Assembly: GCA_035690485.1 (NCBI GenBank)
Contig: DASSKL010000005.1
Location: 1-64,000 of the forward strand
Length of the DNA: 64,000 nt
Source of the DNA: Mycobacteriales bacterium
Lineage (GTDB): Bacteria > Actinomycetota > Actinomycetes > JAFAQI01 > DASSKL01
Direction of reading: 5' to 3'
Shown: piece by piece, positions 1 through 64,000 of the stretch
Layout: the number at the start of each line of letters is the position of its first letter
Numbering within the stretch: position 1 is the stretch's first letter
Made by a program: the position numbers and the translations under genes
The notes under the pieces: generated by a model
Seen by the model: the letters and a program-made list of their open reading frames with translations, nothing else
The model's database searches: none
Told to the model about the DNA's origin: nothing

Positions 1-174
1 GTCCTCGCGCTCCGCGCTCCGGGCGCTGCGTGTTGACCCCGCCCCGCGATCGACGCTGCCCACGACCATGCCGGCGACGGTCGAAGAACGCTTACAACAG
101 AACCTTGACGGCCCCGCTCCGCTCAGGAATGTCACTACCGACGGCTCGCCGTAGGCACCCCGGCGTTGGTCCCC

Positions 175-204
175 TTGACATGCAAGTATGCGCTTGCCTA
201 TTGT
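175..204 (+). promoter_or_regulatory. ArsR-gene promoter with overlapping operator candidate
   Basis: A consensus-like -35 TTGACA (175-180) is followed after 18 nt by TATTGT (199-204), and the ATG of the ArsR-type gene lies at 213. Between the boxes an inverted repeat GCAAG (182-186) / CTTGC (193-197) with a 6-nt spacer is placed where a repressor would block RNA polymerase. ArsR-family proteins usually autoregulate through such sites. That this repressor binds here is inference. Confidence 0.6.
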
Positions 205-212
205 CCAGCGCG

Positions 213-497
213 ATGAGCGACGTGTTCAAGGCGCTGGCGGACCCGACTCGGCGCGCGATCCTTGACGAGCTCGTTGATCGCGACGACCAGACGCTCTTCG
301 AGTTGTGTGCCCGGTTGACAACGAGACACGCGGTCGCGTCGACACGGCAAGCGGTCTCGCAACACATCGACGTGCTGGTCGAAGCCGGGCTCATCGCGGT
401 ACGTCGAGAAGGTCGCTACAGGTTTCACCGGCTTGACCGGCGCCCACTGGAGCACCTGACCGATCAATGGCTACGACGACAAGGAGGGGACACGTGA
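213..497 (+). CDS. ArsR-family winged-helix transcriptional regulator
   Basis: A 94-residue one-domain DNA-binding protein. It opens with the typical ArsR N-terminus VFKALADPTRRAILDEL, followed by a winged helix whose recognition region includes TRQAVSQHIDVLVEAGLI. No cysteine metal-binding box of the ArsR/SmtB kind is seen, so it more likely belongs to the ligand- or partner-sensing ArsR subgroup that is commonly paired with glyoxalase or SRPBCC genes. The ATG at 213 was chosen because it follows a good promoter and gives the family's usual N-terminus; the frame stays open upstream. Its stop overlaps the GTG start of the VOC gene, so the two are probably translationally coupled. Third codon positions are less GC-biased than in the following genes, which hints at separate ancestry. 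Confidence 0.85.
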   Translation: MSDVFKALADPTRRAILDELVDRDDQTLFELCARLTTRHAVASTRQAVSQHIDVLVEAGLIAVRREGRYRFHRLDRRPLEHLTDQWLRRQGGDT

Positions 498-889
498 AGA
501 TCACAGTGACGAGCGTCCTCGTCGACGATCAGGCGAAAGCGCTCGCCTTCTACACCGACGTGCTCGGCTTCCAGAAGAAGACCGATGTTCCGCTCGGCGA
601 GCATCGCTGGCTTACGGTTGTGTCGCCCGCGGTACCGGATGGCGTCGAGCTGGTGCTGGAGCCAGACGAGCACCCCGCCGCGAAGCAGTTCAAAGCATCG
701 CTCGCGGCAGACGGCATCCCGTTCACGTCGTTCACCGTCGACGACATCGACCGGGAGTACGAGCGCCTACTCGCCTGCGGCGTTCGATTCACGCAGCCGC
801 CGACGTCTATGGGGCCCGTCGTCACCGCCGTCCTCGACGACACCTGCGGCAACCTCATCCAGATCGCCACAGCTCCGAGGGCCGACTGA
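494..889 (+). CDS. VOC (glyoxalase/bleomycin-resistance) family protein
   Basis: A 131-residue protein of the vicinal oxygen chelate fold. It begins MKITVTSVLVDDQAKALAFY, the first beta-alpha unit of the family, and ends with the second metal-side strand DDTCGNLIQIA, where the Glu/Gln-type ligand position lies. Members act as metal-dependent lyases, dioxygenases or drug-binding proteins, and the substrate cannot be read here. The GTG start at 494 overlaps the upstream stop (GTGA) and has a strong AAGGAGG ribosome site at 481-487. Pairing with the ArsR gene suggests induction by a small molecule, possibly a detoxification pair. Confidence 0.85.
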   Translation: MKITVTSVLVDDQAKALAFYTDVLGFQKKTDVPLGEHRWLTVVSPAVPDGVELVLEPDEHPAAKQFKASLAADGIPFTSFTVDDIDREYERLLACGVRFTQPPTSMGPVVTAVLDDTCGNLIQIATAPRAD

Positions 890-1178
890 CCTCGTTGTTT
901 CGGCAGCAGCGAACCGAACAGAGGCGTCACTACATCGCACACCCTCAGTTGCTCGACCAGAACGTCGTGGAACGCCGGATCTCCCGCGCACGCTGTCGGC
1001 TCAGGGACGTCGTATGGCGCGCATTACGCGACCCGTGCCGGTCCGCATCACACCGATTTCCCGACCTGGGCACGAGGATAGGAAGCCGGTTCGTTCGATC
1101 GCAGCCGGCTATCACTCGTGGGACTCGGCCATCGGCGACTCCTACCGCACCTGTCGCGAGCGGTGAGACAGTGCAGTC
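890..1178. other. intergenic region without a convincing gene
   Basis: These 289 bases carry no frame with actinobacterial codon bias. Around 890-924 an imperfect stem pairs CCTC...TTTCGG with CCGAACAGAGG and may terminate the ArsR/VOC transcript; there is no T-run. Composition is less GC-rich than the window average, as in the preceding pair. Confidence 0.5.
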
Positions 1179-2933
1179 ATGACGACGTACGACGCGCCTC
1201 CGAGCCACCAGGCGACCGATCGCTCGCAGCGCTACGACACCGACCGCTACGCCGGTGCCATCGGTCTGAACTGGTATACCAGCGACCCGACGCTGCGCTT
1301 CATCCTCGCCCAGCACATGTCGTCCGATGACCTCGCGTGGGCGGAGCCGAAGCTGTCGGCGTACGGCGCCGTCTGCGGCGATCTCATCGCGCGCAACGCG
1401 GATGAGACCGACCGCCACCCGCCGCGCCTCGAGCGCTACGACCGGTGGGGTCACGACGTGAGCGAGGTGGTGCTGCCGGCGACGTTCGAGGCCAACCGTG
1501 ACGCCGTCATCGCGCACAGCTTCTCCGGCAACGCGGTCCGCGCCGAGGCAGTCGCCGCGGGGATCGACCTGACGCTGCCGGGCGCGGCGTCGAGCTACCT
1601 GCTCGACCAGGCCGAGATCGGCATGATGTGCGCGCTCGGCACGGGCGGCGAGATGGTCTACCGGCTCGCCGAGCGCTACGCGCCCCCCGAGGTCCGCGCG
1701 ATGCTCGACGAGATCGCCGGCCCGGGCGGCCTGATGGGTGAGACCGCGCAGTCGTTCACCGAACGCAGCGGTGGATCCGACCTCGGCGCGATCGAGACGA
1801 CCGCAACCCCCGTCGGCGACGTGTGGGCGCTCAACGGCGTCAAGTGGTTCGTCTCCAACGCCAACGGCGGGGCGTGGGTCGTCATGGCGCGGCCCGAGGG
1901 TGCGCCAGACGGCGTGCGCGGGGTCGCGTCGTTCCTCGTGCTGCGGCAGCGTCGCGACGGCACGCCCAACGGCGTCCACATCCGCCGGCTGAAGGACAAG
2001 CTCGGCACGAGGGCGGTGCCGTCGGCGGAGGTCGAGTTCGCCGACGCCGAGGCGTTCCTGCTCGCCGACCCGCCCGGCGCGGGCCAGGCCAACGTCGGCG
2101 ACGGCCGCGCGGTCTCGCGGCTCATGCAGCTCACCAACGCCGCCCGGCTCGGCATCGCGATGATGGGTCTCGGCTGCGCCCGCCGGGCTCTGGTCGAGTC
2201 GCTCTGCTACGCCCGGGCCCGCGAGGCGTTCGGCCGCCCGCTGACCGACCAGCCGCTCATGCGCCGCACCCTCGCCGACCTCCTCGTCGATGTCGAGGGC
2301 GCGCAGGCGCTGGTCTTCGACGCGCACGCCCGGCCGCTGCGGATGACCGCGCCGCTGGCCAAGCTGCGCGCGGCCCGGCTCGGCATCACCGCCGCCAGCA
2401 CGGCGATCGAGGTACACGGTGGCAACGGCTACTGCGAGACGTGGCCGGTTGCCCGCATCCTGCGCGACGCCCAGGTCAACACGATCTGGGAGGGCGGCGA
2501 CAACATCCTCTGCCTCGACGTACGCCGCGCCATGGAGCGCGAGCAGGCCCACAAGCCGTTCCTCGACAACCTTCGCGACGCGATCGCGGCCGGCCCGGCC
2601 GACGACCCGACCACCGGTCTGGTCGAGCAGCGGCTCGCCGACCTCGAGCGGGCACTCGACGGGCTGTCACGGCTCGACCCCGACGTGGGCGAGGCGCGGC
2701 TCTCCCCGCTCGCGCACCTGATGTGTGACGTCTACACGGGGGCTCTGCTGGTCGAGCAGGCCGGCCACGAGCGGCGTACGACCGGCACCGACCGCAAGGC
2801 CTTGGTCGCGCGGCTGTGGTGCGACCGGCACCTCGCCCCGCGCGACGCAGTCAGCGAGATCATCGACCCGCGCAACGACCTGGCCCGCTTCGACGAGCTG
2901 GTCGACGGGGCCTTCGTCGACGACCGCGGCTGA
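1179..2933 (+). CDS. acyl-CoA dehydrogenase family flavoprotein (AidB-like size)
   Basis: A 584-residue FAD enzyme of the acyl-CoA dehydrogenase superfamily, longer than the ~380-residue core and closer to the AidB / large-FadE class. The middle domain carries FTERSGGSDLGAIET and the FAD-contacting GVKWFVSNA. The C-terminal helical domain carries AREAFGRPLTDQPLMRRTLAD, then EVHGGNGYCETWPVARILRD and QVNTIWEGGDNILCLDV, where the Glu of the WEG motif sits at the usual catalytic-base position. The protein would oxidise an acyl-CoA thioester or act as an AidB-like protein in alkylation stress; which one is not decidable. It is monocistronic and followed by a palindromic repeat. Confidence 0.85.
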   Translation: MTTYDAPPSHQATDRSQRYDTDRYAGAIGLNWYTSDPTLRFILAQHMSSDDLAWAEPKLSAYGAVCGDLIARNADETDRHPPRLERYDRWGHDVSEVVLPATFEANRDAVIAHSFSGNAVRAEAVAAGIDLTLPGAASSYLLDQAEIGMMCALGTGGEMVYRLAERYAPPEVRAMLDEIAGPGGLMGETAQSFTERSGGSDLGAIETTATPVGDVWALNGVKWFVSNANGGAWVVMARPEGAPDGVRGVASFLVLRQRRDGTPNGVHIRRLKDKLGTRAVPSAEVEFADAEAFLLADPPGAGQANVGDGRAVSRLMQLTNAARLGIAMMGLGCARRALVESLCYARAREAFGRPLTDQPLMRRTLADLLVDVEGAQALVFDAHARPLRMTAPLAKLRAARLGITAASTAIEVHGGNGYCETWPVARILRDAQVNTIWEGGDNILCLDVRRAMEREQAHKPFLDNLRDAIAAGPADDPTTGLVEQRLADLERALDGLSRLDPDVGEARLSPLAHLMCDVYTGALLVEQAGHERRTTGTDRKALVARLWCDRHLAPRDAVSEIIDPRNDLARFDELVDGAFVDDRG

Positions 2934-2940
2934 CGCCGTC

Positions 2941-3002
2941 GTCTTCTGCCGCGGTGTGGGGCCTCTCAGAGATCGTTTGACCCCCACACGGCGGCAGAAG
3001 AC
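2941..3002. repeat. long palindrome, copy 1 of a repeated intergenic element
   Basis: Left arm 2941-2961 (GTCTTCTGCCGCGGTGTGGG plus G) pairs with right arm 2982-3002 with one mismatch in 21; the loop is 20 nt. It lies between convergent genes (stop at 2933 on +, stop at 3039 on -). A second copy lies at 33093-33158 in the same convergent context. It could act as a bidirectional terminator or a REP-like mobile palindrome; no T-tract follows. Confidence 0.85.
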
Positions 3003-3038
3003 GGTTCAACGAACCGCGGCGTACAGCCGGGACGGTAG

Positions 3039-4262
3039 CTACTGCTCCAGCCGGCGAGCGGTCAGCGCGGCGGCCAGGATCTGCAGCCCTCGCGTTGTCG
3101 ACGTGTCCAGACCGGTGAGGTCGACGATCCGGCGCAGCCGGTAGTCGAGAGTGTTGGGGTGCACGTGCAGCGCCGCGGCTGTGCTGCGCCGGTCCTGGTC
3201 GTGCGCGAGGTAGGTCTCCAGCGTCACGAGCAGATCGGGGTTGCCGGCCAGCGGCTCCAACGCGGCCGACAGCAGCGGCAGCGCGTCGGACTCCCGCGTG
3301 AGCTGGTACTCCACGAGCACGTCGTCGAGGCGGTAGGCGCCCGGCGGCCGGCCCAGCCGCTGCACCAGGTCGAGCACGTCGCCGGCCTGGGCCATCGCCT
3401 CGGGAACGTCGGTGACGGTCTCGGCTGCCGCGCCCGCGATCGTCGCCGGTGACCCGGTCTCCGCGGTGATGTCCTCGGCCAGCACGTCGAGGTCGCCCGC
3501 CACCTGCTCGAGACCGTCGACGTCCGCCGGCAGCAGGAACGACCCGCCACCCCCGTCGAGCAGGGCCAGCACCGGCACCCCGGCGTGCCGGTCGAGGCAC
3601 TCCTGCAGCTGGCGCGCCCGCCGGTGCGCGCCGGCACCGGCCTCGTCGCCCTCGGTGGGGCCGCCGACGTCGAGGATCCCGACGACGTACGCCGGCGCCA
3701 GCCCGATCCCCAGCCGGCGGGCCAGGCCGTGGGCCGGCGCACCGACGAGCAGCGCCTGCGTCAGCGACCGCCGCGCGTCGAGCTCCTCGCCGTAGATCGC
3801 CTGCTGCTCGTCGAGGTAGGCCGTCGCGACCGCCCCGGTCACGTGGCGCAGGTAGCGCAGCACCGCGTCGGCCGCCGCCAGCAGCTCCTCGCGCTCGTCG
3901 CGGCGCGCGGCATCGACGAGCATCTCCCACGCCCGGTGCGCCCCGACGTGGTACGCCGACAGCACGGCCTCCAACGGCACCCGCTCCTCCGCCCGGCGCC
4001 GGGCCGCAGCGCGCGGGCCGGCGAGCTCCTCATCGGTCGGTGGCCGCTCCTCGCGCAGGCTGCGGAAGAAGATGTGCAGGTTGTCCTCGACACCCGCGGT
4101 GAGCTCGCCCTCGCGCTGCTCCTGCGGCAGCAGGTCGTAACGCGGGATCTCCTCGAGGAAGACCTCGATGAGGGCACGGGCCAGCTCGGGCACCCGCCGC
4201 TCCACCCGCCGGTAGAGACCGGGTTCCTTCCGCGCCGTCACAGCCGCGCCCGCCCCCGCCAT
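3039..4262 (-). CDS. PucR/CdaR-type transcriptional regulator
   Basis: A 407-residue regulator. An all-helical N-terminal part (about residues 15-160) precedes a degenerate GGDEF-like CdaR segment (about 165-290). The C-terminus holds the PucR helix-turn-helix, recognisable by LETYLAHDQDRRSTAAALHV followed by HPNTLDYRLRRI. This arrangement without an N-terminal PucR ligand domain is common in actinobacteria. Targets are usually adjacent, and the divergent quinone oxidoreductase starting 72 bp away is the natural candidate. The minus-strand sequence just before the ATG has a CACAAT -10-like hexamer 7 nt upstream, suggesting a leaderless transcript. Confidence 0.85.
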   Translation of the reverse strand: MAGAGAAVTARKEPGLYRRVERRVPELARALIEVFLEEIPRYDLLPQEQREGELTAGVEDNLHIFFRSLREERPPTDEELAGPRAAARRRAEERVPLEAVLSAYHVGAHRAWEMLVDAARRDEREELLAAADAVLRYLRHVTGAVATAYLDEQQAIYGEELDARRSLTQALLVGAPAHGLARRLGIGLAPAYVVGILDVGGPTEGDEAGAGAHRRARQLQECLDRHAGVPVLALLDGGGGSFLLPADVDGLEQVAGDLDVLAEDITAETGSPATIAGAAAETVTDVPEAMAQAGDVLDLVQRLGRPPGAYRLDDVLVEYQLTRESDALPLLSAALEPLAGNPDLLVTLETYLAHDQDRRSTAAALHVHPNTLDYRLRRIVDLTGLDTSTTRGLQILAAALTARRLEQ

Positions 4263-4334
4263 GAGCCGAATTGTGCTCCGTCACAACGCTCCCGACCAGG
4301 GGGGTGCGGCGGCGATGTTCGTAGGCTCCGGACC

Positions 4335-5327
4335 ATGCACGCGATCACGCTGTCGGGCGCCGGCGGCCCGGAGGTCATGGAGTGGAACGTGGTCGGCGAC
4401 CCGGTGCCGGCACCCGGCGAGGTGCTCGTCGACGTCGCCGCCAGTGCCGTCAACCGGGCCGACGTCATGCAGCGCATGGGCTTCTACCCGCCGCCGCGGG
4501 GCGCGTCCGAGCTGCTCGGCCTGGAGTGCAGCGGCCGCATCGCCGCCCTCGGCGACGGGGTGAGCGGTTGGACCGTCGGCGAGGAGGTGTGCGCGCTTCT
4601 CGCCGGCGGCGGTTACGCCGAGAAGGTCGCGGTCCCCGCCGGCCAGCTCCTGCCGGTGCCGGCCGGAGTCGACCTGGTCGACGCCGCCGGCCTGCCCGAG
4701 GTGGCCTGCACCGTGTGGTCCAACGTCTTCATGCTGGCCCGGCTGCAGCCCGGCGAGCGGTTCCTCGTGCACGGCGGCACCAGCGGCATCGGCACGTTCG
4801 CGATCCAGCTCGCCAAGCAGCACGGCGCCCACGTGCTCACGACCGCCGGCAGCGACGACAAGTGCGCGCGCGCCCGTGAGCTCGGCGCCGACGTGGCGAT
4901 CAACTACCGCGAGGCGGACTTCGTCGACGTGGTGCGCGAGGAGACCGGCGGGCGCGGCGCCGACGTGATCCTCGACATCATGGGTGCGGCCTACCTGCCG
5001 CGCAACGTCGACGCCCTTGCCACGGGAGGCCGCATCGTCGTGATCGGCCTGCAGGGCGGGCGCAAGGGCGAGCTCGACCTCGGCCAGCTGCTCACGAAGC
5101 GGGGCGCGGTGCACGCCACGAGCCTGCGCGGCCGGCCGGTGGCGGAGAAGGCTGCGATCGTCGCCGAGGTGCGCGAACACGTGTGGCCGCTGGTCGCCTC
5201 GGGTGCCGTGCGGGCCGTCGTCGACCGGCGGGTGCCGATGCCCGACGCCGCTTTGGCGCACCGCCTCCTGGAGGAGAGCGGCCATGTAGGCAAGATCATT
5301 CTTTCGGTGGCGACGGTCGGGGCGTGA
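4335..5327 (+). CDS. NADPH:quinone oxidoreductase (zinc-independent MDR family)
   Basis: A 330-residue medium-chain dehydrogenase/reductase of the quinone oxidoreductase type. The N-terminal GroES-like domain (about 1-125) lacks the zinc-ligand cysteines. The Rossmann domain carries LVHGGTSGIGTFAIQLAKQ, the NADPH-binding loop of quinone reductases and PIG3/TP53I3-like enzymes, and later DVILDIMGAAYL. It is expected to reduce quinones or enones with NADPH in the cytosol. The ATG at 4335 follows TAGGCT at 4322-4327, so the transcript is probably leaderless. Control by the divergent PucR-type regulator is plausible but inferred. Confidence 0.9.
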   Translation: MHAITLSGAGGPEVMEWNVVGDPVPAPGEVLVDVAASAVNRADVMQRMGFYPPPRGASELLGLECSGRIAALGDGVSGWTVGEEVCALLAGGGYAEKVAVPAGQLLPVPAGVDLVDAAGLPEVACTVWSNVFMLARLQPGERFLVHGGTSGIGTFAIQLAKQHGAHVLTTAGSDDKCARARELGADVAINYREADFVDVVREETGGRGADVILDIMGAAYLPRNVDALATGGRIVVIGLQGGRKGELDLGQLLTKRGAVHATSLRGRPVAEKAAIVAEVREHVWPLVASGAVRAVVDRRVPMPDAALAHRLLEESGHVGKIILSVATVGA

Positions 5328-5332
5328 CGGCG

Positions 5333-5363
5333 TACGGTGCGGGAAGGTGACCCACGGGTAACC
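5333..5363 (+). promoter_or_regulatory. -10 box plus palindromic operator upstream of acyl-CoA dehydrogenase
   Basis: A TACGGT -10 hexamer (5333-5338) is followed at the expected start of transcription by an inverted repeat GGTGACCC (5346-5353) / GGGTAACC (5356-5363), 7 of 8 pairs with a 2-nt centre. The size and place fit a TetR-type repressor of fatty-acid genes; no such regulator is adjacent. Confidence 0.45.
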
Positions 5364-5380
5364 GAGCGAAGGAGCATGCC

Positions 5381-7264
5381 GTGAGCAGCAACGTGAGCGA
5401 GCGTGAGGCCCGGCAGGTCGCTGAGGCGGCTCGCGAGACCGAGTGGAAGCTCCCGTCGTTCGGCAAGGAGCTGTTCCTCGGCAACTTCCGGCTCGACCTG
5501 ATCCATCCGCAGCCACGGCTGTCGCCCGACCAGATCGAGAAGGGCGAGCGGTTCCTCGGCGAGCTGCGGTCGTTCCTGGAGAACAAGGTCGACCCGCTGC
5601 AGATCGAGCGCGATGCGAAGATCCCCGACGAGGTTGTCGAAGGCCTCAAGGAGCTCGGCGCGCTCGGCATGAAGATCCCGGAGGAGTACGGCGGCCTCGG
5701 CCTCTCGCAGGTCTACTACAACAAGGCCCTCGCGATGACCGGCACGTGGCACGCGTCGATCTCGACGCTGCTGTCCGCGCACCAGTCGATCGGCGTACCG
5801 GAGCCCCTGCGGCTGTTCGGCTCCGAGGAGCAGAAGAAGAAGTACCTGCCGCTGGTCGCCCGCACGCACGTGAGCGCATTCCTGCTGACCGAGCCCGACG
5901 TCGGCTCCGACCCGGCGCGGATGAGCTCGCAGGCCGTGCCCACCGACGACGGCAGCGGCTACCGCATCAGCGGCCGCAAGCTCTGGACCACCAACGGGGT
6001 CATCGCCGACATGCTCGTCGTGATGGCGGTCGTGCCCAAGAGCGAGGGGCACCGGGGCGGCATCTCGGCGTTCATCGTCGACGCCAAGTCCGAGGGCATC
6101 ACCGTCGAGCACCGCAACCAGTTCATGGGCCTGCGCGGCATCGAGAACGGCGTCACCCGCTTCGACAACGTCTTCGTCCCGGCCGACAACCTTCTCGTCG
6201 GCGAGGGCCAGGGCCTGAAGATCGCGCTCACCACGCTCAACACCGGCCGGCTGTCGCTGCCCGCCATCTCCGCGCAGGCGTCCAAGTGGGCCATGAAGAT
6301 CGCCCGCGAGTGGTCCAGCGAGCGGGTGCAGTGGGGCCTGCCCGTCGGCAAGCACGACGCCGTCGCGCAGAAGATCGCGTTCATCGCCGGGTCGGCGTTC
6401 GGCCTCGAGGCCATGGTCGACGTCTCCAGCCGGCTCGCCGACGAGAAGCGCAACGACATCCGCATCGAGGCCGCACTGGCCAAGCTCTACGGCTCCGAGA
6501 TCGCCTGGCAGGTCATCGACGAGCTGGTGCAGGTGCGTGGCGGGCGTGGCTACGAGACCGCGGAGTCGCTGAAGGCGCGTGGCGAGAAGCCAGTGCCGGT
6601 CGAGCAGGCGCTGCGCGACATGCGCATCAACCGGATCTTCGAGGGCTCGACCGAGATCATGCACCTGCTGATCGCCCGCGAAGCCGTCGACCAGCACCTG
6701 CAGATCGCCGGCGACATCATCGAGCCCGACGTGCCGCTCGCCGACAAGGCGAAGACCGCGGTGAAGGCGGGCGGCTTCTACGCCAAGTGGTTCCCGAAGC
6801 TGACGGTCGGCGAGGGGCTCAGCCCGACGTCCTACGCCGAGTTCGGGCCACTGGCCACGCACCTGCGGTTCTGCGAGCGGTCGTCGCGCAAGCTGGCGCG
6901 GTCGACGTTCTACGGCATGAGCCGCTGGCAGGGCGGGTTGGAGAAGCGGCAGGCCTTCCTGGGCCGCATCGTCGACATCGGGGCCGAGCTCTACGCGATG
7001 GCCAGCGCGTGCGTCTACGCCGACACGCTCGCCAAGGACGAGCCGTCACGGCGGGCGAGCGTCTTCGAGCTCTGCGACCTGTTCTGCACGCAGGCCCGGC
7101 GCCGGGTCGACCAGCTGTTCCACGACCTGTGGCGCAACGACGACGACACCAACCACGCGGCGGCGATGCGGGTGCTCGACGGCGACTACCGGTGGTTCGA
7201 GGCCGACGTGCTCGACCCGTCGGGTGAGGGCCCGATGATCGCCAAGCAGCCGGACCTGGCGTGA
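5381..7264 (+). CDS. long-chain acyl-CoA dehydrogenase (FadE/VLCAD type)
   Basis: A 627-residue acyl-CoA dehydrogenase with the C-terminal extension of the very-long-chain class. The N-terminal domain contains MKIPEEYGGLGLSQVYYNKA, the middle domain FLLTEPDVGSDPARMSS and KLWTTNG, and the C-terminal domain IRIEAALAKLYGSEIAWQVI, VRGGRGYETAESLKARG and INRIFEGSTEIMHLLIARE, with the catalytic Glu in FEG. About 180 further residues form the membrane-associating or dimer extension seen in VLCAD/ACAD9. The GTG start at 5381 has GGAG about 8 nt upstream. The stop overlaps the GTG of bpa, so the enzyme is translationally coupled to a proteasome activator gene. Confidence 0.9.
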   Translation: MSSNVSEREARQVAEAARETEWKLPSFGKELFLGNFRLDLIHPQPRLSPDQIEKGERFLGELRSFLENKVDPLQIERDAKIPDEVVEGLKELGALGMKIPEEYGGLGLSQVYYNKALAMTGTWHASISTLLSAHQSIGVPEPLRLFGSEEQKKKYLPLVARTHVSAFLLTEPDVGSDPARMSSQAVPTDDGSGYRISGRKLWTTNGVIADMLVVMAVVPKSEGHRGGISAFIVDAKSEGITVEHRNQFMGLRGIENGVTRFDNVFVPADNLLVGEGQGLKIALTTLNTGRLSLPAISAQASKWAMKIAREWSSERVQWGLPVGKHDAVAQKIAFIAGSAFGLEAMVDVSSRLADEKRNDIRIEAALAKLYGSEIAWQVIDELVQVRGGRGYETAESLKARGEKPVPVEQALRDMRINRIFEGSTEIMHLLIAREAVDQHLQIAGDIIEPDVPLADKAKTAVKAGGFYAKWFPKLTVGEGLSPTSYAEFGPLATHLRFCERSSRKLARSTFYGMSRWQGGLEKRQAFLGRIVDIGAELYAMASACVYADTLAKDEPSRRASVFELCDLFCTQARRRVDQLFHDLWRNDDDTNHAAAMRVLDGDYRWFEADVLDPSGEGPMIAKQPDLA

Positions 7265-7791
7265 CCGAGCAGCCCCCCGCCGACCGGCTGCGCATCGTCA
7301 CGGTCGGGCCCGACGGCGAGCCCGTGCAGGAGGTCCCTGCCGGCGACGTCGCCGGCGGCGGCGACGAGGACGGCGGGCTCGTCTCGATGGTCGAGCAGCC
7401 GGCCAAGGTCATGCGGATCGGCACGATGATCAAGCAGCTGCTCGAGGAGGTCCGGGCCGCACCGCTCGACGAGGCCAGCCGGGTGCGGCTGCGGGAGATC
7501 CACGAGACGTCCATCAAGGAGCTGTCCGACGGGCTCGCGCCCGAGCTGCGCGACGAGCTGCAGCGGATCACGCTGCCGTTCAGTGAGGACACCGTGCCGA
7601 GCGACGCCGAGCTGCGGGTCGCGCAAGCACAGCTCGTCGGCTGGCTCGAGGGGTTGTTCCACGGCATCCAGACCGCGCTGTTCGCCCAGCAGATGGCGGC
7701 TCGCGCGCAGCTCGACGAGATGCGCCGGCGGGCGCTGCCCGGCCCGATGCCGGGGCAGCAGCAGGGACAGGTCTCCGGCCCTTACCTGTAG
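7261..7791 (+). CDS. bpa: bacterial proteasome activator Bpa/PafE
   Basis: A 176-residue protein matching the mycobacterial ATP-independent proteasome activator (Rv3780 type). It has a flexible acidic N-terminus, a helical core starting MVEQPAKVMRIGTMIKQLL and containing VGWLEGLFHGIQTALFAQQM, and a terminal GPYL close to the GQYL C-terminus that docks into the alpha-ring pockets of the 20S proteasome. Family members form dodecameric rings that feed unfolded proteins to the proteasome core without ATP. Its presence implies prcBA elsewhere in the genome. It overlaps the upstream stop by GTGA and, at the 3' end, the convergent HAD gene by 10 bp. Confidence 0.9.
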   Translation: MTEQPPADRLRIVTVGPDGEPVQEVPAGDVAGGGDEDGGLVSMVEQPAKVMRIGTMIKQLLEEVRAAPLDEASRVRLREIHETSIKELSDGLAPELRDELQRITLPFSEDTVPSDAELRVAQAQLVGWLEGLFHGIQTALFAQQMAARAQLDEMRRRALPGPMPGQQQGQVSGPYL

Positions 7792-8597
7792 AGGGTTTCG
7801 AGCACGAGCGCGACACCGTCGTCGTCGTTGCTCGCCGTGACCTCGTCGACCGCGTCGAGCACTTCCGGGTGCGCGTTCGCGACCGCGATCGCGCGGCCGG
7901 CCCACGCGAGCAACGGCAGGTCGTTGGGCATGTCGCCGAACGCAATCACGTCGGGGGCGCCGTAGCCGTGCTCGGCGACGACCCGCTCCAGGGTGGTGGC
8001 CTTCGTGATGCCGGCGGCGCTGATCTCGAGCAGGCCGTCGCGGCTGGAGTGGGTCAGCGTGGCGAGCCCCGCGGACGCTTCCCGGGCCCGGGCGAGCAGG
8101 GTGTCGGGCGCCATGCTCTCGTGGCGCACGAGCAGCTTGGCGACCGGCGCAGAGAGCAGGGCCTCGACGTCGGCGACCAGCGCGCCGTCGGGCACCGGCC
8201 AGCGCGACCGGTAGGCCGGCTCGTGCCCGAACTCCGACGCCCGCTCGACCGCGAACGCCACCTCGGGCAGCGCCTCGCGCAACACCTGCACGAGCGACGC
8301 GGCGACCGAGGGCTGCAGCAGGAACTCCTCGACCACCTGCTCGGCGTGCAGGTCGTAGACGAACGCGCCGTTGGCGCACACCGCCAGCCCACGGTGCCCG
8401 GCGGCTTCGGCGATCGGCCGCATCCACCGGGGCGGCCGGCCGGTCACGAAGACGACCATCGCCCCGGCGTCCTCCGCCGCCGCCAGCGCGCGCCGGGTGC
8501 GCTCCGAGATCGAACCGTCGCTGCGGACGATCGTGCCGTCGAGGTCGGTGGCGACCACGCGCGGCGGTGCGATCGATCGGCTCACCGGGCGCCCCAC
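7782..8597 (-). CDS. Cof-type HAD-superfamily sugar/nucleotide phosphatase
   Basis: A 271-residue HAD hydrolase of subclass IIB. Motif I is DLDGTIVRSDGSIS, motif II VVFVTGRP, the motif III lysine lies in ISAAGITKATTLERV, and motif IV is IAFGDMPNDLPLL. A C2 cap of about 90-190 residues sits between motifs II and III. These enzymes dephosphorylate small metabolites such as sugar phosphates or flavin precursors; the substrate is not predictable. It ends inside the last codons of convergent bpa, and its start is 19 bp beyond the stop of serS, so it likely shares the serS transcript. Confidence 0.9.
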   Translation of the reverse strand: MGRPVSRSIAPPRVVATDLDGTIVRSDGSISERTRRALAAAEDAGAMVVFVTGRPPRWMRPIAEAAGHRGLAVCANGAFVYDLHAEQVVEEFLLQPSVAASLVQVLREALPEVAFAVERASEFGHEPAYRSRWPVPDGALVADVEALLSAPVAKLLVRHESMAPDTLLARAREASAGLATLTHSSRDGLLEISAAGITKATTLERVVAEHGYGAPDVIAFGDMPNDLPLLAWAGRAIAVANAHPEVLDAVDEVTASNDDDGVALVLETLYR

Positions 8598-8616
8598 GAC
8601 GCTCCTGCCGGCGGTC

Positions 8617-9885
8617 TCATCCGACCGGCTCGAGGACCTCGCGCCCGCCGAGGTAGGGCCGCAGCGCAGCCGGCACGCGCACCGACCCGTCGGCGCGCTG
8701 GTGGACCTCGAGCAGCGCGACGATCGTGCGGGCGATCGCCACCAGCGTGCCGTTGAGCGTCGCGACGGGTCTCGTGCCCTGCGGCGTACGCATCCGGGTC
8801 TGCAGCCGCCGCGCCTGGAACTCCGTGCAGTTGGACGTGCTGGTCAGCTCGCGGTAGCGGTCCTGCGTGGGGATCCACGCTTCGCAGTCGAACTTGCGGG
8901 CCGCGCTCGTGCCCAGGTCACCGGTCGCCACGTCGATGACGCGGAACGGCAGCTCGAGCTTGGTCAGGAACTCCTTCTCCCAGCCGAGCAGGCGCTGGTG
9001 CTCGGCCGAGGCCTCCTCCGGCGTGCAGTAGGAGAACATCTCGACCTTGTCGAACTGGTGCACCCGGATGATGCCGCGCACGTCGCGCCCGTGTGACCCC
9101 GCCTCGCGCCGGAAGCAGGTCGAGAAGCCGGCGTAGCGCAGCGGCAACGCGCCGACGTCGAGGATCTCGTCCATGTGGTAGGCCGCGAGCGGCACCTCGC
9201 TGGTCCCCACGAGGTAGAGGTCGTCCTGCGCTACCCGGTAGACGTCGTCGGCGGCGGTCTGGCCGAGGAACCCGGTGCCCTCCATCGCCTCCGGCCGCAC
9301 CAGCACCGGCGTGATGACCGGGGTGAACCCCGCCTCCACCGCCTGGGCCATGGCGAGGTTGACCAGCGCCAGCTCGAGCAGCGCGCCCACGCCGGTCAGG
9401 AAGTAGAACCGCGCGCCGGACACCTTCGCGCCGCGCTCCACGTCGATCGCGCCGAGCAGCTTGCCGAGCTCCAGGTGGTCACGCACCTCGAAGTCGTAGA
9501 CCGGCACGTCGCCGACCGTCTCCAGCACGGCGTAGTCGTCCTCGCCCCCCACGGGTGCGCCGTCCTCGACCAGGTTCGCGATCGCGTACGCCGCGGCGCG
9601 CAGGTCCTCGTCGGCCCGCTGCTGCTCGGCGTCGGCGGCCTTCACCGCGTCGGCGAGCTCCTTCGCCCTCGCCAGCAGCTGCTGCTTCTCGTCGCCCTGC
9701 GCCTTCGCCACCGACGCGCCCAGGGTCTTCTGCTCGGCGCGCAACCGGTCGAAGGTCGCGACCGCGGCCCGGCGGCGCTCGTCGGCTGCCAGCGCTGCGT
9801 CGACCGCCGACTCGTCGTCGCCCCGTGCCCGCTGGCTCTTGCGGAACCGGTCGGGGTCGTCGCGCAGCAGCCGCAGGTCGATCAC
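8617..9885 (-). CDS. serS: seryl-tRNA synthetase
   Basis: A class II aminoacyl-tRNA synthetase of 422 residues. The N-terminal antiparallel coiled-coil arm (about 25-105, rich in Ala/Glu/Lys/Arg) grips the long variable arm of tRNA-Ser. Motif 2 is [20 protein letters not shown] followed by [11 protein letters not shown], and the serine-site sequence [12 protein letters not shown] is clear. Motif 3 lies in [18 protein letters not shown]. The GTG at 9885 was chosen because the protein then begins with the conserved [17 protein letters not shown] and because a minus-strand TAGGCT box (9898-9893) lies 7 nt upstream, a leaderless arrangement. The open frame extends nine codons further upstream. 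Confidence 0.97.
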
Positions 9886-9922
9886 GTGCTCAAGCCTATG
9901 AGGTGGGGCCAACGGCTATTGG

Positions 9923-10939
9923 TCACAGCGTGCCGGTCACGGCCTGCAGCAGCAGGCTGCTGACCCCGACCGCTGCCCACAGCACCGCGCCGAGCAGCAG
10001 TGGGCGGTGCCCGGCCTGCCGCAGTGTCGACAACCGCGTCGACAGGCCGATCGCCGCGAGCGCGACCGTGATGCAGAACACCGCCGTGTGCCCGAGCGCC
10101 GGGTGCCATCCGGCGGGAATCACGCCCGCCGTCTGCGCCGCGCTCGTTGCGACGAAGCCGACGAGGAACAGCGGGACCAGACGAGCTAGCGAGGCCCCGT
10201 CGAGCCGGCCGTCGGCGCCGGAGCGCCGGCCGCGCAGCAGCGCGAGGCCCACGGTGATCGGGATGATCGCGAGGCTGCGCGTCAGCTTGACCACCACGGC
10301 GTAGGCCCCCGCGGTCGCGCCGTAGGAGTACGCCGCCGCGACGACCGACGAGGTGTCGTTGATCGCCGTCCCCGACCACAGGCCGAACGCGTGCTGGGAC
10401 AGGCCGAGCAGATGACCGACCGCCGGGAAGAGCAGCACGCCGGCCACGTTGAACGTGAAGATCGTGCCGATCGCGTAGGCCACGTCGGCCTCGGCCGCGC
10501 CGAGCACCGGGGTGATGGCGGCGATCGCCGACGCGCCGCAGACCCCGGTGCCGACCCCGATCAGCGTCCGGGCGTCGCGGGGCACGCCGAGCGCGGCGCC
10601 GACCAGGCGGGCGCCGACCAGCGCCACGGTCAGGGTGCCCGCGAGGACGGGCAACGAGGTCGCACCGACGTGCACGACCTGGCTCAGCGACAGGCCGGTG
10701 CCGAGCAGCACGATGCTCGCCTGCAGCACGTGGCTGCGCGCGAACTGCAGCCCCGGGTCCAACCGTTCGTGTCTCGGTACGACCGCCGCCAGCGCGGCGC
10801 CGAGCACGATGCCGAAGACCGGGCCGCCCACGATGGGCAGCAGCTCGCCGAGGCCGGTCGCCACCGCTGCCACCCCGACCGCGAGGAGCAGTCCGGGCAC
10901 CGGCAGGCGCACCGGCCACGGTGAAGCGAGCGGGACCAT
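9923..10939 (-). CDS. YeiH-family (UPF0324) putative anion/sulfate exporter
   Basis: A 338-residue polytopic inner-membrane protein of the YeiH/PSE family with about ten hydrophobic segments. Family signatures include VLLGTGLSLSQV, GTGVCGASAIAAITPVL and FGLWSGTAINDTSSVVAAA. Members are annotated as putative sulfate or related anion exporters; the substrate is unproven. The ATG at 10939 is chosen because the open frame further upstream overlaps the divergent LysR gene and is rich in Arg/Ser without membrane character. The divergent LysR-type gene is the usual partner of yeiH and is the likely regulator. Confidence 0.88.
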   Translation of the reverse strand: MVPLASPWPVRLPVPGLLLAVGVAAVATGLGELLPIVGGPVFGIVLGAALAAVVPRHERLDPGLQFARSHVLQASIVLLGTGLSLSQVVHVGATSLPVLAGTLTVALVGARLVGAALGVPRDARTLIGVGTGVCGASAIAAITPVLGAAEADVAYAIGTIFTFNVAGVLLFPAVGHLLGLSQHAFGLWSGTAINDTSSVVAAAYSYGATAGAYAVVVKLTRSLAIIPITVGLALLRGRRSGADGRLDGASLARLVPLFLVGFVATSAAQTAGVIPAGWHPALGHTAVFCITVALAAIGLSTRLSTLRQAGHRPLLLGAVLWAAVGVSSLLLQAVTGTL

Positions 10940-11009
10940 GCATCTACCGTGTGCCGGCAGATCTCTCCTGTGTAGGTGCCAGTTCCGCGACGGGTCATAA
11001 GGTTTGCCT

Positions 11010-11903
11010 ATGGCTCCTGCGCCCGACCTCGACGCCCTCGAGTTGCTGGTCTCCGTCGCCGAAATGGGCAGCATCGGTCGAGCCGCAGCGCGCCACGACC
11101 TCAGCCAGCCCGCGGTGAGCCTGCGGCTACGCGCCCTCGAGCGGCAGCTGCGCCTCGTCCTTCTCGAGCGCTCGCCGAGCGGCTCGCGGCTCACCGCCCC
11201 GGGCCGGACGGTCGTCGACTGGGCCCGCCCGCTGCTCGACGCCGCCGACGCGTTCGGCCGCAGCGTGAGCGCGCTCGCCGACCGGCACCACGACCGGCTG
11301 CGGCTGGCCGCCTCGCTGACGGTCGCGGATCATCTGGTGCCGGGCTGGCTGGTCGCCCTGCATGCGGCCCTGCCGGACGTCGCCGTCTCGTTGCAGGCGG
11401 TCAACTCCGAGAATGTCGCGGAGCTGGTGCGCGCCGGCGGCGTCGACCTGGGCTACGTGGAGGGGCCTGGAGTGCCGGCCGGGTTGCGGTCCCGGCGGGT
11501 CGGCGGCGATCAGCTCGTCACCGTGACCGCGCCAGGACATCCTTGGGCTCGCCGCCGCACACCGGTGAGCCCCGAGGAGCTCGTCGCGGCTCCCCTGGTG
11601 GTGCGAGAGATCGGCTCCGGCACCCGGGAGGCCCTCGCCTCCGCCCTGGCCGCCCACGGGCTGCCTCTTCGCACCGGCCTCGAGCTGGGATCGACCGCTG
11701 CGATCAAGGCCGCGGTGATGGCGGGTGACGGGGTCGCGGTGCTGAGCCGGCTCGCCGTGGCGGCTGACCTGGAGGCGGGCCGCCTGGTGGCGATCGCGGT
11801 CGCCGGCCTCGACCTCCGGCGCCACTTCCATGCCGTCTGGCGAGCGGGCCGCGCGCCCACCGGACCGGCCAACTCCTTGCTCGCGCTCAGCCTGCGGTCG
11901 TGA
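11010..11903 (+). CDS. LysR-type transcriptional regulator (YeiH-linked)
   Basis: A 297-residue LysR regulator. The N-terminal winged helix (about 1-65) contains GSIGRAAARHDLSQPAVSLR followed by LRALERQL. The effector domain has the two lobes of a periplasmic-binding fold, with IGSGTREALASALAAHGL near the hinge as in CysB/YeiE/CbbR relatives. The ATG at 11010 lies 6 nt after TAAGGT (10998-11003), so the message is probably leaderless; a TTG two codons upstream is less likely. The 70-bp gap to the divergent transporter gene must hold both promoters and the shared operator. Confidence 0.9.
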   Translation: MAPAPDLDALELLVSVAEMGSIGRAAARHDLSQPAVSLRLRALERQLRLVLLERSPSGSRLTAPGRTVVDWARPLLDAADAFGRSVSALADRHHDRLRLAASLTVADHLVPGWLVALHAALPDVAVSLQAVNSENVAELVRAGGVDLGYVEGPGVPAGLRSRRVGGDQLVTVTAPGHPWARRRTPVSPEELVAAPLVVREIGSGTREALASALAAHGLPLRTGLELGSTAAIKAAVMAGDGVAVLSRLAVAADLEAGRLVAIAVAGLDLRRHFHAVWRAGRAPTGPANSLLALSLRS

Positions 11904-12000
11904 TCCGCGGGCCGCGGCGCGCTCCGGCGAACGAGTGAAACCGGCACGCTCGCCCGGCCGGAATATGGAACCTGGCAAATCCGACGGCTACGGTGCTGGG

Positions 12001-12765
12001 GTGAGCTCCGGGGGCCGGTCGGCGAGCACGCGGCGGCGACTGCTGCGCGGCGAGGGACTGCTGCTCGACCTGTCGAGCCACCTTCGGGAGATCTCGACCC
12101 CGCCGCCCGTCCCGGCCGGCTGGCAGGTCGAGACGGCGCTGGTCGCCGCCGGCGGTGCGGAGATCGGCGGCGACTTCGTCGTCTTCGACCTCGCCGCGGA
12201 CGCCAAGCGGCTGAGCGCGGTGCTCGTCGACACGTCCGGAAAGGGGTTCGCGGCGGCCACCCGGTCGCTGATGCTCGCCGGCGCGGTCAGCGGTCTGCTC
12301 GGCTCGGTGCCGACCAGCGACCTGCTCGACCGGCTCAACGCGCACATCCACCGGCGGCACAACTGGGAAGAGCACTTCGCCACCGCCGTGCACGTGGAGG
12401 TCGACCTCACCACCGGCGCCTACCAGCTGGGCGTCGGCGGGCACGTGCCGCCGGCGATCTTCCACGCCGGCCGCGGGGTCTGGCAGCTCTGCGAGGTCGG
12501 GGGGGCCGGGCTCGGGTTCAACCCCGGCGGCCAGTGGCCCTACGTCTCCGGCGTCCTCGACCCGGGCGACGCGATCCTGCTCGTGACCGACGGGGTCATC
12601 GAGCGCCGCGGGGAGGACCTGGCGAGCGGTTACGACCGGTTGCTCGGCGGCGCCGAGCGCCTGATCACCTCGGGTTTCCGCGACGCGGCCGACACGCTGC
12701 TCGCCAGCCGGCCGCCGCACGGCGACGACGATGCCGCGGTGGTCTTCATCCACCGCCAGCCCTAG
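12001..12765 (+). CDS. PP2C/SpoIIE-family serine phosphatase
   Basis: A stand-alone SpoIIE/RsbU-type phosphatase of about 254 residues. Metal-site motifs are visible: GAEIGGDFVVFDL (normally GGDFYD), VDTSGKGFAAATRSLM (normally GDVSGHG), LLVTDGVIERRG, and the terminal DDDAAVVFI. Proteins of this kind dephosphorylate anti-sigma antagonists such as BldG/RsbV and thereby release alternative sigma factors. The bldG homologue at 61.4 kb is one possible substrate. The GTG at 12001 follows TACGGT at 11989-11994 by 6 nt, fitting leaderless expression; an ATG at 11965 is an alternative. No PAS or GAF sensor domain is attached. Confidence 0.82.
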   Translation: MSSGGRSASTRRRLLRGEGLLLDLSSHLREISTPPPVPAGWQVETALVAAGGAEIGGDFVVFDLAADAKRLSAVLVDTSGKGFAAATRSLMLAGAVSGLLGSVPTSDLLDRLNAHIHRRHNWEEHFATAVHVEVDLTTGAYQLGVGGHVPPAIFHAGRGVWQLCEVGGAGLGFNPGGQWPYVSGVLDPGDAILLVTDGVIERRGEDLASGYDRLLGGAERLITSGFRDAADTLLASRPPHGDDDAAVVFIHRQP

Positions 12766-12780
12766 GTCTGATCGCCACCC

Positions 12781-13080
12781 TCAGCCGTCGACCTGCGTCC
12801 GCGGCCAGGTCACCTCGAGCCGGCCCGACCGCGGCTGCCGCACCGGCGCGCGCGGCGGCCCGAGGTCACCCACCATGGCGGTGTAGGCAGACCCGTCACC
12901 GCCCCACAGCACGTCGTCGAGCGTCAGCCCGGCGGTCGCGAGCAGCGTCTCGAGATCTTCCCAGTTCTCGACGAAGCGGTGCTGCAGCTCGACGGGCAGG
13001 TCGTCGGCGGTCGGCATCATCAGCACTTCCCACCGCGCGGTCAGCCCCTCGTGTGCGCGCACCTCGGCTGTCCAGCTCAT
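12781..13080 (-). CDS. hypothetical protein, 99 residues
   Basis: A short protein beginning MSWTAEVRAHEGLTARWEVL with good GC-rich third positions. No domain was recognised. It has an acidic, tryptophan-containing middle (VENWEDLETLL) and a basic Pro-rich tail. It lies tail-to-tail with the phosphatase gene (15 bp between stops) and head-to-head with the 3-hydroxyacyl-CoA dehydrogenase gene 55 bp away. An upstream GTG would add 11 residues. No function can be assigned. Confidence 0.55.
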   Translation of the reverse strand: MSWTAEVRAHEGLTARWEVLMMPTADDLPVELQHRFVENWEDLETLLATAGLTLDDVLWGGDGSAYTAMVGDLGPPRAPVRQPRSGRLEVTWPRTQVDG

Positions 13081-13135
13081 GACAGCCCGGTTCCCCGCCA
13101 CCGGCCGGGTCACGCGCGCCGGTTACGGTCAGTGC

Positions 13136-13981
13136 ATGCAGGCGGGAGTGGTCGGCGGCGGGATCATGGGCGCCGGCATCGCCGAGGTGGTCGCCGTCGC
13201 GGGCAACGACGTGACGGTCGTCGAGTCGACCGAGGCGTTCGCCGAGGCCGCGCGCGGACGCATCGACACCTCGCTGCAGCGCGCCGTGAAGGCCGGCCGC
13301 GCGACCGAGGAGCAGGCGCAGGCGGCCCTCGCGCGCATCTCGCTCGTCACCGACCTGGATGCCCTCGCCGACCGCGAGCTCGTCATCGAAGCGGTGCCGG
13401 AGGACGAGCGCATCAAGACCGAGCTGTTCGCCCGCCTCGACGCGATCGTCCGCCCCGGCGTGGTCCTGGCGACCAACACCTCGTCGATCCCGATCACCCG
13501 CATCGCGGCCGCGACCGGGCGCCCCGACCGGGTCGTCGGCATCCACTTCTTCAACCCGGTGCCGGTGCTCCCCCTGGTCGAGATCGTTGCCGGCCCGCTG
13601 ACCGGCGCGCACACCGTCGAGGAGGCGGAGGAGTTCGCGCGGTCGCTCGGCAAGCGCACGATCCGCGCCAAGGACCGTGCCGGCTTCGTCGTCAACGCCC
13701 TGCTCGTCCCGTACCTCCTGTCGGCGATCCGGATGGTCGAGGCCGGCCACGCCACGCCGGAGGACATCGACGCGGGGATGGTCGCGGGCGCCAACCACCC
13801 GATGGGACCGCTCGCGCTCACCGACCTCATCGGGCTCGACACCACCGCCGCCGTCGCCGAGTCGATGTACGCCGAGTTCAAGGAGCCGCTCTACGCCCCG
13901 CCCCCGCTGCTGCGGCGGATGGTCGAGGCGGGCCTGCTCGGTCGCAAGTCGGGGCGTGGCTTCTTCAGCTACGACCGCTGA
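13136..13981 (+). CDS. 3-hydroxyacyl-CoA (3-hydroxybutyryl-CoA) dehydrogenase
   Basis: A 281-residue soluble dehydrogenase of the FadB2/Hbd family. The N-terminal Rossmann fold has GVVGGGIMGAGIAEV; the catalytic His sits in VGIHFFNPVPVLPLVEIV and the partner Glu in that stretch; NTSSIPIT and GFVVNALLVPYL are standard. The C-terminal helical domain includes HPMGPLALTDLIGLDT. It oxidises (S)-3-hydroxyacyl-CoA with NAD+ in beta-oxidation or butyrate-type metabolism. TACGGT at 13124-13129 lies 6 nt before the ATG (leaderless). The 3' end overlaps the convergent antiporter gene by 17 bp. Confidence 0.93.
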   Translation: MQAGVVGGGIMGAGIAEVVAVAGNDVTVVESTEAFAEAARGRIDTSLQRAVKAGRATEEQAQAALARISLVTDLDALADRELVIEAVPEDERIKTELFARLDAIVRPGVVLATNTSSIPITRIAAATGRPDRVVGIHFFNPVPVLPLVEIVAGPLTGAHTVEEAEEFARSLGKRTIRAKDRAGFVVNALLVPYLLSAIRMVEAGHATPEDIDAGMVAGANHPMGPLALTDLIGLDTTAAVAESMYAEFKEPLYAPPPLLRRMVEAGLLGRKSGRGFFSYDR

Positions 13982-15473
13982 CCGGCGAGGCGCTGCCGCG
14001 GTCGCCGGCCCATCGGGCGAGCTTGCCGCTGCGGTGCACCGCGCGCAGCCTCTCCTCGGTGGCGGCCAGGTCGGTCCGGGTCGTCACGACGAGCACCGAG
14101 TCGCCGCGCTCGAGCGGCGTGGTCGGCTCGGGTACGAACGCCGTACCGTCCCGCACGATCAGCGTGACCGCAGCGCCCGCCGGCAGCCGCAGCTCCCAGA
14201 TCTCCACCAGGTGCAGGCGTGAGGCGGGCGGGATCTCGAGCTGGAGCAGTTCGGCGTGCATCTCGTCGAGTGGTGCCGACTCGACGGTCAGCGGCACCGC
14301 TTCGTCGTGGCGGACGAGCCCGAGTGCCGCGGCGATCGGGCGCAGCAGCGGCGCCTGCAGGAGCGTGAACACCGCAACCAGTACGAACACCACGTCGAAG
14401 ATCTGCCGGGAGCCGTGCACGCCGGTCGTCAGCGGCACCGTCGTCAGCACGATGGGCACCGCCCCGCGCAGGCCGGCCCACGAGAGCAGCGCCTGCTGGC
14501 GCCACGGCAGCCGGAACGCTCCCGTGCTCGCCACGACCGACAGCGGCCGCGCCACCAGCAGCAGCACCGCCCCGATCGCCAGCGCCGGCAGCACCGCCGG
14601 GCCGAGCCGGGTCGGCGCCGAGAGCAGGCCGAGCATCACGAACAGGCTGATCTGTGCCAGCCAGCCGATGCCCTCGGCGAAGCCCAGCGTCGCCCGGCGG
14701 TGCGGGAGCGGCGCGTTGGCGATCCACAGCCCGGTGAGGTAGACGGCGAGGAACCCGCTGGCGCCCGCGGCGGTGGCCGCGGCGTACGACGCCATCGCGA
14801 ACGCCATCGTCGCGAGCGGGTACAGCCCGGCGGCGGGCAAGGCGGCCTGCCGCAGCGTGTTGCTCGCCAGCAGCCCGGTGACGATGCCGATGCCGGCGCC
14901 GACGGCGAGCTCGTAGCAGAGGACTCCGGCTCCGTGTAGCGCGCCGCCGTGCTCGCCGGCGAGCAGGGTGACGAGGATGACGACCGGCGCGTCGTTGAAC
15001 CCCGACTCCGCCTCGAGCACTCCGCGCAGCCGCGCCGGCAGCCGCACCGCGCGCAGCGTCGAGAAGACCGCGGCGGCATCGGTCGAGGACACGATCGCCC
15101 CGAGCAGTGCCGCCGTACGCCAGCCCGTGTCGAGCACGTAGCGCGTCGCGACCGTGGTGACCGCGACGCTCACGGCGACGCCGACGGTGGAGAGGGCCAC
15201 CGCCATCGGCACGGAGGAGCGGATGTCTCCCCAGCGGGTGGTCAGCCCGCCCTCCGCGAGGATCACCGCGAGCGCGACCAGCCCGAGGTGCTGCGCCAAC
15301 TTTGCGTTGTCGAAGTCGAGCCCGATCGCGTCCTGGCCGAGCACCATGCCGATGCCCAGGTAGAGCAGCAGGCTCGGAACGCCGACCTTTGCCGAGACCC
15401 GCACCCCGGCGATCGCGACCAGCAGCACCCCGGTCGTCGCCAGGATGGCGATGGCCAGGGTGGGATGGTCCAT
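13965..15473 (-). CDS. CPA1/NhaP2-type cation:proton antiporter with C-terminal TrkA-C domain
   Basis: A 502-residue membrane antiporter. About 12-13 transmembrane helices occupy residues 5-400, with the ion-site sequences [12 protein letters not shown] and [13 protein letters not shown] (ND pair of electroneutral CPA1 exchangers) and [13 protein letters not shown]. After the membrane domain, a cytosolic portion (about 415-485) containing [15 protein letters not shown] and [14 protein letters not shown] resembles the TrkA-C/RCK ligand domain of K+/H+ antiporters such as CvrA. It would exchange K+ or Na+ for protons. It diverges from the two-component genes starting 62 bp away. Confidence 0.9.
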
Positions 15474-15535
15474 CGGCCCATCATGTCGGCCGCCGGTTTC
15501 AGGTGTCGTTCAGGCGCGTGCCGCACACTGACCGC

Positions 15536-16246
15536 GTGGGGGCGTCGCCGGAGTCCGCCGCCGCGCTCGTCGTCGACGACGACCCGGAGCTGCGGGCGGC
15601 GCTGCGCCGTGCCCTGAGCCTCGACGGTTACCGGGTCACCGCCGTCGGCCACGGGGTCGCGGCACTGGAGGCGGTCGCCAAGGAGCGGCCCGACGTCATC
15701 GTGCTCGACGTGATGATGCCGTACGTCGGTGGGCTCGAGGTCTGCCGCCGGCTGCGCGCCGCGGGGGACCGGACCCCGATCCTCGTGCTGACCGCGCGGG
15801 ACGAGGTCGAGGACCGGGTCGCGGGCCTCGACGCGGGCGCCGACGACTACCTGGCAAAGCCGTTCGCTCTCGACGAGCTGCGTGCCCGGCTGCGCGCGCT
15901 GCTGCGCCGGGCCGCCCCGCCGGTGGCTGACGACGAGGCCGACGAGGTGCTGCGCTTCGCCGACCTGGAGCTCGACACAGGCAGTCGACGGGTGTGCCGC
16001 GGCGACCACGCCGAGGACCTCACCCGCACCGAGTTCGCGCTGCTCGCGCTGCTCATGCGCAACGCCGGTCGCGTCCTCACCCGCGAGGTCATCATGGAGC
16101 GCGTGTGGGGCTACGAGCTGGAGCCGGCGTCGAACTCCCTCGAGGTCTTCGTCGGCTACCTGCGGCGCAAGACGGAGGCGGGCGGCCGGCCGCGGCTGCT
16201 GCACACCGTCCGGGGCGTCGGCTACCAGCTGCGAGCGCCCGAGTGA
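15536..16246 (+). CDS. OmpR-family response regulator
   Basis: A 236-residue regulator. The receiver domain (about 10-125) has the acidic pocket at VVDDDPEL, the phosphoacceptor Asp in IVLDVMMP, the Thr in VLTARDE and the Lys in LAKPF. The winged-helix output domain ends with [15 protein letters not shown] and [13 protein letters not shown], as in MprA/TcrA-type actinobacterial regulators. The GTG at 15536 places the receiver at the normal distance. The stop overlaps the start of the sensor kinase (GTGA), so the pair is translationally coupled. Confidence 0.93.
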
Positions 16247-17664
16247 GCGGGTTGCGCGGCTGGTGGCACGCCCAGTCGTTGCGCACCCGGCTCGTCGTGG
16301 CGGCCGCCGTGGCCGTCCTGGTCGGCGTCGCCGGTGTCGCGGGTGTGGGCTACCTCGCGGTGCGCCACCAGCTCTACGGCACGATCGACGACCAGCTGCG
16401 CGCGCAGGCCAACGACCTGCAGCAGCAGGCCGACTTCTTCGCCGGCCGAGGCGTGCCGCTGCGCCTGCGCACGAGGTTCGGCCAGGTCGACGGCTACGTG
16501 CAGGTCGTGCCGATGTTCGGCGAGTCCCTCCCGCCGCCGCCGGGGCAGGACGTGACGTTGCCGGTCACCCGGGAGGACCGCGCGGTCGCGCGTGGCCGGA
16601 GAGGTCCGAGCCTGCGTTCGACGTCGATCGGTGGCACGCCGGCCCGCATGCTGACCGTGCAGCTGGTGCCGGGCTTCGCGTTGCAGGTGGCGCTGCCCAC
16701 GACCCACGTGCAGGACCAGTTGCACCGGCTGGCCCGGGCGTTCGTCGGGCTGGCCGCGGGTGCGCTCGCTCTTGCCGTCGGCCTGGCGTGGTTGCTCGCC
16801 CGGCGCGCGCTGGCGCCCGTGGCACAGCTGACCGCCGCCACCGAGGAGATCGCGACGACCCGCAACCTCACGACGCGCATCGTCGAGAGTCACCACGACG
16901 AGCTGGGCCGGCTGGCGGCGAGCTTCAACACGATGCTCGACGCCCTCGAGCAGTCGGTGACCGCGCAGCGCCGGCTGGTCGCCGACGCCTCCCACGAGCT
17001 GCGCACGCCGCTGGCCAGCCTGCGCACCAACGTCGAGGTTCTCGACCGCGTCGACGAGCTCTCGCCGACCGACCGGGCCGAGCTCATCGCCGGGATCGTC
17101 GGCCAGCTGCAGGAGATCACCGACCTGGTGGCCGACGTCGTCGAGCTGGCTCGCGGCGAGGAGCCGGTGCACCAGCCGCACGACGTGCCGTTCGACCGGC
17201 TGGTCGGCAACGCCGTCGAGCGGGCCCGGCTGCACTGGCCTGGCGTGCAGTTCGACTACCGCGCGGTGCCGGTAACGGTCCGCGGCGTCGGCGCGCGGCT
17301 CGACCGGGCCGTCGCCAACCTGCTCGACAACGCCGGGAAGTTCTCCGACCCGGGTGGGCTCGTCGAGGTCACCGTCGACCGCGACGCCGTGCTGCGGGTC
17401 CGTGACCACGGACCGGGCATCCCCGACGAGGCCCTGCCGCACGTGTTCGACCGCTTCTACCGGGCCGATGAGGCGCGCGCCCGTCCCGGCTCCGGCCTCG
17501 GGCTGGCGATCGTGAAGCAGGTGGCCGATGCGCACGGCGGCCGGGTCACCCTGCACAATCTGGCGTCGGGCGGCGCGGTCGCGGAGCTCACGCTGACGCC
17601 GGTGATCGTCGCGCCGGCCGCAGGTGCCGCGCCGGTGTCCACGGCGGAGGTGCTGCAAGGATGA
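16243..17664 (+). CDS. sensor histidine kinase (HAMP, HisKA, HATPase_c)
   Basis: A 473-residue membrane kinase. TM1 is about residues 18-40, an extracytoplasmic sensor of about 120 residues follows, and TM2 is about 165-187. A HAMP linker precedes the HisKA box [20 protein letters not shown]. The ATPase domain has N-box [11 protein letters not shown]1 DHGPGIP, F-box [11 protein letters not shown] and G2 [11 protein letters not shown]. It should phosphorylate the adjacent response regulator, in the MprB/TcrY style. The stimulus is unknown. Its stop overlaps the ATG of the thioesterase gene, an unusual tight link of signalling to acyl-CoA metabolism. Confidence 0.93.
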
Positions 17665-18455
17665 TCGACCGGCTCGTCGAGATGCTCGCCCTCGAGCGCC
17701 TCGACCGGGACCTCTTCCGCGGCCACAACCCGACCAGCGCGCGCCACGGCCGGCTCTTCGGCGGGCACGTGGCCGCGCAGGCGCTTCGCGCTGCGGCGTA
17801 CACCGTCGACTCCGACCACTTCCCGCACTCGCTGCACGGCTACTTCCTGCGGCCCGGCCGGCTGGAGCTCCCGTCGACCCTGCAGGTGCACCGCATCCGC
17901 GACGGCCGGTCGTTCACCACCCGCCGGGTCGTCGTGGTCCAGGACGGGGAGGCGATCTTCAGCCTGGCGGCGTCGTTCCACCGTGACGAGCCGGGCGGGG
18001 ACTACCAGGTGCCACAGCCTCTCGGCGTACCGGCTCCGGACGAGGTCGCCGCGCGTGACGACGGCGACGGTGGCCATCTGTCGCCGTTCGACGTGCGCGA
18101 GGTGCTCGACGAGACCGCCACGCATGGCCGCTCCACGCGCCAGATCTGGGTGCGCACCCGCGGGGCACTGGACGACGACCGGACACTGCACGCCAGCGTG
18201 CTGACGTATTTGTCCGACATGGGTGCGGTCGGTGCCGCCCGCCGGTCCCTGCGCCTCTACCACCGCCGGGGTCTCGGGGCGAGCCTCGACCACGCGGTGT
18301 GGTTCCACCGCCCGGTCCGCACCGACCAGTGGCTGCTCTTCGACATGCAGCCGGTGTCGGCGTCGGGCGCCCGCGCGCTCGTCGTCGGCACTCTGCACGA
18401 CGGCGCCGGGGTGCTCGGAGCATCGATGGCGCAAGAGGTGCTCGTCCGAGGCTGA
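17661..18455 (+). CDS. tesB: acyl-CoA thioesterase II
   Basis: A 264-residue double-hotdog thioesterase of the TesB family. The first hotdog has RLFGGHVAAQALRAA and HSLHGYFLRPG; the second has TYLSDMGAVGAAR (catalytic Asp region), LDHAVWFHRPVRTDQWLLFD and the closing GASMAQEVLVRG. It hydrolyses acyl-CoA to free acid and CoA. The start overlaps the kinase stop as ATGA, making it the third gene of the regulator-kinase operon. Confidence 0.93.
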   Translation: MIDRLVEMLALERLDRDLFRGHNPTSARHGRLFGGHVAAQALRAAAYTVDSDHFPHSLHGYFLRPGRLELPSTLQVHRIRDGRSFTTRRVVVVQDGEAIFSLAASFHRDEPGGDYQVPQPLGVPAPDEVAARDDGDGGHLSPFDVREVLDETATHGRSTRQIWVRTRGALDDDRTLHASVLTYLSDMGAVGAARRSLRLYHRRGLGASLDHAVWFHRPVRTDQWLLFDMQPVSASGARALVVGTLHDGAGVLGASMAQEVLVRG

Positions 18456-18475
18456 CGAGAATTCTGCTCAGGCCC

Positions 18476-18490
18476 GGCGCGTAACGCGCC
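18476..18490. repeat. perfect small palindrome before Cys-rich gene
   Basis: GGCGCG (18476-18481), TAA, CGCGCC (18485-18490) forms a perfect 6-bp inverted repeat that ends 3 nt before the GTG at 18494. A stem this close to the start would hide or position the initiation region, or the site could be an operator. Confidence 0.5.
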
Positions 18491-18493
18491 GAT

Positions 18494-18763
18494 GTGCTGG
18501 AGCGTTGTACCTGGTGCAAGACCTTTCGCTCCTGGAAGCCGGTGATCGCGGTGACGCCGCAGTTGTCATCCGACGAGTGCTGTGCCTATGCGCTGTCGGT
18601 CGAGTCCGCCGACGACAGCGACACGGTGACGCTGCGCTGCGCCGTCCACGGGGCCGAGACCCACGTCGGTTTCACCGACAGCGAGTACGCCACTCGCATC
18701 GACGACTGGTTCTGCACGCACGCCGCCTGCACCCGGTCGACGCCGACGCGGCACGCCGCCTGA
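18494..18763 (+). CDS. small cysteine-rich hypothetical protein
   Basis: An 89-residue protein with strong GC bias at third positions. It begins with a CxxC pair (residues 5 and 8), has CC near 29-30, a CAVH near 49, and ends with a C-to-C spacing of four in FCTHAACTRS. The pattern suggests a zinc-binding or redox-active small protein, but no family was recognised. It starts 38 bp after tesB and has no clear Shine-Dalgarno; a perfect hairpin sits immediately upstream. Expression from the tesB transcript is likely. Confidence 0.55.
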   Translation: MLERCTWCKTFRSWKPVIAVTPQLSSDECCAYALSVESADDSDTVTLRCAVHGAETHVGFTDSEYATRIDDWFCTHAACTRSTPTRHAA

Positions 18764-18915
18764 CGTTTCGCCCCAGGCGGTTGCGGCGCCGACCGCGACG
18801 ACCGGTGAAGGCTGCGCCGGGATCGCCCGCCCGGGTTCGCGGCTGACCGCGGCGACGAGCAGCACAGCGGTCTCGCCCAGCGCGCACCGGCGGCGTTTCC
18901 CGGGTCCCGAGAAAC
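18764..18915. other. intergenic region, no gene seen
   Basis: About 150 bases between the Cys-rich gene and the ABC exporter promoter. No frame with coding bias and no strong hairpin was found. Confidence 0.5.
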
Positions 18916-18948
18916 CGGTCGGACTTTGTCCGACCGACTCGGTACGGT
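18916..18948 (+). promoter_or_regulatory. ABC exporter promoter with perfect palindromic operator
   Basis: A perfect 8-bp inverted repeat CGGTCGGA (18916-18923) / TCCGACCG (18929-18936) with a 5-nt centre lies over the -35 zone of a TACGGT -10 box (18943-18948); the ATG follows 7 nt later at 18956. This layout fits repression by a dimeric TetR/MarR-type protein encoded elsewhere. Confidence 0.6.
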
Positions 18949-18955
18949 GCACGTC

Positions 18956-19891
18956 ATGCCCGCCGAGGAGCCGTTGATCCGTGCCCGGGGGCTGACGAAG
19001 AGGTTCGGGTCCTTCGTCGCGGTCGACGGCATCGACTTCGAGGTGCGGCCGGGCGAGGCCTTCGGGTTTCTCGGACCCAACGGCGCCGGCAAGAGCTCGA
19101 CCATGCGGATGATCGGCTGCGTGTCGTCGCCGTCCGGCGGTGCGCTCGAGGTGCTCGGCATGGACGTGCACACCGACGGGCCCCGGATCCGGGCCAGGCT
19201 CGGCGTGGTGCCGCAGGAGGACAATCTCGACACCGAGCTGACCGTCTGGGACAACCTCGTCATCTACGGTCGCTACTTCGGCATGCCGCTCGCCGACATC
19301 CGGCCCCGGGTCGAGGAGCTGCTCGAGTTCGTGCAGCTGTCCGAGCGCAGCGGCGACCGGGTCGACCCGCTGTCGGGCGGCATGAAGCGCCGGCTCACGA
19401 TCGCCCGCGCCCTGGTCAACTCGCCCGAGCTGATGCTCCTCGACGAGCCGACGACCGGGCTCGACCCGCAGGCCCGGCACCTGCTGTGGGACCGGCTCTA
19501 CCGGTTGAAGATGCAGGGCGTCACGCTCGTCCTGACCACGCACTACATGGACGAGGCCGAGCAGCTGTGCGACCGGCTGGTCATCATGGACGGCGGCCGC
19601 ATCGTCGCCGAGGGGGGACCGCAGGAGCTGATCCGCCGTTACGCGACCAAGGAGGTCGTCGAGCTGCGGTTCAGCAGTCTCGACGACAGCCGCGCCGCGC
19701 AGCCGTCGCTCGAGCGGCTCGGCGAGCGCATGGAGCCGCTGACCGACCGGGTGCTCCTCTACACCGACGACGGTGACAAGGCGGTCGAGGTCATCAACGG
19801 CGACGGCATGCGCCCGACGTCGGTGCTGGTCCGCCGCAGCACGTTGGAGGACGTCTTCCTCATCATCACCGGCCGCACCTTGCAGGAGTGA
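18956..19891 (+). CDS. ABC exporter ATP-binding protein (DrrA/NodI type)
   Basis: A 311-residue ABC ATPase. Walker A is GPNGAGKSSTM, the signature LSGGMKRRLTIARAL, Walker B LMLLDEPTTGLD, and the switch His is in LVLTTHYMDEAEQLCDR. The C-terminal extension containing RRSTLEDVFLIITGRTLQE is typical of DrrA/NodI-family daunorubicin- or lipid-exporter ATPases. With the two following permease genes it forms a heteromeric ABC-2 exporter. The ATG at 18956 sits 7 nt after the -10 box (leaderless). GTGA overlap couples it to the first permease. Confidence 0.93.
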   Translation: MPAEEPLIRARGLTKRFGSFVAVDGIDFEVRPGEAFGFLGPNGAGKSSTMRMIGCVSSPSGGALEVLGMDVHTDGPRIRARLGVVPQEDNLDTELTVWDNLVIYGRYFGMPLADIRPRVEELLEFVQLSERSGDRVDPLSGGMKRRLTIARALVNSPELMLLDEPTTGLDPQARHLLWDRLYRLKMQGVTLVLTTHYMDEAEQLCDRLVIMDGGRIVAEGGPQELIRRYATKEVVELRFSSLDDSRAAQPSLERLGERMEPLTDRVLLYTDDGDKAVEVINGDGMRPTSVLVRRSTLEDVFLIITGRTLQE

Positions 19892-20664
19892 CGGTGGCCA
19901 CCACCCATGTCCTGCGCATCGTGGAGCGCGAGGCCCGCGTCTACCGCAAGCTGTGGCGCGGCTCCGCGTTCACGAGCTTCGTCACGCCGCTGCTCTACCT
20001 GGCCTCGATTGGCATCGGGCTCGGCGGCATCGTCGACGCGCACAACCGCTCCGTCTCCGGGCTGACCTACCTGGAGTTCGTCACCCCCGGGCTGCTCGCG
20101 GCGAGCGCCGTGCAGGCGGCCTCGGGCGACTCGCTGTGGCCGGTCATGGCCGGCTTCAAGTGGATGGGGCACTACAACGCGATGATCTCCTCGCCGGCGT
20201 CGCCGGCCGATGTCTACACCGGCGCGATCAGCTGGATCGCGTTGCGCACGACGCTGTCGGCCACGGCGTTCCTCGCCATCGCCGCGGCGCTGGGCGGGGT
20301 CACGTCGCCGTGGGCGGTGCTCGCGATCCTCGCCGCGGTCGCCGGCGCGCTGGCCTTCGCCGCACCGCTTGCCGCTTTCGCGGTGACGCAGGAGACCGAC
20401 GTGGCGTTCCCCGTCGTCATGCGGCTCGCGGTCATCCCGCTGTTCCTGTTCTCCGGCACGTTCTTCCCGGTCAGCCAGCTGCCCGGCTGGGGCCAGGGGC
20501 TCGTCGTGCTCTCGCCGCTCTGGCATGCCGTCGAGCTGTGCCGCTCGGCGACCACCGGTCACGCGGGTTGGCCGGCGCTGGGTCATGTGGCCGCGCTGCT
20601 GCTGTGCATCGGTGTCGGCGTCTATGCCGGGCGGCGCAACTTCCACCGGCGGCTCACCCCGTGA
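19888..20664 (+). CDS. ABC-2 type permease, first subunit
   Basis: A 258-residue membrane protein of the ABC-2/DrrB-NodJ class with about six helices. The segments FVTPLLYLASIGIGLGGIV and IPLFLFSGTFFPVSQLP are family hallmarks. It is longer by similarity to the next gene than to random permeases, so the two probably arose by duplication and form a heterodimer. It starts GTG overlapping the ATPase stop and ends in GTGA overlap with the next permease. The substrate (drug, lipid or polysaccharide) is unknown. Confidence 0.9.
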   Translation: MTVATTHVLRIVEREARVYRKLWRGSAFTSFVTPLLYLASIGIGLGGIVDAHNRSVSGLTYLEFVTPGLLAASAVQAASGDSLWPVMAGFKWMGHYNAMISSPASPADVYTGAISWIALRTTLSATAFLAIAAALGGVTSPWAVLAILAAVAGALAFAAPLAAFAVTQETDVAFPVVMRLAVIPLFLFSGTFFPVSQLPGWGQGLVVLSPLWHAVELCRSATTGHAGWPALGHVAALLLCIGVGVYAGRRNFHRRLTP

Positions 20665-21479
20665 CCGCCTCCGACTTCCTCTCCGCCTACGTGCCGCGGG
20701 CGATCCCCGGTGTGGGGCACCGCCGCTTCCTGCGGGTGGTCGAGCGCAACGTCGCGGTCTACAAGCGGTTCTGGCCGGTCTTCCTCACCGGCTTCGCCGA
20801 GCCGCTGATGTTCCTCGGCTCCATCGGCATCGGCGTCGGCCACCTCGTGCGCACGGTCAGCGGCCCGGGCGGGGAGCAGATCTCCTACGCGCTGTTCGTC
20901 GCCCCGGGCCTGCTCGCCACCTCGGCGATGAACGGCGCGATCATCGACACGACGTTCGGCTTCTTCATCAACTTCAAGTACTCCCACACGTACGACGGGA
21001 TGCTCGCCACCCCGATGCGCATCGCCGACGTCGCCCGGGGTGAGGCGACCTGGGCGCTGCTGCGGGGCACGGTCTACTCGACGGTCTTCCTCGTCACGAT
21101 GGTGCTCCTCGGCTACGTGCGCTCGCCCTGGGCGGTGTGCGCGCTGCCGGTCGCCGTGCTGGTCGGCTTCGCCTTCGCCGGTGCCGGCCTGGCGTGTACG
21201 ACGTGGATGCGGTCGTTCATCGACTTCGACTTCGTCAACCTCGCCCTGGTGCCGATGTTCCTGTTCTCGGCGGTGTTCTTCCCGCTGTCGCGCTACCCGG
21301 AGGCGGTCGGCTGGCTGGTGCGCATCACCCCGCTCTACCAGGGGGTCGCGCTCGAGCGCGGTCTCGTGCTGGGCCAGCTCTCGTGGCAGATGCTCGGCCA
21401 CGCGGCCTACCTCGCCATCATGGGCACGGTCGGCCTGCGCATCGCCGGTCGCCGCCTGCGCCTGCTGCTGCAACCGTAG
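20661..21479 (+). CDS. ABC-2 type permease, second subunit
   Basis: A 272-residue paralogue of the preceding permease. An N-terminal amphipathic part precedes FLTGFAEPLMFLGSIGIGVG, then about six helices, with VPMFLFSAVFFPLSRYPEAV matching the corresponding segment of the first subunit. It completes a three-gene exporter operon (ATPase-permease-permease) driven from the promoter at 18916-18948. No regulator gene is adjacent, so control is from elsewhere. Confidence 0.9.
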   Translation: MTASDFLSAYVPRAIPGVGHRRFLRVVERNVAVYKRFWPVFLTGFAEPLMFLGSIGIGVGHLVRTVSGPGGEQISYALFVAPGLLATSAMNGAIIDTTFGFFINFKYSHTYDGMLATPMRIADVARGEATWALLRGTVYSTVFLVTMVLLGYVRSPWAVCALPVAVLVGFAFAGAGLACTTWMRSFIDFDFVNLALVPMFLFSAVFFPLSRYPEAVGWLVRITPLYQGVALERGLVLGQLSWQMLGHAAYLAIMGTVGLRIAGRRLRLLLQP

Positions 21480-21513
21480 TTTCAGCGGGTCGTCCGACGG
21501 CCACGAGTCAGGC

Positions 21514-22620
21514 ATGCCGATGGCCAGCAGTGCCGTGCCCGTCGAGTGCGTCGACGTGAGCGCCTACACGATCCCGACCGATCAGCCGGAGTCCGACGGC
21601 ACGCTCCAGTGGGACTCGACGACGATGGTCCTCGTCGAGGCGAGCGCGGGAGGCCGCACCGGGATCGGCTACTCCTACACGCACGCCTCGGCCGCGGACC
21701 TCGTCAGCGGCAAGCTCGCCGGGGTCGTGCAGGGCATGGACGCCATGCGCGTGCAGGCGGCGTGGGCGAGCATGCTGCACGAGCTGCGCAACTTCGGCCA
21801 GACCGGCATCTCGATGATGGCGGTCTCCGCCGTCGACATCGCCCTGTGGGATCTCAAGTCGCGGCTGCTCGACGTGCCGCTCGTGGTCGCCATCGACGCG
21901 GTGCACGAGGCGGTCCCGATCTACGGCAGCGGCGGCTTCACGTCGTACACCAACGACGAGCTCGCCGAGCAGCTGCGCGGCTGGGCCCGGCAGGGCATCG
22001 GCCAGGTGAAGATGAAGACCGGCCGCGACCCCGACGCCGACCACGAGCGGCTGCGCGTCGCACGGCAGGCGATCGGGGCCGACGTCGACCTCTTCGTCGA
22101 CGCGAACGGCGCGTTCACCCGCAAGCAGGCGCTGCGCTGGGCGCATATCTACGCCGACGCGGGCGTGCGTTGGTTCGAGGAGCCGGTCACCTCCGACGAC
22201 CTCGCGGGTCTGCACCTGCTGCGCGACAGCGGGCCCGGTGGGCTCGACATCGCGGCCGGGGAGTACGGCTGGAACCTGCCCTACTTCCAGCACATGCTCG
22301 ATGCCGAGGCGGTCGACTGCCTGCAGGCCGACGTGACGCGGTGCGGCGGCATCACCGGCTTCCTGCGCGTCGGGGCGCTCTGCGACGCTCGCACGATCGA
22401 TCTGTCGGCACACTGCGCGCCGCAGGTCAGCGCGCAGGCGTGCACGGCGATCTGGCACCTGCGCCACCTGGAGTACTTCCACGACCACGTGCGGATCGAG
22501 CACATGGCGTTCGACGGTTGCCTGTCGCCGGAGGGTGGCGCGCTGCGGCCCGACCGAAGCCGGCCGGGCCTGGGTCTCGACCTCAAGCGCGCGGATCTCG
22601 AGCAGTGGCGGGTGCGATGA
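21514..22620 (+). CDS. enolase-superfamily (mandelate racemase/muconate lactonising) enzyme
   Basis: A 368-residue enzyme with the enolase-superfamily capping domain and barrel. The catalytic KxK is in GQVKMKTGRDPDADHERLR (about residue 166), and the three acidic metal ligands are in FVDANGAF, RWFEEPVTSDD and IAAGEYGW. A late SAHCAPQ supplies a His near the eighth strand. Members abstract a proton alpha to a carboxylate, as in sugar-acid dehydratases or racemases; the substrate here is unknown. Two ATGs (21514, 21520) are possible. It stands alone, 34 bp after the exporter operon, and may be co-transcribed with it. Confidence 0.88.
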   Translation: MPMASSAVPVECVDVSAYTIPTDQPESDGTLQWDSTTMVLVEASAGGRTGIGYSYTHASAADLVSGKLAGVVQGMDAMRVQAAWASMLHELRNFGQTGISMMAVSAVDIALWDLKSRLLDVPLVVAIDAVHEAVPIYGSGGFTSYTNDELAEQLRGWARQGIGQVKMKTGRDPDADHERLRVARQAIGADVDLFVDANGAFTRKQALRWAHIYADAGVRWFEEPVTSDDLAGLHLLRDSGPGGLDIAAGEYGWNLPYFQHMLDAEAVDCLQADVTRCGGITGFLRVGALCDARTIDLSAHCAPQVSAQACTAIWHLRHLEYFHDHVRIEHMAFDGCLSPEGGALRPDRSRPGLGLDLKRADLEQWRVR

Positions 22621-22649
22621 CCGACGAAGACGCGGCCCCCATCGCCCGA

Positions 22650-23420
22650 CTACGTCGCGGGCTGACCCGTAGCGCCGCCCCAGCGACGTTCGATGCGTAC
22701 GCCGACGAACAGGCTCAGCAGCACGAGCGCGGCGCCGACCAGCCCGTCGAGGAAGTAGTGGTTGGCGGTCAGCACGATCGAGGTGAACATTGCCAGCGGC
22801 ATGAGCAGCCCGACCAGCCGCAACGGTCGCCACCGCGCACAGAGGAACACCGCCAGCCCCATCAGCAGGTCCCAGCCGAGGTGGAAGCTCGGCATCGCGG
22901 CGTACTTGTCGACGAGGTTCGGCGGCTGCAGCACGTGGTACGCGGCGGAGTGCAGGCTCACCGTGTCGACGAGGCCGAGGCCGGCCAGGCGCGGCGGCGC
23001 CACCGGGAACCAGATGAAGAACACCAGGCCGAGCGCGAACGACACGAACAGCGCGTTGCGGGTGACGCGGAACCAGCGGCGGTGGTTGATCGCCAGCCAC
23101 ACCATCACCGCGATGATCACCGGCCAGTGTCCCCACACGTAGATCCAGTTGAGGACCGTCACCAGCACGTGGTTGTCGGTGATCGCGTCCTGCAGCGTGC
23201 CCTCGTGGAAGAGGCCCAGCGCCCGCTCGACGTGAACGATCGACTGCGCGTGCCGCAGCGCGTCGTCGGCGTCGGCGTGCGTGAGGGCGCGGACGCCGAA
23301 GTAGGCGCCGAAGGCCGTGAGCACGACGGCCGCGTCGCGCAGCAGCAGGAGGGCGAGGGCGCGCCGGCTGCGCCGGGCCGGGACGGCCACGACGGGTGCC
23401 CCCGGACGTGCGACCGCCAT
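22650..23420 (-). CDS. PAP2-like / inositolphosphotransferase-type membrane protein
   Basis: A 256-residue protein with about six membrane helices. The two His motifs of the PAP2 superfamily are present: MPSFHLGWDLLMGLA and TANHYFLDGLVGAALVLLSL; upstream, FFIWFPVAPPRLAGLG matches the Aur1/Ipt1-like PAP2_3 group found in many actinobacteria, including mycobacterial Rv-type membrane proteins. Such proteins transfer or hydrolyse lipid-linked phosphate groups at the outer membrane face. The ATG is preceded by a GGGGGGAGG ribosome site. It converges with the enolase-type gene, 29 bp apart. Confidence 0.82.
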   Translation of the reverse strand: MAVARPGAPVVAVPARRSRRALALLLLRDAAVVLTAFGAYFGVRALTHADADDALRHAQSIVHVERALGLFHEGTLQDAITDNHVLVTVLNWIYVWGHWPVIIAVMVWLAINHRRWFRVTRNALFVSFALGLVFFIWFPVAPPRLAGLGLVDTVSLHSAAYHVLQPPNLVDKYAAMPSFHLGWDLLMGLAVFLCARWRPLRLVGLLMPLAMFTSIVLTANHYFLDGLVGAALVLLSLFVGVRIERRWGGATGQPAT

Positions 23421-23499
23421 GCCGACCTCCCCCCGGAGAACCCGATGCCCTCGGCATTATCGCGCACCGCGGACCCTTCGGACAGCGGCTCGCGGCACG

Positions 23500-24450
23500 T
23501 CACCAGCGGCGCAGCAGCGCCTCCGCGCCTTCGGCGAGCTCGCGTACGACGTCGGCGGCCGGCCCCCTGCGGCGTACGGCGGCGACCCCCTGGCCGGCGT
23601 AGACGTTCGCGGTCGAGAAGTCGCTCGCCTTGCGCGCCGCCAGCAGCGCCACGCCGGCCTCGTCGGTGGCGGCCAGCTCGTCCTCGTGGCCGGCCCAGCG
23701 CTCGGTGAAGTCGTTGCGCAGGGCGCGGCCGCCGAACTGCGCCGGCCACGGGATCTTCTGCGCCACGTCGAAGACCCGGGTGTAAACGGTGTCGGTCTCG
23801 CGCGCCGCGACCGCTCGGTCGCGGGCGGCCGGGTCGTTGATCGCCTCGTCGGTGGCGAGCAGCGCGGTGCCGACCCACGCGCCGGTGGCGCCGGCGGCGA
23901 GCACCGCGGCGAACGCCCGCGGAGAGGTGACTCCTCCGGCGGCGAGCACCGGCACCTGCACCGCGTCGAGCACGGCCGCGAGCAGCGGCAGCGTCGCCAC
24001 GGCGTCGCGCCCGTGCCCGCCTCCCTCGCTGCCGCGGGCCACCACGATGTCGACGCCGGCGTCCTGCGCCTGCACCGCTTCGGTCGCGTCGCCGACCTGG
24101 GTCGCGACGACCACGCCGGCCTCGTGCAACCGGGAGACCCACGGCTGCAGGGCGCCGAAGCTGACCGAGACCAACCTCGGGCGGGCGGCGAGCACCGCGT
24201 CGACCTGCGCGGGCACGTGTTCGAGGGCCCAGCCCATCAGCCCGATGCCGAACGGCCGTCCGGTGCCGGCGGCCTGCTCCGCCTGACCGCCGATCCACTC
24301 CAGCGGAGTTGTGCTGCCGACACCCACCATGCCGAGAGCGCCGGCCGCGCTGACGGCCGCCGCCAGCCGGCCGCCCGCGACGCCTGCCATCGGGGCGCCG
24401 ACCAGCGGCACATCGAGGGAGAACGTGTCGGTCAACCAGGTCTGCAGCAT
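23500..24450 (-). CDS. nitronate monooxygenase / 2-nitropropane dioxygenase family
   Basis: A 316-residue FMN barrel protein. The N-terminus has LVGAPMAGVAGGRLAAAVSA and LGMVGVGS, the phosphate-binding loops include ARGSEGGGHGRDAVATLPLL and VLAAGGVTSPRAFAAVLAAG, and GAWVGTALLATDEAIN follows, all standard for NMO. It would oxidise nitronates or reduce enoyl-type substrates using FMN. The ATG at 24450 gives the usual start. It lies 29 bp downstream of xthA on the same strand. Confidence 0.88.
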   Translation of the reverse strand: MLQTWLTDTFSLDVPLVGAPMAGVAGGRLAAAVSAAGALGMVGVGSTTPLEWIGGQAEQAAGTGRPFGIGLMGWALEHVPAQVDAVLAARPRLVSVSFGALQPWVSRLHEAGVVVATQVGDATEAVQAQDAGVDIVVARGSEGGGHGRDAVATLPLLAAVLDAVQVPVLAAGGVTSPRAFAAVLAAGATGAWVGTALLATDEAINDPAARDRAVAARETDTVYTRVFDVAQKIPWPAQFGGRALRNDFTERWAGHEDELAATDEAGVALLAARKASDFSTANVYAGQGVAAVRRRGPAADVVRELAEGAEALLRRW

Positions 24451-24479
24451 GAGGACAGTCTCGCGCGCGGCCGATGCGG

Positions 24480-25298
24480 TCAGAGATCGAGGTCGACGAC
24501 GACGGGAGCGTGGTCGCTCGGACCCTTGCCCTTGCGCGCGTCGCGGTCGACGTAGGCGTCGCGCACCTTCTCCGCGGCAGTGGCGCTGGCGTAGACCAGG
24601 TCGATGCGCATGCCCATGTTCTTGTGGAACATCCCCGCCCGGTAGTCCCAGTAGGTGTAGGGGGTGTCGTGCTTCATCGCGCGCGGCACCACGTCGGTCA
24701 GCCCGAGCGCGCGCAGGTCGGCGAGTGCGGCGCGCTCGGCGTCGGTCACGTGGGTCGAGCCGACGAACGCGCCCGGGTCCCAGACGTCGGCGTCCGTCGG
24801 CGCGATGTTGAAGTCGCCGGTCACGACGAACGGCCCGCGCGCCACCTCCGGCGCCAGCGCGTCGCGCAGGGCGGCCAGCCACTCCAGCTTGTAGGCGTAG
24901 TGCGGGCTGTCGAGAGAGCGGCCGTTGGGCACGTAGACCGACCAGATGCGCAGCGGGCCGCAGGTCGCCCCGATCGCCCGCGCCTCGACGGCCGGCGGCG
25001 TGCCGATCAGCGCCGGGTCGTCCTCGTCCGGCGGAGGAGCGTAGGCCGGCTGGCCCGAGAACCCCAGCTCGACGTCGGCCAGCCCCACGCGGGTGAGGAT
25101 CGCGACGCCGTTCCAGCGGCCGTCGCCATTGGCCGCGACCTCGTAACCGCGGGACTCCGCCCCCTCGCTCGGGAACGCATCACCCCGGCACTTGATCTCC
25201 TGCAGGCACAACACGTCGGGCTCGGCCAGGTCGAGCCACTCTTCCAGGCGCGGCAGCCGGGCCCCGATCGAGTTGACGTTCCAGGTCGCGATCCTCAC
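24480..25298 (-). CDS. xthA: exodeoxyribonuclease III
   Basis: A 272-residue endonuclease/exonuclease/phosphatase-fold DNA repair enzyme. It begins [18 protein letters not shown]; the metal-binding Glu is in [10 protein letters not shown], the catalytic Tyr/Asn region is [20 protein letters not shown], then [17 protein letters not shown], and the terminal [10 protein letters not shown] with the catalytic Asp-His. It cleaves at abasic sites and removes 3' blocks. The GTG at 25298 overlaps the stop of the racemase gene (GTGA), so this repair gene sits at the tail of a fatty-acid operon. Confidence 0.95.
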
Positions 25299-26440
25299 TG
25301 CGCTTGGACGACCGCTCCCGACTCGATCAGTGCGTCGACGTCGTCGACTCCCCAGGAGGTCAGCGCCTCGCGGGTGTTCTCCCCGGGCGCGGGCGGCTTG
25401 CGCTGCACCGCTCCCGGCGTACGGGAGAACCGCGGTGACGGCGCCGGCTGTACGACGCCGTCGCGGTCGATCAGCGTGCCGCGGGCTGCGATGTGGTGAT
25501 GCTCGTGCGCCTCGCCGAGCGAGAGGACCGGCGCAACGCACGCGTCCGTGCCCTCGAAGACCTTGGCCCAGTCGTCGCGGGTGCGCTCCTTGAACCGCCC
25601 GGCGAACGTCGCCCGCAGCTCGCCCCACCGCGACCGATCGTGCTGGCCGGGTAGGTCGGCCTGGTCGAGCTCGAGCAGCCGCAGCAGCTCGGCATAGAAC
25701 TGCGGCTCGAGCGCCCCGACCGCCATCCACTTGCCGTCGGAGGTCTCGTAGACGTCGTAGAACGGCGCTCCGGTGTCGAGCAGGTTCGAACCCCGCCGGT
25801 CGGCCCAGAAGCCCGAGCCCAGCATCCCGTAGATCATCGCAGCGAGGGTGGCGGTGCCGTCGACGATCGCGGCGTCGACGACCTGGCCCTTGCCCGACTT
25901 CTGGGCCTCCCACAGCGCGGCCAGCATGCCGAACGCCAGCAGCATGCCGCCGCCGCCGAAGTCGCCCAGCAGGTTCAGCGGCACCTGCGGCGGGCCGCCC
26001 TCGCGACCGATCGCGTGCAGCGCGCCAGTCAACGCGATGTAGGCGATGTCGTGGCCGGCGGTCGAGGCCATCGGCCCCTCCTGGCCCCAGCCCGTCATCC
26101 GGCCGTAGACCAGCTTCGGGTTGCGCTGCCAGCAGGCGTCCGGCCCGATGCCGAGCCGCTCGGCGACCCCGGGCCGGTAGCCCTCCATGAGGATGTCGGC
26201 CTGGGCGGCGAGCCGCAGGACGACCTCGGCACCGCCGGGGTTCTTCAGGTCGACCGCGACGGAGCGCCGGCCGCGGTTGGTGACCTCGAAGCGCGTGTCG
26301 ACGACGCGACCGCTGCCGCTGGGCCGGTCGATGCGGATCACGTCCGCACCCAAGTCGGCGAGCAGCATCGCGCAGAACGGCCCGGGGCCGATGCCCGCGA
26401 TCTCGACGACCTTGAGGTCGGAGAGAGGACCGCTGCCCAT
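25295..26440 (-). CDS. mcr: alpha-methylacyl-CoA racemase (class III CoA-transferase family)
   Basis: A 381-residue family III CoA-transferase fold protein. The sequence [20 protein letters not shown] carries the His-Asp of the racemase subgroup, [20 protein letters not shown] carries the second catalytic Asp, and [13 protein letters not shown] the Glu, matching M. tuberculosis Mcr and human AMACR. These enzymes interconvert 2R- and 2S-methylacyl-CoA so that alpha-methyl-branched chains can enter beta-oxidation. It is joined by a one-base overlap (TGATG) to the upstream dehydrogenase gene. Another CoA-transferase activity is possible but the three active-site motifs favour racemase. Confidence 0.85.
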
Positions 26441-27342
26441 CACTGCAGCTTCGGCAGCAGGCCGGTCAGCTCGTCGCCGCTGGACAGCGGGACGATGTAG
26501 CCGTCGCGGTTCTCGATGTCGTCCCAGTGCTTGGCGATCTCCTCGGCGCTGGGCTTGTTGCCCTTGCCGGCGAACCAGCCGTCGGTCAGGCCGATGAAGA
26601 CCCGGGAGTAGCGGCCGGCCGCCGCGCTGAACACCTCGTGGGTCACCTCGCACGCCTCGCTGGCGAGGTAGACGACCAGCGGCGTCACGAGCTCGGGGTC
26701 GAGCAGGTCGGCCGCCGGGCCGAGCAGCTCCTCGGTCATCCGGGTGCGGGCGACCGGCATCACGACGTTGCTCTTGATGCCGTACTTCGCGCCCTCGATC
26801 GCCAGGACGTTGGAGAAGCCGGTGAGCCCGGTCTTCGCCGCGCCGTAGTTGGTCTGGCCGAAGTTGCCGAACATGCCGGCGTTCGACGAGGTGAACACCA
26901 GCCGGCCGTAGCCCTGGTCCTTCATCACCCGGAAGGCCGGCTGGGTGACGTAGAACGCTCCCTTGAGGTGCACGTCGAGCACCGCGTCGAGGTCGGCCCA
27001 CTCGAGGTTGGCGAAGCTCTTGTCGCGCAGGATGCCGGCGTTGTTGATGACGACGTCGATCTTGCCGAACTTGTCGATCGCGGTCTTGACGATCGCCGCG
27101 CCACCCTCGGGGGTGGCCACCGAGTCGTACGACGCGGCGGCGTCGCCGCCGGCGGCCTTGATCTCCTCGACGACCTCGTCGGCCGCCGACGAGCTGGCGC
27201 CGGTGCCGTCGCGGGCACCGCCGAGGTCGTTGACGACCACGGCCGCGCCGCGCTTGGCCAGCTCCAGCGCATAGGTCTTGCCCAGGCCGTGGCCGGCCCC
27301 GGTCACGATGACGACGCGGCCGTCGAAGGAGATGTCGGTCAC
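26440..27342 (-). CDS. SDR dehydrogenase resembling the (3R)-hydroxyacyl-CoA domain of MFE-2
   Basis: A 300-residue short-chain dehydrogenase. The cofactor loop is [13 protein letters not shown], followed by [20 protein letters not shown] and [12 protein letters not shown], the signature of the peroxisomal multifunctional enzyme type 2 (HSD17B4) dehydrogenase domain. [11 protein letters not shown], the Ser in [14 protein letters not shown] and the YxxxK in NYGAAKTG complete the active site. It should oxidise 3-hydroxyacyl-CoA with NAD+. With the racemase, paired acyl-CoA dehydrogenases and thiolase it fits oxidation of branched or sterol-derived acyl chains. Confidence 0.9.
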
Positions 27343-27396
27343 GGGTTCCTCTCTCAGTGGTGCTCGGCGCCGCCCTCGGGCGTCGGGGCGACAGGT

Positions 27397-28488
27397 TCAG
27401 CGGGCGGGTTGCGGCTCGATCCTCGCAGCCTGCTCGAGCAGCAGGCGAGCCACCCGGTCACGGTGCTCGTGCGCATCGCCCAGGAGCAGCCGGTCGACCT
27501 TGGCGCGCCGCCAGTAGACGTGCGCGTCGTGCTCCCAGGTGAAGCCGATGCCGCCGTGGACCTGGATCAGCGTCTCGGCGACCCGCTCCACCGCGTCGGA
27601 GGCGTAGGCCGCCGCGGCGCTCGCGTGCAGGGACAGCGTCTCGGGGTCCTCGTCGGCGGTCCAGGCCGCGAGCCAGACCAGCGAACGCAGCTGCTCCTCG
27701 TAGACGTAGGCGTCGACCAGCATGTGCTTGACCGCCTGGAAGCTGCCGATCGGCCGGCCGAACGCGACCCGTTCCTTGGCGTAGGCGACCGCCTTTGCGA
27801 CCGCGGCCGACGTCGTACCGAGGTCCTCCGCGGCCAGCACGATCGCCGCGATGTCGCGGGCGCGCCGCCAGACCGCGGCGACCTTCTCGTCCCCGAGCAG
27901 CACCGTCGCGTGCGCCCCGTCGAAACGCACCGGCGCGAGGCCGCGGGTCGGGTCGATGGGCTCGCGGGGCTCGATCGTGACACCCGACCCGACCTCGACC
28001 GCCACGAGCGCGCCACCGGCCAGTGTGACGACGGTCTGCGCCGCGACGGCGTCGAAGGCCGGGTGGGTCGAGCCGCTCAGCGAGCCGCCCGACAGCGAGA
28101 GCTCGGCCGGGTCGGCGACGCTGATCGCGCGGGCACCCTCGACGACCTCGGCGAGGAGCCGGGCAGCTTCGGCCGAACCGCCGGCCGCGGCGGCCTGCAG
28201 CAGCACAACGGCGCGTGCCGCCGTGCCGGTCAGCGGCACCGGGGCGATCACCCGGCCGGCCTGCTCGGCCACGACCGCGAGGTCGAGCACGGTGCCGCCG
28301 CTGCCGCCGTGCTCCTCCGCCGCGAGCAGGCCGAGGAAGCCCATCTCCGCCAGCTCCGGCCGCAGGTCGGGCAGCGTGGCGGCACCGTCGAGCAGCGAGC
28401 GCGCGATCTCGGTGCCGGGGTTCTTCTCGAAGTAGTCACGGGCGGTGCTCTGCAGAAGCCGCTGCTCCTCGGACAGCGCGAAGTCCAT
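27397..28488 (-). CDS. acyl-CoA dehydrogenase, small-subunit type
   Basis: A 363-residue acyl-CoA dehydrogenase. It opens [20 protein letters not shown] and keeps the C-terminal [21 protein letters not shown] and [20 protein letters not shown]. The middle domain is divergent and the usual YEG catalytic Glu motif near the C-terminus is replaced by [15 protein letters not shown]. This is the pattern of one partner in the alpha2beta2 heteromeric acyl-CoA dehydrogenases known from sterol side-chain pathways (ChsE/FadE pairs). The gene is 3 bp downstream of the larger partner. Confidence 0.85.
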
Positions 28489-28491
28489 GGC

Positions 28492-29712
28492 TCAGGCCCC
28501 CTTGCGGCCGAGGATCTCGGCGGCCGGCTTGTCCTTGTCGAGGCGTGGCTCCGGCGGCAGGCCGAGCACCCGTTCGCCGAGGATGTTCTTGAGCACCTCG
28601 TTGGTGCCGCCGGCGATCGCGATGCCGGGCAGCGACGCCTGCACGTTCTGCCACCGCGCGTCACCCGCACCGCTTTGCTGGAACACCGCGTCATCGAGCT
28701 GCATCCGGACGCCCAGGTCGGCGATCCGCCGCGCCACCGCCGTGCCGGCGAGCTTGCCGGCGCTGCCCTCGGGGCCGGGCAGCTGGCCCTTCGACAGCGC
28801 GGTGAGGCGCCGGTAACCGGTGTAGCGGCAGGCGAGCGACTCGATCCAGCACTCGGCCAATTCTTGGCGGGCGACCGCCGCCCGGTCGGGCGAGAGCGAC
28901 TCGATGCGCTCGGCGACGGTCTCGACCAGGCTCTCGACGCTGCCGCCGAGGTCGGTGCCGCCGCCACCGATCGCCATGCGCTCGTTCATCAGCGTGGTGA
29001 TGGCGACCCGCCAGCCGTCGTTGACGTCGCCGAGCCGCCAGTCGTCGGGCACCTCGACGTCGTCGAGGAAGACCTCGTTGAAGCCGGCGTCACCGCTCAT
29101 CTGCTTCAGCGGGCGGACGGTCACGCCCGGGTGGTGCAGGTCGATGATGAACATCGTGAGCCCGCGGTGCTTCGGCAGCGACGGGTCGGTGCGGGTGATG
29201 ATGATCCCGTAGTCGCTGTACTGCGCGCCGGACGTCCACACCTTCTGGCCGTTGATGCGCCAGCTGCCGTTGTCGCGGACCGCCCGGGTCGACAGGGCGG
29301 CGAGGTCGCTGCCGGACCCCGGCTCGCTGAACAGCTGCGCCCAGATCTCCTCGCCGCGCAGCAGCGGCGGCAGGAACCGCGCCTTGTGCTCCTCGGTGCC
29401 GTGGCCGATGATCGTCGGCCCGCACATGCCGACGCCGATCAAGCCGATCAGCCCGGGAACCTCGGCGCGCGCGATCTCCTGGTTGGCGATCACCTGCTGC
29501 ATCGGGGTGCCGCCCTGGCCGCCGTACTCCTTCGGCCACTGGATGCCGACCAACCCGCCCTCGTAGAGCACCCGCTGGTTGTGCTTGTGTGCCTCGACGT
29601 CGTCGACCTCGGCCCGGCCGCGTCCGGTGTGGAGCTCGTGGCTGTGCTCCTCCAGGTACGCGCGCACCGTCTGCCGGTACGCCGCCTCTTCCGGACTGTC
29701 GTCGATGTCCAT
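28492..29712 (-). CDS. acyl-CoA dehydrogenase, large-subunit type
   Basis: A 406-residue acyl-CoA dehydrogenase. It has WPKEYGGQGGTPMQQVIANQ near the N-terminus, the FAD-side QLFSEPGSGSDLAALSTRAV and GQKVWTSGAQY in the middle, and GGTNEVLKNILGERVLGLP close to the C-terminus. It is adjacent to a smaller dehydrogenase with altered active site, suggesting a heterotetramer. The ATG is preceded by GGAGG-type sequence. It is the first gene of a minus-strand operon of six genes reaching the nitronate monooxygenase. Confidence 0.9.
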   Translation of the reverse strand: MDIDDSPEEAAYRQTVRAYLEEHSHELHTGRGRAEVDDVEAHKHNQRVLYEGGLVGIQWPKEYGGQGGTPMQQVIANQEIARAEVPGLIGLIGVGMCGPTIIGHGTEEHKARFLPPLLRGEEIWAQLFSEPGSGSDLAALSTRAVRDNGSWRINGQKVWTSGAQYSDYGIIITRTDPSLPKHRGLTMFIIDLHHPGVTVRPLKQMSGDAGFNEVFLDDVEVPDDWRLGDVNDGWRVAITTLMNERMAIGGGGTDLGGSVESLVETVAERIESLSPDRAAVARQELAECWIESLACRYTGYRRLTALSKGQLPGPEGSAGKLAGTAVARRIADLGVRMQLDDAVFQQSGAGDARWQNVQASLPGIAIAGGTNEVLKNILGERVLGLPPEPRLDKDKPAAEILGRKGA

Positions 29713-29752
29713 GCAAGGACCTCCTCGCCGGGCGGGGCCTGTAATCTGAGGG

Positions 29753-29760
29753 TGACGTCA
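29753..29760. promoter_or_regulatory. palindrome in divergent promoter region of acyl-CoA gene cluster
   Basis: TGACGTCA, an 8-bp perfect palindrome, is centred in the 95-bp gap between the divergent acyl-CoA dehydrogenase (start 29712, -) and phosphotransferase (start 29808, +) genes. The TetR gene at 31190 belongs to the rightward transcript and could act here. The site is short, so the assignment is tentative. Confidence 0.3.
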
Positions 29761-29807
29761 GGTACCACAACATCTCCCCGTGCATTCGTCAACCAAGGGA
29801 GCCCCAC

Positions 29808-30818
29808 GTGGCCGTCGCCGCCGACGAGATCGGGCCGGCGCTCACCGCTGAGCTGGCGCGGCAGTGGGAGCAGGACGTCGAGGTGGTCGCCCTGCGCCGG
29901 CTGTCCGGCGGCGCGTCGATGGAGACCTGGAGCCTCGACGTGCGCCGCGACGCCGTGACCGTCCCCGCGATCCTGCGCTGCGACCGGCGGGGCGCCGCAC
30001 CGGGCGGTGCGATGCGGGTCGACCGTCCCGACGAGCGCCGGGTGCTCGAGCTCGTGCACGACCGCGGCGTGCCGGTGCCCGCGGTGCTGGCGGGCGGCGA
30101 CCGCGAGTCGGCCCTCGGCATGACCTGGCTGCTGATGGAGCGGCTCGAGGGCGAGACGATCGCGCGCAAGCTGCTTCGCGACGACGCGTTCGCGTCGGCC
30201 CGTCCGCTCGTCACCGGGCAGTGCGCCCGGGCGCTCGCCGGCATCCACACCGTCACCGCCGCGGAGGCGGCCTTCCTCGGCCCCCCGCGCGACGCCGAGT
30301 CGATGCTGCGCGAGCAGCTCGACCTCCTCGACATGCTGGGCGAGCCGTCACCGGCCTTCGAGTTCGGCGTGCGGTGGCTGCTCGGTCACCTGCCGCCACC
30401 GGTCGAGCCGGCCCTCGTGCACGGCGACTTCCGCACCGGCAACCTGATGATCGGGCCCGACGGGCTGCGCGGCGTCCTTGACTGGGAGCTCGCCCACGTC
30501 GGCGACCCGCGCGAGGACCTCGGGTGGTTCTGCGTGCGGGCCTGGCGGTTCGGCAACGACGCGGCCGTCGCCGGGGGCTTCGGCTCCCGGGAGGAGCTCG
30601 TCACGGCCTACGCCGAGGCCTCCGGGCGCGACGTCGACATCGACGCGGTGCGGTTCTGGGAGACCTGCGGCACCCTGCGATGGGGGATCATGTGCATGGT
30701 GCAGGCCGCCGGGCACCTGTCCGGCGCCGTGCGCAGCGTCGAGCTGGCGGCCATCGGGCGGCGGGTCTCGGAGAACGAGCACGACCTGCTGGAGCTCATC
30801 GCAGCGGCAGCGGGCTGA
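29808..30818 (+). CDS. phosphotransferase (APH/ACAD10-like kinase) family protein
   Basis: A 336-residue protein of the aminoglycoside-phosphotransferase fold. The catalytic loop is VHGDFRTGNLMIGPDGLRGV and the metal-binding DFG-equivalent is LDWELAHVGDPREDLGWFC. Actinobacterial members encoded beside acyl-CoA dehydrogenases resemble the kinase domain of human ACAD10/11, which phosphorylates 4-hydroxyacyl-CoA for further breakdown. The next gene (DUF6285) is its constant neighbour. A role in hydroxyacyl-CoA catabolism is inferred from context; antibiotic resistance is unlikely. Confidence 0.85.
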   Translation: MAVAADEIGPALTAELARQWEQDVEVVALRRLSGGASMETWSLDVRRDAVTVPAILRCDRRGAAPGGAMRVDRPDERRVLELVHDRGVPVPAVLAGGDRESALGMTWLLMERLEGETIARKLLRDDAFASARPLVTGQCARALAGIHTVTAAEAAFLGPPRDAESMLREQLDLLDMLGEPSPAFEFGVRWLLGHLPPPVEPALVHGDFRTGNLMIGPDGLRGVLDWELAHVGDPREDLGWFCVRAWRFGNDAAVAGGFGSREELVTAYAEASGRDVDIDAVRFWETCGTLRWGIMCMVQAAGHLSGAVRSVELAAIGRRVSENEHDLLELIAAAAG

Positions 30819-30827
30819 GGAGGCCGA

Positions 30828-31193
30828 GTGGAGAACCGTCCGACCGCCGCCGAGCTGGTCATCGCGGTCGCCGACTGGCTGCGGACCGACGCGATGCCCG
30901 CGCTGCCCGGCGCGCTCGGCTTCCAGGCTCGGGTGGCGGCCAACGCGCTGGGCATCGTCGCGCGTGAGCTCGAGGCGGGTCCGGGGCACTTCGCCGCCGA
31001 CCGCGCGTCGGTGGCCGGCCTCGCGGAGGCCGAAGGCACCGACCGCGAGCTGCTCGCCGCGCTGTCGGCCCGGATCCGTGCCGGTGCTCTCGACGACCGC
31101 GCCGGCGAGGTCCTCGAGGCGCTGCGCCCGCTGGCCCGGCACAAGCTCGAGATCGACAACCCGAAGCACCTCACGACCGGGACCGCCGGATGA
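30828..31193 (+). CDS. DUF6285-type protein
   Basis: A 121-residue all-helical protein beginning MENRPTAAELVIAVADWLRT and ending with HKLEIDNPKHL. It matches the small family of unknown function found next to phosphotransferase and acyl-CoA dehydrogenase genes. The GTG start is 10 bp after the kinase stop, and the stop overlaps the TetR start by ATGA. It may be a partner of the kinase; no catalytic motif is visible. Confidence 0.75.
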   Translation: MENRPTAAELVIAVADWLRTDAMPALPGALGFQARVAANALGIVARELEAGPGHFAADRASVAGLAEAEGTDRELLAALSARIRAGALDDRAGEVLEALRPLARHKLEIDNPKHLTTGTAG

Positions 31194-31915
31194 GCGAGCC
31201 GTCCGCGCAGCGGTGGGCCGAGCGGGTCGTCGGCGCCACCCACGTCGAAGGCCGCCGCGGCTCCGGCGCGGTCACCCCGATCGGGGCGCGCGGGCAGCGG
31301 ACCCGGGCGGCACTGCTCACGGCGGCGCACCGGCTGTTCGGGGAGCAGGGCTACCAGGCCACCACCGTCGCGCAGATCGCCGAGGCGGCGGGTGTGAGCC
31401 TCGGCACCTTCTACCAGTACTTCGCCGACCGGCAGGCCATCGTCGCCGAGCTCGTCGGCCAGGCGGTCGCGCGCGTCATGGGCCCGGCCCAGGGCATGGA
31501 AGACCGCCTCTGGCGGGTGCGCGACGGCCGGCCGGGGCTGGAAAAGATGATCACCGCCTACGTCCGGCTCGTCGCCGAGGACATCCACTTCTGGCGCGCC
31601 TGGGACGAAGTGAGCCACACCGACGAGCGGCTCGCCCGCGTGCGCCGCGACCTCGGCCGCGTGCTCACCGAGTCGGTCGAACGCGAGCTGTACCGGGGAC
31701 TGCGGCTCGGCGTCGTACGCCCCGCGCTCGACCCGGTGCTGACCGCCCGCGCGTTGACCGGCATGGTCGACCGCTTCGTCTACACGACCTACTTCTTCGA
31801 CCCGCCCGACCCGGTACCGACCCCCGACGAGTCGGCCCGGCTGATCACCGACCTGTGGGTCGGAGCCCTCGGTCTGCAGAACCCGCCCCAAGGAGGCACT
31901 GATGAACGCTCGTGA
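31190..31915 (+). CDS. TetR-family transcriptional regulator
   Basis: A 241-residue TetR regulator with a ~35-residue N-terminal extension before the DNA-binding domain. The helix-turn-helix reads TTVAQIAEAAGVSLGTFYQY. The ligand domain is aromatic-rich (FWRAWDEVSHTDERLARVRR). Placement between a kinase/DUF6285 pair and a thiolase suggests it senses an acyl-CoA intermediate and controls the divergent cluster. The thiolase ATG lies within its last codons, with an AAGGAGG ribosome site inside the TetR coding sequence. Confidence 0.9.
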   Translation: MSEPSAQRWAERVVGATHVEGRRGSGAVTPIGARGQRTRAALLTAAHRLFGEQGYQATTVAQIAEAAGVSLGTFYQYFADRQAIVAELVGQAVARVMGPAQGMEDRLWRVRDGRPGLEKMITAYVRLVAEDIHFWRAWDEVSHTDERLARVRRDLGRVLTESVERELYRGLRLGVVRPALDPVLTARALTGMVDRFVYTTYFFDPPDPVPTPDESARLITDLWVGALGLQNPPQGGTDERS

Positions 31916-33059
31916 CGCCGTCATCGTCGACGCCGTCCGTACCCCCGTCGGCAAGCGTGGTGGCGCGCTGTCGCAGCTGCACGCTGTCGACGTGTCCGCA
32001 CGCGTCCTCCAGGCGCTCGCCGCGCGCAACGACCTCGACCCGGTCGAGGTCGACGACGTCATCTGGGGGTGCGTCATGCAGGTCGGCGAGCAGGGGGTCA
32101 ACGTCGGCCGCAACGCCGTGCTCGGCGCCGGCTGGCCCGAGTCGATCCCCGGCACCACCGTCGACCGGCAGTGCGGGTCGTCGCAGCAGTCGGTGCACTT
32201 CGCGGCGGCGGGCCTGGTCGCCGGGCACTACGACGTCGTCGTCGCCGGCGGCGTCGAGATGATGACCCGGGTGCCGATGGGCTCCTCACGCGGTCAGGAC
32301 GTCGGCAAGCCGTTCGGCCCGATGGTCATGGAGCGCTACGACGGGGCGCGGTTCAACCAGGGCCTCGGGGCCGAGATGATCGCCGAGCGGTGGGGCCTGT
32401 CCCGCACTCAGCTCGACGAGTTCTCCCTGGAGTCGCACGAGAAGCTGGCGGCCGCGATCGACGAGGGCCGGTTCTCCGACGAGATCGTCCCGGTCGACCT
32501 GCCCGACGGCACCACGATGACGACCGACGAGGGCGTACGCCGCGGCGGCACGGTCGAGAAGATGGCCACGCTGAAGCCCGCCTTCAAGGAGGACGGCGTC
32601 ATCACCGCCGGCAACTCCTCGCAGATCTCCGACGGGTCGGCCGCGCTGCTGATGATGACCTCGGAGAAGGCGAAGGCGCTCGGCATGGAGCCGATCGCCC
32701 GGGTGCACTCGGCCGCGCTCGCCGCCGCCGACCCGGTCATCATGCTGACCGCGCCGATCCCGGCGACCAAGAAGGTGCTCGCGCGTTCCGGCCTGACGAT
32801 CGACCAGATCGGTGCCTTCGAGGTCAACGAGGCGTTCGCCCCGGTGCCGCTGGCGTGGCTCCACGACATCGGCGCCGACCCCAAGGCGGTCAACCCCAAC
32901 GGTGGCGCGATCGCGATCGGGCACCCGCTCGGCGGCTCGGGCGCCCGGCTCATGACGACGCTGGTGCACCACATGCGGCACAACGGCGTCCGCTACGGGC
33001 TGCAGACGATGTGCGAAGGCGGCGGCATGGCCAACGCGACGATCCTCGAGCTGCTCTAA
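31902..33059 (+). CDS. acetyl-CoA acyltransferase (thiolase)
   Basis: A 385-residue thiolase. The nucleophilic Cys is in VDRQCGSSQQSVHFAAAGLV, the catalytic His in GGAIAIGHPLGGSGARLMT, and the C-terminal Cys in QTMCEGGGMANATIL. FEVNEAFAPV is also standard. It cleaves 3-ketoacyl-CoA with CoA, the last step of the pathway suggested by the neighbouring racemase, dehydrogenases and kinase. It begins 14 nt before the TetR stop with a strong ribosome site, and a repeated palindrome follows its stop. Confidence 0.93.
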   Translation: MNARDAVIVDAVRTPVGKRGGALSQLHAVDVSARVLQALAARNDLDPVEVDDVIWGCVMQVGEQGVNVGRNAVLGAGWPESIPGTTVDRQCGSSQQSVHFAAAGLVAGHYDVVVAGGVEMMTRVPMGSSRGQDVGKPFGPMVMERYDGARFNQGLGAEMIAERWGLSRTQLDEFSLESHEKLAAAIDEGRFSDEIVPVDLPDGTTMTTDEGVRRGGTVEKMATLKPAFKEDGVITAGNSSQISDGSAALLMMTSEKAKALGMEPIARVHSAALAAADPVIMLTAPIPATKKVLARSGLTIDQIGAFEVNEAFAPVPLAWLHDIGADPKAVNPNGGAIAIGHPLGGSGARLMTTLVHHMRHNGVRYGLQTMCEGGGMANATILELL

Positions 33060-33092
33060 CCCGATCGGCCAACCCGCCTCGGGTTCTCTTTC

Positions 33093-33158
33093 GCGTCTTC
33101 TGCCGCGGTGTAGGGCCTTGACGATCTCCATTCGGCCCCACACCGCGGCAGTAGACGC
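33093..33158. repeat. long palindrome, copy 2 of a repeated intergenic element
   Basis: Left arm 33093-33117 pairs with right arm 33134-33158 with 2 mismatches in 25; the loop is 16 nt. The core CTTCTGCCGCGGTGT is identical to copy 1 at 2941-3002. The loops are also related in inverted orientation (ACGATCTC here, GAGATCGT there), so the two copies are whole elements in opposite directions. Both lie just after a + strand gene and before the end of a - strand gene. Confidence 0.88.
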
Positions 33159-33187
33159 AAGGCGGCGAGCAGAGGACGGGCAGCGGT

Positions 33188-33248
33188 GGGGCGGGGGCCT
33201 TCGACTACCGCGGGGCGGGGGCCCTTCGACTACCGCGGGGCGAGGGCC
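33188..33248. repeat. tandem duplication of the 3' end of the LLM oxidoreductase gene
   Basis: Two and a half copies of a 24/25-bp unit (33188-33211, 33212-33236, then 33237-33248) containing GACTACCGCGGGGCG. On the minus strand each unit repeats the last codons and TAG stop of the oxidoreductase gene, so the gene's terminal region has been duplicated downstream of its stop. Confidence 0.75.
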
Positions 33249-34177
33249 AGTGCGGCCTCGTGGTAGCTCATGCCGAGCGGGATCGGCGCGAGCGCCGGCA
33301 CGGTGACGCCGTTGTCCATGTAGGCGCGGATCACCTCGCGGCAGTGCTCGGCCGGGCCGTGGATGATCAAATCGTCGACGACCTGGTCGGGGATGGCCTC
33401 GAGGGCACCGGCGCGGTCGCCGGCCTTCCACTTCTCCCACATCGGTGCGAGCGCCTCGCCGCGGCCGAGCCAGTCGTGGAACGCCGCGTAGACCGGGACG
33501 TTGAGGTAGGCCGCGACCATCCGCCGGGCGATGGTGCGCACCGTGTCGGCGTCCTCCGACGGGCAGACGAAGATCCGCGCGACGACGTCCTTGCCGGTGC
33601 CGACGTAGGGCACCACGGTCTTCACGTCCTCGGCCGACAGCCAGTTGATGATCGCGCCGTCGCCCTCCTCGCCCGCGAGGGTCAGCATCTTCGACCGCAG
33701 CGCGGCGATCAGGATCTTCGGCGGCTGCGCGGGTGCCCGCTCGAGCCGGAAGCCCTTGACGGTGAAGGTCTCGAACGCCTCGTCGACCTTCTCCCCGGCC
33801 AGCGCCTTGCGCAGGAACCGCACGGTGTCGCGCACCCGCTGCAGCGGCTGCTCGAACGGGATGCCGTTCCAGCGCTCGACGATCACGTTCGACGACGAGC
33901 CCACGCCGAAGGTGAACCGGCCCGGCGCTGCGTCGGCCATCGTCGCCACCGACATCGCCAGCAACCCGGGTCCGCGGGTGTAGGCCGGCACGATCGCCGT
34001 GCCCAGCTGCGCCGACGGCACCCACTGCGACGCCAGCGCCAGCGGGGTGAACGCATCCGCGCCGCCCGCCTCCGCCGACCAGAAGTCGGTGTAGCCCGCG
34101 TCCGCCACCTCGCGCAGCTTGTCGGCGTGCTCGGCGAGCGGGGTGTCCATGTAAGGGATCGTCAGCCCGTAGCGCAT
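33230..34177 (-). CDS. LLM-class F420-dependent oxidoreductase
   Basis: A 315-residue luciferase-like barrel protein. MRYGLTIPYMDTPLAEHADK, GYTDFWSAEAGGADAFTPLA and PGRFTFGVGSSSNVIVERWN are typical of actinobacterial LLM enzymes that use coenzyme F420. It lacks obvious features of the flavin monooxygenase branch. Substrates of such enzymes are diverse. The minus-strand GATAGT box 7 nt before the ATG suggests a leaderless message. Its 3' end is duplicated in tandem. Confidence 0.87.
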   Translation of the reverse strand: MRYGLTIPYMDTPLAEHADKLREVADAGYTDFWSAEAGGADAFTPLALASQWVPSAQLGTAIVPAYTRGPGLLAMSVATMADAAPGRFTFGVGSSSNVIVERWNGIPFEQPLQRVRDTVRFLRKALAGEKVDEAFETFTVKGFRLERAPAQPPKILIAALRSKMLTLAGEEGDGAIINWLSAEDVKTVVPYVGTGKDVVARIFVCPSEDADTVRTIARRMVAAYLNVPVYAAFHDWLGRGEALAPMWEKWKAGDRAGALEAIPDQVVDDLIIHGPAEHCREVIRAYMDNGVTVPALAPIPLGMSYHEAALALAPR

Positions 34178-34244
34178 GGCCGCGACTATCCCACCCGGTC
34201 GACCTGCCTTGAGCCGCGCACCCCGCCGCCCTAGCGTTCCCTCG

Positions 34245-35549
34245 GTGGGAGCAGCCGCCGGTCTGTCGCCCCAGCACCGGCGTCTGCTGTGGCTCCTCGG
34301 GGTCGCGAGCTTCTTCGAGGGCTACGACTTCAGCGCGGTCACGGTCGCGCTGCCGCAGCTGCGCGACACGTTCGGCCTCAGCCAGTCGACCGCCTCGCTG
34401 TGGGTCGCGATCCTCTACCTGGGCGCGGCGCCCGCGCTGTGGCTGAGCCGCTACGCCGACCGCGCCGGCCGCCGGCGCGCCCTGCTCATCTCCATCACCG
34501 GCTACACGATCGCCACCGCGGCCACCGCAGTCGTGCCGAGCATCGAGGCCTTCGTCGGGGTGCAGTTCGCGGCCCGGCTCTTCCTCGCGGCCGAGGTCGC
34601 CTTGGCCTGGACCGTCGTCGCGGAGGAGCTGCCGGCCGACCGTCGCGGCATCGGCTTCGGCATCCTCGCGCTGGCATCCGCGCTGGGCAGCGGCTGGGCG
34701 TCGATCCTGCAGGGCGCGCTGCTCGCGCCGCTGCACGGCAGCTGGCGGTGGCTGTACGCCGCCGCCGTACCCGTCCTCGTCGTCGCGGCGCTGCTGCGCC
34801 GGTCGCTGCCGGAGAGCAGCCGTTTCGCGACGGTGGCCCGCCGGCAGGAGCTCGCCCAGCGCTGGACCGCGATCCTGCGCCCCCCGCACCTCGGCCGCCT
34901 GGCGCTGCTCGCCGGCACCGTGTTCCTGCTGCAGCTCACCAGCCAGGCGATCGTCTTCGTCGTCGACTTCATGCAGACCCAGCGCGGCCTGTCGTCGTCG
35001 GCCGCCAACTTCACCCTCGTCGCCTCCGGTGCGTTGGCCCTCCCGTTGCTGGTCGTCGCGGGCCGGTTGTCCGACCGCATCGGGCGCAAGCCCATCGCCT
35101 GCATCGCGCTGCTCGTCGAGGCGGCCGGGCTGGCCTGCTTCTTCTTCCTCGCGCACACCGAGTGGGAGCTGTTCCTCGGGCTCGCGCTGACCTACGCGGG
35201 CACGTTCGGGGCCTGGCCCACCGCAGGCTCCTACGCCTCCGAGCTGTTCCCGACCGCGCTGCGGGCGCTGGGCAACTCGGCCGTCGGCGTGGCCAAGCTC
35301 CTCGGGCAGTTCTCGAGCTTCATGCTCGCGGGCGCGTTCATCGCGGCGACCGGAAGCCTCTCGGTCGCGGTGCTCGTCCTCACCGTCGGGCCGCTCGCCG
35401 GTGCCGTGCTGATCGCGCTGCACTTCCCGGAGACCGGCGGGCGAGATCTCGACGAGGTGAGCGCCGTCGCGCTGCCGCCCTACGCCGGTGTCACGGCGGT
35501 GCCCGAACCGGCCGCTCCGACGATGGTTCCGAAGATCCCTGGTGCGTGA
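34245..35549 (+). CDS. MFS transporter (sugar-porter-like)
   Basis: A 434-residue twelve-helix transporter. FFEGYDFSAVTVALPQLRD lies in TM1, the loop 2-3 motif is DRAGRRRALL, and the symmetrical loop 8-9 is RLSDRIGRKPIA, with PESSRF after TM6 as in sugar/acid porters. ASELFPTALRALGNS matches the TM10-11 signature of that group. GTG 34245 follows TAGCGT (34232-34237) by 7 nt, indicating a leaderless start; the open frame upstream is basic and not membrane-like. The substrate is probably an organic acid or sugar. Confidence 0.88.
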   Translation: MGAAAGLSPQHRRLLWLLGVASFFEGYDFSAVTVALPQLRDTFGLSQSTASLWVAILYLGAAPALWLSRYADRAGRRRALLISITGYTIATAATAVVPSIEAFVGVQFAARLFLAAEVALAWTVVAEELPADRRGIGFGILALASALGSGWASILQGALLAPLHGSWRWLYAAAVPVLVVAALLRRSLPESSRFATVARRQELAQRWTAILRPPHLGRLALLAGTVFLLQLTSQAIVFVVDFMQTQRGLSSSAANFTLVASGALALPLLVVAGRLSDRIGRKPIACIALLVEAAGLACFFFLAHTEWELFLGLALTYAGTFGAWPTAGSYASELFPTALRALGNSAVGVAKLLGQFSSFMLAGAFIAATGSLSVAVLVLTVGPLAGAVLIALHFPETGGRDLDEVSAVALPPYAGVTAVPEPAAPTMVPKIPGA

Positions 35550-35575
35550 CCGCCGAACACCCCTATTGTGCGGCC

Positions 35576-36001
35576 ATGGCCAACGCCGAGAAGCTCGCGC
35601 AGCTCGAGAACGTCCCGCTGTTCCGTGCCTGCACCAAGGGCGAGCTCAAGAAGATCGCGCGCCTGAGCGAGGAGCTGCGGGTCCCCGCCGACAAGGTGCT
35701 CGTGCGCCAGGGTGCCATCGGCCGCGAGTTCTTCTTCCTGCTCGACGGCGAGGTGCAGATCAGCCGCAACGGCAAGGAAGTCGCCGTGCTCGGCCCGGGG
35801 GGCTTCTTCGGAGAGCTCGCCCTCCTGGTGCGCGAGCCGCGTGACGCCACCGCCACGACGCTGACGCCCTCGGTGCTGCTCGTTATCGGGCAGCGGGAGT
35901 TCGGTGCCCTGCTCGCCGACTCCCCGACGATCGCACGCAAGCTGCTCGAGGGCATGGCGCAGCGGCTGCGTGATCTCGACCGCCAGACTGTGACCGCGTA
36001 A
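35576..36001 (+). CDS. stand-alone cyclic-nucleotide-binding domain protein
   Basis: A 141-residue protein consisting of one CAP_ED/cNMP domain. The fold is recognisable from LFRACTKGELKKIARLSEEL, then VLVRQGAIGREFFFLLDGEV, and the phosphate-binding cassette FFGELALLVREPRDATATTL, with the GE and the RxAT needed to bind cyclic AMP. There is no DNA-binding domain or effector domain. It may sequester cAMP or regulate a partner by binding. TATTGT at 35564-35569 lies 6 nt before the ATG (leaderless). Confidence 0.88.
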   Translation: MANAEKLAQLENVPLFRACTKGELKKIARLSEELRVPADKVLVRQGAIGREFFFLLDGEVQISRNGKEVAVLGPGGFFGELALLVREPRDATATTLTPSVLLVIGQREFGALLADSPTIARKLLEGMAQRLRDLDRQTVTA

Positions 36002-36015
36002 CTCGCGACGCGTTC

Positions 36016-37320
36016 TCAGGGGCCGAGCACTCGCTCGGTGTAGGCGTTGGCGAAGACCCGTTGCGGGTCCACCTCGTCGCGCACCCGGCGGAAGTCGTCG
36101 AACCGGGGGTAGCGCTCGCGCAGCGTCGTCGCGTCGAGGAAGTGCAGCTTGCCCCAGTGCGGCCGGCCGCCGACCTCGCTCATGATCGACTCGACCGCGC
36201 GGAAGTAGCGCTCGTAGTCGGCCTTGAAGTACTGGTGCACGGCGACGTACGCCGACTCGCGCCCGCTCGCCGTCGACAGCCAGATGTCATCGGCGGCGGC
36301 GAAGCGCACCTCGATCGGGAACGAGATCGGCTCGCCCGAGGTGTCGATCCAGTCGCGGACCCCCCGCACCACGTCGCGGATCGACTCGCGCGGCACGGCG
36401 TACTCCATCTCGCGGAAGCGCACCCGCCGCGGTGACACGAAGACGCGGTGGGAGACGTCGGTGAACTCCCGCCCGCCGACCGAGCCGCCGGCGATGCGGT
36501 TGAGCCGGCGGATCAGCCGCGGCGCGGAGTGGCCGGTGCGCTGGGTCAGGCCGAACGCGAAGTTCGCCATCAGCTCGTCGTCGACCCACGACTTCCACCG
36601 GCCGAGCGGCGAGGCCTCGGCGTCGCCGGGCAGCCGGGTGTTGCGCTTGGTCAGGGTGCGGTCGGTGTGGGGGAACCAGTAGAACTCGAAGTGGTCGGTC
36701 TCGGCCACGAACTCGTCGAGCCGCTCGAGCACCTCGTCGAAGCGCATCGGCCCCTCGACCGCATGCATCAGGAACTTCGGCACGCACTGCAGCGTGACCG
36801 CGGTGACGACCCCCAGCGCGCCGATGCCGACCCGGGCCGCGGCGAACAGGTCCGGCCGCTCCTCGGCCGAGCACTCGACGACCGAGCCGTCGCCCAGCAC
36901 CAGCTGCAGCCCCGCGATCTGGGTCGACAGCCCGCCGAACCTGGCGCCGGTGCCGTGGGTGCCCGTCGAGGTGGCGCCCGAGATCGTCTGCCGGTCGATG
37001 TCACCGAGGTTGGTCATCGCCAGCCCGCGGCCCTCGAGCTCCTGGTTCAGCCGGTGCAGCGGGATGCCCGCCTGCACGGTGACCCGGTCGGTGGAGGGGT
37101 CGGCAGCGAGCACCCGGTCGAGCGAGGTCATCCGCACCTGCACGCCGTCGGTGACCGCGGCCGAGGTGAACGAGTGGCCGGCGCCGACCGGCTTGACCCG
37201 CAGCCCGTCGCGGGCCGCGTCCTGCACCAGCGTCGAGACCTCGTCGACGTCGCGGGGCGCGGCGACGCGCTGCGGGCGGGCCAGCTGGTTGCGACCCCAG
37301 TTGCGCCAGACCTCTGCCAT
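36016..37320 (-). CDS. FAD-linked sugar-1,4-lactone oxidase (ALO/GULO family)
   Basis: A 434-residue flavoprotein of the D-arabinono/L-gulono-lactone oxidase family. The FAD-binding part has VKPVGAGHSFTSAAVTDGVQ and TISGATSTGTHGTGARFGGL; the C-terminal ALO domain ends with GGRPHWGKLHFLDATTLRER and the DPQRVFANAY substrate region. It would oxidise an aldono-lactone or alditol with O2 or another acceptor. The ATG at 37320 is only 27 bp from the divergent ATG at 37348, so the two promoters must lie inside each other's coding region. Confidence 0.88.
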   Translation of the reverse strand: MAEVWRNWGRNQLARPQRVAAPRDVDEVSTLVQDAARDGLRVKPVGAGHSFTSAAVTDGVQVRMTSLDRVLAADPSTDRVTVQAGIPLHRLNQELEGRGLAMTNLGDIDRQTISGATSTGTHGTGARFGGLSTQIAGLQLVLGDGSVVECSAEERPDLFAAARVGIGALGVVTAVTLQCVPKFLMHAVEGPMRFDEVLERLDEFVAETDHFEFYWFPHTDRTLTKRNTRLPGDAEASPLGRWKSWVDDELMANFAFGLTQRTGHSAPRLIRRLNRIAGGSVGGREFTDVSHRVFVSPRRVRFREMEYAVPRESIRDVVRGVRDWIDTSGEPISFPIEVRFAAADDIWLSTASGRESAYVAVHQYFKADYERYFRAVESIMSEVGGRPHWGKLHFLDATTLRERYPRFDDFRRVRDEVDPQRVFANAYTERVLGP

Positions 37321-37347
37321 GGTGATCCCTTCGCTACGGTCCGGTGC

Positions 37348-38361
37348 ATGCGTATCACCGACCTGCAGACACCCGCACTGCTCATCGACGCGGCACTGCT
37401 CGAGCACAACCTCACCACGATGAGCGCCGCGCTGCCCGGTGACCGGCTGCGCCCGCACGTCAAGGCGCACAAGTGCACGGCGCTCGCCCGGCGGCAGTAC
37501 GACGCCGGCCACCACGGCTTCACGTGCGCGACGATCCGCGAGGTCGAGGGCATGGCGGCCGCCGGGCTCGGCGACGACCTCCTGCTCGCCAACGAGGTGC
37601 TCGACGCGCGGCGGCTCGGCGCCGTCGCCGCCGCCGGCGCGCGGGTGACGGTTGCCGTGGACTCGCCGGAGACCGTCGATGCGGCGGCAGCCGGCGGCGT
37701 GCGTGAGGTCGTCGTCGACGTCAACGTCGGCCTGCCCCGGTGCGGCTGCGACCCCGAGCAGGCCGGCCGGATCGCCGACCTCGCGCGACACGCCGGCCTG
37801 CAGGTGCGCGGCGTCATGGGCTACGAGGGACACGTCATGCCGGTCGAGGACCCGGCCGAGCGCGCCCGGCAGACCGAGGAGTGCATGGCCAAGCTGCTCG
37901 CCGCCCACGCGCTGGTCGGCGGTGAGCTGGTGTCCGGCGGTGGCACCGGCAACTACGACAGCAACACGTGGGTGACCGAGATCCAGGCCGGCTCCTACCT
38001 GCTCATGGACACCTACTACGCGAAGCTCGGGCTGCCGTTCGCGCAGGCCCTCACCGTGCTCGGCCGCGTCATCTCGGTGAGCGCCGGCGGCTGGGCCGTC
38101 GCCGATGTCGGCCTCAAGTCGCTCGGCATGGACCACGGAAACCCGAGCGTCGACGGGGCATCCGTGTGGTTCTGCTCCGACGAGCACGTGACGTTCTCCG
38201 CCGACGACTCCGCCGCGTCGCCCTGCCGGCCCGCGGTCGGTGACGTGGTGCGGGTGCTGCCCGCGCATATCGACCCGACCATGGCGATGCACGAGGTCGC
38301 GCACCTTGTCGACGGCGATCAGGTGGTCGAGACCTGGCCGATCGACCTGCGCGGCTGGTAG
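37348..38361 (+). CDS. PLP enzyme of the D-threonine aldolase / DSD1 family
   Basis: A 337-residue protein with an alanine-racemase-like PLP barrel and a C-terminal D-Ser dehydratase-like metal domain. LQTPALLIDAALLEHNL is the family start, and the PLP-lysine region is RPHVKAHKCTALARRQ. SGGGTGNYDSNTWVTEIQAG provides the phosphate loop, and the C-terminus has PAHIDPTMAMHEVAHLVDG, including the His metal ligands. It may cleave D-threonine-type beta-hydroxy amino acids or deaminate D-serine. TACGGT (37335-37340) lies 7 nt before the ATG. The stop TAG shares a base with the galK GTG. Confidence 0.85.
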   Translation: MRITDLQTPALLIDAALLEHNLTTMSAALPGDRLRPHVKAHKCTALARRQYDAGHHGFTCATIREVEGMAAAGLGDDLLLANEVLDARRLGAVAAAGARVTVAVDSPETVDAAAAGGVREVVVDVNVGLPRCGCDPEQAGRIADLARHAGLQVRGVMGYEGHVMPVEDPAERARQTEECMAKLLAAHALVGGELVSGGGTGNYDSNTWVTEIQAGSYLLMDTYYAKLGLPFAQALTVLGRVISVSAGGWAVADVGLKSLGMDHGNPSVDGASVWFCSDEHVTFSADDSAASPCRPAVGDVVRVLPAHIDPTMAMHEVAHLVDGDQVVETWPIDLRGW

Positions 38362-39488
38362 TGCCGGCCGACGCCTTCGCCCGGCTGACCGGCCGCCCGC
38401 CCGACGGCGTCTGGCTCGCGCCCGGCCGGGTGAACCTGATCGGCGAGCACACGGACTACAACGACGGGTTCGTGCTGCCCTTCGCCGTCGAGCAGTCGGT
38501 GCGCGTCGCCGCGGCAGCTCGCGGAGACGGGCGGCTGCGGTTGTGGTCGCAGCAGGAAGGCGGGCCGGTCGCGATCGAACTCGGCGACGTGCGTCCCGGC
38601 GCGGTCGGCGGGTGGGCGGCGTACGCCGCCGGGGCCGTTGCCCTGCTGGCCGGGTCGGCGGGGGTACGACGCGGGCTGGACCTCGTCGTCGACGGGTCGG
38701 TGCCCCGCGGTTCGGGCCTGTCGTCGAGCGCGGCGCTGACCTGCGCCGTTCTCGTCGCCGCGGCCGACCTGTGGCACGCCGACCTCGACCCGACCGCGCT
38801 GGCTCGGCTCGCCCAACGAGCCGAGCAGGACTACGTCGGCGTGCCCGTCGGGCTCATGGACCCGCTCGCCAGCCTGCTCGGTGTCGAGGGCCGAGCGCTG
38901 TTCATCGACACCCGCGCCGTCAGCGTGGAGGCCGTCCGGTGCGATCCGGCGGCGGCGGGGCTGGCCTTCCTCGTCGTCGACACGGGCGTCCGCCGGCGCC
39001 TGGCCGAGGGCGGCTACGCCGACCGCCGGGCCGCCTGCGAGCGGGCCGCCCGGCTGCTCGGAGTGCCCGCGCTGCGCGACGCCAGCCCCGAGCAGGTGCG
39101 CACCGCCGGCCTGGACGAGCGGCTGATCAGGAGGGCGTTGCACGTCGTCACGGAGAACGCCCGCACCGCCGCGGCTGCCGACCTGTTGCGGGCCGGCCGG
39201 CTCGCCGACGTGGGGCCGCTGCTCGACCTGTCGCACGCGTCGCTGCGCGACGACTTCGAGGTCTCCTGGCCCGCGGCGGACGCGACGGTCGAGGCGGTCC
39301 GCGCCGCAGGTGCGTTGGGCGCCCGCATGACCGGGGGCGGGTTCGGCGGCTGCGTCGTGGTGCTTGCGCCGGCCGACCGGGTCGGCGACGTCACCGCGGC
39401 GGTCGTCGAGCGGGCCGGGCGTGACGGCTTGCCGGTCCCCGGCGTCAGCACGGTGCGCCCCGCGGCCGGCGCGCGCCGAGTCTCCTGA
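38361..39488 (+). CDS. galK: galactokinase
   Basis: A 375-residue GHMP kinase. The galactokinase signature is GRVNLIGEHTDYNDGFVLP; the ATP-binding GHMP motif is VPRGSGLSSSAALTCAVLV; the C-terminal motif is GARMTGGGFGGCVVVLAP. The catalytic Asp lies in VGLMDPLASLLG. It phosphorylates galactose to galactose-1-phosphate for the Leloir pathway. It is coupled to the PLP enzyme by a one-base overlap (TAGTG), an unusual neighbour; no galT or galE is present in the window. Confidence 0.93.
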   Translation: MPADAFARLTGRPPDGVWLAPGRVNLIGEHTDYNDGFVLPFAVEQSVRVAAAARGDGRLRLWSQQEGGPVAIELGDVRPGAVGGWAAYAAGAVALLAGSAGVRRGLDLVVDGSVPRGSGLSSSAALTCAVLVAAADLWHADLDPTALARLAQRAEQDYVGVPVGLMDPLASLLGVEGRALFIDTRAVSVEAVRCDPAAAGLAFLVVDTGVRRRLAEGGYADRRAACERAARLLGVPALRDASPEQVRTAGLDERLIRRALHVVTENARTAAAADLLRAGRLADVGPLLDLSHASLRDDFEVSWPAADATVEAVRAAGALGARMTGGGFGGCVVVLAPADRVGDVTAAVVERAGRDGLPVPGVSTVRPAAGARRVS

Positions 39489-39503
39489 GATCTCGGCCCG
39501 GGG

Positions 39504-40313
39504 TCAGCCGACCCGGCGGGCTCGGGCGGCCCAGCGGTCGCCGTACGTCCCCTCGTGCCGCGAGACCTCCAGGGGCAGCCCGAAGCACTGCGACAGCGGC
39601 CCTTCGGTGAGCACCTCGTCGGCGGGACCGGTGGCGACGACGTGGCCGTGACGCAGCAGCACCGCGTGTGTGGTCGTCGGGGGGAGGTCCTCGAGGTGGT
39701 GGGCGACGAGCACGGTCGCGAGCTCTGGGTGGTCGTGGACGAGCGAGGTCACTGCGTCGACGAGCGCCTCGCGGCCCGGTAGGTCGAGGCCGCTGGCCGG
39801 TTCGTCGAGCAGCAGCAGGAGTGGCCGTGGCATCAGCGCGCGGGCGATCCGCGCCCGGCCCATCTCGCCCGCCGAGCACGTCGTGACGTCACGGTCGGCG
39901 AGCGCGGCCATGCCGACCCGCTCCAGCAGCGCGGCCGCGCGGTCGTGCTCGGCCGGTCCGTAGCGGTCGGGCAGCGGCTGCACCGTGCCGCTCACCCCGG
40001 TCAGCACGTAGTCGTGCACCGACAGCCGGGGCACGCGCAGCCGCGCGTCGACGACGCCGACGTCGGCCCGCAGCTCCCGCAGATCCACCGCGCCGAGGCG
40101 CCGACCGAGTACCCACACCTCACCGCGGCTCGGGTGGCGCATGCCACCGGCGAGCGACAACAGCGTCGACTTGCCCGCGCCGTTGGGTCCGAGCAACGCC
40201 CAGTGCTGCCCGGGGTGCACGTCGAGGTCCACGTCGGCGAGCACCGGTGCCGTGTCGGGCGGCCACACGGTCGCCCCGCGCAGCCGGAGCAGCGGGTCGG
40301 CCGGCGCGTTCAC
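39504..40313 (-). CDS. ABC ATPase (ModF-like, single nucleotide-binding domain)
   Basis: A 269-residue ABC ATPase. Walker A is GPNGAGKSTLLSLAG, the signature is CSAGEMGRARIARAL (SAGE instead of SGGQ), Walker B LLLLLDEPASGLD, and the switch His is in VLVAHHLEDLPPTTTH. The HHLED sequence resembles ModF/iron-type ATPases that are not tied to a classical permease. No permease gene is adjacent. The GTG at 40313 gives the normal start. It converges with galK, 15 bp apart. Confidence 0.85.
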   Translation of the reverse strand: MNAPADPLLRLRGATVWPPDTAPVLADVDLDVHPGQHWALLGPNGAGKSTLLSLAGGMRHPSRGEVWVLGRRLGAVDLRELRADVGVVDARLRVPRLSVHDYVLTGVSGTVQPLPDRYGPAEHDRAAALLERVGMAALADRDVTTCSAGEMGRARIARALMPRPLLLLLDEPASGLDLPGREALVDAVTSLVHDHPELATVLVAHHLEDLPPTTTHAVLLRHGHVVATGPADEVLTEGPLSQCFGLPLEVSRHEGTYGDRWAARARRVG

Positions 40314-40382
40314 CCGGTCAGTCTCTCGTGACGGTGCGTGACCCGGCGACTCGAGGGGCACACCTCGGGCCGAGGAGGCGCC

Positions 40383-41270
40383 ATGACGACCGGCCTGGAC
40401 CGCCGGGCGCGGAAGACGTCCCGGCGGCAGGGTCGGCGCGGGCACCGGTTGCTCGACGGCGCGCGGGCCCTCGCCGACCGGATCCGCAGCAGCTTCGCGC
40501 TGGACCGGCTCGCCCGGCTGGGTCTGATCGCCCGCACCGTGCTGTACCTGCTGCTCAGCTACCTGACCGTGCGGGTGGCCACGGGTTCGGGCACCGGCGG
40601 CAAGCAGGCCAACGCCAACGGTGCCCTGTCCGAGGTTGCCCGCACCCCGATCGGCGAGGCGCTGGTCGTCGCGGCCGCCGTCGGGTTCGCGGCGTTCGCC
40701 GTCGCCCGCTTCGTCTCCGCGGCCGCCGACCGCGACACCGGCGGGTGGCGACGGTTGAGCAGCGCCGGCTCGGGCCTGCTGTACGTCATGCTTGCGCTCG
40801 CGACCGCGTCGTGGGCGCTCGGCAACCACAGCACCGGCTCGGAGCAGGCGCACGAGGAGTCGACCGCGCGGTTCATGAGCCTGCCGGGCGGCCAGGTGAT
40901 CGTGGCCGGCATCGGCGTGATCGTGGTGGCGGTCTGCGCCTGGCAGGTCCGCGTGGCGGTCACCCGTGACTACGACGACGGCTGGTGCGTCGGGGAGATG
41001 CCGTCATGGCTGCGTACGGCGATGCCGGCGGTGGCGATCAGCGGCATGGCCGCGCGCGCCGCGGTCTTCATGCCGGTGGGCATCCTGCTGGTCGCGGCCG
41101 CGGTGACCTTCGACCCGAACGACGCGAAGGGCCTCGATGCCCTGCTGCTCTCCCTGCGTGGCAGCGCGCTCGGCCTGGCGGCGCTGGCGATCGTCGCGGC
41201 CGGGTTCGGGTTGTTCAGCGTCTACTCCCTCGTAGAGACGCGCTTCCGCGACATCGAGTCGGGTGCCTGA
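40383..41270 (+). CDS. DUF1206 membrane protein
   Basis: A 295-residue protein with a basic N-terminus and six predicted membrane helices arranged as three similar two-helix units, each of the kind LARLGLIARTVLYLLLSYLT, the DUF1206 repeat. FDPNDAKGLDALL in the last loop is characteristic. The function is unknown. It is followed 99 bp later by another membrane protein under a stress-type promoter. Confidence 0.85.
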   Translation: MTTGLDRRARKTSRRQGRRGHRLLDGARALADRIRSSFALDRLARLGLIARTVLYLLLSYLTVRVATGSGTGGKQANANGALSEVARTPIGEALVVAAAVGFAAFAVARFVSAAADRDTGGWRRLSSAGSGLLYVMLALATASWALGNHSTGSEQAHEESTARFMSLPGGQVIVAGIGVIVVAVCAWQVRVAVTRDYDDGWCVGEMPSWLRTAMPAVAISGMAARAAVFMPVGILLVAAAVTFDPNDAKGLDALLLSLRGSALGLAALAIVAAGFGLFSVYSLVETRFRDIESGA

Positions 41271-41304
41271 GCGGATAAACCTCCCTCGCACGGTCAATCG
41301 GGGC

Positions 41305-41328
41305 GTTCCGGCGTACCGGATCGGGTAC
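41305..41328 (+). promoter_or_regulatory. SigB/SigF-like promoter
   Basis: GTTC (41305-41308), 14 nt, then GGGTAC (41323-41328) matches the actinobacterial general-stress promoter form GNNT-N14-16-GGGTAY. Start codon at 41370 with a GGGAG ribosome site gives a leader of about 35 nt. Confidence 0.6.
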
Positions 41329-41369
41329 TCCCCGGACGAAGGCGTTTTCCGGATGCAGGGAGAACCGCG

Positions 41370-42068
41370 ATGAGAGAGAGCCGCATCACCGACACCCGCC
41401 GGGTCGACCTCGGTCCCGGCTTCGCGGCGCGGCGCGCCGTCAACGACGTCCGGTGGGGTGCCGTCACCTCCGGCACGTTCGTCGGTCTGGGTTTCATGGC
41501 GCTGCTGTCGTCGCTGTGGGTCGCCTGGGGCTACGCTTCCGGCTGGGGCATCTTCAGCGACAACATCCGCTGGTGGCTGGCCGGCACGGGCATCGCCTCG
41601 TTCTTCGTGGCCGGGCTGGTCGCCGGTTACGTCTCCGGGGTCCGAGGCCCGGTCGCGGGGTTCTTCAACTCCGCCACGGTGTGGGGCCTCGTCTCGACGG
41701 TGGGCCTGGCGACCGCGCTCGGTATCGGGCTCGCGACGCTGAACCTCGACAACGCGAGCTTCACCAACCTGCACGACCAGGTCGGCAACGGCCCGCTGTG
41801 GGCCACGTTCGCCGCGATCGCGATCGGGCTGGCGGCCTGCCTGCTCGGCGGGCTGATCGGCGGCTCGATGATCCGTCGCGTCACCCACCCGGCGCTCGAG
41901 CGCCAGGGCATGGACGCCTACCCCGACGACCGCACCGCCGTCGTCGAGCGGCACGACCACGTGATGGCGGCGGGTTCCGACGACCCGGGTTACCGCGACG
42001 AGGGTCACGACCGCACGGGCTCCGGCTACGCCGCGGCCGACGTCGAGCCCGGCCGGCACCGCCGCTGA
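41370..42068 (+). CDS. membrane protein with charged C-terminal tail, function unknown
   Basis: A 232-residue protein with about four transmembrane segments (near residues 32-52, 67-90, 98-122 and 147-170) and a hydrophilic tail of ~60 residues rich in Asp, Arg, His and Gly. It begins with a short charged segment, then WGAVTSGTFVGLGFMALLSS. Similar proteins occur in actinobacteria in stress regulons, but no named family was recognised with confidence. The promoter type suggests expression during osmotic or general stress. Confidence 0.75.
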   Translation: MRESRITDTRRVDLGPGFAARRAVNDVRWGAVTSGTFVGLGFMALLSSLWVAWGYASGWGIFSDNIRWWLAGTGIASFFVAGLVAGYVSGVRGPVAGFFNSATVWGLVSTVGLATALGIGLATLNLDNASFTNLHDQVGNGPLWATFAAIAIGLAACLLGGLIGGSMIRRVTHPALERQGMDAYPDDRTAVVERHDHVMAAGSDDPGYRDEGHDRTGSGYAAADVEPGRHRR

Positions 42069-42081
42069 CCGTCAGCCACGG

Positions 42082-42741
42082 TCACCGACGTTGTTGACCG
42101 ACCTGCTCTGCGGGCTGATCCGGCACCCCGTGATCGGACCAACCGCCCCAGAGCAGGTCGGTCAGCTGTGTCACGAGCGTCGCCCGCGACGTGGCCCGTT
42201 TCTCGAGCCACCAGTCGCCGGCCGCCTGCACCATGCCGACGATGCCGTGCCCCCAGGCCTGGGCGAGCGGCTCGTCCTCGGGTCCGCGCCCCCGCTCCCG
42301 GGCGATGCCGGCGCCGACCTCGTCGCCGAGCCGGCGCATGAACAGCGCCACCTGCCCGCGCACCCCCGGCTCCTCGTCGGCCGCCCGGTGCATCAGGAAG
42401 CGGTAGACCTGCGGCTGCGCCTCGATCGCGCTCAGGTAGGCGTCGATCGTGGCGGCGGTCCGATCGCGTCGCGGGCCCGGAGTGGTCAGGGCGTGGCGGA
42501 TGCCCGAGAGCAGCAGCTCGATGTGGCGCTCGGCCAGCGCGCGGTAGAGGCCCCCCTTGTCGCCGAAATGCCGGTAGAGGATCGGCTTGGTGATGCCGGC
42601 CTCCGCGGCGATCGTGTTCATCGACGCTTCGGGGCCGTCGCGCATGACCACGCGCTCCGCCGCGGCGAGCAGCTGCTCGCGCCGGACGGCCGACCGACTT
42701 GCCCCCGTCGGGGACGTGACCTCCGCCACGGTCACCACCAC
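42082..42741 (-). CDS. TetR-family transcriptional regulator
   Basis: A regulator of up to 219 residues. The DNA-binding domain reads SRSAVRREQLLAAAERVVMR and the recognition helix part is IAAEAGITKPILYRHFGDKG. The ligand domain includes YRFLMHRAADEEPGVRGQ and AAGDWWLEKRATSRATLV, like mycobacterial lipid-gene repressors. Three consecutive in-frame GTGs (42741, 42738, 42735) and another at about 42729 make the exact start uncertain. It is divergent from the acyl-CoA dehydrogenase gene and shares a palindrome with it. Confidence 0.9.
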   Translation of the reverse strand: MVVTVAEVTSPTGASRSAVRREQLLAAAERVVMRDGPEASMNTIAAEAGITKPILYRHFGDKGGLYRALAERHIELLLSGIRHALTTPGPRRDRTAATIDAYLSAIEAQPQVYRFLMHRAADEEPGVRGQVALFMRRLGDEVGAGIARERGRGPEDEPLAQAWGHGIVGMVQAAGDWWLEKRATSRATLVTQLTDLLWGGWSDHGVPDQPAEQVGQQRR

Positions 42742-42756
42742 CAGTCTTGACAGAGA

Positions 42757-42771
42757 GTTACCTCAAGTAAC
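42757..42771. promoter_or_regulatory. TetR operator candidate between regulator and acyl-CoA dehydrogenase
   Basis: GTTACCTCAAGTAAC: 5-bp arms GTTAC (42757-42761) and GTAAC (42767-42771) around a 5-nt centre. It lies 16 bp upstream of the TetR start and just ahead of a TAGCGC -10-like box of the divergent gene. It is the most A+T-rich palindrome locally and the likely autoregulatory site. Confidence 0.6.
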
Positions 42772-42809
42772 AGCCTAGCGCTGACCCCCCGTCGCACGAG
42801 GAGCAGGAC

Positions 42810-44027
42810 ATGGCCGAGTTCTCGCTGCAGCTGTCCGAGGACACCCGCGAGATGCAGAAGTGGATCCACGAGTTCGCGGCCACCGTCATCCGGCCCGCGG
42901 CGCACGAGTGGGACGAGCGGGAGGAGTTCCCCTACCCGATCGTGCAGGAGGCGGCCAAGGTCGGCATCTACTCCCTCGACTTCTTCGCGGCGCAGTCCTT
43001 CGACGACTCCGGGCTCGGCCTGCCGGTCGCCATGGAGGAGGTCTTCTGGGGCGACGCCGGCATCGGCCTGTCGATCTTCGGCACCGGCCTGGCCGCCGCG
43101 GCGGTCGCGGGTAACGGCACGTCGGAGCAGATGTCCGAGTGGCTGCCCGCGATGTTCGGCACGCCCGACGACATCAAGATCGGCGCGTTCTGCAGCAGCG
43201 AGCCCGACGCCGGCTCCGACGTCGGTGCGATGAAGACCCGCGCCGTCTACGACGAGAAGACCGACGAGTGGGTGCTCAACGGCACCAAGACCTGGGCGAC
43301 CAACGGCGGCATCGCCGACGTGCACGTCATCGTCGCGGTCGTCGATCCGGCGCTCGGCACCCGCGGGCAGGCCAGCTTCATCGTGCCGCCGGGCACCAAG
43401 GGCCTGTCCCAGGGGCAGAAGTTCCACAAGCACGGCATCCGGGCCTCGCACACGGCCGAGGTCGTGCTCGACGACTGCCGCATCCCCGGCGCCTGCCTGC
43501 TCGGCGGCAAGGAGAAGCTCGACGAGCGGCTCGAGCGGGCCCGCGAGGGCGAGCGCACCGGCCGCTCCCAGCCGTCGATGGCGACCTTCGAGCGCACCCG
43601 GCCCAGCGTCGCCGCGCAGGCGGTCGGCATCGCGCGGGCGGCCTACGAGTACGCCCTCGACTACGCCAAGCAGCGCGAGCAGTTCGGCCGGCCGATCATC
43701 CAGAACCAAGGCGTGGCCTTCAAGCTCGCCGACATGAAGACCGCGATCGACGCGGCCCGGTTGCTGGTCTGGCGCGCCGCGTGGATGGCCCGGCAGAGCG
43801 TGCCGTTCGAGAACGCCGAGGGCTCGATGTCGAAGCTCTTCGCGGGCGAGACCGCGGTATGGGTCACCGACGCGGCCATCCAGATCCTCGGCGGCAACGG
43901 CTACACCCGCGACTATCCCGTCGAGCGGATGCACCGCGACGCGAAGATCTACACGATCTTCGAGGGCACCAGCGAGATCCAGCGGCTCGTGATCAGCCGG
44001 GCCATCTCCGGCATGCGCATCGAGTAG
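42810..44027 (+). CDS. acyl-CoA dehydrogenase
   Basis: A 405-residue acyl-CoA dehydrogenase. The middle domain has [20 protein letters not shown] and GTKTWATNG; the C-terminal domain has [40 protein letters not shown] and [19 protein letters not shown] with the catalytic Glu in FEG. It catalyses the first step of beta-oxidation for an unidentified acyl-CoA. Controlled most likely by the divergent TetR repressor through the palindrome at 42757-42771. Confidence 0.93.
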
Positions 44028-44070
44028 CCGCGGTCACGCCGCAAACGGCCGGCCCGCAGCTCGACCCGGC

Positions 44071-44505
44071 CTAGCCGACCGAGCCGTCGCCCTCGGTGAG
44101 TTCCTCTGCGGCGAGGTGCTCGAGCATGGGCGCCAGGTGGCGCAGCTCGTCGAGGTGCAGCTGAGTCAGCCGCTCGAGGCGGTCCTCGCCCAGAGCCGTG
44201 AGCCGGAGGCGTACGACGCGACCGTCGCGCTCGTCGCGCATCCGCTCCACGTAGCCCGCGGCTTCCGCCCGGTTGACCAGCTCCACGGCGCTGTGGTGGC
44301 GCAGCAGCAGGTACTCACCCACGTCGCCGATCGTCGGTCCGCGGGGGTCGTCGTGACCCTTCACGCCCAGCAGGAGCTGGTGCTGGGCATGGGTCAGCCC
44401 GACCGCGCGCGCCTGCCCCTCGCTCCACCGGTCGAACCGGCGCAGCGCCGTGCGGAACGCGAGGAGGTCCGCGAAGTCGCGCTCTGTCAGCCGTCGTACG
44501 CTCAC
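44071..44505 (-). CDS. MarR-family transcriptional regulator
   Basis: A 144-residue MarR regulator. Dimerisation helices flank a winged helix containing PTIGDVGEYLLLRHHSAVEL and the wing RDERDGRVVRLRLTALG. N-terminal FRWSEGQARAVGLTHAQHQL-like sequence matches the subgroup that regulates drug or organic-peroxide responses. The GTG at 44505 abuts an imperfect direct repeat (44506-44535 and 44543-44571) that may be its operator, and it diverges from a DoxX gene. Confidence 0.88.
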   Translation of the reverse strand: MSVRRLTERDFADLLAFRTALRRFDRWSEGQARAVGLTHAQHQLLLGVKGHDDPRGPTIGDVGEYLLLRHHSAVELVNRAEAAGYVERMRDERDGRVVRLRLTALGEDRLERLTQLHLDELRHLAPMLEHLAAEELTEGDGSVG

Positions 44506-44571
44506 GACGCCGAATCCCTCTCATGACCTAGCCGGACACGGTGACGCCGAAGCCTCTCATGACTCGGCTGG
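44506..44571. repeat. imperfect direct repeats in MarR/DoxX promoter region
   Basis: Unit 1 (44506-44535) and unit 2 (44543-44571) share GACGCCGAA, then CCTCTCATGAC, then GG at the end, with a 37-nt period. The first unit touches the MarR start codon. The common CTCTCATGAC, with central TCATGA palindrome, may be a regulator half-site used twice. Confidence 0.6.
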
Positions 44572-44617
44572 TTACGGGTAGTGCACGGGGTGACCGCCCG
44601 CGGGAAGGACAGCTCGA

Positions 44618-45064
44618 ATGATCGTCAGAAGCCTTGCGCGGCCACTGATGGCCGGGATCTTCGTCGTCGGGGGCATCGACACGCTGCGCAAGCCCGGGCC
44701 CAAGGCGCAGAAGGCCGAGGCCGTCATCGAGCCGGTCGCGAAGCAGGCGGGCCTGGAGGGGCTCGACCCGGAGCAGCTCACCCGCATCGATGCGGCCGTG
44801 AAGATCGTCGCCGCGCTGATGCTCGCCACCGGCCGGCTCCCGCGCGTCTCCGCCCTCGTCCTCGCTGGCAGCCTGCTGCCCACGACCGTCGCCGGGCACC
44901 GGTTCTGGGAGGAGAGCGACTCGACGGCGCGCAAAGGACAGCTCATGCACTTCCTCAAGAACTTCGCCATCCTCGGCGGGCTCATGACGATGGTCGTCGA
45001 CACCGGGGGCCGGGAGTCGTTGCCGCACAAGGCCCGGCGGCTCGCCACCCGGGCCGGGGACTGA
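44618..45064 (+). CDS. DoxX-family membrane protein
   Basis: A 148-residue inner-membrane protein with four helices. RPLMAGIFVVGGIDTLRKPG is the actinobacterial DoxX start, and GQLMHFLKNFAILGGLMTMV is the conserved C-terminal half. Mycobacterial members associate with superoxide dismutase and thiosulfate transferase in a membrane oxidoreductase complex; whether this holds here is unknown. GTGA-spaced small gene follows directly. The GGGAAGG ribosome site lies 12 nt upstream of the ATG. Confidence 0.85.
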   Translation: MIVRSLARPLMAGIFVVGGIDTLRKPGPKAQKAEAVIEPVAKQAGLEGLDPEQLTRIDAAVKIVAALMLATGRLPRVSALVLAGSLLPTTVAGHRFWEESDSTARKGQLMHFLKNFAILGGLMTMVVDTGGRESLPHKARRLATRAGD

Positions 45065-45066
45065 CC

Positions 45067-45246
45067 GTGACCGCGGGCGACGACCGGCCGGTGGTGCCGG
45101 CGGCGCGCTCCGACGAGGGCTACGACCCGGAGGCGCTCGCCGAGATCGAGCTCGCCAGCGAGCTCATGATCGCGGCGAACTCCGCGGAGAAGCTGGGTGA
45201 GGGCGAGCTCGACCGGGCGCTCGGCCTGCCCGCCTCCGACGGCTGA
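45067..45246 (+). CDS. small acidic hypothetical protein (59 aa)
   Basis: A short acidic protein VTAGDDRPVVPAARSDEGYD followed by a helix rich in Glu/Leu/Ala and ending LGLPASDG. Every third position is nearly G or C, strongly supporting translation. It begins 2 nt after the DoxX stop and so shares its transcript. Its last 127 bases overlap the end of the DUF309 gene on the other strand. No function is recognised. Confidence 0.65.
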   Translation: MTAGDDRPVVPAARSDEGYDPEALAEIELASELMIAANSAEKLGEGELDRALGLPASDG

Positions 45247-45671
45247 GCCTCCTGCGTCGCCGCCGCCGCCCGGGCGCGCTCGGCGATGCGGCGTACGTCG
45301 TCGGCGCCGGGCCGGTCCTGCGCGCACCACTCGATGAGCGATGCGGCGCCCCGCTCCAGCAGGGCACCGGTTCCGGCGGGGTTGCCGCGCTGATCGTGGG
45401 TGAGCCCGACGGCGAGCTGCGCGAGCCCTCGCCACAGCGGCCGGTCTCGCGAGGGGGCGGCCTTCCACACCGCCTCCAGCACCTCGTGAGCCCGGAACGG
45501 CAGGCCGGCGGCCACCAGCCCGGCCGCGCGTCGCAGCGCCTCGGCCGCCGGCAGTGGCTCGTCAGGCTCCCGGCCGGCGTCGGTCGCGCCGTGGGGCAGC
45601 GGCCGACCGGCGGCGTCGCGGGGGCGGGCGTTGCGCGGGCGGCCGATCGGGTCGCGGTCACGATCGGTCAT
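45120..45671 (-). CDS. DUF309 domain protein
   Basis: A protein of 183 residues if read to the TGA at 45120. The DUF309 core FRAHEVLEAVWKAAPSRDRP with LWRGLAQLAVGLTHDQRGNP is clear at about residues 60-120. The N-terminus is basic and the last ~45 residues are low-complexity Ser/Ala. That tail is exactly antisense to the well-biased small gene on the + strand, so the functional protein probably ends in the DUF309 core. ATGA overlap with the hydrolase stop indicates an operon holin-hydrolase-DUF309. Confidence 0.8.
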   Translation of the reverse strand: MTDRDRDPIGRPRNARPRDAAGRPLPHGATDAGREPDEPLPAAEALRRAAGLVAAGLPFRAHEVLEAVWKAAPSRDRPLWRGLAQLAVGLTHDQRGNPAGTGALLERGAASLIEWCAQDRPGADDVRRIAERARAAAATQEAQPSEAGRPSARSSSPSPSFSAEFAAIMSSLASSISASASGS

Positions 45672-46495
45672 GTGGTCAGCCACCGGAGCAGCTCGGCGGT
45701 CACGGCCCCCGATTGCTCCTCCGGCGGGAAGTGGCCGGCCTGCTCGATCTCCCGCCAGGTGTAGGGCCCACGGACGTAGAGCCCGGACCCGCGCGCCAAT
45801 CGCGCGGGCACGTAGGGATCGTCGCGGCCGTGCAGCGCCAGCGTCGGCGCGTCGACGGGTCGGCGTACGGCGCGGGCGAAGCGTCGTCCGTCCGGCCGCA
45901 GCTGCGACCGACCGGCCCACCGGTAGTACTCCATCGCGCAGTGCGCCACGCCCGGGATGAGCATCGCCTCGCGGTAGCGGCGCAGCGCCTCGTCGTCGGG
46001 CCAGCCGGAGCGAGCGCTCCACGAGCGGATCAGGGCGCCGGTGTTGACGGCGCCGTCGCGGGTGAGCCACGCCTCCGGGTAGCGCGGCAGCTGGAACAGC
46101 GCCAGGTGCGCGCCGGCGCGCAGCTGCTCGCCGGGCGTCGTGACGACGGCCGTGCGCATGCGCAGCGGGTGCGGTGCGGCGACCACGACCAGCCGGCGTA
46201 CGACGGCCGGGTGCAGCGCCGCAGTGGTCCAGGCCACGACGCCGCCCTGGCCGTGCCCCACCACGGCCGCGGCCGGCTCGCCGAGCGCCCGCACCAGCGC
46301 CGCGACGTCGCCGGCGAGGGTGAACATGTCGTAGCCACGCGGCGGCTTGTCGCTGGCGCCGTAGCCGCGCAGGTCGGGCGCCACCACGCGGAACCCGGCA
46401 TCGGCCAGCGCGACGAGCTGCTCGCGCCAGGCCCACCAGAACTGCGGGAACCCGTGCAACAGCAGCACCAGCGGGCCGGAGCCGAGCTCGGCCAC
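45668..46495 (-). CDS. EphE-like alpha/beta hydrolase with atypical nucleophile
   Basis: An alpha/beta hydrolase of at least 275 residues. The oxyanion motif HGFPQFWWAWREQ, the acid in HGRDDPYVPARLA and the catalytic His in IEQAGHFPPEEQ are present. At the nucleophile elbow the sequence is VVGHGQGGVVAW, where the expected Asp or Ser is Gly. The family's N-terminal strands are also encoded upstream in the same frame (WAHREVSANGIRFH), but no ATG, GTG or TTG precedes them before the TGA near 46580; 46495 is the first canonical start. The gene order (holin-like protein upstream) matches the mycobacterial Rv3669-ephE neighbourhood. Confidence 0.8.
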   Translation of the reverse strand: MAELGSGPLVLLLHGFPQFWWAWREQLVALADAGFRVVAPDLRGYGASDKPPRGYDMFTLAGDVAALVRALGEPAAAVVGHGQGGVVAWTTAALHPAVVRRLVVVAAPHPLRMRTAVVTTPGEQLRAGAHLALFQLPRYPEAWLTRDGAVNTGALIRSWSARSGWPDDEALRRYREAMLIPGVAHCAMEYYRWAGRSQLRPDGRRFARAVRRPVDAPTLALHGRDDPYVPARLARGSGLYVRGPYTWREIEQAGHFPPEEQSGAVTAELLRWLTT

Positions 46496-46571
46496 GTGGA
46501 AGCGGATGCCGTTGGCGCTGACCTCGCGGTGGGCCCACGGCCCCTCGACGAGGACGTCGGCCGCGCTGGCG

Positions 46572-47009
46572 CTAGCCGATGTTCATCGCCCGTTCGGGCA
46601 TCTTGTCGGGCGCGGGCGCCACGGTCGGGTGCCGCGCCCACTCGATGTCCTGACGCACGGTCTTGATCGTGCGCTCGGGCGGGCGAACCTTGACCATCTT
46701 CTTGACGCCGAGGCCGGCCAGGCCGACCGCCATCACCCCGAGGATGCCGCCCATGCAGAGGAATCCGATGGCCAGGCTCACGCCCAGGTAGGAGATGCCG
46801 AGGGCGCAGGCCGTGAGCAGCAGCAGGGTGGCCGGCAGCGCCATCGCGCCGGCCGCGCCGAGCAGGCCGATGCCCTTGCCGGCGCGCATGGCCTCCTCAC
46901 GCAGCTCGGTCTTGGCGAGCTCGATCTCCTTGTGGATCAGCTGTGACAGGTCGCGGGTGGCTCCGGCAACGAGCGTGCCGAGGCTCTGCTCCTCCAGCGG
47001 CGGCGTCAT
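46572..47009 (-). CDS. holin-superfamily-III-like membrane protein (non-phage)
   Basis: A 145-residue protein starting MTPPLEEQSLGTLVAGATRD, then amphipathic helix LSQLIHKEIELAKTELREEA, and two transmembrane helices (about residues 50-73 and 78-102) joined by a short loop. This is the Phage_holin_3_6 architecture found chromosomally in most actinobacteria. Despite the name, no phage genes are near. A role in envelope or membrane organisation is suspected. The ATG has GGGAGG upstream. Confidence 0.85.
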   Translation of the reverse strand: MTPPLEEQSLGTLVAGATRDLSQLIHKEIELAKTELREEAMRAGKGIGLLGAAGAMALPATLLLLTACALGISYLGVSLAIGFLCMGGILGVMAVGLAGLGVKKMVKVRPPERTIKTVRQDIEWARHPTVAPAPDKMPERAMNIG

Positions 47010-47029
47010 CCGGTCCTCCCGTAGGGTCA

Positions 47030-47042
47030 CCTGCACTGCAGG
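47030..47042. repeat. perfect palindrome upstream of holin-like gene
   Basis: CCTGCACTGCAGG is a perfect 13-bp palindrome with 6-bp arms, about 20 bp before the ATG of the minus-strand gene in the 129-bp divergent promoter region to the antiporter. It is an operator candidate or short stem. Confidence 0.4.
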
Positions 47043-47138
47043 TCGGGCTACCCGGCGCCCCTCGGCGCGACACGCGCGGCGGGATCGGGTGACGCACACT
47101 ATGGCGCGCGCCGGCGACGGCCGGGCGAAAGGGGTCGA

Positions 47139-48352
<1,214 letters not shown>

Positions 48353-48356
<4 letters not shown>

Positions 48357-50338
48357 CCTTCGCGTTCCTCGGCGCCGCGGGCGGTCATGCGCTGCTGGAT
48401 GGCCGTGGTCACCGTCGGGTCGAGCAGCGTGGTGACGTCGCCGAGCTGACGGTTCTCCGCGATGTCGCGCAGCAGCCGCCTCATGATCTTGCCCGAGCGG
48501 GTCTTCGGCAGCTCCGGCGTGATGAGGATCTGCCGCGGCTTCGCGATCGGGCCGATCTCCTTGGCCACGTGGTTGCGCAACTCCTGGACGAACGCCTCGC
48601 CCTGCGCCTCGTCGTCGGCCACGCCCTCGCGGACCGTGACGAAGGCGACGATGGCCTGCCCGGTCGTCGGGTCGTTGGCACCGACCACCGCGGACTCCGC
48701 GACGTTGGGGTGGCCGACGATCGCGTGCTCGACCTCGGTGGTCGAGATGCGGTGGCCGGAGACGTTCATGACGTCGTCGACCCGGCCGAGCAGCCACAGG
48801 TCGCCGTCGTCGTCCTTCTTGGCGCCGTCGCCGGCGAAGTAGATGCCGGGGAAGCGCGACCAGTAGGTGTCGCGGTAGCGCTGCTCGTCGCCCCAGATGC
48901 CGCGCAGCATCGCCGGCCACGGCTCGGTGATGACCAGGTAGCCCCCGCCGCCGTTGCCGACCGGCGTGCCCTCGTTGTCGACCACGTCGACGCTGATGCC
49001 CGGGAAGGCGGTCATCGCGGCGCCCGGCTTCGCCGCCGTGACGCCCGGCAGCGGGGTGACCATGATCGCGCCGGTCTCGGTCTGCCACCAGGTGTCCACG
49101 ACCGGCGTACGGCCGCCGCCGATGTGCTCGCGGTACCAGATCCACGCTTCCGGGTTGATCGGCTCGCCGACGCTGCCGAGCACCCGCAGGCTGGTCAGGT
49201 CGTGCGCCTCCAGGGGGCCGGTGCCCCACTTCATCAGCGTGCGGATCGTGGTGGGGGCGGTGTAGAGGATCGTGACGCCGTAGTCCTCGACGATCTTCCA
49301 CCAGGTGTCCTTGTCACCCGGGTGCGGGACGCCTTCGTACATGACCGACGTGGCGCCGTTGGCGAGCGGCCCGTAGACGATGTAGCTGTGGCCGGTGACC
49401 CAGCCGATGTCGGCCGCGCACCAGTAGACGTCCCGGTCGGGCTTGAGGTCGAAGACCAGGCGGTGCGTCGAGGCGACCTGGGTCAGGTAGCCGCCCGTGG
49501 TGTGGAAGATCCCCTTCGGCTTCGCGGTCGTCCCGCTCGTGTACATGATGTAGAGCACGTGCTCGCTGTCGAAGGACGCCGGCTCGTGCGCGGCCGGCTG
49601 CCGGTCGACGATCTCGTGCCACCACACGTCGCGGCCGTCGGTCCAGGCGACGTCCTGCCCGGTGCGGCGTACGACGAGGACGTGGCGCACCCCGGGGCAG
49701 TCCTGCAGCGCCTCGTCGACAGCGGGCTTCAGCGCGCTCGGCGCGCCGCGGCGGAAACCGCCGTCGGCCGTGATCACGGCGGTCGCGTCCGAGTCGAGGA
49801 TCCGGCCCTTGAGCGCGTCGGCGGAGAAGCCGCCGAAGACCAGGTTGTGGATCGCGCCGATGCGGGCGCAGGCCAGCATCGCGACGACCGCCTCGGGGAT
49901 CATCGGCAGGTAGATCGCGATCCGGTCGCCGTCGCCGACGCCGAGCTCGGTCAGGGCGTTGGCGGCCTGGCACACCATGCGGTGCAGGTCGGCGTAGGTG
50001 ATCGTGCGCCGGTCCCGCATGCCGTCGCCGATCCAGTGGTAGGCGACCTTGTCGCCCCGCCCCGCGGCGATGTGGCGGTCGACGCAGTTGACGCTCGCGT
50101 TGAGCCGCCCGCCGACGAACCACTGCGAGAACGGCGCCTCCCAGACCAACGAGGTGTCCCACCGACGGTCCCAGGTCAGCGCGTCGGCCTGGTGCTCCCA
50201 GAACGCGACGGGGTCGGCCGCGGCCTCGGCGTAGATGCCGGGCTGGGCGTTGGCCGCGCGCGCGAGGTCCTCCGGCGGTGCGAACCGGCGGGTCTCGTGC
50301 AGCAGGGCCGACAGGGTGGGATCGCGCTGCTCCGACAT
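48353..50338 (-). CDS. acs: acetyl-CoA synthetase
   Basis: A 661-residue AMP-forming acetate:CoA ligase. The ATP motif is YIMYTSGTTAKPKGIFHTTG, the acetyl pocket and adenylation motifs include DTWWQTETGAIMVTPLPG and YFAGDGAKKDDDGDLWLLGR, and the regulatory, acetylatable lysine is in LPKTRSGKIMRRLLRDI. It activates acetate to acetyl-CoA, linking the catabolic genes around it to central metabolism. The ATG at 50338 has GGAGG upstream. The HAD-IB gene ends 35 bp upstream on the same strand, so co-transcription is likely. Confidence 0.95.
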
Positions 50339-50373
50339 CGGGCTTCCTCCGCTGGGTGCCTGTGGGGACACGC

Positions 50374-51189
50374 TCACGTACGTCGACGGTGTACGGCGTA
50401 CCACGCCGCCCCCGCGCCGACCGCGACGGCACCGGCCACGGCGGCCGCGCCGACGCGCGGACCGGGCGGCGGCGGCAGCCGAGGGATGCGGTCGCGCAGG
50501 GTGACCGGCCGGCGGAACTCCAGGACCGGCCAGCCGCGATCGACCGCGATCCGGCGCAACCCCTTGTCCGGGTTGACCGCGAAGGGGTGACCTACCGCCT
50601 CGAGCATCGGGACGTCGGTGACCGAGTCGCTATAGGCGTAGCTGGCCGCAAGGTCGAAGCCGTGCACCGCTGCCAGGCGACGGATCGCCGCCGCCTTCTC
50701 CTCGCCGTAGGCGTAGAAGTCGATCGCGCCCGTGTAGCAGCCTTCGTGGACCACCATGCGGGTCGCCACCACCTGGTCGGCGCCGACGAGGTCCCCGATC
50801 GGTCCGACCAGCTCCTCGCCACTGCTGGACACGATCACGACGGCGCGCCCGTCGGCTCGATGCTCCTCGATGAGCGACGCCGCCTCGTCGTAGATCAGCG
50901 GGTTGACGATCTCGTGCAGGGTCTCGGCGACGATGTCGCGGACCAACTGCACGTCCCAACCGGCGCACAGTGCGGTCAGGTAGTCGCGCATCCGGTCCAT
51001 CTGCGACGCGTCGGCGCCTCCGACCAGGTAGACGAACTGCGCGTAGGTGGCTCGCAGCATCGAGCGGCGGTTGATCAGGCCGCCGGCGTAGAACGGCTTG
51101 CCGAACGCCAGCGTGCTCGACTTCGCGATGATCGTCTTGTCGAGGTCGAAGAAGGCGGCCGCCGGCGCGGAGGCAGGCGGGCTGTCCAT
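50374..51189 (-). CDS. HAD-IB family phosphatase with C-terminal membrane segment
   Basis: A 271-residue SerB-like HAD subfamily IB hydrolase. Motif I FFDLDKTIIAKSS, motif II VVIVSSSGEELVG, and motif III-IV SYAYSDSVTDVPMLEAVG are complete. The last ~30 residues, VGAAAVAGAVAVGAGAAWYA plus basic end, form one membrane anchor. It is the syntenic homologue of Rv3661 and Streptomyces SCO3558-type proteins next to ssd. Targets are phosphorylated small molecules or lipids. A TATGCT box (51202-51197, minus) precedes the ATG by 7 nt. Confidence 0.88.
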   Translation of the reverse strand: MDSPPASAPAAAFFDLDKTIIAKSSTLAFGKPFYAGGLINRRSMLRATYAQFVYLVGGADASQMDRMRDYLTALCAGWDVQLVRDIVAETLHEIVNPLIYDEAASLIEEHRADGRAVVIVSSSGEELVGPIGDLVGADQVVATRMVVHEGCYTGAIDFYAYGEEKAAAIRRLAAVHGFDLAASYAYSDSVTDVPMLEAVGHPFAVNPDKGLRRIAVDRGWPVLEFRRPVTLRDRIPRLPPPPGPRVGAAAVAGAVAVGAGAAWYAVHRRRT

Positions 51190-51359
51190 GGCAGCGAGCA
51201 TAGGGGAGCAGGGCGGGGCGTCTCTCTGGCCGGAAACCACCTGTTTGTACCAGTGTGTCCGGAGTCGGAAAGAATCTGGAAATAGCTTGGTTTGGTCCCT
51301 GCGAGGGGCGGGCAGTCGTCTTCGCAAGGGTGCACCCGAGGGGGTGCGCTCGCATGGGC
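51190..51359. other. 5' part of the HAD/ssd intergenic region
   Basis: About 170 bases with a relatively A+T-rich patch (51241-51297, including GAAAGAATCTGGAAATAGCT), the best place for the promoter of the 6C RNA and of ssd. At 51332-51347 a short stem GCACCC/GGGTGC is present. No coding frame with bias. Confidence 0.5.
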
Positions 51360-51436
51360 ACGGATTCGGCTCGTCCCCCCCGGAGTCGGATCTGTCCAAG
51401 ACGACCCCCGTCACCCCCCCCGACGGGGGTCGTCTG
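51360..51436 (+). ncRNA. 6C RNA (actinobacterial small RNA)
   Basis: Two hairpins, each with a run of C in the loop, define the actinobacterial 6C motif. Hairpin 1: 51363-51372 pairs with 51383-51392 (10 bp, two wobbles), the loop holding seven C (51375-51381). Hairpin 2: 51399-51412 pairs perfectly with 51422-51435 (14 bp), the loop holding eight C (51414-51421). The place between a HAD-IB gene and ssd, on the ssd strand, is the known site of 6C RNA in mycobacteria and Streptomyces. The 5' end is not fixed by sequence; the second hairpin may also end the transcript. In M. tuberculosis 6C RNA acts on mRNAs through its C-rich loops. Confidence 0.87.
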
Positions 51437-51593
51437 CTGTCCCGGGCCGGCCGCCCGCGTCCGGCCGCCGTCTGCTGTCGGGTCCGGCCCCTGTGGACGT
51501 GGCGTTCGTCGTCCACAACGGCGTACGACGCCGCTGCGCCGCTGCACCGGTTGCGGCCATCGTTCGGGTCGAGTCCCGACCTTGGAGCGTGCC
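51437..51593. other. region between 6C RNA and ssd
   Basis: About 157 bases with no coding bias. It carries a ribosome site TTGGAG at 51581-51586 before the ssd GTG. No strong promoter motif was recognised. Confidence 0.5.
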
Positions 51594-52688
51594 GTGACCG
51601 CCGCCTTCGCCCCGCCCGCAGGCAACCGCCCTCTGCTCGTCACCGCCGACGAGCAGCTGCTCGACGACCTCGTCCGGCTCGCGGCCGTCGCTGGCATCGA
51701 GACCACGGTCGTCGCGGACCTCGGCGCCGCGCGACCGCTGTGGCTTGCCGCCACCGCGGTCGTGGTGGGTGGCGACCTGGTCGCCGCTGCCGCGGCGGCG
51801 AGTCTGCCTCGCCGCGAGCGTGTGGTCGTAGTCGCCCGCGCCGACGACGAGGAGCTGTGGCGTTCCGCCGTCACGCTGGCCCCGGCCCGGGTCGGCAGCA
51901 TGCCCGCGGCAGAGGAGTGGCTCATCGACCTGTTCGCCGACGCCGCGGACCGGCTGCACGGGCCGGCCGCCGACGGCCTCGTCGTCGGCGTCATCGGCGG
52001 GCGCGGCGGCGCCGGTGCCTCGACCCTCGCCTGCGCGCTGGCGGTGACCGGGGACCGAGCGGGACGGCGCACGACGCTCGTCGATGCCGATCCGCTCGGC
52101 GGCGGCATCGATCTGCTTCTGGGTGGCGAGGACACCGGGGGGTTGCGCTGGCCCGAGCTCACCGGAGCGAGCGGCCGCGTCGACGGTGCCGCACTGCGGG
52201 AGGCGCTGCCCCGAGTGGGTGAGCTGGCCGTGCTGTCCTGGGACCGCGGCGATGCGCTCGCCATCCCGCCGGCCGCGATGACCGCCGTCCTCGACGCGGC
52301 GGCGCGCGCGAGCGATCTGGTCGTGGTCGACCTGCCGCGACACGACGACCCCGCCGCGGAGGTGGTGCTGCCGCGACTCGACGCCACTCTGCTCGTCGTG
52401 CCGGCGGAGGTGCGCGCGACGGCGGCCGCGGCTCGAGTCTGCGCCCGGGTGACCGGACGGTGCCGCGACCTGCAGCTGGTCGTTCGCGGCCCGTCACCCG
52501 CAGGCCTCGACGGGGCCGGCGTCGCGCAGGTGCTCGGGCTGCCGCTGGCCGGGGAGCTGCGCCCGGAGCCCGGGCTGGCTCAGGCCCTCGAGGTCGGCGA
52601 ACCGCCGGGCCGCCGCCGACGCGGCCCGCTGGCCGACTTCTGCGCGAGGCTCTTGCGCGGGCTCGACGAGGCGGGCCGAGCGGCGTGA
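51594..52688 (+). CDS. ssd: septum-site-determining protein Ssd (CpaE/MinD-like)
   Basis: A 364-residue protein. The N-terminal ~115 residues are receiver-like without a clear phosphoacceptor, the CpaE/TadZ pattern. The ATPase-like domain begins VGVIGGRGGAGASTLACAL, in which the Walker A lysine position is occupied by Ala (GAGAST instead of GVGKTT). TTLVDADPLGGGIDLLLGGE supplies the Walker A' -like aspartates and SDLVVVDLPRHDDPAAE the Walker B region. It matches Ssd (Rv3660c), which affects septum formation and is encoded at the head of the Tad locus, where a TadZ-type positioning role is expected. The stop overlaps tadA by GTGA. Confidence 0.9.
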   Translation: MTAAFAPPAGNRPLLVTADEQLLDDLVRLAAVAGIETTVVADLGAARPLWLAATAVVVGGDLVAAAAAASLPRRERVVVVARADDEELWRSAVTLAPARVGSMPAAEEWLIDLFADAADRLHGPAADGLVVGVIGGRGGAGASTLACALAVTGDRAGRRTTLVDADPLGGGIDLLLGGEDTGGLRWPELTGASGRVDGAALREALPRVGELAVLSWDRGDALAIPPAAMTAVLDAAARASDLVVVDLPRHDDPAAEVVLPRLDATLLVVPAEVRATAAAARVCARVTGRCRDLQLVVRGPSPAGLDGAGVAQVLGLPLAGELRPEPGLAQALEVGEPPGRRRRGPLADFCARLLRGLDEAGRAA

Positions 52689-53854
52689 GCGCAGCCCTGG
52701 AGGTCGGCGACCTCGTCGAGCGGGTGCGCCGGCGGCTCGCCGACGAGGGCGTCGAGCCGTCACCCGAGCGGGTGGCCCGGGCGGTGCGGCAGGAGGCGGG
52801 CACCCGGGGCGACGTGGCGCTGCTCGCCGCGCTGCGTCAGCTGCGGGCCGAGACGGTGGGCGCGGGCCCGCTGCAGGTCCTGCTCGACGACGAGGCGGTG
52901 ACCGACGTCATCGTCAACGCGCCGGACGAGGTGTGGGTGGACCGCGGCCAGGGTCTCGAGCGCGCCGAGGTGACGCTGACCGACGAGGCGGCGGTGCGGC
53001 GGCTTGCGCAGCGACTGGTCGCGGCGTGCGGCCGGCGACTCGACGACGCCGCGCCGTTCGCCGACGCCCGGCTGCCCGACGGCACCCGCGTGCACGCCGT
53101 GCTCCCGCCGATCTCGCCGACCGGCACCTGCCTGTCCCTGAGGGTGCCGCCGCGGCGGGCCTTCACCCTCGACCAGCTCGGCGACGCGGGCACGGTCTCA
53201 CCCGCCGGCGCGGCACTCCTGCAAGCGATCGTCACGCGGCGGCTCGCCTTCGTCGTGAGCGGCGGCACGGGCACCGGCAAGACCACGCTGCTCAGCACGC
53301 TGCTCTCGCTGGTGCCGCCGGGCCAGCGCCTGCTGCTCGTCGAGGACTCCGCCGAGCTGCGGCCGACGCACCCCCACGTCGTACGCCTGGAGGCTCGGCC
53401 GGCCAACGTCGAGGGCAGCGGCGCGGTGACGCTCGCCGTGCTGGTGCGACAGGCGCTGCGCATGCGACCGGACCGCATCGTCGTCGGCGAGGTCCGTGGC
53501 GCCGAGGTCGTCGATCTCCTGGCGGCTCTCAACACCGGTCACGACGGTGGCTGTGGCACCGTCCACGCCAACCGTGCGGTCGACGTCCCGGCGCGGCTCG
53601 AGGCCCTGGCCGCCGCGGGTGGGCTGTCGCGCGAGGCGCTGCACAGCCAGCTCGCCGTCGCCCTGCACGTGGTCGTCCACCTGACCCGCGGTCCGGACGG
53701 CCGGCGGAGGCTGGCCGACATCTGTGTGCTGCAGCGCGGGCCCGACGGGTGCGTCGTCGCGCTCCCGGCGTTCACCGACGGTCCGGACGGACTGGTCGAG
53801 GGTGCGGCAGCGCCGCTGCTGCGGGCGATGCTGCGCCGCCGGGTCGTGGCATGA
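52685..53854 (+). CDS. tadA: TadA/CpaF-family secretion ATPase
   Basis: A 389-residue T2SS-E-family ATPase that powers Flp/Tad pilus assembly. Walker A is VVSGGTGTGKTTLLSTLLSL; the Asp box is LLVEDSAELRPTHPHVVRLE; Walker B MRPDRIVVGEVRGAEVVDLL; the His box is NTGHDGGCGTVHANRAVDVP. The N-terminal ~100 residues form the CpaF stalk region with DEAVTDVIVNAPDEVWVDRG. It should act as a hexamer on the cytoplasmic face with TadB/TadC. GTGA overlap with ssd and ATGA with tadB show a tight operon. Confidence 0.95.
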   Translation: MSAALEVGDLVERVRRRLADEGVEPSPERVARAVRQEAGTRGDVALLAALRQLRAETVGAGPLQVLLDDEAVTDVIVNAPDEVWVDRGQGLERAEVTLTDEAAVRRLAQRLVAACGRRLDDAAPFADARLPDGTRVHAVLPPISPTGTCLSLRVPPRRAFTLDQLGDAGTVSPAGAALLQAIVTRRLAFVVSGGTGTGKTTLLSTLLSLVPPGQRLLLVEDSAELRPTHPHVVRLEARPANVEGSGAVTLAVLVRQALRMRPDRIVVGEVRGAEVVDLLAALNTGHDGGCGTVHANRAVDVPARLEALAAAGGLSREALHSQLAVALHVVVHLTRGPDGRRRLADICVLQRGPDGCVVALPAFTDGPDGLVEGAAAPLLRAMLRRRVVA

Positions 53855-54690
53855 GCGAGCGGGCACTACTCGCCGGCCTGCTCGTCGCGGCTGCGATCAC
53901 CGTGTGGACCAGCTCGTGGCCGCTGGAGCGCGTGACTACCGTCGTCCGGGGCCCGCGGGCGGCGATCTCGCCCGCCGGCGCGGGTGATCTGTTCGTGCGC
54001 TGGGCCCGGGCGCCGCGCTGCTGGGTGGCCGTGGTTGTTGCCGCCGCCGTCGCCACGATCGTCGACGGTCCGGTCGTCGGGGCACTCGCCGCTGCGGCGA
54101 CGGCGGTCGGGGCGCGGGGCCTGCTTCGCCGTCGAGAGGCTGCGCTGGAGTCCGCTCGGCGGGCCGCGGCGGTCGACGTCGCCATGGCGCTGGCTGCCGA
54201 GCTGCGGGCGGGCCAGCCGCTGGGGGTGGCGCTGGCCGCGGCGGGCGAGGTGGCGGGCCCGTTGCGGGCGGGCATCCAGGAAGCCGCCGGCGTTGCCGCA
54301 CTCGGCCACGACCCCGCGCCGGTCCTCCGGGCCAACGCCGAGCTGCCCGGCGCCGGGGGACTGACGGCCATAGCAGCTGCCTGGACCGTGGCGTCGCAGG
54401 CCGGCGCCGCTCTGTCGCCGGCCCTGGTGGCCGTCGCGGCCGCGCTCGACGAGGAGGAGCGCACGCGGCACGAGGTGCAGGCCCAGCTGGCCGGCCCGCG
54501 TGCGACCGGACGCGCGCTGATGGCGCTGCCACTGCTCGGTGTCGGCATGGCGGCGTCGATCGGTGCGCACCCCGGGCAGCTGCTGCTGCACACGGGGTGG
54601 GGTGCGTTGCTCTGCACAACCGCTGTGGGGCTCGCCGCGGCAGGCCACTACTGGCTGGAGTGGCTCGCACACCGGGCCGTGGCGCCGTGA
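53851..54690 (+). CDS. tadB: TadB inner-membrane platform protein
   Basis: A 279-residue T2SF-family protein with an N-terminal membrane segment, a helical cytoplasmic domain with VDVAMALAAELRAGQPLGVA, and C-terminal helices LLGVGMAASIGAHPGQ and beyond. The T2SF domain is shorter than in TadB of Gram-negative Tad systems, as is usual in actinobacteria. Together with TadC it forms the platform coupled to TadA. Confidence 0.88.
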   Translation: MSERALLAGLLVAAAITVWTSSWPLERVTTVVRGPRAAISPAGAGDLFVRWARAPRCWVAVVVAAAVATIVDGPVVGALAAAATAVGARGLLRRREAALESARRAAAVDVAMALAAELRAGQPLGVALAAAGEVAGPLRAGIQEAAGVAALGHDPAPVLRANAELPGAGGLTAIAAAWTVASQAGAALSPALVAVAAALDEEERTRHEVQAQLAGPRATGRALMALPLLGVGMAASIGAHPGQLLLHTGWGALLCTTAVGLAAAGHYWLEWLAHRAVAP

Positions 54691-55445
54691 CCGGCGCGCT
54701 GCCGGCGGCCGTCCTCGGTGGCGCGGCCGTCGCGCTGGCTCTGCGCGACGCGACGCCCGCCGGCCGGCGTCTCGCCGGTCTGCGGCCGCCGCCGCAGCAC
54801 GCGGCCCAGCGCCTCGACGTCGCACGGCCCGTCCGGCGCGACGCCATGTTGTCGACCCGCTCGCGGTTCTTCGCGGCAGCGGCCGCCGGGCTCGGCGTCG
54901 CCCTCGTCGTCAGCGGGGCGGCGGGCGTGCTGGCGGGAGCGGTGGCCGCCCTCCTCGCGGGTCGCTGGTTGGCACGACTGCCGCCGGCCGGCGCCGTCCG
55001 CGACGCGCGGCGCCTGCGTTCGGAGCTGCCGCTTGCGCTCGACCTGCTGGCCGCCTGCCTGCAGTCGGGCCTACCGGTCGTGACTGCCCTCGACGCCGTC
55101 ATCGGTGCTGTCGACCCGGTGCTCGGCGCGCGGCTGATGCCCGCGCTCACCGCGTTCCGGCTCGGGGCGGGGCCGGTCGAGGCCTGGCGTCCGCTGGCCG
55201 GCGACGACGTGGTCGGTCCGGCGGCCCGGACGCTGATGCGCGCCGGTCGCACCGGGGCGCCGTCGGCCGACGTCGTCAGCGCCCTGGCCGCGCGCCACCG
55301 CGAGCAGGTCCGGGCCGACTACGAGCGGGCGGCGCGGGCCGTGGGCGTCTGGGCGGTGGGCCCGCTCACGGTCTGCTTCCTGCCCGCGTTCGTGCTCGTC
55401 GGGGTGGTCCCCATCGTGTGGGGCCTGGTCGGCTCGATGGTCTGA
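54687..55445 (+). CDS. tadC: TadC inner-membrane platform protein
   Basis: A 252-residue T2SF-family protein. After two N-terminal membrane segments the T2SF part carries LRSELPLALDLLAACLQSGL and LMRAGRTGAPSADVVSALAA, followed by a final helix pair GPLTVCFLPAFVLVGVVPIV. It is the second platform component. The GTG start overlaps the tadB stop. It ends the first half of the operon; 172 bp without a gene separate it from the pilin gene. Confidence 0.88.
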   Translation: MTGALPAAVLGGAAVALALRDATPAGRRLAGLRPPPQHAAQRLDVARPVRRDAMLSTRSRFFAAAAAGLGVALVVSGAAGVLAGAVAALLAGRWLARLPPAGAVRDARRLRSELPLALDLLAACLQSGLPVVTALDAVIGAVDPVLGARLMPALTAFRLGAGPVEAWRPLAGDDVVGPAARTLMRAGRTGAPSADVVSALAARHREQVRADYERAARAVGVWAVGPLTVCFLPAFVLVGVVPIVWGLVGSMV

Positions 55446-55479
55446 CGGGTCTACGGCGCCCCCGGTGCCGCGGCTGGGT

Positions 55480-55506
55480 TGTGGAGTGCCCGTCCCGCTC
55501 TCCACA
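55480..55506. repeat. inverted repeat between tadC and pilin gene
   Basis: TGTGGAG (55480-55486) / CTCCACA (55500-55506), 7-bp arms with a 13-nt loop. The 172-bp gap probably carries a promoter or processing site that allows the pilin to be made in excess over the assembly proteins; a second small inverted pair ACGGA/TCCGT lies near 55544-55560. Confidence 0.4.
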
Positions 55507-55617
55507 GATGAGCTGCGCGTCATGGCCCTCGACACCTCGGCGACGGACGCTCGATCCGTCCGGTGACCTCCCGGACGCCGTGCCGGCCGGCCGCCGGAAA
55601 GACCTCCTGGAGGATCC

Positions 55618-55869
55618 ATGCGCCGCACGATTCATGCTGTCGCCAGTCGCTTTCGAGCTGCCTGTTCCACGATCGCCCCGCTGGCCGCACCGCGGCGGGT
55701 GGCCATGCGCCTGCGACTCGACGAGGTGGGCAGCGCCACGGCGGAGTACGCCGTCGCGACGGTGGCCGCCTGTGGGTTCGGGGGGATCCTGTTCAAGATC
55801 CTCACCGGGGACAGCGTCATGAAGCTCCTGCAGCAGGTGATCACCAACGCGCTCAAGCACTTCCTGTGA
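55618..55869 (+). CDS. Flp-type pilin (DUF4244)
   Basis: An 83-residue pilin precursor. A basic leader of about 40 residues ends in EVGSATAEYAVATVAACGFG, the DUF4244/Flp cleavage-and-helix motif in which prepilin peptidase cuts before a hydrophobic stretch containing the conserved Glu-Tyr. The rest is a single transmembrane/assembly helix. The ATG at 55618 has GGAGG 5 nt upstream, the strongest ribosome site of the operon. A start at 55705 would remove most of the leader. It overlaps the TadE gene by GTGA. Confidence 0.85.
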   Translation: MRRTIHAVASRFRAACSTIAPLAAPRRVAMRLRLDEVGSATAEYAVATVAACGFGGILFKILTGDSVMKLLQQVITNALKHFL

Positions 55870-56282
55870 TCTGGCGCCCTGGGGTGCGGCGGGTGGCCGC
55901 CGGTCTTCGGGGAGCCGCCGGCCCCGGTCGCGCCAGCGACCGGGGCTCGGTCACCGCCGAGACCGCGGTCGTGCTGCCGGTGCTCGTGCTCGCGGTGGCC
56001 CTTGGCGTGTGGCTCGTGCTCGTGGCGCTCGCCCAGCTTCGCTGCGTCGACGCGGCGCACGCCGCGGCTCGCGCGGCGGCCCGCGGCGAGCCCGTGTCCG
56101 CGGTTCGTGCCGCGACGGTCGATGCCGCACCGGCGGGCGCTCAGGTCACCATCGCGCAGGAGGGCCGGGCGGTGACGGTCGCCGTGGCCGCCACCGTGCG
56201 CCCGTTCGGCGGCCTGCTCCGCCTGGTGCCGAGCGTGCACGTGGGCGCCACCGCGCACGCCGAGTCGGAGGCGGGGTCGTGA
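55866..56282 (+). CDS. TadE-family pseudopilin
   Basis: A 138-residue TadE-like protein. After ~25 residues comes DRGSVTAETAVVLPVLVLAV, the TadE motif with Glu five residues into the hydrophobic helix, then a small extracytoplasmic domain. It is presumably processed by the prepilin peptidase and joins the pilus as a minor subunit. The GTG at 55866, overlapping the pilin stop, was chosen over the GTG at 55884. Confidence 0.85.
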   Translation: MIWRPGVRRVAAGLRGAAGPGRASDRGSVTAETAVVLPVLVLAVALGVWLVLVALAQLRCVDAAHAAARAAARGEPVSAVRAATVDAAPAGAQVTIAQEGRAVTVAVAATVRPFGGLLRLVPSVHVGATAHAESEAGS

Positions 56283-56785
56283 CGCTGGGTGAGCGCTCGC
56301 GCGATCCCGGCGCTGAGCGTGGCTCCGCCACCGTCTGGCTGCTGGCGTTGCTGCCTCTCCTTCTCTGTGCGACGGCCGCGGCCGTCCTCGTCGCCTCGGC
56401 GGTGATCGCCCGGCACCGGGCGGCCCTTGCGGCCGACCAGGCAGCGCTCGCCGCGGCCGCTCGGGCCGCTGAGCTGCAGCCGCTCACGGCGGTGGTCGAC
56501 GTGGCCGCCGACGTCGCGGGCAAGACCGGGGTCGCGGGCGCCATCGGTGGCGCGGCCGCCCGCGCGGGCAGCACCCTGCTCATCCAGCGGCGGGCCTGCG
56601 CGGCGGCCCGCGCGACCGCGTCGGCCAACGGCGCGCACGTCACGTCCTGCACCCTGATCGACGGTGTCGCCGACGTCTCGGTCGCGATCTCGGGCCGTGG
56701 CCTGCTCGGCCGGTTCGGTGGAGCCCACGGCCGGGCCCGCGCCGGTCCCGCTGGGCCAAGCCCGACATTCCCCGCGATGTGGTGA
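56279..56785 (+). CDS. TadE-like protein of the helicase/secretion neighbourhood (Rv3654c type)
   Basis: A 168-residue protein. RGSATVWLLALLPLLLCATA is a TadE-related start with Ala/Val replacing the usual Glu context, followed by a helix rich in Ala with ADQAALAAAARAAELQP, and a Cys pair in the C-terminal part. It corresponds to the last tad gene of mycobacterial and Streptomyces loci. GTGA overlap with TadE. It ends with a Gly/Pro/Arg-rich tail. Confidence 0.82.
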   Translation: MTLGERSRDPGAERGSATVWLLALLPLLLCATAAAVLVASAVIARHRAALAADQAALAAAARAAELQPLTAVVDVAADVAGKTGVAGAIGGAAARAGSTLLIQRRACAAARATASANGAHVTSCTLIDGVADVSVAISGRGLLGRFGGAHGRARAGPAGPSPTFPAMW

Positions 56786-56806
56786 TCGCGCCGCCTTCGC
56801 GTTCTT

Positions 56807-56869
56807 GGCCCTGCAGGCACGTCACGGGGCGTAACCTTCGCTTCACCGCATCGTTGCCTGTGCAGGGCC
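56807..56869 (+). promoter_or_regulatory. long stem-loop before the sortase gene
   Basis: GGCCCTGCAGGCA (56807-56819) pairs with TGCCTGTGCAGGGCC (56855-56869) with a 2-nt bulge. The loop contains TAACCT (56832-56837), a TANNNT box. It may be an attenuator or terminator of the tad transcript, or a structured promoter region for the sortase pair that begins at 56922. Confidence 0.45.
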
Positions 56870-56921
56870 GGCGGCGGCACGCCGCAGCGGCTGTTAGCCC
56901 CGGCTTCGAGGAGAGTCACCC

Positions 56922-57641
56922 ATGCAGCCGACGTTCGCTCCCGCGCCGGTGGGGCCACGCCCCCGCGGGATCGCCGCGCTGCTCGGTGACTGCCTGCGCC
57001 GGCCGGGCGGCCGGCGGGTCGTCTCGCTGCTCACGGTCGTGCTGTTCATCGCCGGGGTCGGCATGTTCGCCTACCCCGTCATCACCGACATCCAGGCGCA
57101 GCACCGCCAGTCGGAGCTGAAGAGCCAGTTCGAGAGCCACTTCGCCGATCCGCAGTTCCGCCAGGTCTACCGCGAGCACAAGATCGAGGTCGGCGAGGGC
57201 CTCACCCGCCTGCAGATGCCCAAGATCGGCGTCGACGTCCTCGTCGTCGAGGGCACCACGCCGGCCGCGCTGCGCGCGGGCGCCGGGCACTACCCCGAGA
57301 CCCCGCTGCCCGGAGAGAAGGGCAATGTCGGCATCGCCGGGCACCGCACGACCTACGGCCGGCCGTTCAACCGCCTCGACGAGATGGGCGCAGGCGACAA
57401 GGCCATCCTCATCACGCCGTTCGCCGAGTTCACCTACGTCGTGGTGCCCGCGTTCGACGGCCACCCCAACCCCTGGCCGGTCGCTCCCGACGACTTCAGC
57501 GTCGTGTCCCAGGCCGGTGCCCTCGGCGCGGGTCACTGGCTGACGCTGACGACCTGCAACCCCAAGGGCAGCGCCCGGCAACGACTGATCCTGCGGCTCA
57601 AGCTCGCCGACACCAAGATGCTCAGCGGAGCCGTCAAGTGA
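56922..57641 (+). CDS. class E sortase
   Basis: A 239-residue membrane-anchored transpeptidase. One helix spans about residues 34-54. The sortase barrel carries LQMPKIGVDVLVVEGTTPAA, the catalytic His in GNVGIAGHRTTYGRPFNRLD, and TLTTCNPKGSARQRLILRL with the catalytic Cys and Arg. Class E enzymes of high-GC actinobacteria normally recognise LAxTG-type signals. It lies directly after the tad pilus genes and its stop overlaps the start of an exported protein gene, so the pair forms a two-gene unit. Its target is unknown. Confidence 0.92.
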   Translation: MQPTFAPAPVGPRPRGIAALLGDCLRRPGGRRVVSLLTVVLFIAGVGMFAYPVITDIQAQHRQSELKSQFESHFADPQFRQVYREHKIEVGEGLTRLQMPKIGVDVLVVEGTTPAALRAGAGHYPETPLPGEKGNVGIAGHRTTYGRPFNRLDEMGAGDKAILITPFAEFTYVVVPAFDGHPNPWPVAPDDFSVVSQAGALGAGHWLTLTTCNPKGSARQRLILRLKLADTKMLSGAVK

Positions 57642-58870
57642 GAGGCACCCGCGGCCGGCTGCGCGCGTTGGCCTTGCTTTCAGCCGGCGCCGGCACGCTG
57701 CTGCTGGGCGCGCTCCCCGCATCGGCCGCGGCCGGCATCAGCATCACGACCGCGAGCGACGGCTCGGCGGTCAGCGCGAGCCAGCCGGTCACCGCCGACG
57801 ACGTGCTGCAGATCCACGGCCAGATCGACCCCCGGACCAAGACCACCGACCTGGTCGTCACTGCGCCTGCCGGTGACAGCCACACGGTCGCCGAGGCCAC
57901 CGCCAGCTTCACCAGCGGGGCGAGCCTCGACTTCGACCTGACGACCTCCTGCCTCACTTACGACGCCCGCCGGGCCCCGTGCAGCGGCCGCTCGCCGGCC
58001 CCCAACGGCACGTGGACGGCGCAGCTCACCGGGGGCGCGACGGCCACCTCGCAGTTCGTCCTGCGGATTCCGCCGGCCGCACCGACCGGAGTCACCGCGA
58101 CCGCCAGCGGCAGCGGTGCGGTCGTCTCGTGGCAGCTCGGGGCCGAGCCCGACCTCCGCTCCTACGACGTCCTCGACGGGTCCGGGCAGCAGCTCGTCGG
58201 GGGCCTCAGCCCGTCCAACGTCTGCGACGCCAGCGGTGGCTGCAGCACGACGATCGCCAAGACCAGCGCGCAGTCGTTCATGGTGCGGGCGCACCGGGCC
58301 ACGTGCCCGTCCTGCAGCGACACCGTCGCCTCGGCGCCGTCGAGCGCGGCATCGATCTCCTCGGGCAGCAGCGCCGCCCCCGTGCCGTCCCAGAGCGGCG
58401 ATCCGTCCGCCGGCGGCAGCACGCAACCAGGGTCCAGCTCAGGCACCGCACAGGGCGGGTCACCGGCTCCGTCGACGAGCCCGGGTGCGCAGCCGTCCGG
58501 CGGCAAGCCGGGCGCGGCCGGGGTGAGCGCGCCGGGGCGCCGGGCCGCCGCCAGTGGCGCGGCCGGCCGGCTGCTGCAGCAGTTCCTGCCGGCGCCGACC
58601 GCGCTGCAGGCGCCCACCGTCCCGGCCTCGATCCTCGCGCCGCTCGCCGACGGCACCTACAAGCCCAAGCTGGCCTACGGCCAGCAGACCGTCGGCGAGG
58701 ACGTGCTCGTGCCCGACGGCTCGACCCCGCGGATCGCGGCCCACTCCACCGGCGTGCTCAGCGGGCTGATGGACAGCGGCCGGGTCTGGGAGTCCGTCGC
58801 CGAGGGCGTCCTCCTGCTCCTGGTCTGCGCCCACCTCATGGCCTGGCTGGCGCGCACCCGCCCCGAGTAG
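57638..58870 (+). CDS. exported Fn3-like protein with Ser/Pro-rich stalk and C-terminal membrane anchor
   Basis: A 410-residue surface protein. A signal peptide (about 1-31, cut after PASAA) is followed by a beta-rich domain (about 32-145), then an Fn3-like module PAAPTGVTATASGSGAVVSW to about residue 240 with four Cys that could form disulfides. A Ser/Gly/Pro/Gln linker (about 245-300) and an Ala/Pro-rich part lead to a final helix EGVLLLLVCAHLMAWL and basic end ARTRPE. There is no LPxTG or LAxTG before the helix, so it seems to be a membrane-anchored type I protein, not a sortase substrate. Translation is coupled to the sortase (GTGA). Confidence 0.8.
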   Translation: MRGTRGRLRALALLSAGAGTLLLGALPASAAAGISITTASDGSAVSASQPVTADDVLQIHGQIDPRTKTTDLVVTAPAGDSHTVAEATASFTSGASLDFDLTTSCLTYDARRAPCSGRSPAPNGTWTAQLTGGATATSQFVLRIPPAAPTGVTATASGSGAVVSWQLGAEPDLRSYDVLDGSGQQLVGGLSPSNVCDASGGCSTTIAKTSAQSFMVRAHRATCPSCSDTVASAPSSAASISSGSSAAPVPSQSGDPSAGGSTQPGSSSGTAQGGSPAPSTSPGAQPSGGKPGAAGVSAPGRRAAASGAAGRLLQQFLPAPTALQAPTVPASILAPLADGTYKPKLAYGQQTVGEDVLVPDGSTPRIAAHSTGVLSGLMDSGRVWESVAEGVLLLLVCAHLMAWLARTRPE

Positions 58871-58926
58871 GTCCACTCGCGTCAGCTGGCGCGGCGCGTC
58901 CCGTACCAGTCCGGGTGCTCAGGACA

Positions 58927-61248
58927 TCAGCCCAGCCGGGCGACCACCAGGTCGAGCAGCCGCAGGGCACCCGACTTGTCGAGCGGCTGGTTGCCGTTGC
59001 CGCACTTCGGCGACTGGACGCACGACGGGCAACCCTGCTCGCACTCGCAGGCGGCGATGGCATCCCGCGTCGCGGTCAGCCAGCGGTCGCTCGCCCGGTA
59101 GCCGCGCTCGGCGAACCCGGCACCGCCGGGGTGACCGTCGTACACGAAGACGGTCGTCAGTCCGGTGTCGGGGTGCAGGGCGGTCGAGACCCCGCCGATG
59201 TCCCACCGGTCACAGGTCGCGAACAGCGGCAGCAGCCCGATCGACGCGTGCTCGGCGGCGTGCGCCGCCCCCGGCACGTCGGCCGACTGCAGGCCCGCCT
59301 GCTCCAGCAGCGGTGGCGTCAGCGTCCACCAGACGGCAGCCGTCCGCAGCTGCCGCGGCGGCAGGTCCAGCGCCACCTCGCCGAGGATCTCGCCGGAGCC
59401 CAGCCGGCGGCGTAGATACGCGACCACCTGGCTGGTCACGTCGACCGTGCCCACGGCGACCGCCACCCCGCCGGCGTCGCGCTGCTCGGCGGTCGAGACC
59501 ACCCGGATCTCCGTCACCTCGCGGGCCGACGTCGTGTGGTCCGGCTGCGCCGGCTCGAGCAGCGCGACGGACTCGTCGAGGTCCAGTGCGCGCACGAGAT
59601 AGGTCTCGCCCTGGTGCAGGTAGACCGCGCCCTCGTGCGCGGTGCTGTGCGCCGCCGCGGCGTCGACCGTGCCGAGCAGGCGCCCGGTGCCGGCCTCGAC
59701 CAAGCGGACCGGCGTGCCACCCGTGCCTCGGATGTCGGTCAGGTCGTGCGCGCGGTCCCGCCGCGTCCAGTACCAGCCGGCCGCTCGCCGGCGCAGCAGC
59801 CCGCGCTCGGCCAGCTCGGGCAGCAGCTGCATGGCCGCCGGCCCGAAGACCTCGGTGTCGCCGTCGGACAGCGGCAGCTCGGCGGCTGCGGCGCACAGAT
59901 GCGGGCCGAGGACGTGCGGGTTGTCGGGGTCGAACACGGTGGCCTCGACCGGCCGCGCGAAGACCGCCTCCGGGTGGTGGACGACGTAGGTGTCCAGCGG
60001 ATCGTCGCGGGCCACGAGCACCGCGAGAGCCGGCTGCCCCCCGCGCCCCGCCCGCCCCGCCTGTTGCCACAGCGATGCGCGGGTCCCCGGCCAACCCGCC
60101 ATCAGGACCGCGTCGAGCCCCGACACGTCGATGCCGAGCTCCAGCGCCGACGTCGCCGCGACCCCGAGCAGCCGGCCGCTGCGCAGGTCCCGCTCGAGCG
60201 TCCGGCGCTCCTCGGGCAGGTAGCCGGCTCGGTAGGCGGCGACCCGGCCGGCAAGCTCCGGTGCCACCTCCGCCAGCCCCCGTCGCGCCGACAGCGCGAC
60301 GGCCTCGGCCCCGCGCCGGGAGCGGACGAAAGCCAGCGAACGCACGCCGGACGTGACGAGGTCGGCGAGCAGGTCGGCGGTCTCCGCGGTCGACGACCGC
60401 CGGGCCGGAGCCCCCCACTCCCCGAGCCCGTCCATCAACGGTGGTTCCCACATCAGGAACGTGGTGGCTCCGCGCGGCGCCGCGTCGTCGACCACCTCGG
60501 TGACCTCGGCCCCGACGAGACGCGACGCCGACCGACCCGGCTCGGCCACCGTCGCCGACGCCAGCACGAACGTCGGGCTCGCGCCGTAGTGCGCGCAGAT
60601 CCGCCGCAGCCGCCGCAGGATCTGGGCCACGTGCGCGCCGAACACGCCGCGGTAGGCATGGCACTCGTCGACGACCACGAAGCGCAGCGCCCGCAGGAAG
60701 CCGGCCCAGCGGGTGTGCTGCGGGAGCAGGCCGAAGTGCAGCATGTCGGGATTCGTCAGCAGCAGGTTCGCGTGGGCCCGCGCCCAGTCGCGCTCCTCCC
60801 GCGACGTGTCGCCGTCGTGGCGCGAGGGGCGTACGCCGGGCAGGTCGAGCCCGACGATCGATTCGAGCTGGTCGCTCGCGAGGGCCTTCGTCGGCGCGAC
60901 GTACAGCGCCGTGGCCGGAGCCGATGCGCTCGTCAGCAGCGAGAGCAGCGGAAGCTGGTAGGCGAGCGACTTGCCCGACGCGGTGCCGGTGGCGACCACG
61001 ACGTGCCGGCCGGACCACGCAAGGTCCGCGGCGACGGCCTGGTGCTCCCAGAGCGCGCCGATGCCCCGGTCGGTCAGCCGTTCGCGGACGGGCGGCGGCA
61101 CCCAGGACGGCCAGGCGGCGGTGCGACCGGCGCGCGCCGGCAGGTGCTCGACATGCGTCAGCCGCTCCCGGCGTCCGGGACCCTGCAGCAGCGCCGTGGC
61201 CGGCCCGGCGTCCGGCGACGACACGGACCGGGACACGGACAGGGACAC
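58927..61248 (-). CDS. DEAD/DEAH-box helicase of the MrfA/DUF1998 type
   Basis: A 773-residue superfamily 2 helicase. Walker A is VATGTASGKSLAYQLPLL, the DEAH-type box is VVVDECHAYRGVFGAHVAQI, motif III LASATVAEP, motif V ATSALELGIDVSGLDAVLMA and motif VI QQAGRAGRGGQPALA. The C-terminal DUF1998 region has four closely spaced cysteines CECEQGCPSCVQSPKCGNGN, as in MrfA, which acts in mitomycin-type DNA repair. It is the helicase that conventionally neighbours actinobacterial tad genes. In-frame GTGs at 61248, 61236 and 61224 make the start uncertain. Confidence 0.9.
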   Translation of the reverse strand: MSLSVSRSVSSPDAGPATALLQGPGRRERLTHVEHLPARAGRTAAWPSWVPPPVRERLTDRGIGALWEHQAVAADLAWSGRHVVVATGTASGKSLAYQLPLLSLLTSASAPATALYVAPTKALASDQLESIVGLDLPGVRPSRHDGDTSREERDWARAHANLLLTNPDMLHFGLLPQHTRWAGFLRALRFVVVDECHAYRGVFGAHVAQILRRLRRICAHYGASPTFVLASATVAEPGRSASRLVGAEVTEVVDDAAPRGATTFLMWEPPLMDGLGEWGAPARRSSTAETADLLADLVTSGVRSLAFVRSRRGAEAVALSARRGLAEVAPELAGRVAAYRAGYLPEERRTLERDLRSGRLLGVAATSALELGIDVSGLDAVLMAGWPGTRASLWQQAGRAGRGGQPALAVLVARDDPLDTYVVHHPEAVFARPVEATVFDPDNPHVLGPHLCAAAAELPLSDGDTEVFGPAAMQLLPELAERGLLRRRAAGWYWTRRDRAHDLTDIRGTGGTPVRLVEAGTGRLLGTVDAAAAHSTAHEGAVYLHQGETYLVRALDLDESVALLEPAQPDHTTSAREVTEIRVVSTAEQRDAGGVAVAVGTVDVTSQVVAYLRRRLGSGEILGEVALDLPPRQLRTAAVWWTLTPPLLEQAGLQSADVPGAAHAAEHASIGLLPLFATCDRWDIGGVSTALHPDTGLTTVFVYDGHPGGAGFAERGYRASDRWLTATRDAIAACECEQGCPSCVQSPKCGNGNQPLDKSGALRLLDLVVARLG

Positions 61249-61256
61249 GGAAGACC
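61221..61256. repeat. 12-bp tandem repeat across the helicase start
   Basis: Three units ACACGGACCGGG (61221-61232), ACACGGACAGGG (61233-61244) and ACACGGAAGACC (61245-61256). On the minus strand each unit supplies an in-frame GTG TCC, giving several alternative GTG starts. The unit is a multiple of three, so copy-number change would not shift the frame. Confidence 0.75.
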
Positions 61257-61312
61257 AGTCTGCATCCTCGCGGTCCGATGTGCTGGGCTTGGTGGGCCCG
61301 ACGGGACACGTG

Positions 61313-61336
61313 GTTGAATTCGCCCGCGACGGGTAG
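61313..61336 (+). promoter_or_regulatory. possible SigB/SigF-like promoter of bldG
   Basis: GTTG (61313-61316), 14 nt, then GGGTAG (61331-61336) lies 44 bp before the bldG GTG. It has the same spacing as the site at 41305-41328. The last base differs from the consensus GGGTAY, so confidence is moderate. Confidence 0.45.
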
Positions 61337-61380
61337 CGCTGGCGTGTTGCCCGCCCCGACCGACCCTGCTGGAGGACCGC

Positions 61381-61722
61381 GTGGACCTATCCCTGTCGAC
61401 CCGCACAGAGGGCGATCGCACGGTGGTCACGGTGGGCGGCGAGATCGACGTCTACACCGCCCCCAAGCTGCGCGAGCAGCTCATCGACCTGGTCTCGAGC
61501 GGCAACTACAACCTCGTGGTCGACATGGAGGGCGTGGACTTCCTCGACTCGACCGGTCTCGGGGTGCTCGTCGGTGGTCTGAAGCGTGTGCGCGCGCACG
61601 ACGGTTCCCTGCGGCTGGTGTGCACCCAGGAGCGGATCCTGAAGATCTTCCGGATCACGGGTCTGACGAAGGTCTTCCCGATCCACTCGTCGGTCGACGA
61701 GGCCGTCGCCGCCACCGACTGA
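61381..61722 (+). CDS. bldG: anti-sigma factor antagonist BldG
   Basis: A 113-residue STAS-domain protein nearly identical in form to Streptomyces Bld[21 protein letters not shown] opens the fold, and the phosphorylatable Ser is in [20 protein letters not shown]. Unphosphorylated antagonist binds anti-sigma factors and frees stress or development sigma factors. The next gene encodes the partner ATPase, and this pair with downstream hppA matches Streptomyces and mycobacterial gene order. GGAGG lies upstream of the GTG. Confidence 0.95.
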
Positions 61723-61732
61723 GGACCGTAAT

Positions 61733-62233
61733 TTGCCGACCGTCGAGGTCTCGTTCAGCGCGCTGCCCGCGCACGTGCGCACGGCCCGCCTCATCGCCGT
61801 CGCCGTCGCTCGCCGGGCCGGCGTCGCGGAGGACCTCCTCGACGAGGTGCGGCTGGCGGTCGGCGAGGCGTGCTCGCGAGCCGTCGAGCTGCACCAGCGG
61901 CACAAGGCCGGCGCCTCGATAGCGATGTCGCTGGTCGACGAGCAGGACCGCTTCACCATCGAGGTGATCGACCAGGCCCCCGCCGACGGCGAGGGCAGCG
62001 CGGCCGACCTGGACCAGATCGACGCCGCCAGCCTCGCCCAGCCCGAGCACCTCGACCTGACCGCCGACCCCACCGCGGAGCCGGGGAGCGACCTGCTGCC
62101 GGCCGGATTCGGGCTCGCCGTCATCAGCGGTCTCGTCGACGACGTCGACGTACGCCGCGACGGCAACGGCACCCACGTGCGGATGACCTGGCCGGCTACC
62201 GACGTCATGGCCCCGGACAGCCAGGCGTCCTGA
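61733..62233 (+). CDS. anti-sigma regulatory ATPase-like protein (BldG partner)
   Basis: A 166-residue protein of the HATPase_c_2/SpoIIAB-RsbW class. The N-box helix reads DEVRLAVGEACSRAVELHQR, where the Mg/ATP-contacting Asn of kinases (EAxxNAV) is Arg. The G1-type Asp is in IEVIDQAPAD and a G-rich lid in GFGLAVISGLVDDV. A 20-residue acidic insert lies between. The missing Asn suggests weak or no kinase activity, leaving sigma-factor or BldG binding. TTG start 61733, 10 nt after the bldG stop. Confidence 0.85.
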   Translation: MPTVEVSFSALPAHVRTARLIAVAVARRAGVAEDLLDEVRLAVGEACSRAVELHQRHKAGASIAMSLVDEQDRFTIEVIDQAPADGEGSAADLDQIDAASLAQPEHLDLTADPTAEPGSDLLPAGFGLAVISGLVDDVDVRRDGNGTHVRMTWPATDVMAPDSQAS

Positions 62234-62367
62234 CGATTTCGTAGACTCCGCGGTGCCGCCGGCCCGCGTGTGCGGACCCGGCTGTCCTCGAGCGCTCGAC
62301 TGCCGGTCCCACGATGCTGGGTGCCGCACGGCCTCGAGGCAACCTGTCCAAGTCTCGAGGAGGACGG

Positions 62368-64000
62368 ATGTCCCCCATGCACCTTGCTACCGCGCGGACC
62401 GTGGCGGCCGGCACCGGCAACAGTCTCGGCGTCCACGTCGGCGGTAGCGACTACACGATCGTCATCGCGATCGGGGTGCTGGCCCTCGCTGCGCTGGCCT
62501 TCGCCGGCTACCTGGTCCGGGAGGTGCTCGCGGCCGACGCCGGCACCCAGTCGATGCGTGATATCGGCTCGGCCGTGCAGGAAGGCGCCGCTGCGTACCT
62601 GCGCCGGCAGTTCACGACGCTGGCGGCATTCGCGGTCGTCGTCTTCGCGCTGCTGTTCATCATCCCGGCCGACGACGTCGGCCAGCGGGTCGGCCGGTCG
62701 GTCTTCTTCCTCGTGGGGGCGGCGTTCTCCGGTGTCACCGGCTTCGTCGGCATGAGCCTCGCCGTGCGCGCCAACGTGCGTGTCGCCGCCGCCGCGCAGA
62801 ACGCCGGCGCCAAGCGCGCGATGCGCATCGCCTTCCGCGCCGGCGGCGTCGCCGGCATGTTCACCGTCGGCCTCGGCCTGCTCGGTGCCTGCCTCGTCGT
62901 GCTCATCTTCAAGGACCAGGCCCCGCACGTCCTCGAGGGCTTCGGCTTCGGCGCCGCCCTGCTCGCGATGTTCATGCGGGTCGGCGGCGGCATCTTCACC
63001 AAGGCGGCCGACGTCGGCGCCGACCTCGTCGGCAAGGTCGAGCAGAACATCCCCGAGGACGACCCGCGCAACGCTGCGACGATCGCCGACAACGTCGGTG
63101 ACAACGTCGGCGACTGCGCCGGCATGGCCGCGGACCTGTTCGAGTCCTACGCCGTGACGCTGGTCGCCGCACTCATCCTCGGCAAGCAGGCGTTCGGCGA
63201 CGTCGGCCTGGTCTTCCCGCTGATCGTGCCGGGCATCGGCATCCTCACCGCGGTCATCGGCATCCTCGCGGTGGCCCCGCGCGACGGCGACCGCACCGGC
63301 ATGACCGCCATCAACCGCGGCTTCTTCATCTCGGCGGTCGCGGCGATCGGCGCGGTCGCGGCGGCGGCGTTCGCCTACCTGCCGTCGTCGTTCGCCGCGC
63401 TGCACCACGTGCCGCGCGAGATCCAGCAGATCAACGGCGACCCGCGGCTGTTCGCGTTCTTCGCCGTCCTCATCGGCATCGTGCTGGCCAGCGTCATCCA
63501 GTTGCTGACCGGCTACTTCACCGAGACCGCGCGCAAGCCGGTGCAGGAGATCGGCCGCTCGTCGCTCACCGGCCCGGCGACCGTCATCCTGTCCGGCGTC
63601 TCGGTCGGGCTCGAGTCGGCCGTCTACTCCGCCGTGCTGATCGGCGGCGCGCTCTACCTCGCGTTCCTGCTCGGTCACGGCGTGATCATCGTGTCGCTGT
63701 TCGCGGTCGCGCTGGCCGGCACCGGCCTGCTCACCCAGGTCGGCGTCATCGTGTCCATGGACACCTTCGGCCCGGTCTCCGACAACGCCCAGGGCATCGC
63801 GGAGATGTCCGGCGACGTCGACGAGAAGGGCGCCCGGGTGCTCACCGACCTCGACGCCGTCGGCAACACCACCAAGGCCATCACCAAGGGCATCGCGATC
63901 GCCACTGCGGTGCTCGCGGCGACGGCGCTGTTCGGCTCCTTCGCCACGGCGGTGTCCGACGAGGGCGTGAAGAACTTCAACCTGCCGATCGACCGGCCCA
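62368..64000 (+). CDS. hppA: membrane-bound proton-translocating pyrophosphatase (partial)
   Basis: The N-terminal 544 residues of an H+-PPase; the window ends inside the gene. Pyrophosphate-binding motifs are GGGIFTKAADVGADLVGKVE and DNVGDNVGDCAGMAADLFES. Several of the ~16 helices are visible. AVGNTTKAITKGIAIATA has Lys-Thr at the two positions that distinguish K+-independent pumps (K+-dependent ones have Ala-Gly). It couples PPi hydrolysis to proton export. ATG 62368 has GAGGAGG upstream. Confidence 0.95.
   Translation, partial: MSPMHLATARTVAAGTGNSLGVHVGGSDYTIVIAIGVLALAALAFAGYLVREVLAADAGTQSMRDIGSAVQEGAAAYLRRQFTTLAAFAVVVFALLFIIPADDVGQRVGRSVFFLVGAAFSGVTGFVGMSLAVRANVRVAAAAQNAGAKRAMRIAFRAGGVAGMFTVGLGLLGACLVVLIFKDQAPHVLEGFGFGAALLAMFMRVGGGIFTKAADVGADLVGKVEQNIPEDDPRNAATIADNVGDNVGDCAGMAADLFESYAVTLVAALILGKQAFGDVGLVFPLIVPGIGILTAVIGILAVAPRDGDRTGMTAINRGFFISAVAAIGAVAAAAFAYLPSSFAALHHVPREIQQINGDPRLFAFFAVLIGIVLASVIQLLTGYFTETARKPVQEIGRSSLTGPATVILSGVSVGLESAVYSAVLIGGALYLAFLLGHGVIIVSLFAVALAGTGLLTQVGVIVSMDTFGPVSDNAQGIAEMSGDVDEKGARVLTDLDAVGNTTKAITKGIAIATAVLAATALFGSFATAVSDEGVKNFNLPIDRP

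Follow-up and report, generated by a model that had tools for sequence, protein, structure and literature searches.

A divergent sortase and an Ig/Fn3-like membrane protein between the tad genes and the helicase of an actinobacterial Tad pilus locus

To our knowledge, how a Tad pilus passes through and is held in the thick Gram-positive cell wall is an open question. The tad/Flp loci of M. luteus are needed for transformation, and actinobacterial loci of this kind (the Rv3660c–Rv3654c type) comprise Ssd, TadA, TadB/TadC, a DUF4244 pilin, TadE, a TadE-like protein, and the TIGR03817 helicase. Sortase islands, such as srt1/srt2 of Rhodococcus equi (PMC2947987) and the class C pilus islands, place a sortase beside its presumed LPxTG substrate. 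Type IV pili are treated as distinct from the sortase pathway in a survey of these pili in Gram-positive bacteria from 2011 (PMC3244431), and the papers that mention both the sortase and the tad pathways are mainly bifidobacterial reviews and work on R. equi. Searches of the open-access literature gave no report of a sortase in an actinobacterial tad locus or of the gene set LPX-srtE-P2 described below.

The window analyzed here (the whole stretch of 64,000 nucleotides) contains all the tad components named above, and TadA, two T2SSF proteins, a Flp-type pilin, and TadE are encoded in one strand-consistent run, as expected of an actinobacterial tad locus (Table 1). It differs from the described loci by two extra genes between the tadE-like gene and the helicase, one for a sortase (SrtE) and one for a protein with Ig-like and Fn3-like domains (P2). 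The first-pass annotation had reported this coupled pair at this place as an addition to the usual gene order. The open reading frames bear out the arrangement, and neither srtE nor P2 was present in this gap in tad loci sampled from many other actinomycete families.

Table 1. Genes of the tad locus in the window, with positions counted from its first nucleotide.
Feature	Position	Strand	Remarks
ssd (CpaE/septum-site-like ATPase), first tad gene	51639..52688, start approximate	+	TIGR03815, 378.6 bits
tadA ATPase	52685..53854	+	TIGR03819, 511 bits
tadB-like T2SSF membrane protein	53851..54690	+	PF00482
tadC-like T2SSF membrane protein	54687..55445	+	PF00482
DUF4244 Flp-type pilin	55618..55869	+	PF14029, E 4e-20; without sorting signal
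TadE minor pilin (TadE_Rv3655c)	55866..56282	+	NF041390; without sorting signal
TadE-like Rv3654c-family protein	56279..56785	+	TIGR03816; without C-terminal sorting signal
srtE, divergent class E-like sortase, 239 aa	56922..57641	+	N-terminal membrane anchor; His141/Cys212/Arg221
P2, Ig-like + Fn3-like protein, 410 aa	57638..58870	+	secreted, C-terminally membrane-anchored, Ser/Pro/Gly stalk; GTGA-coupled to srtE
DEAD/DEAH helicase closing the tad locus	58927..61248	- (convergent)	TIGR03817, 1238.8 bits

The genes from ssd through tadC overlap their neighbours, as do those from the pilin through the tadE-like gene, whereas the latter is separated from srtE by 136 bp, with a Shine-Dalgarno-like GGAG before srtE. 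The pair, whose two genes share a 4-bp overlap (stop TGA at 57639–57641, start GTG at 57638), may thus be a separate transcription unit. An inverted repeat spotted by eye 5' of srtE was dropped, since its folding energy was about that of shuffled sequences (z 0.13). A 6C RNA (Rfam RF01066, 60.1 bits) lies at 51360–51438 (+), a short distance 5' of ssd.

Families f1, f2, f12, f13, and f20, among them a sister family and three more families of actinomycetes, have the srtE-P2 pair in this place, after the tadE-like gene and ahead of the helicase. Within the window's order, P2 was present in 9 of 12 other genomes, always directly after srtE and mostly in a GTGA/ATGA-type overlap or near-contact, and wherever the contig was long enough the pair lay downstream of the tadE-like gene and before the helicase. 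Among the close loci of a scan of named genomes (n = 26, nearly all from Frankiales MAGs), P2 followed srtE in 23, and tad genes lay upstream in 22; where the upstream sequence exceeded 4 kb (nine loci), tad genes were seen in eight.

Other genes were also seen in this region. Loci from many families (L077, L079, L082-L085, L089-L091, L056, and L058) carry in the gap between the tadE-like gene and the helicase, on the opposite strand, a gene for a small membrane protein that has a charged tail and two hydrophobic segments. In family f12, an extra gene between the tadE-like gene and srtE (L055, 2576-3499; L058, 8338-9348) codes for a protein that combines a zinc ribbon with several membrane helices. 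In genome G042, the contig ends on either side of the expected site (end of C33 and start of C32; L057 and L056) each carry a sortase of the subfamily; the two differ from each other and possibly represent a tandem duplication within the tad locus.

In loci outside Frankiales, srtE is often immediately preceded by a gene for a secreted protein of roughly 400–600 residues that carries a sorting signal, mostly LPRTG and in a few cases LAxTG. Most of these proteins form one family, here called LPX (alignment A4), for which nothing useful was found among the Pfam or NCBIfam models and which has the features of a sortase substrate, i.e. a signal peptide, a C-terminal LPxTG, a hydrophobic helix, and a basic tail. 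In the distant loci of the scan (n = 53), LPX lay directly before srtE in 26 of the 45 with room for it, P2 followed srtE in 29 of 48, and tad genes preceded srtE in 18 of the 33 with more than 4 kb upstream. The gene order there was tad genes, LPX, srtE, and P2, followed in several loci by the same helicase, and the cassette often stood just after tadE. LPX-srtE-P2 is a conserved set of three genes that has apparently not been described. Like the sortase islands, it combines a sortase with a neighbouring presumed LPxTG substrate; it differs from them in that the substrate family is unnamed in Pfam and NCBIfam, in that a membrane Ig/Fn3 partner belongs to the set, and in that it often lies inside a type IV-type pilus locus.

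Family f12 also has second srtE copies, located away from tad, which show the order srtE, short membrane protein, and LPRTG-type protein. In two of these (L072, 6621-10303; L073, 8917-12398), the short membrane protein resembles the P2 tail, and an LPRTG/MPRTG protein comes next. A second LPxTG family (approximately 600 aa, with a DUF11 domain) occurs in genomes of the window's order (L181, L187, L191, and L206) and is like the LPRTG proteins before srtE in L123, L124, and L126; a protein search of the window genome did not find it.

The tad locus of the window contains no LPX gene, and a search of the window genome with A4, representing the distant LPX family, gave no match. A search with an LPxTG-anchor model revealed an LPHTG protein of 477 residues (G000:C10:137170-138600), which ends in LPHTGANLPLTAGVGALLLGAAAMVRRRMTS and has orthologues across the order. 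When the alignment of this protein and its orthologues (A5) was compared with A4 by hhalign, the two matched over 213 columns with a probability of 98.2 and an E-value of 2.8e-14, the match being C-terminal, inclusive of the generic sorting signal, and based on a shallow profile (Neff 2.1). Among 297 genomes of the class, A5 proteins were found in 13 (E < 1e-30) and the SrtE subfamily in 14 (E < 1e-80): both were present in 12, the sortase only in two, the LPX protein only in one, and neither in 282. A Fisher test of this co-occurrence is inflated by shared ancestry; the match spans four families, and a member of the order that lacks both the pair and LPX (G006) has kept the tad locus, the helicase, and a housekeeping-type sortase. 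The one genome with LPX only (G008) is fragmented, 86% complete, and showed no tad pilin. The sortase occurs without an A5 protein in G030 and in G012, the latter having a different LPxTG family.

We consider it probable, at about 0.6, that srtE-P2 is the tad-embedded part of the LPX-srtE-P2 set and that SrtE is dedicated to LPX-type proteins and not to the pilin. SrtE would be a membrane-tethered transpeptidase that cuts the LPxTG signal of LPX-type proteins and joins them to peptidoglycan, and in the window genome its likely substrate would be the LPHTG protein, encoded away from srtE. P2 would not be a substrate; held by its C-terminal helix, it would carry its Ig/Fn3 domains outward on the flexible stalk and would probably act together with the anchored protein, the Tad machinery, or both, as a wall-spanning guide or docking protein. 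The enzymatic activity and specificity of SrtE, LPX as its substrate, and any role in pilus function are what we infer from features seen in sequence, namely gene order, co-distribution, the sortase clade, the catalytic residues, and sorting signals that are present on LPX and absent from the pilins and P2. The conserved place of the pair, the neighbours of srtE in the distant loci, the A5 protein with its LPX-like sequence and its distribution, the G006 genome, the LPRTG-type proteins beside the second f12 copies, and a distinct sortase clade that scores below the class E cut-off (see below) all argue for this reading. Against it stands that, in the clade to which the window belongs, LPX was adjacent to srtE in none of the 15 loci with room, so that the substrate link is indirect. 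In addition, the housekeeping class E sortase could process LPX, and the window genome encodes further LPxTG proteins, which were sought by family search and of which the list may be incomplete. The C-terminal nature of the A5-A4 match and the two sortase-positive genomes without an A5 protein also weaken the case.

The sortase, the LPxTG protein, and the membrane Ig/Fn3 protein, recurring as they do next to tad genes, are concrete candidates for holding the pilus in the wall; beyond weak generic domain matches, the LPX and P2 families are unnamed in Pfam and NCBIfam. Should the link to Tad be genuine, an unrecognized cell-wall component would take part in the adhesion or DNA uptake that depends on Tad in actinobacteria. 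A more far-reaching reading, which we hold to be less likely than not, is that in many Actinomycetota a dedicated sortase pathway is wired into Tad pili, with LPX anchored in the peptidoglycan by SrtE and the membrane-held P2 docked to it, the two forming a wall-spanning collar or anchoring point for a type IV-type pilus. Such a collar would couple pathways of the cell surface that are commonly considered apart from each other.

The alternative that survives best is that the cassette is unrelated to Tad pili and that the tad-helicase junction is merely a conserved site for it. In a phylum sample of 397 evenly drawn genomes, the SrtE subfamily was present in 33. With locus counts restricted to more than 6 kb of upstream sequence, 18 of 35 loci lay directly downstream of at least two same-strand tad genes, and 17 did not lie beside tad. 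Among the 16 genomes with a locus off tad, a clear TadA-family ATPase is encoded elsewhere in 14, and weak matches only were obtained in the other two (those of L122 and L150). Since about half of the loci are off tad and two such genomes are without a clear TadA, a role with Tad is not obligatory. The second copy elsewhere in f12 and one locus with the pair and the helicase and no tad genes within 10 kb (L101) point in the same direction. However, tad linkage at about half of the phylum loci is spread through the tree and is far above what chance would give for a 10-kb neighbourhood in multi-Mb genomes, and family f15 retains P2 at tad without the sortase. We regard an independence from Tad as doubtful. 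The first-pass annotation had proposed a search for the pair beside tad genes in other actinomycetes, with a location mostly away from tad as the sign of a merely positional link. The pair does recur at tad loci, with tad genes upstream in 22/26 close relatives and directly before 18/35 of the sortase loci in the phylum sample; it does not lie mostly away from tad in the clade, and in the phylum the location is about half-and-half. The cassette is strongly associated with tad and not bound to it.

P2 has a signal peptide and two beta-sandwich domains (AlphaFold strands 33-142 and 150-231, with moderate to high confidence there), followed by an unstructured Ser/Pro/Gly stalk, a helix at 380-407, and a very short tail ending in LARTRPE. 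One P2 homologue matches Pfam fn3 and Big_7 weakly. The fold search gave generic Ig/Fn3 matches, mostly to vertebrate receptors, and thus no functional hint. Weak class-level P2 matches in f17, f18, f24, and others looked like generic Fn3 matches and were left uncounted.

A P2 homologue was found near the tad pilin gene in 12 large genomes of family f15. In the seven loci that were read, P2 comes after the tadE-like gene, the helicase comes next, and a sortase is absent from the interval; the protein has a long cytoplasmic tail past the membrane helix. P2 therefore belongs to the tad locus by itself rather than as a sortase substrate in disguise. The open frames of these proteins (L061-L067) are approximately 560–720 aa, and part of the family ends in a conserved acidic motif like PERPLRQPEPDVWTEDD. 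The first-pass annotation had suggested that P2 may be a chaperone or cofactor of SrtE, and the f15 loci bear on the proposal that it has no other role, for example presenting the substrate or holding the enzyme at the wall and nothing else. The coupling or close spacing of srtE and P2 in the window and its relatives, together with their co-occurrence, which extends to loci without tad (e.g. L122-L127 and L172), speaks for this proposal. Nevertheless, we find it unlikely, given P2 at tad without a sortase in f15 and srtE without a recognizable P2 in a few relatives (L099, L108, and L113). P2 is probably more than a sortase helper and has a job of its own.

The possibility that SrtE covalently attaches the Tad pilin, the minor pilins, or a pilus tip formed by P2 to the wall, as was also suggested at first, is favoured by the strict place of the pair after the tadE-like gene and before the helicase in the clade. 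However, the pilin, TadE, and the TadE-like protein are without a C-terminal sorting signal, which makes attachment of the pilin itself unlikely. As for P2, inspection of its sequence agreed with the earlier description of a C-terminal membrane helix and no LPxTG/LAxTG in the C-terminal part; in all ten P2 proteins of the order (the window and nine relatives), a C-terminal sorting motif is absent and the helix and short tail are present. Since, moreover, the f15 proteins continue into a long cytoplasmic tail and srtE of other lineages has a genuine LPxTG partner in front of it, a relative of which is encoded in the window genome, we consider attachment of pilin or P2 very improbable and favour LPX-type proteins as the substrates of SrtE.

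SrtE had initially been taken for a complete class E sortase. Its completeness was confirmed: besides the membrane anchor, the sortase domain is clearly recognized (PF04203, E 7e-25, 87.6 bits against a cut-off of 26.6), and H141, C212, and R221 are present and invariant in a 15-sequence alignment of relatives. The class assignment calls for caution, as SrtE scored 125.5 bits on the NCBI class E model NF033747, the cut-off of which is 160. Five relatives scored 121.5-142 bits (subfamily range 121-142), and housekeeping copies 233-257, among them one at C6 of the window genome (257 bits). In a tree of 105 sequences, obtained by a quick method without bootstrap, the SrtE subfamily forms one clade apart from housekeeping class E (SH-aLRT 100, stem of 1.42 changes per column), and its 82 rows are the window enzyme, all 79 scan loci, and the two f12 second copies. 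That SrtE is a housekeeping class E copy beside tad by chance is therefore scarcely credible, although NF033747 is still its best model and the PDB structures that match it best come from SrtE enzymes and C. diphtheriae SrtF, because it stands in a separate clade with a long supported stem and coexists with a high-scoring housekeeping copy in the same genome.

SrtE shares with the housekeeping class E sortases (S. coelicolor SrtE1, S. avermitilis SrtE, and A. missouriensis SrtE) the fold, the catalytic triad, the S3-site tyrosine, the N-terminal membrane anchor, and the actinobacterial range. Apart from clade and score, its subfamily differs from them by its link to tad and to proteins that are mostly LPxTG rather than LAxTG, and the SrtE loop between GHY and the catalytic His is shorter than in SrtE1. 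Y124 of SrtE aligns with Tyr229 of SrtE1, a residue of the beta3/beta4 loop that is proposed to select alanine and thereby to favour LAxTG over LPxTG, the preference of SrtE1 being only two-fold (PMC5148588). The retention of this LAxTG-associated tyrosine counts against dedication to LPX, but the LAxTG/LPxTG specificity of SrtE cannot be read from that residue. No LPxTG protein was found in the 20 kb around either of the other two sortases of the window genome; the third sortase, located on C16 (L024, 8678-10129, - strand) and likewise without an LPxTG neighbour, is very divergent and carries a Pro/Thr/Ser-rich C-terminal tail.
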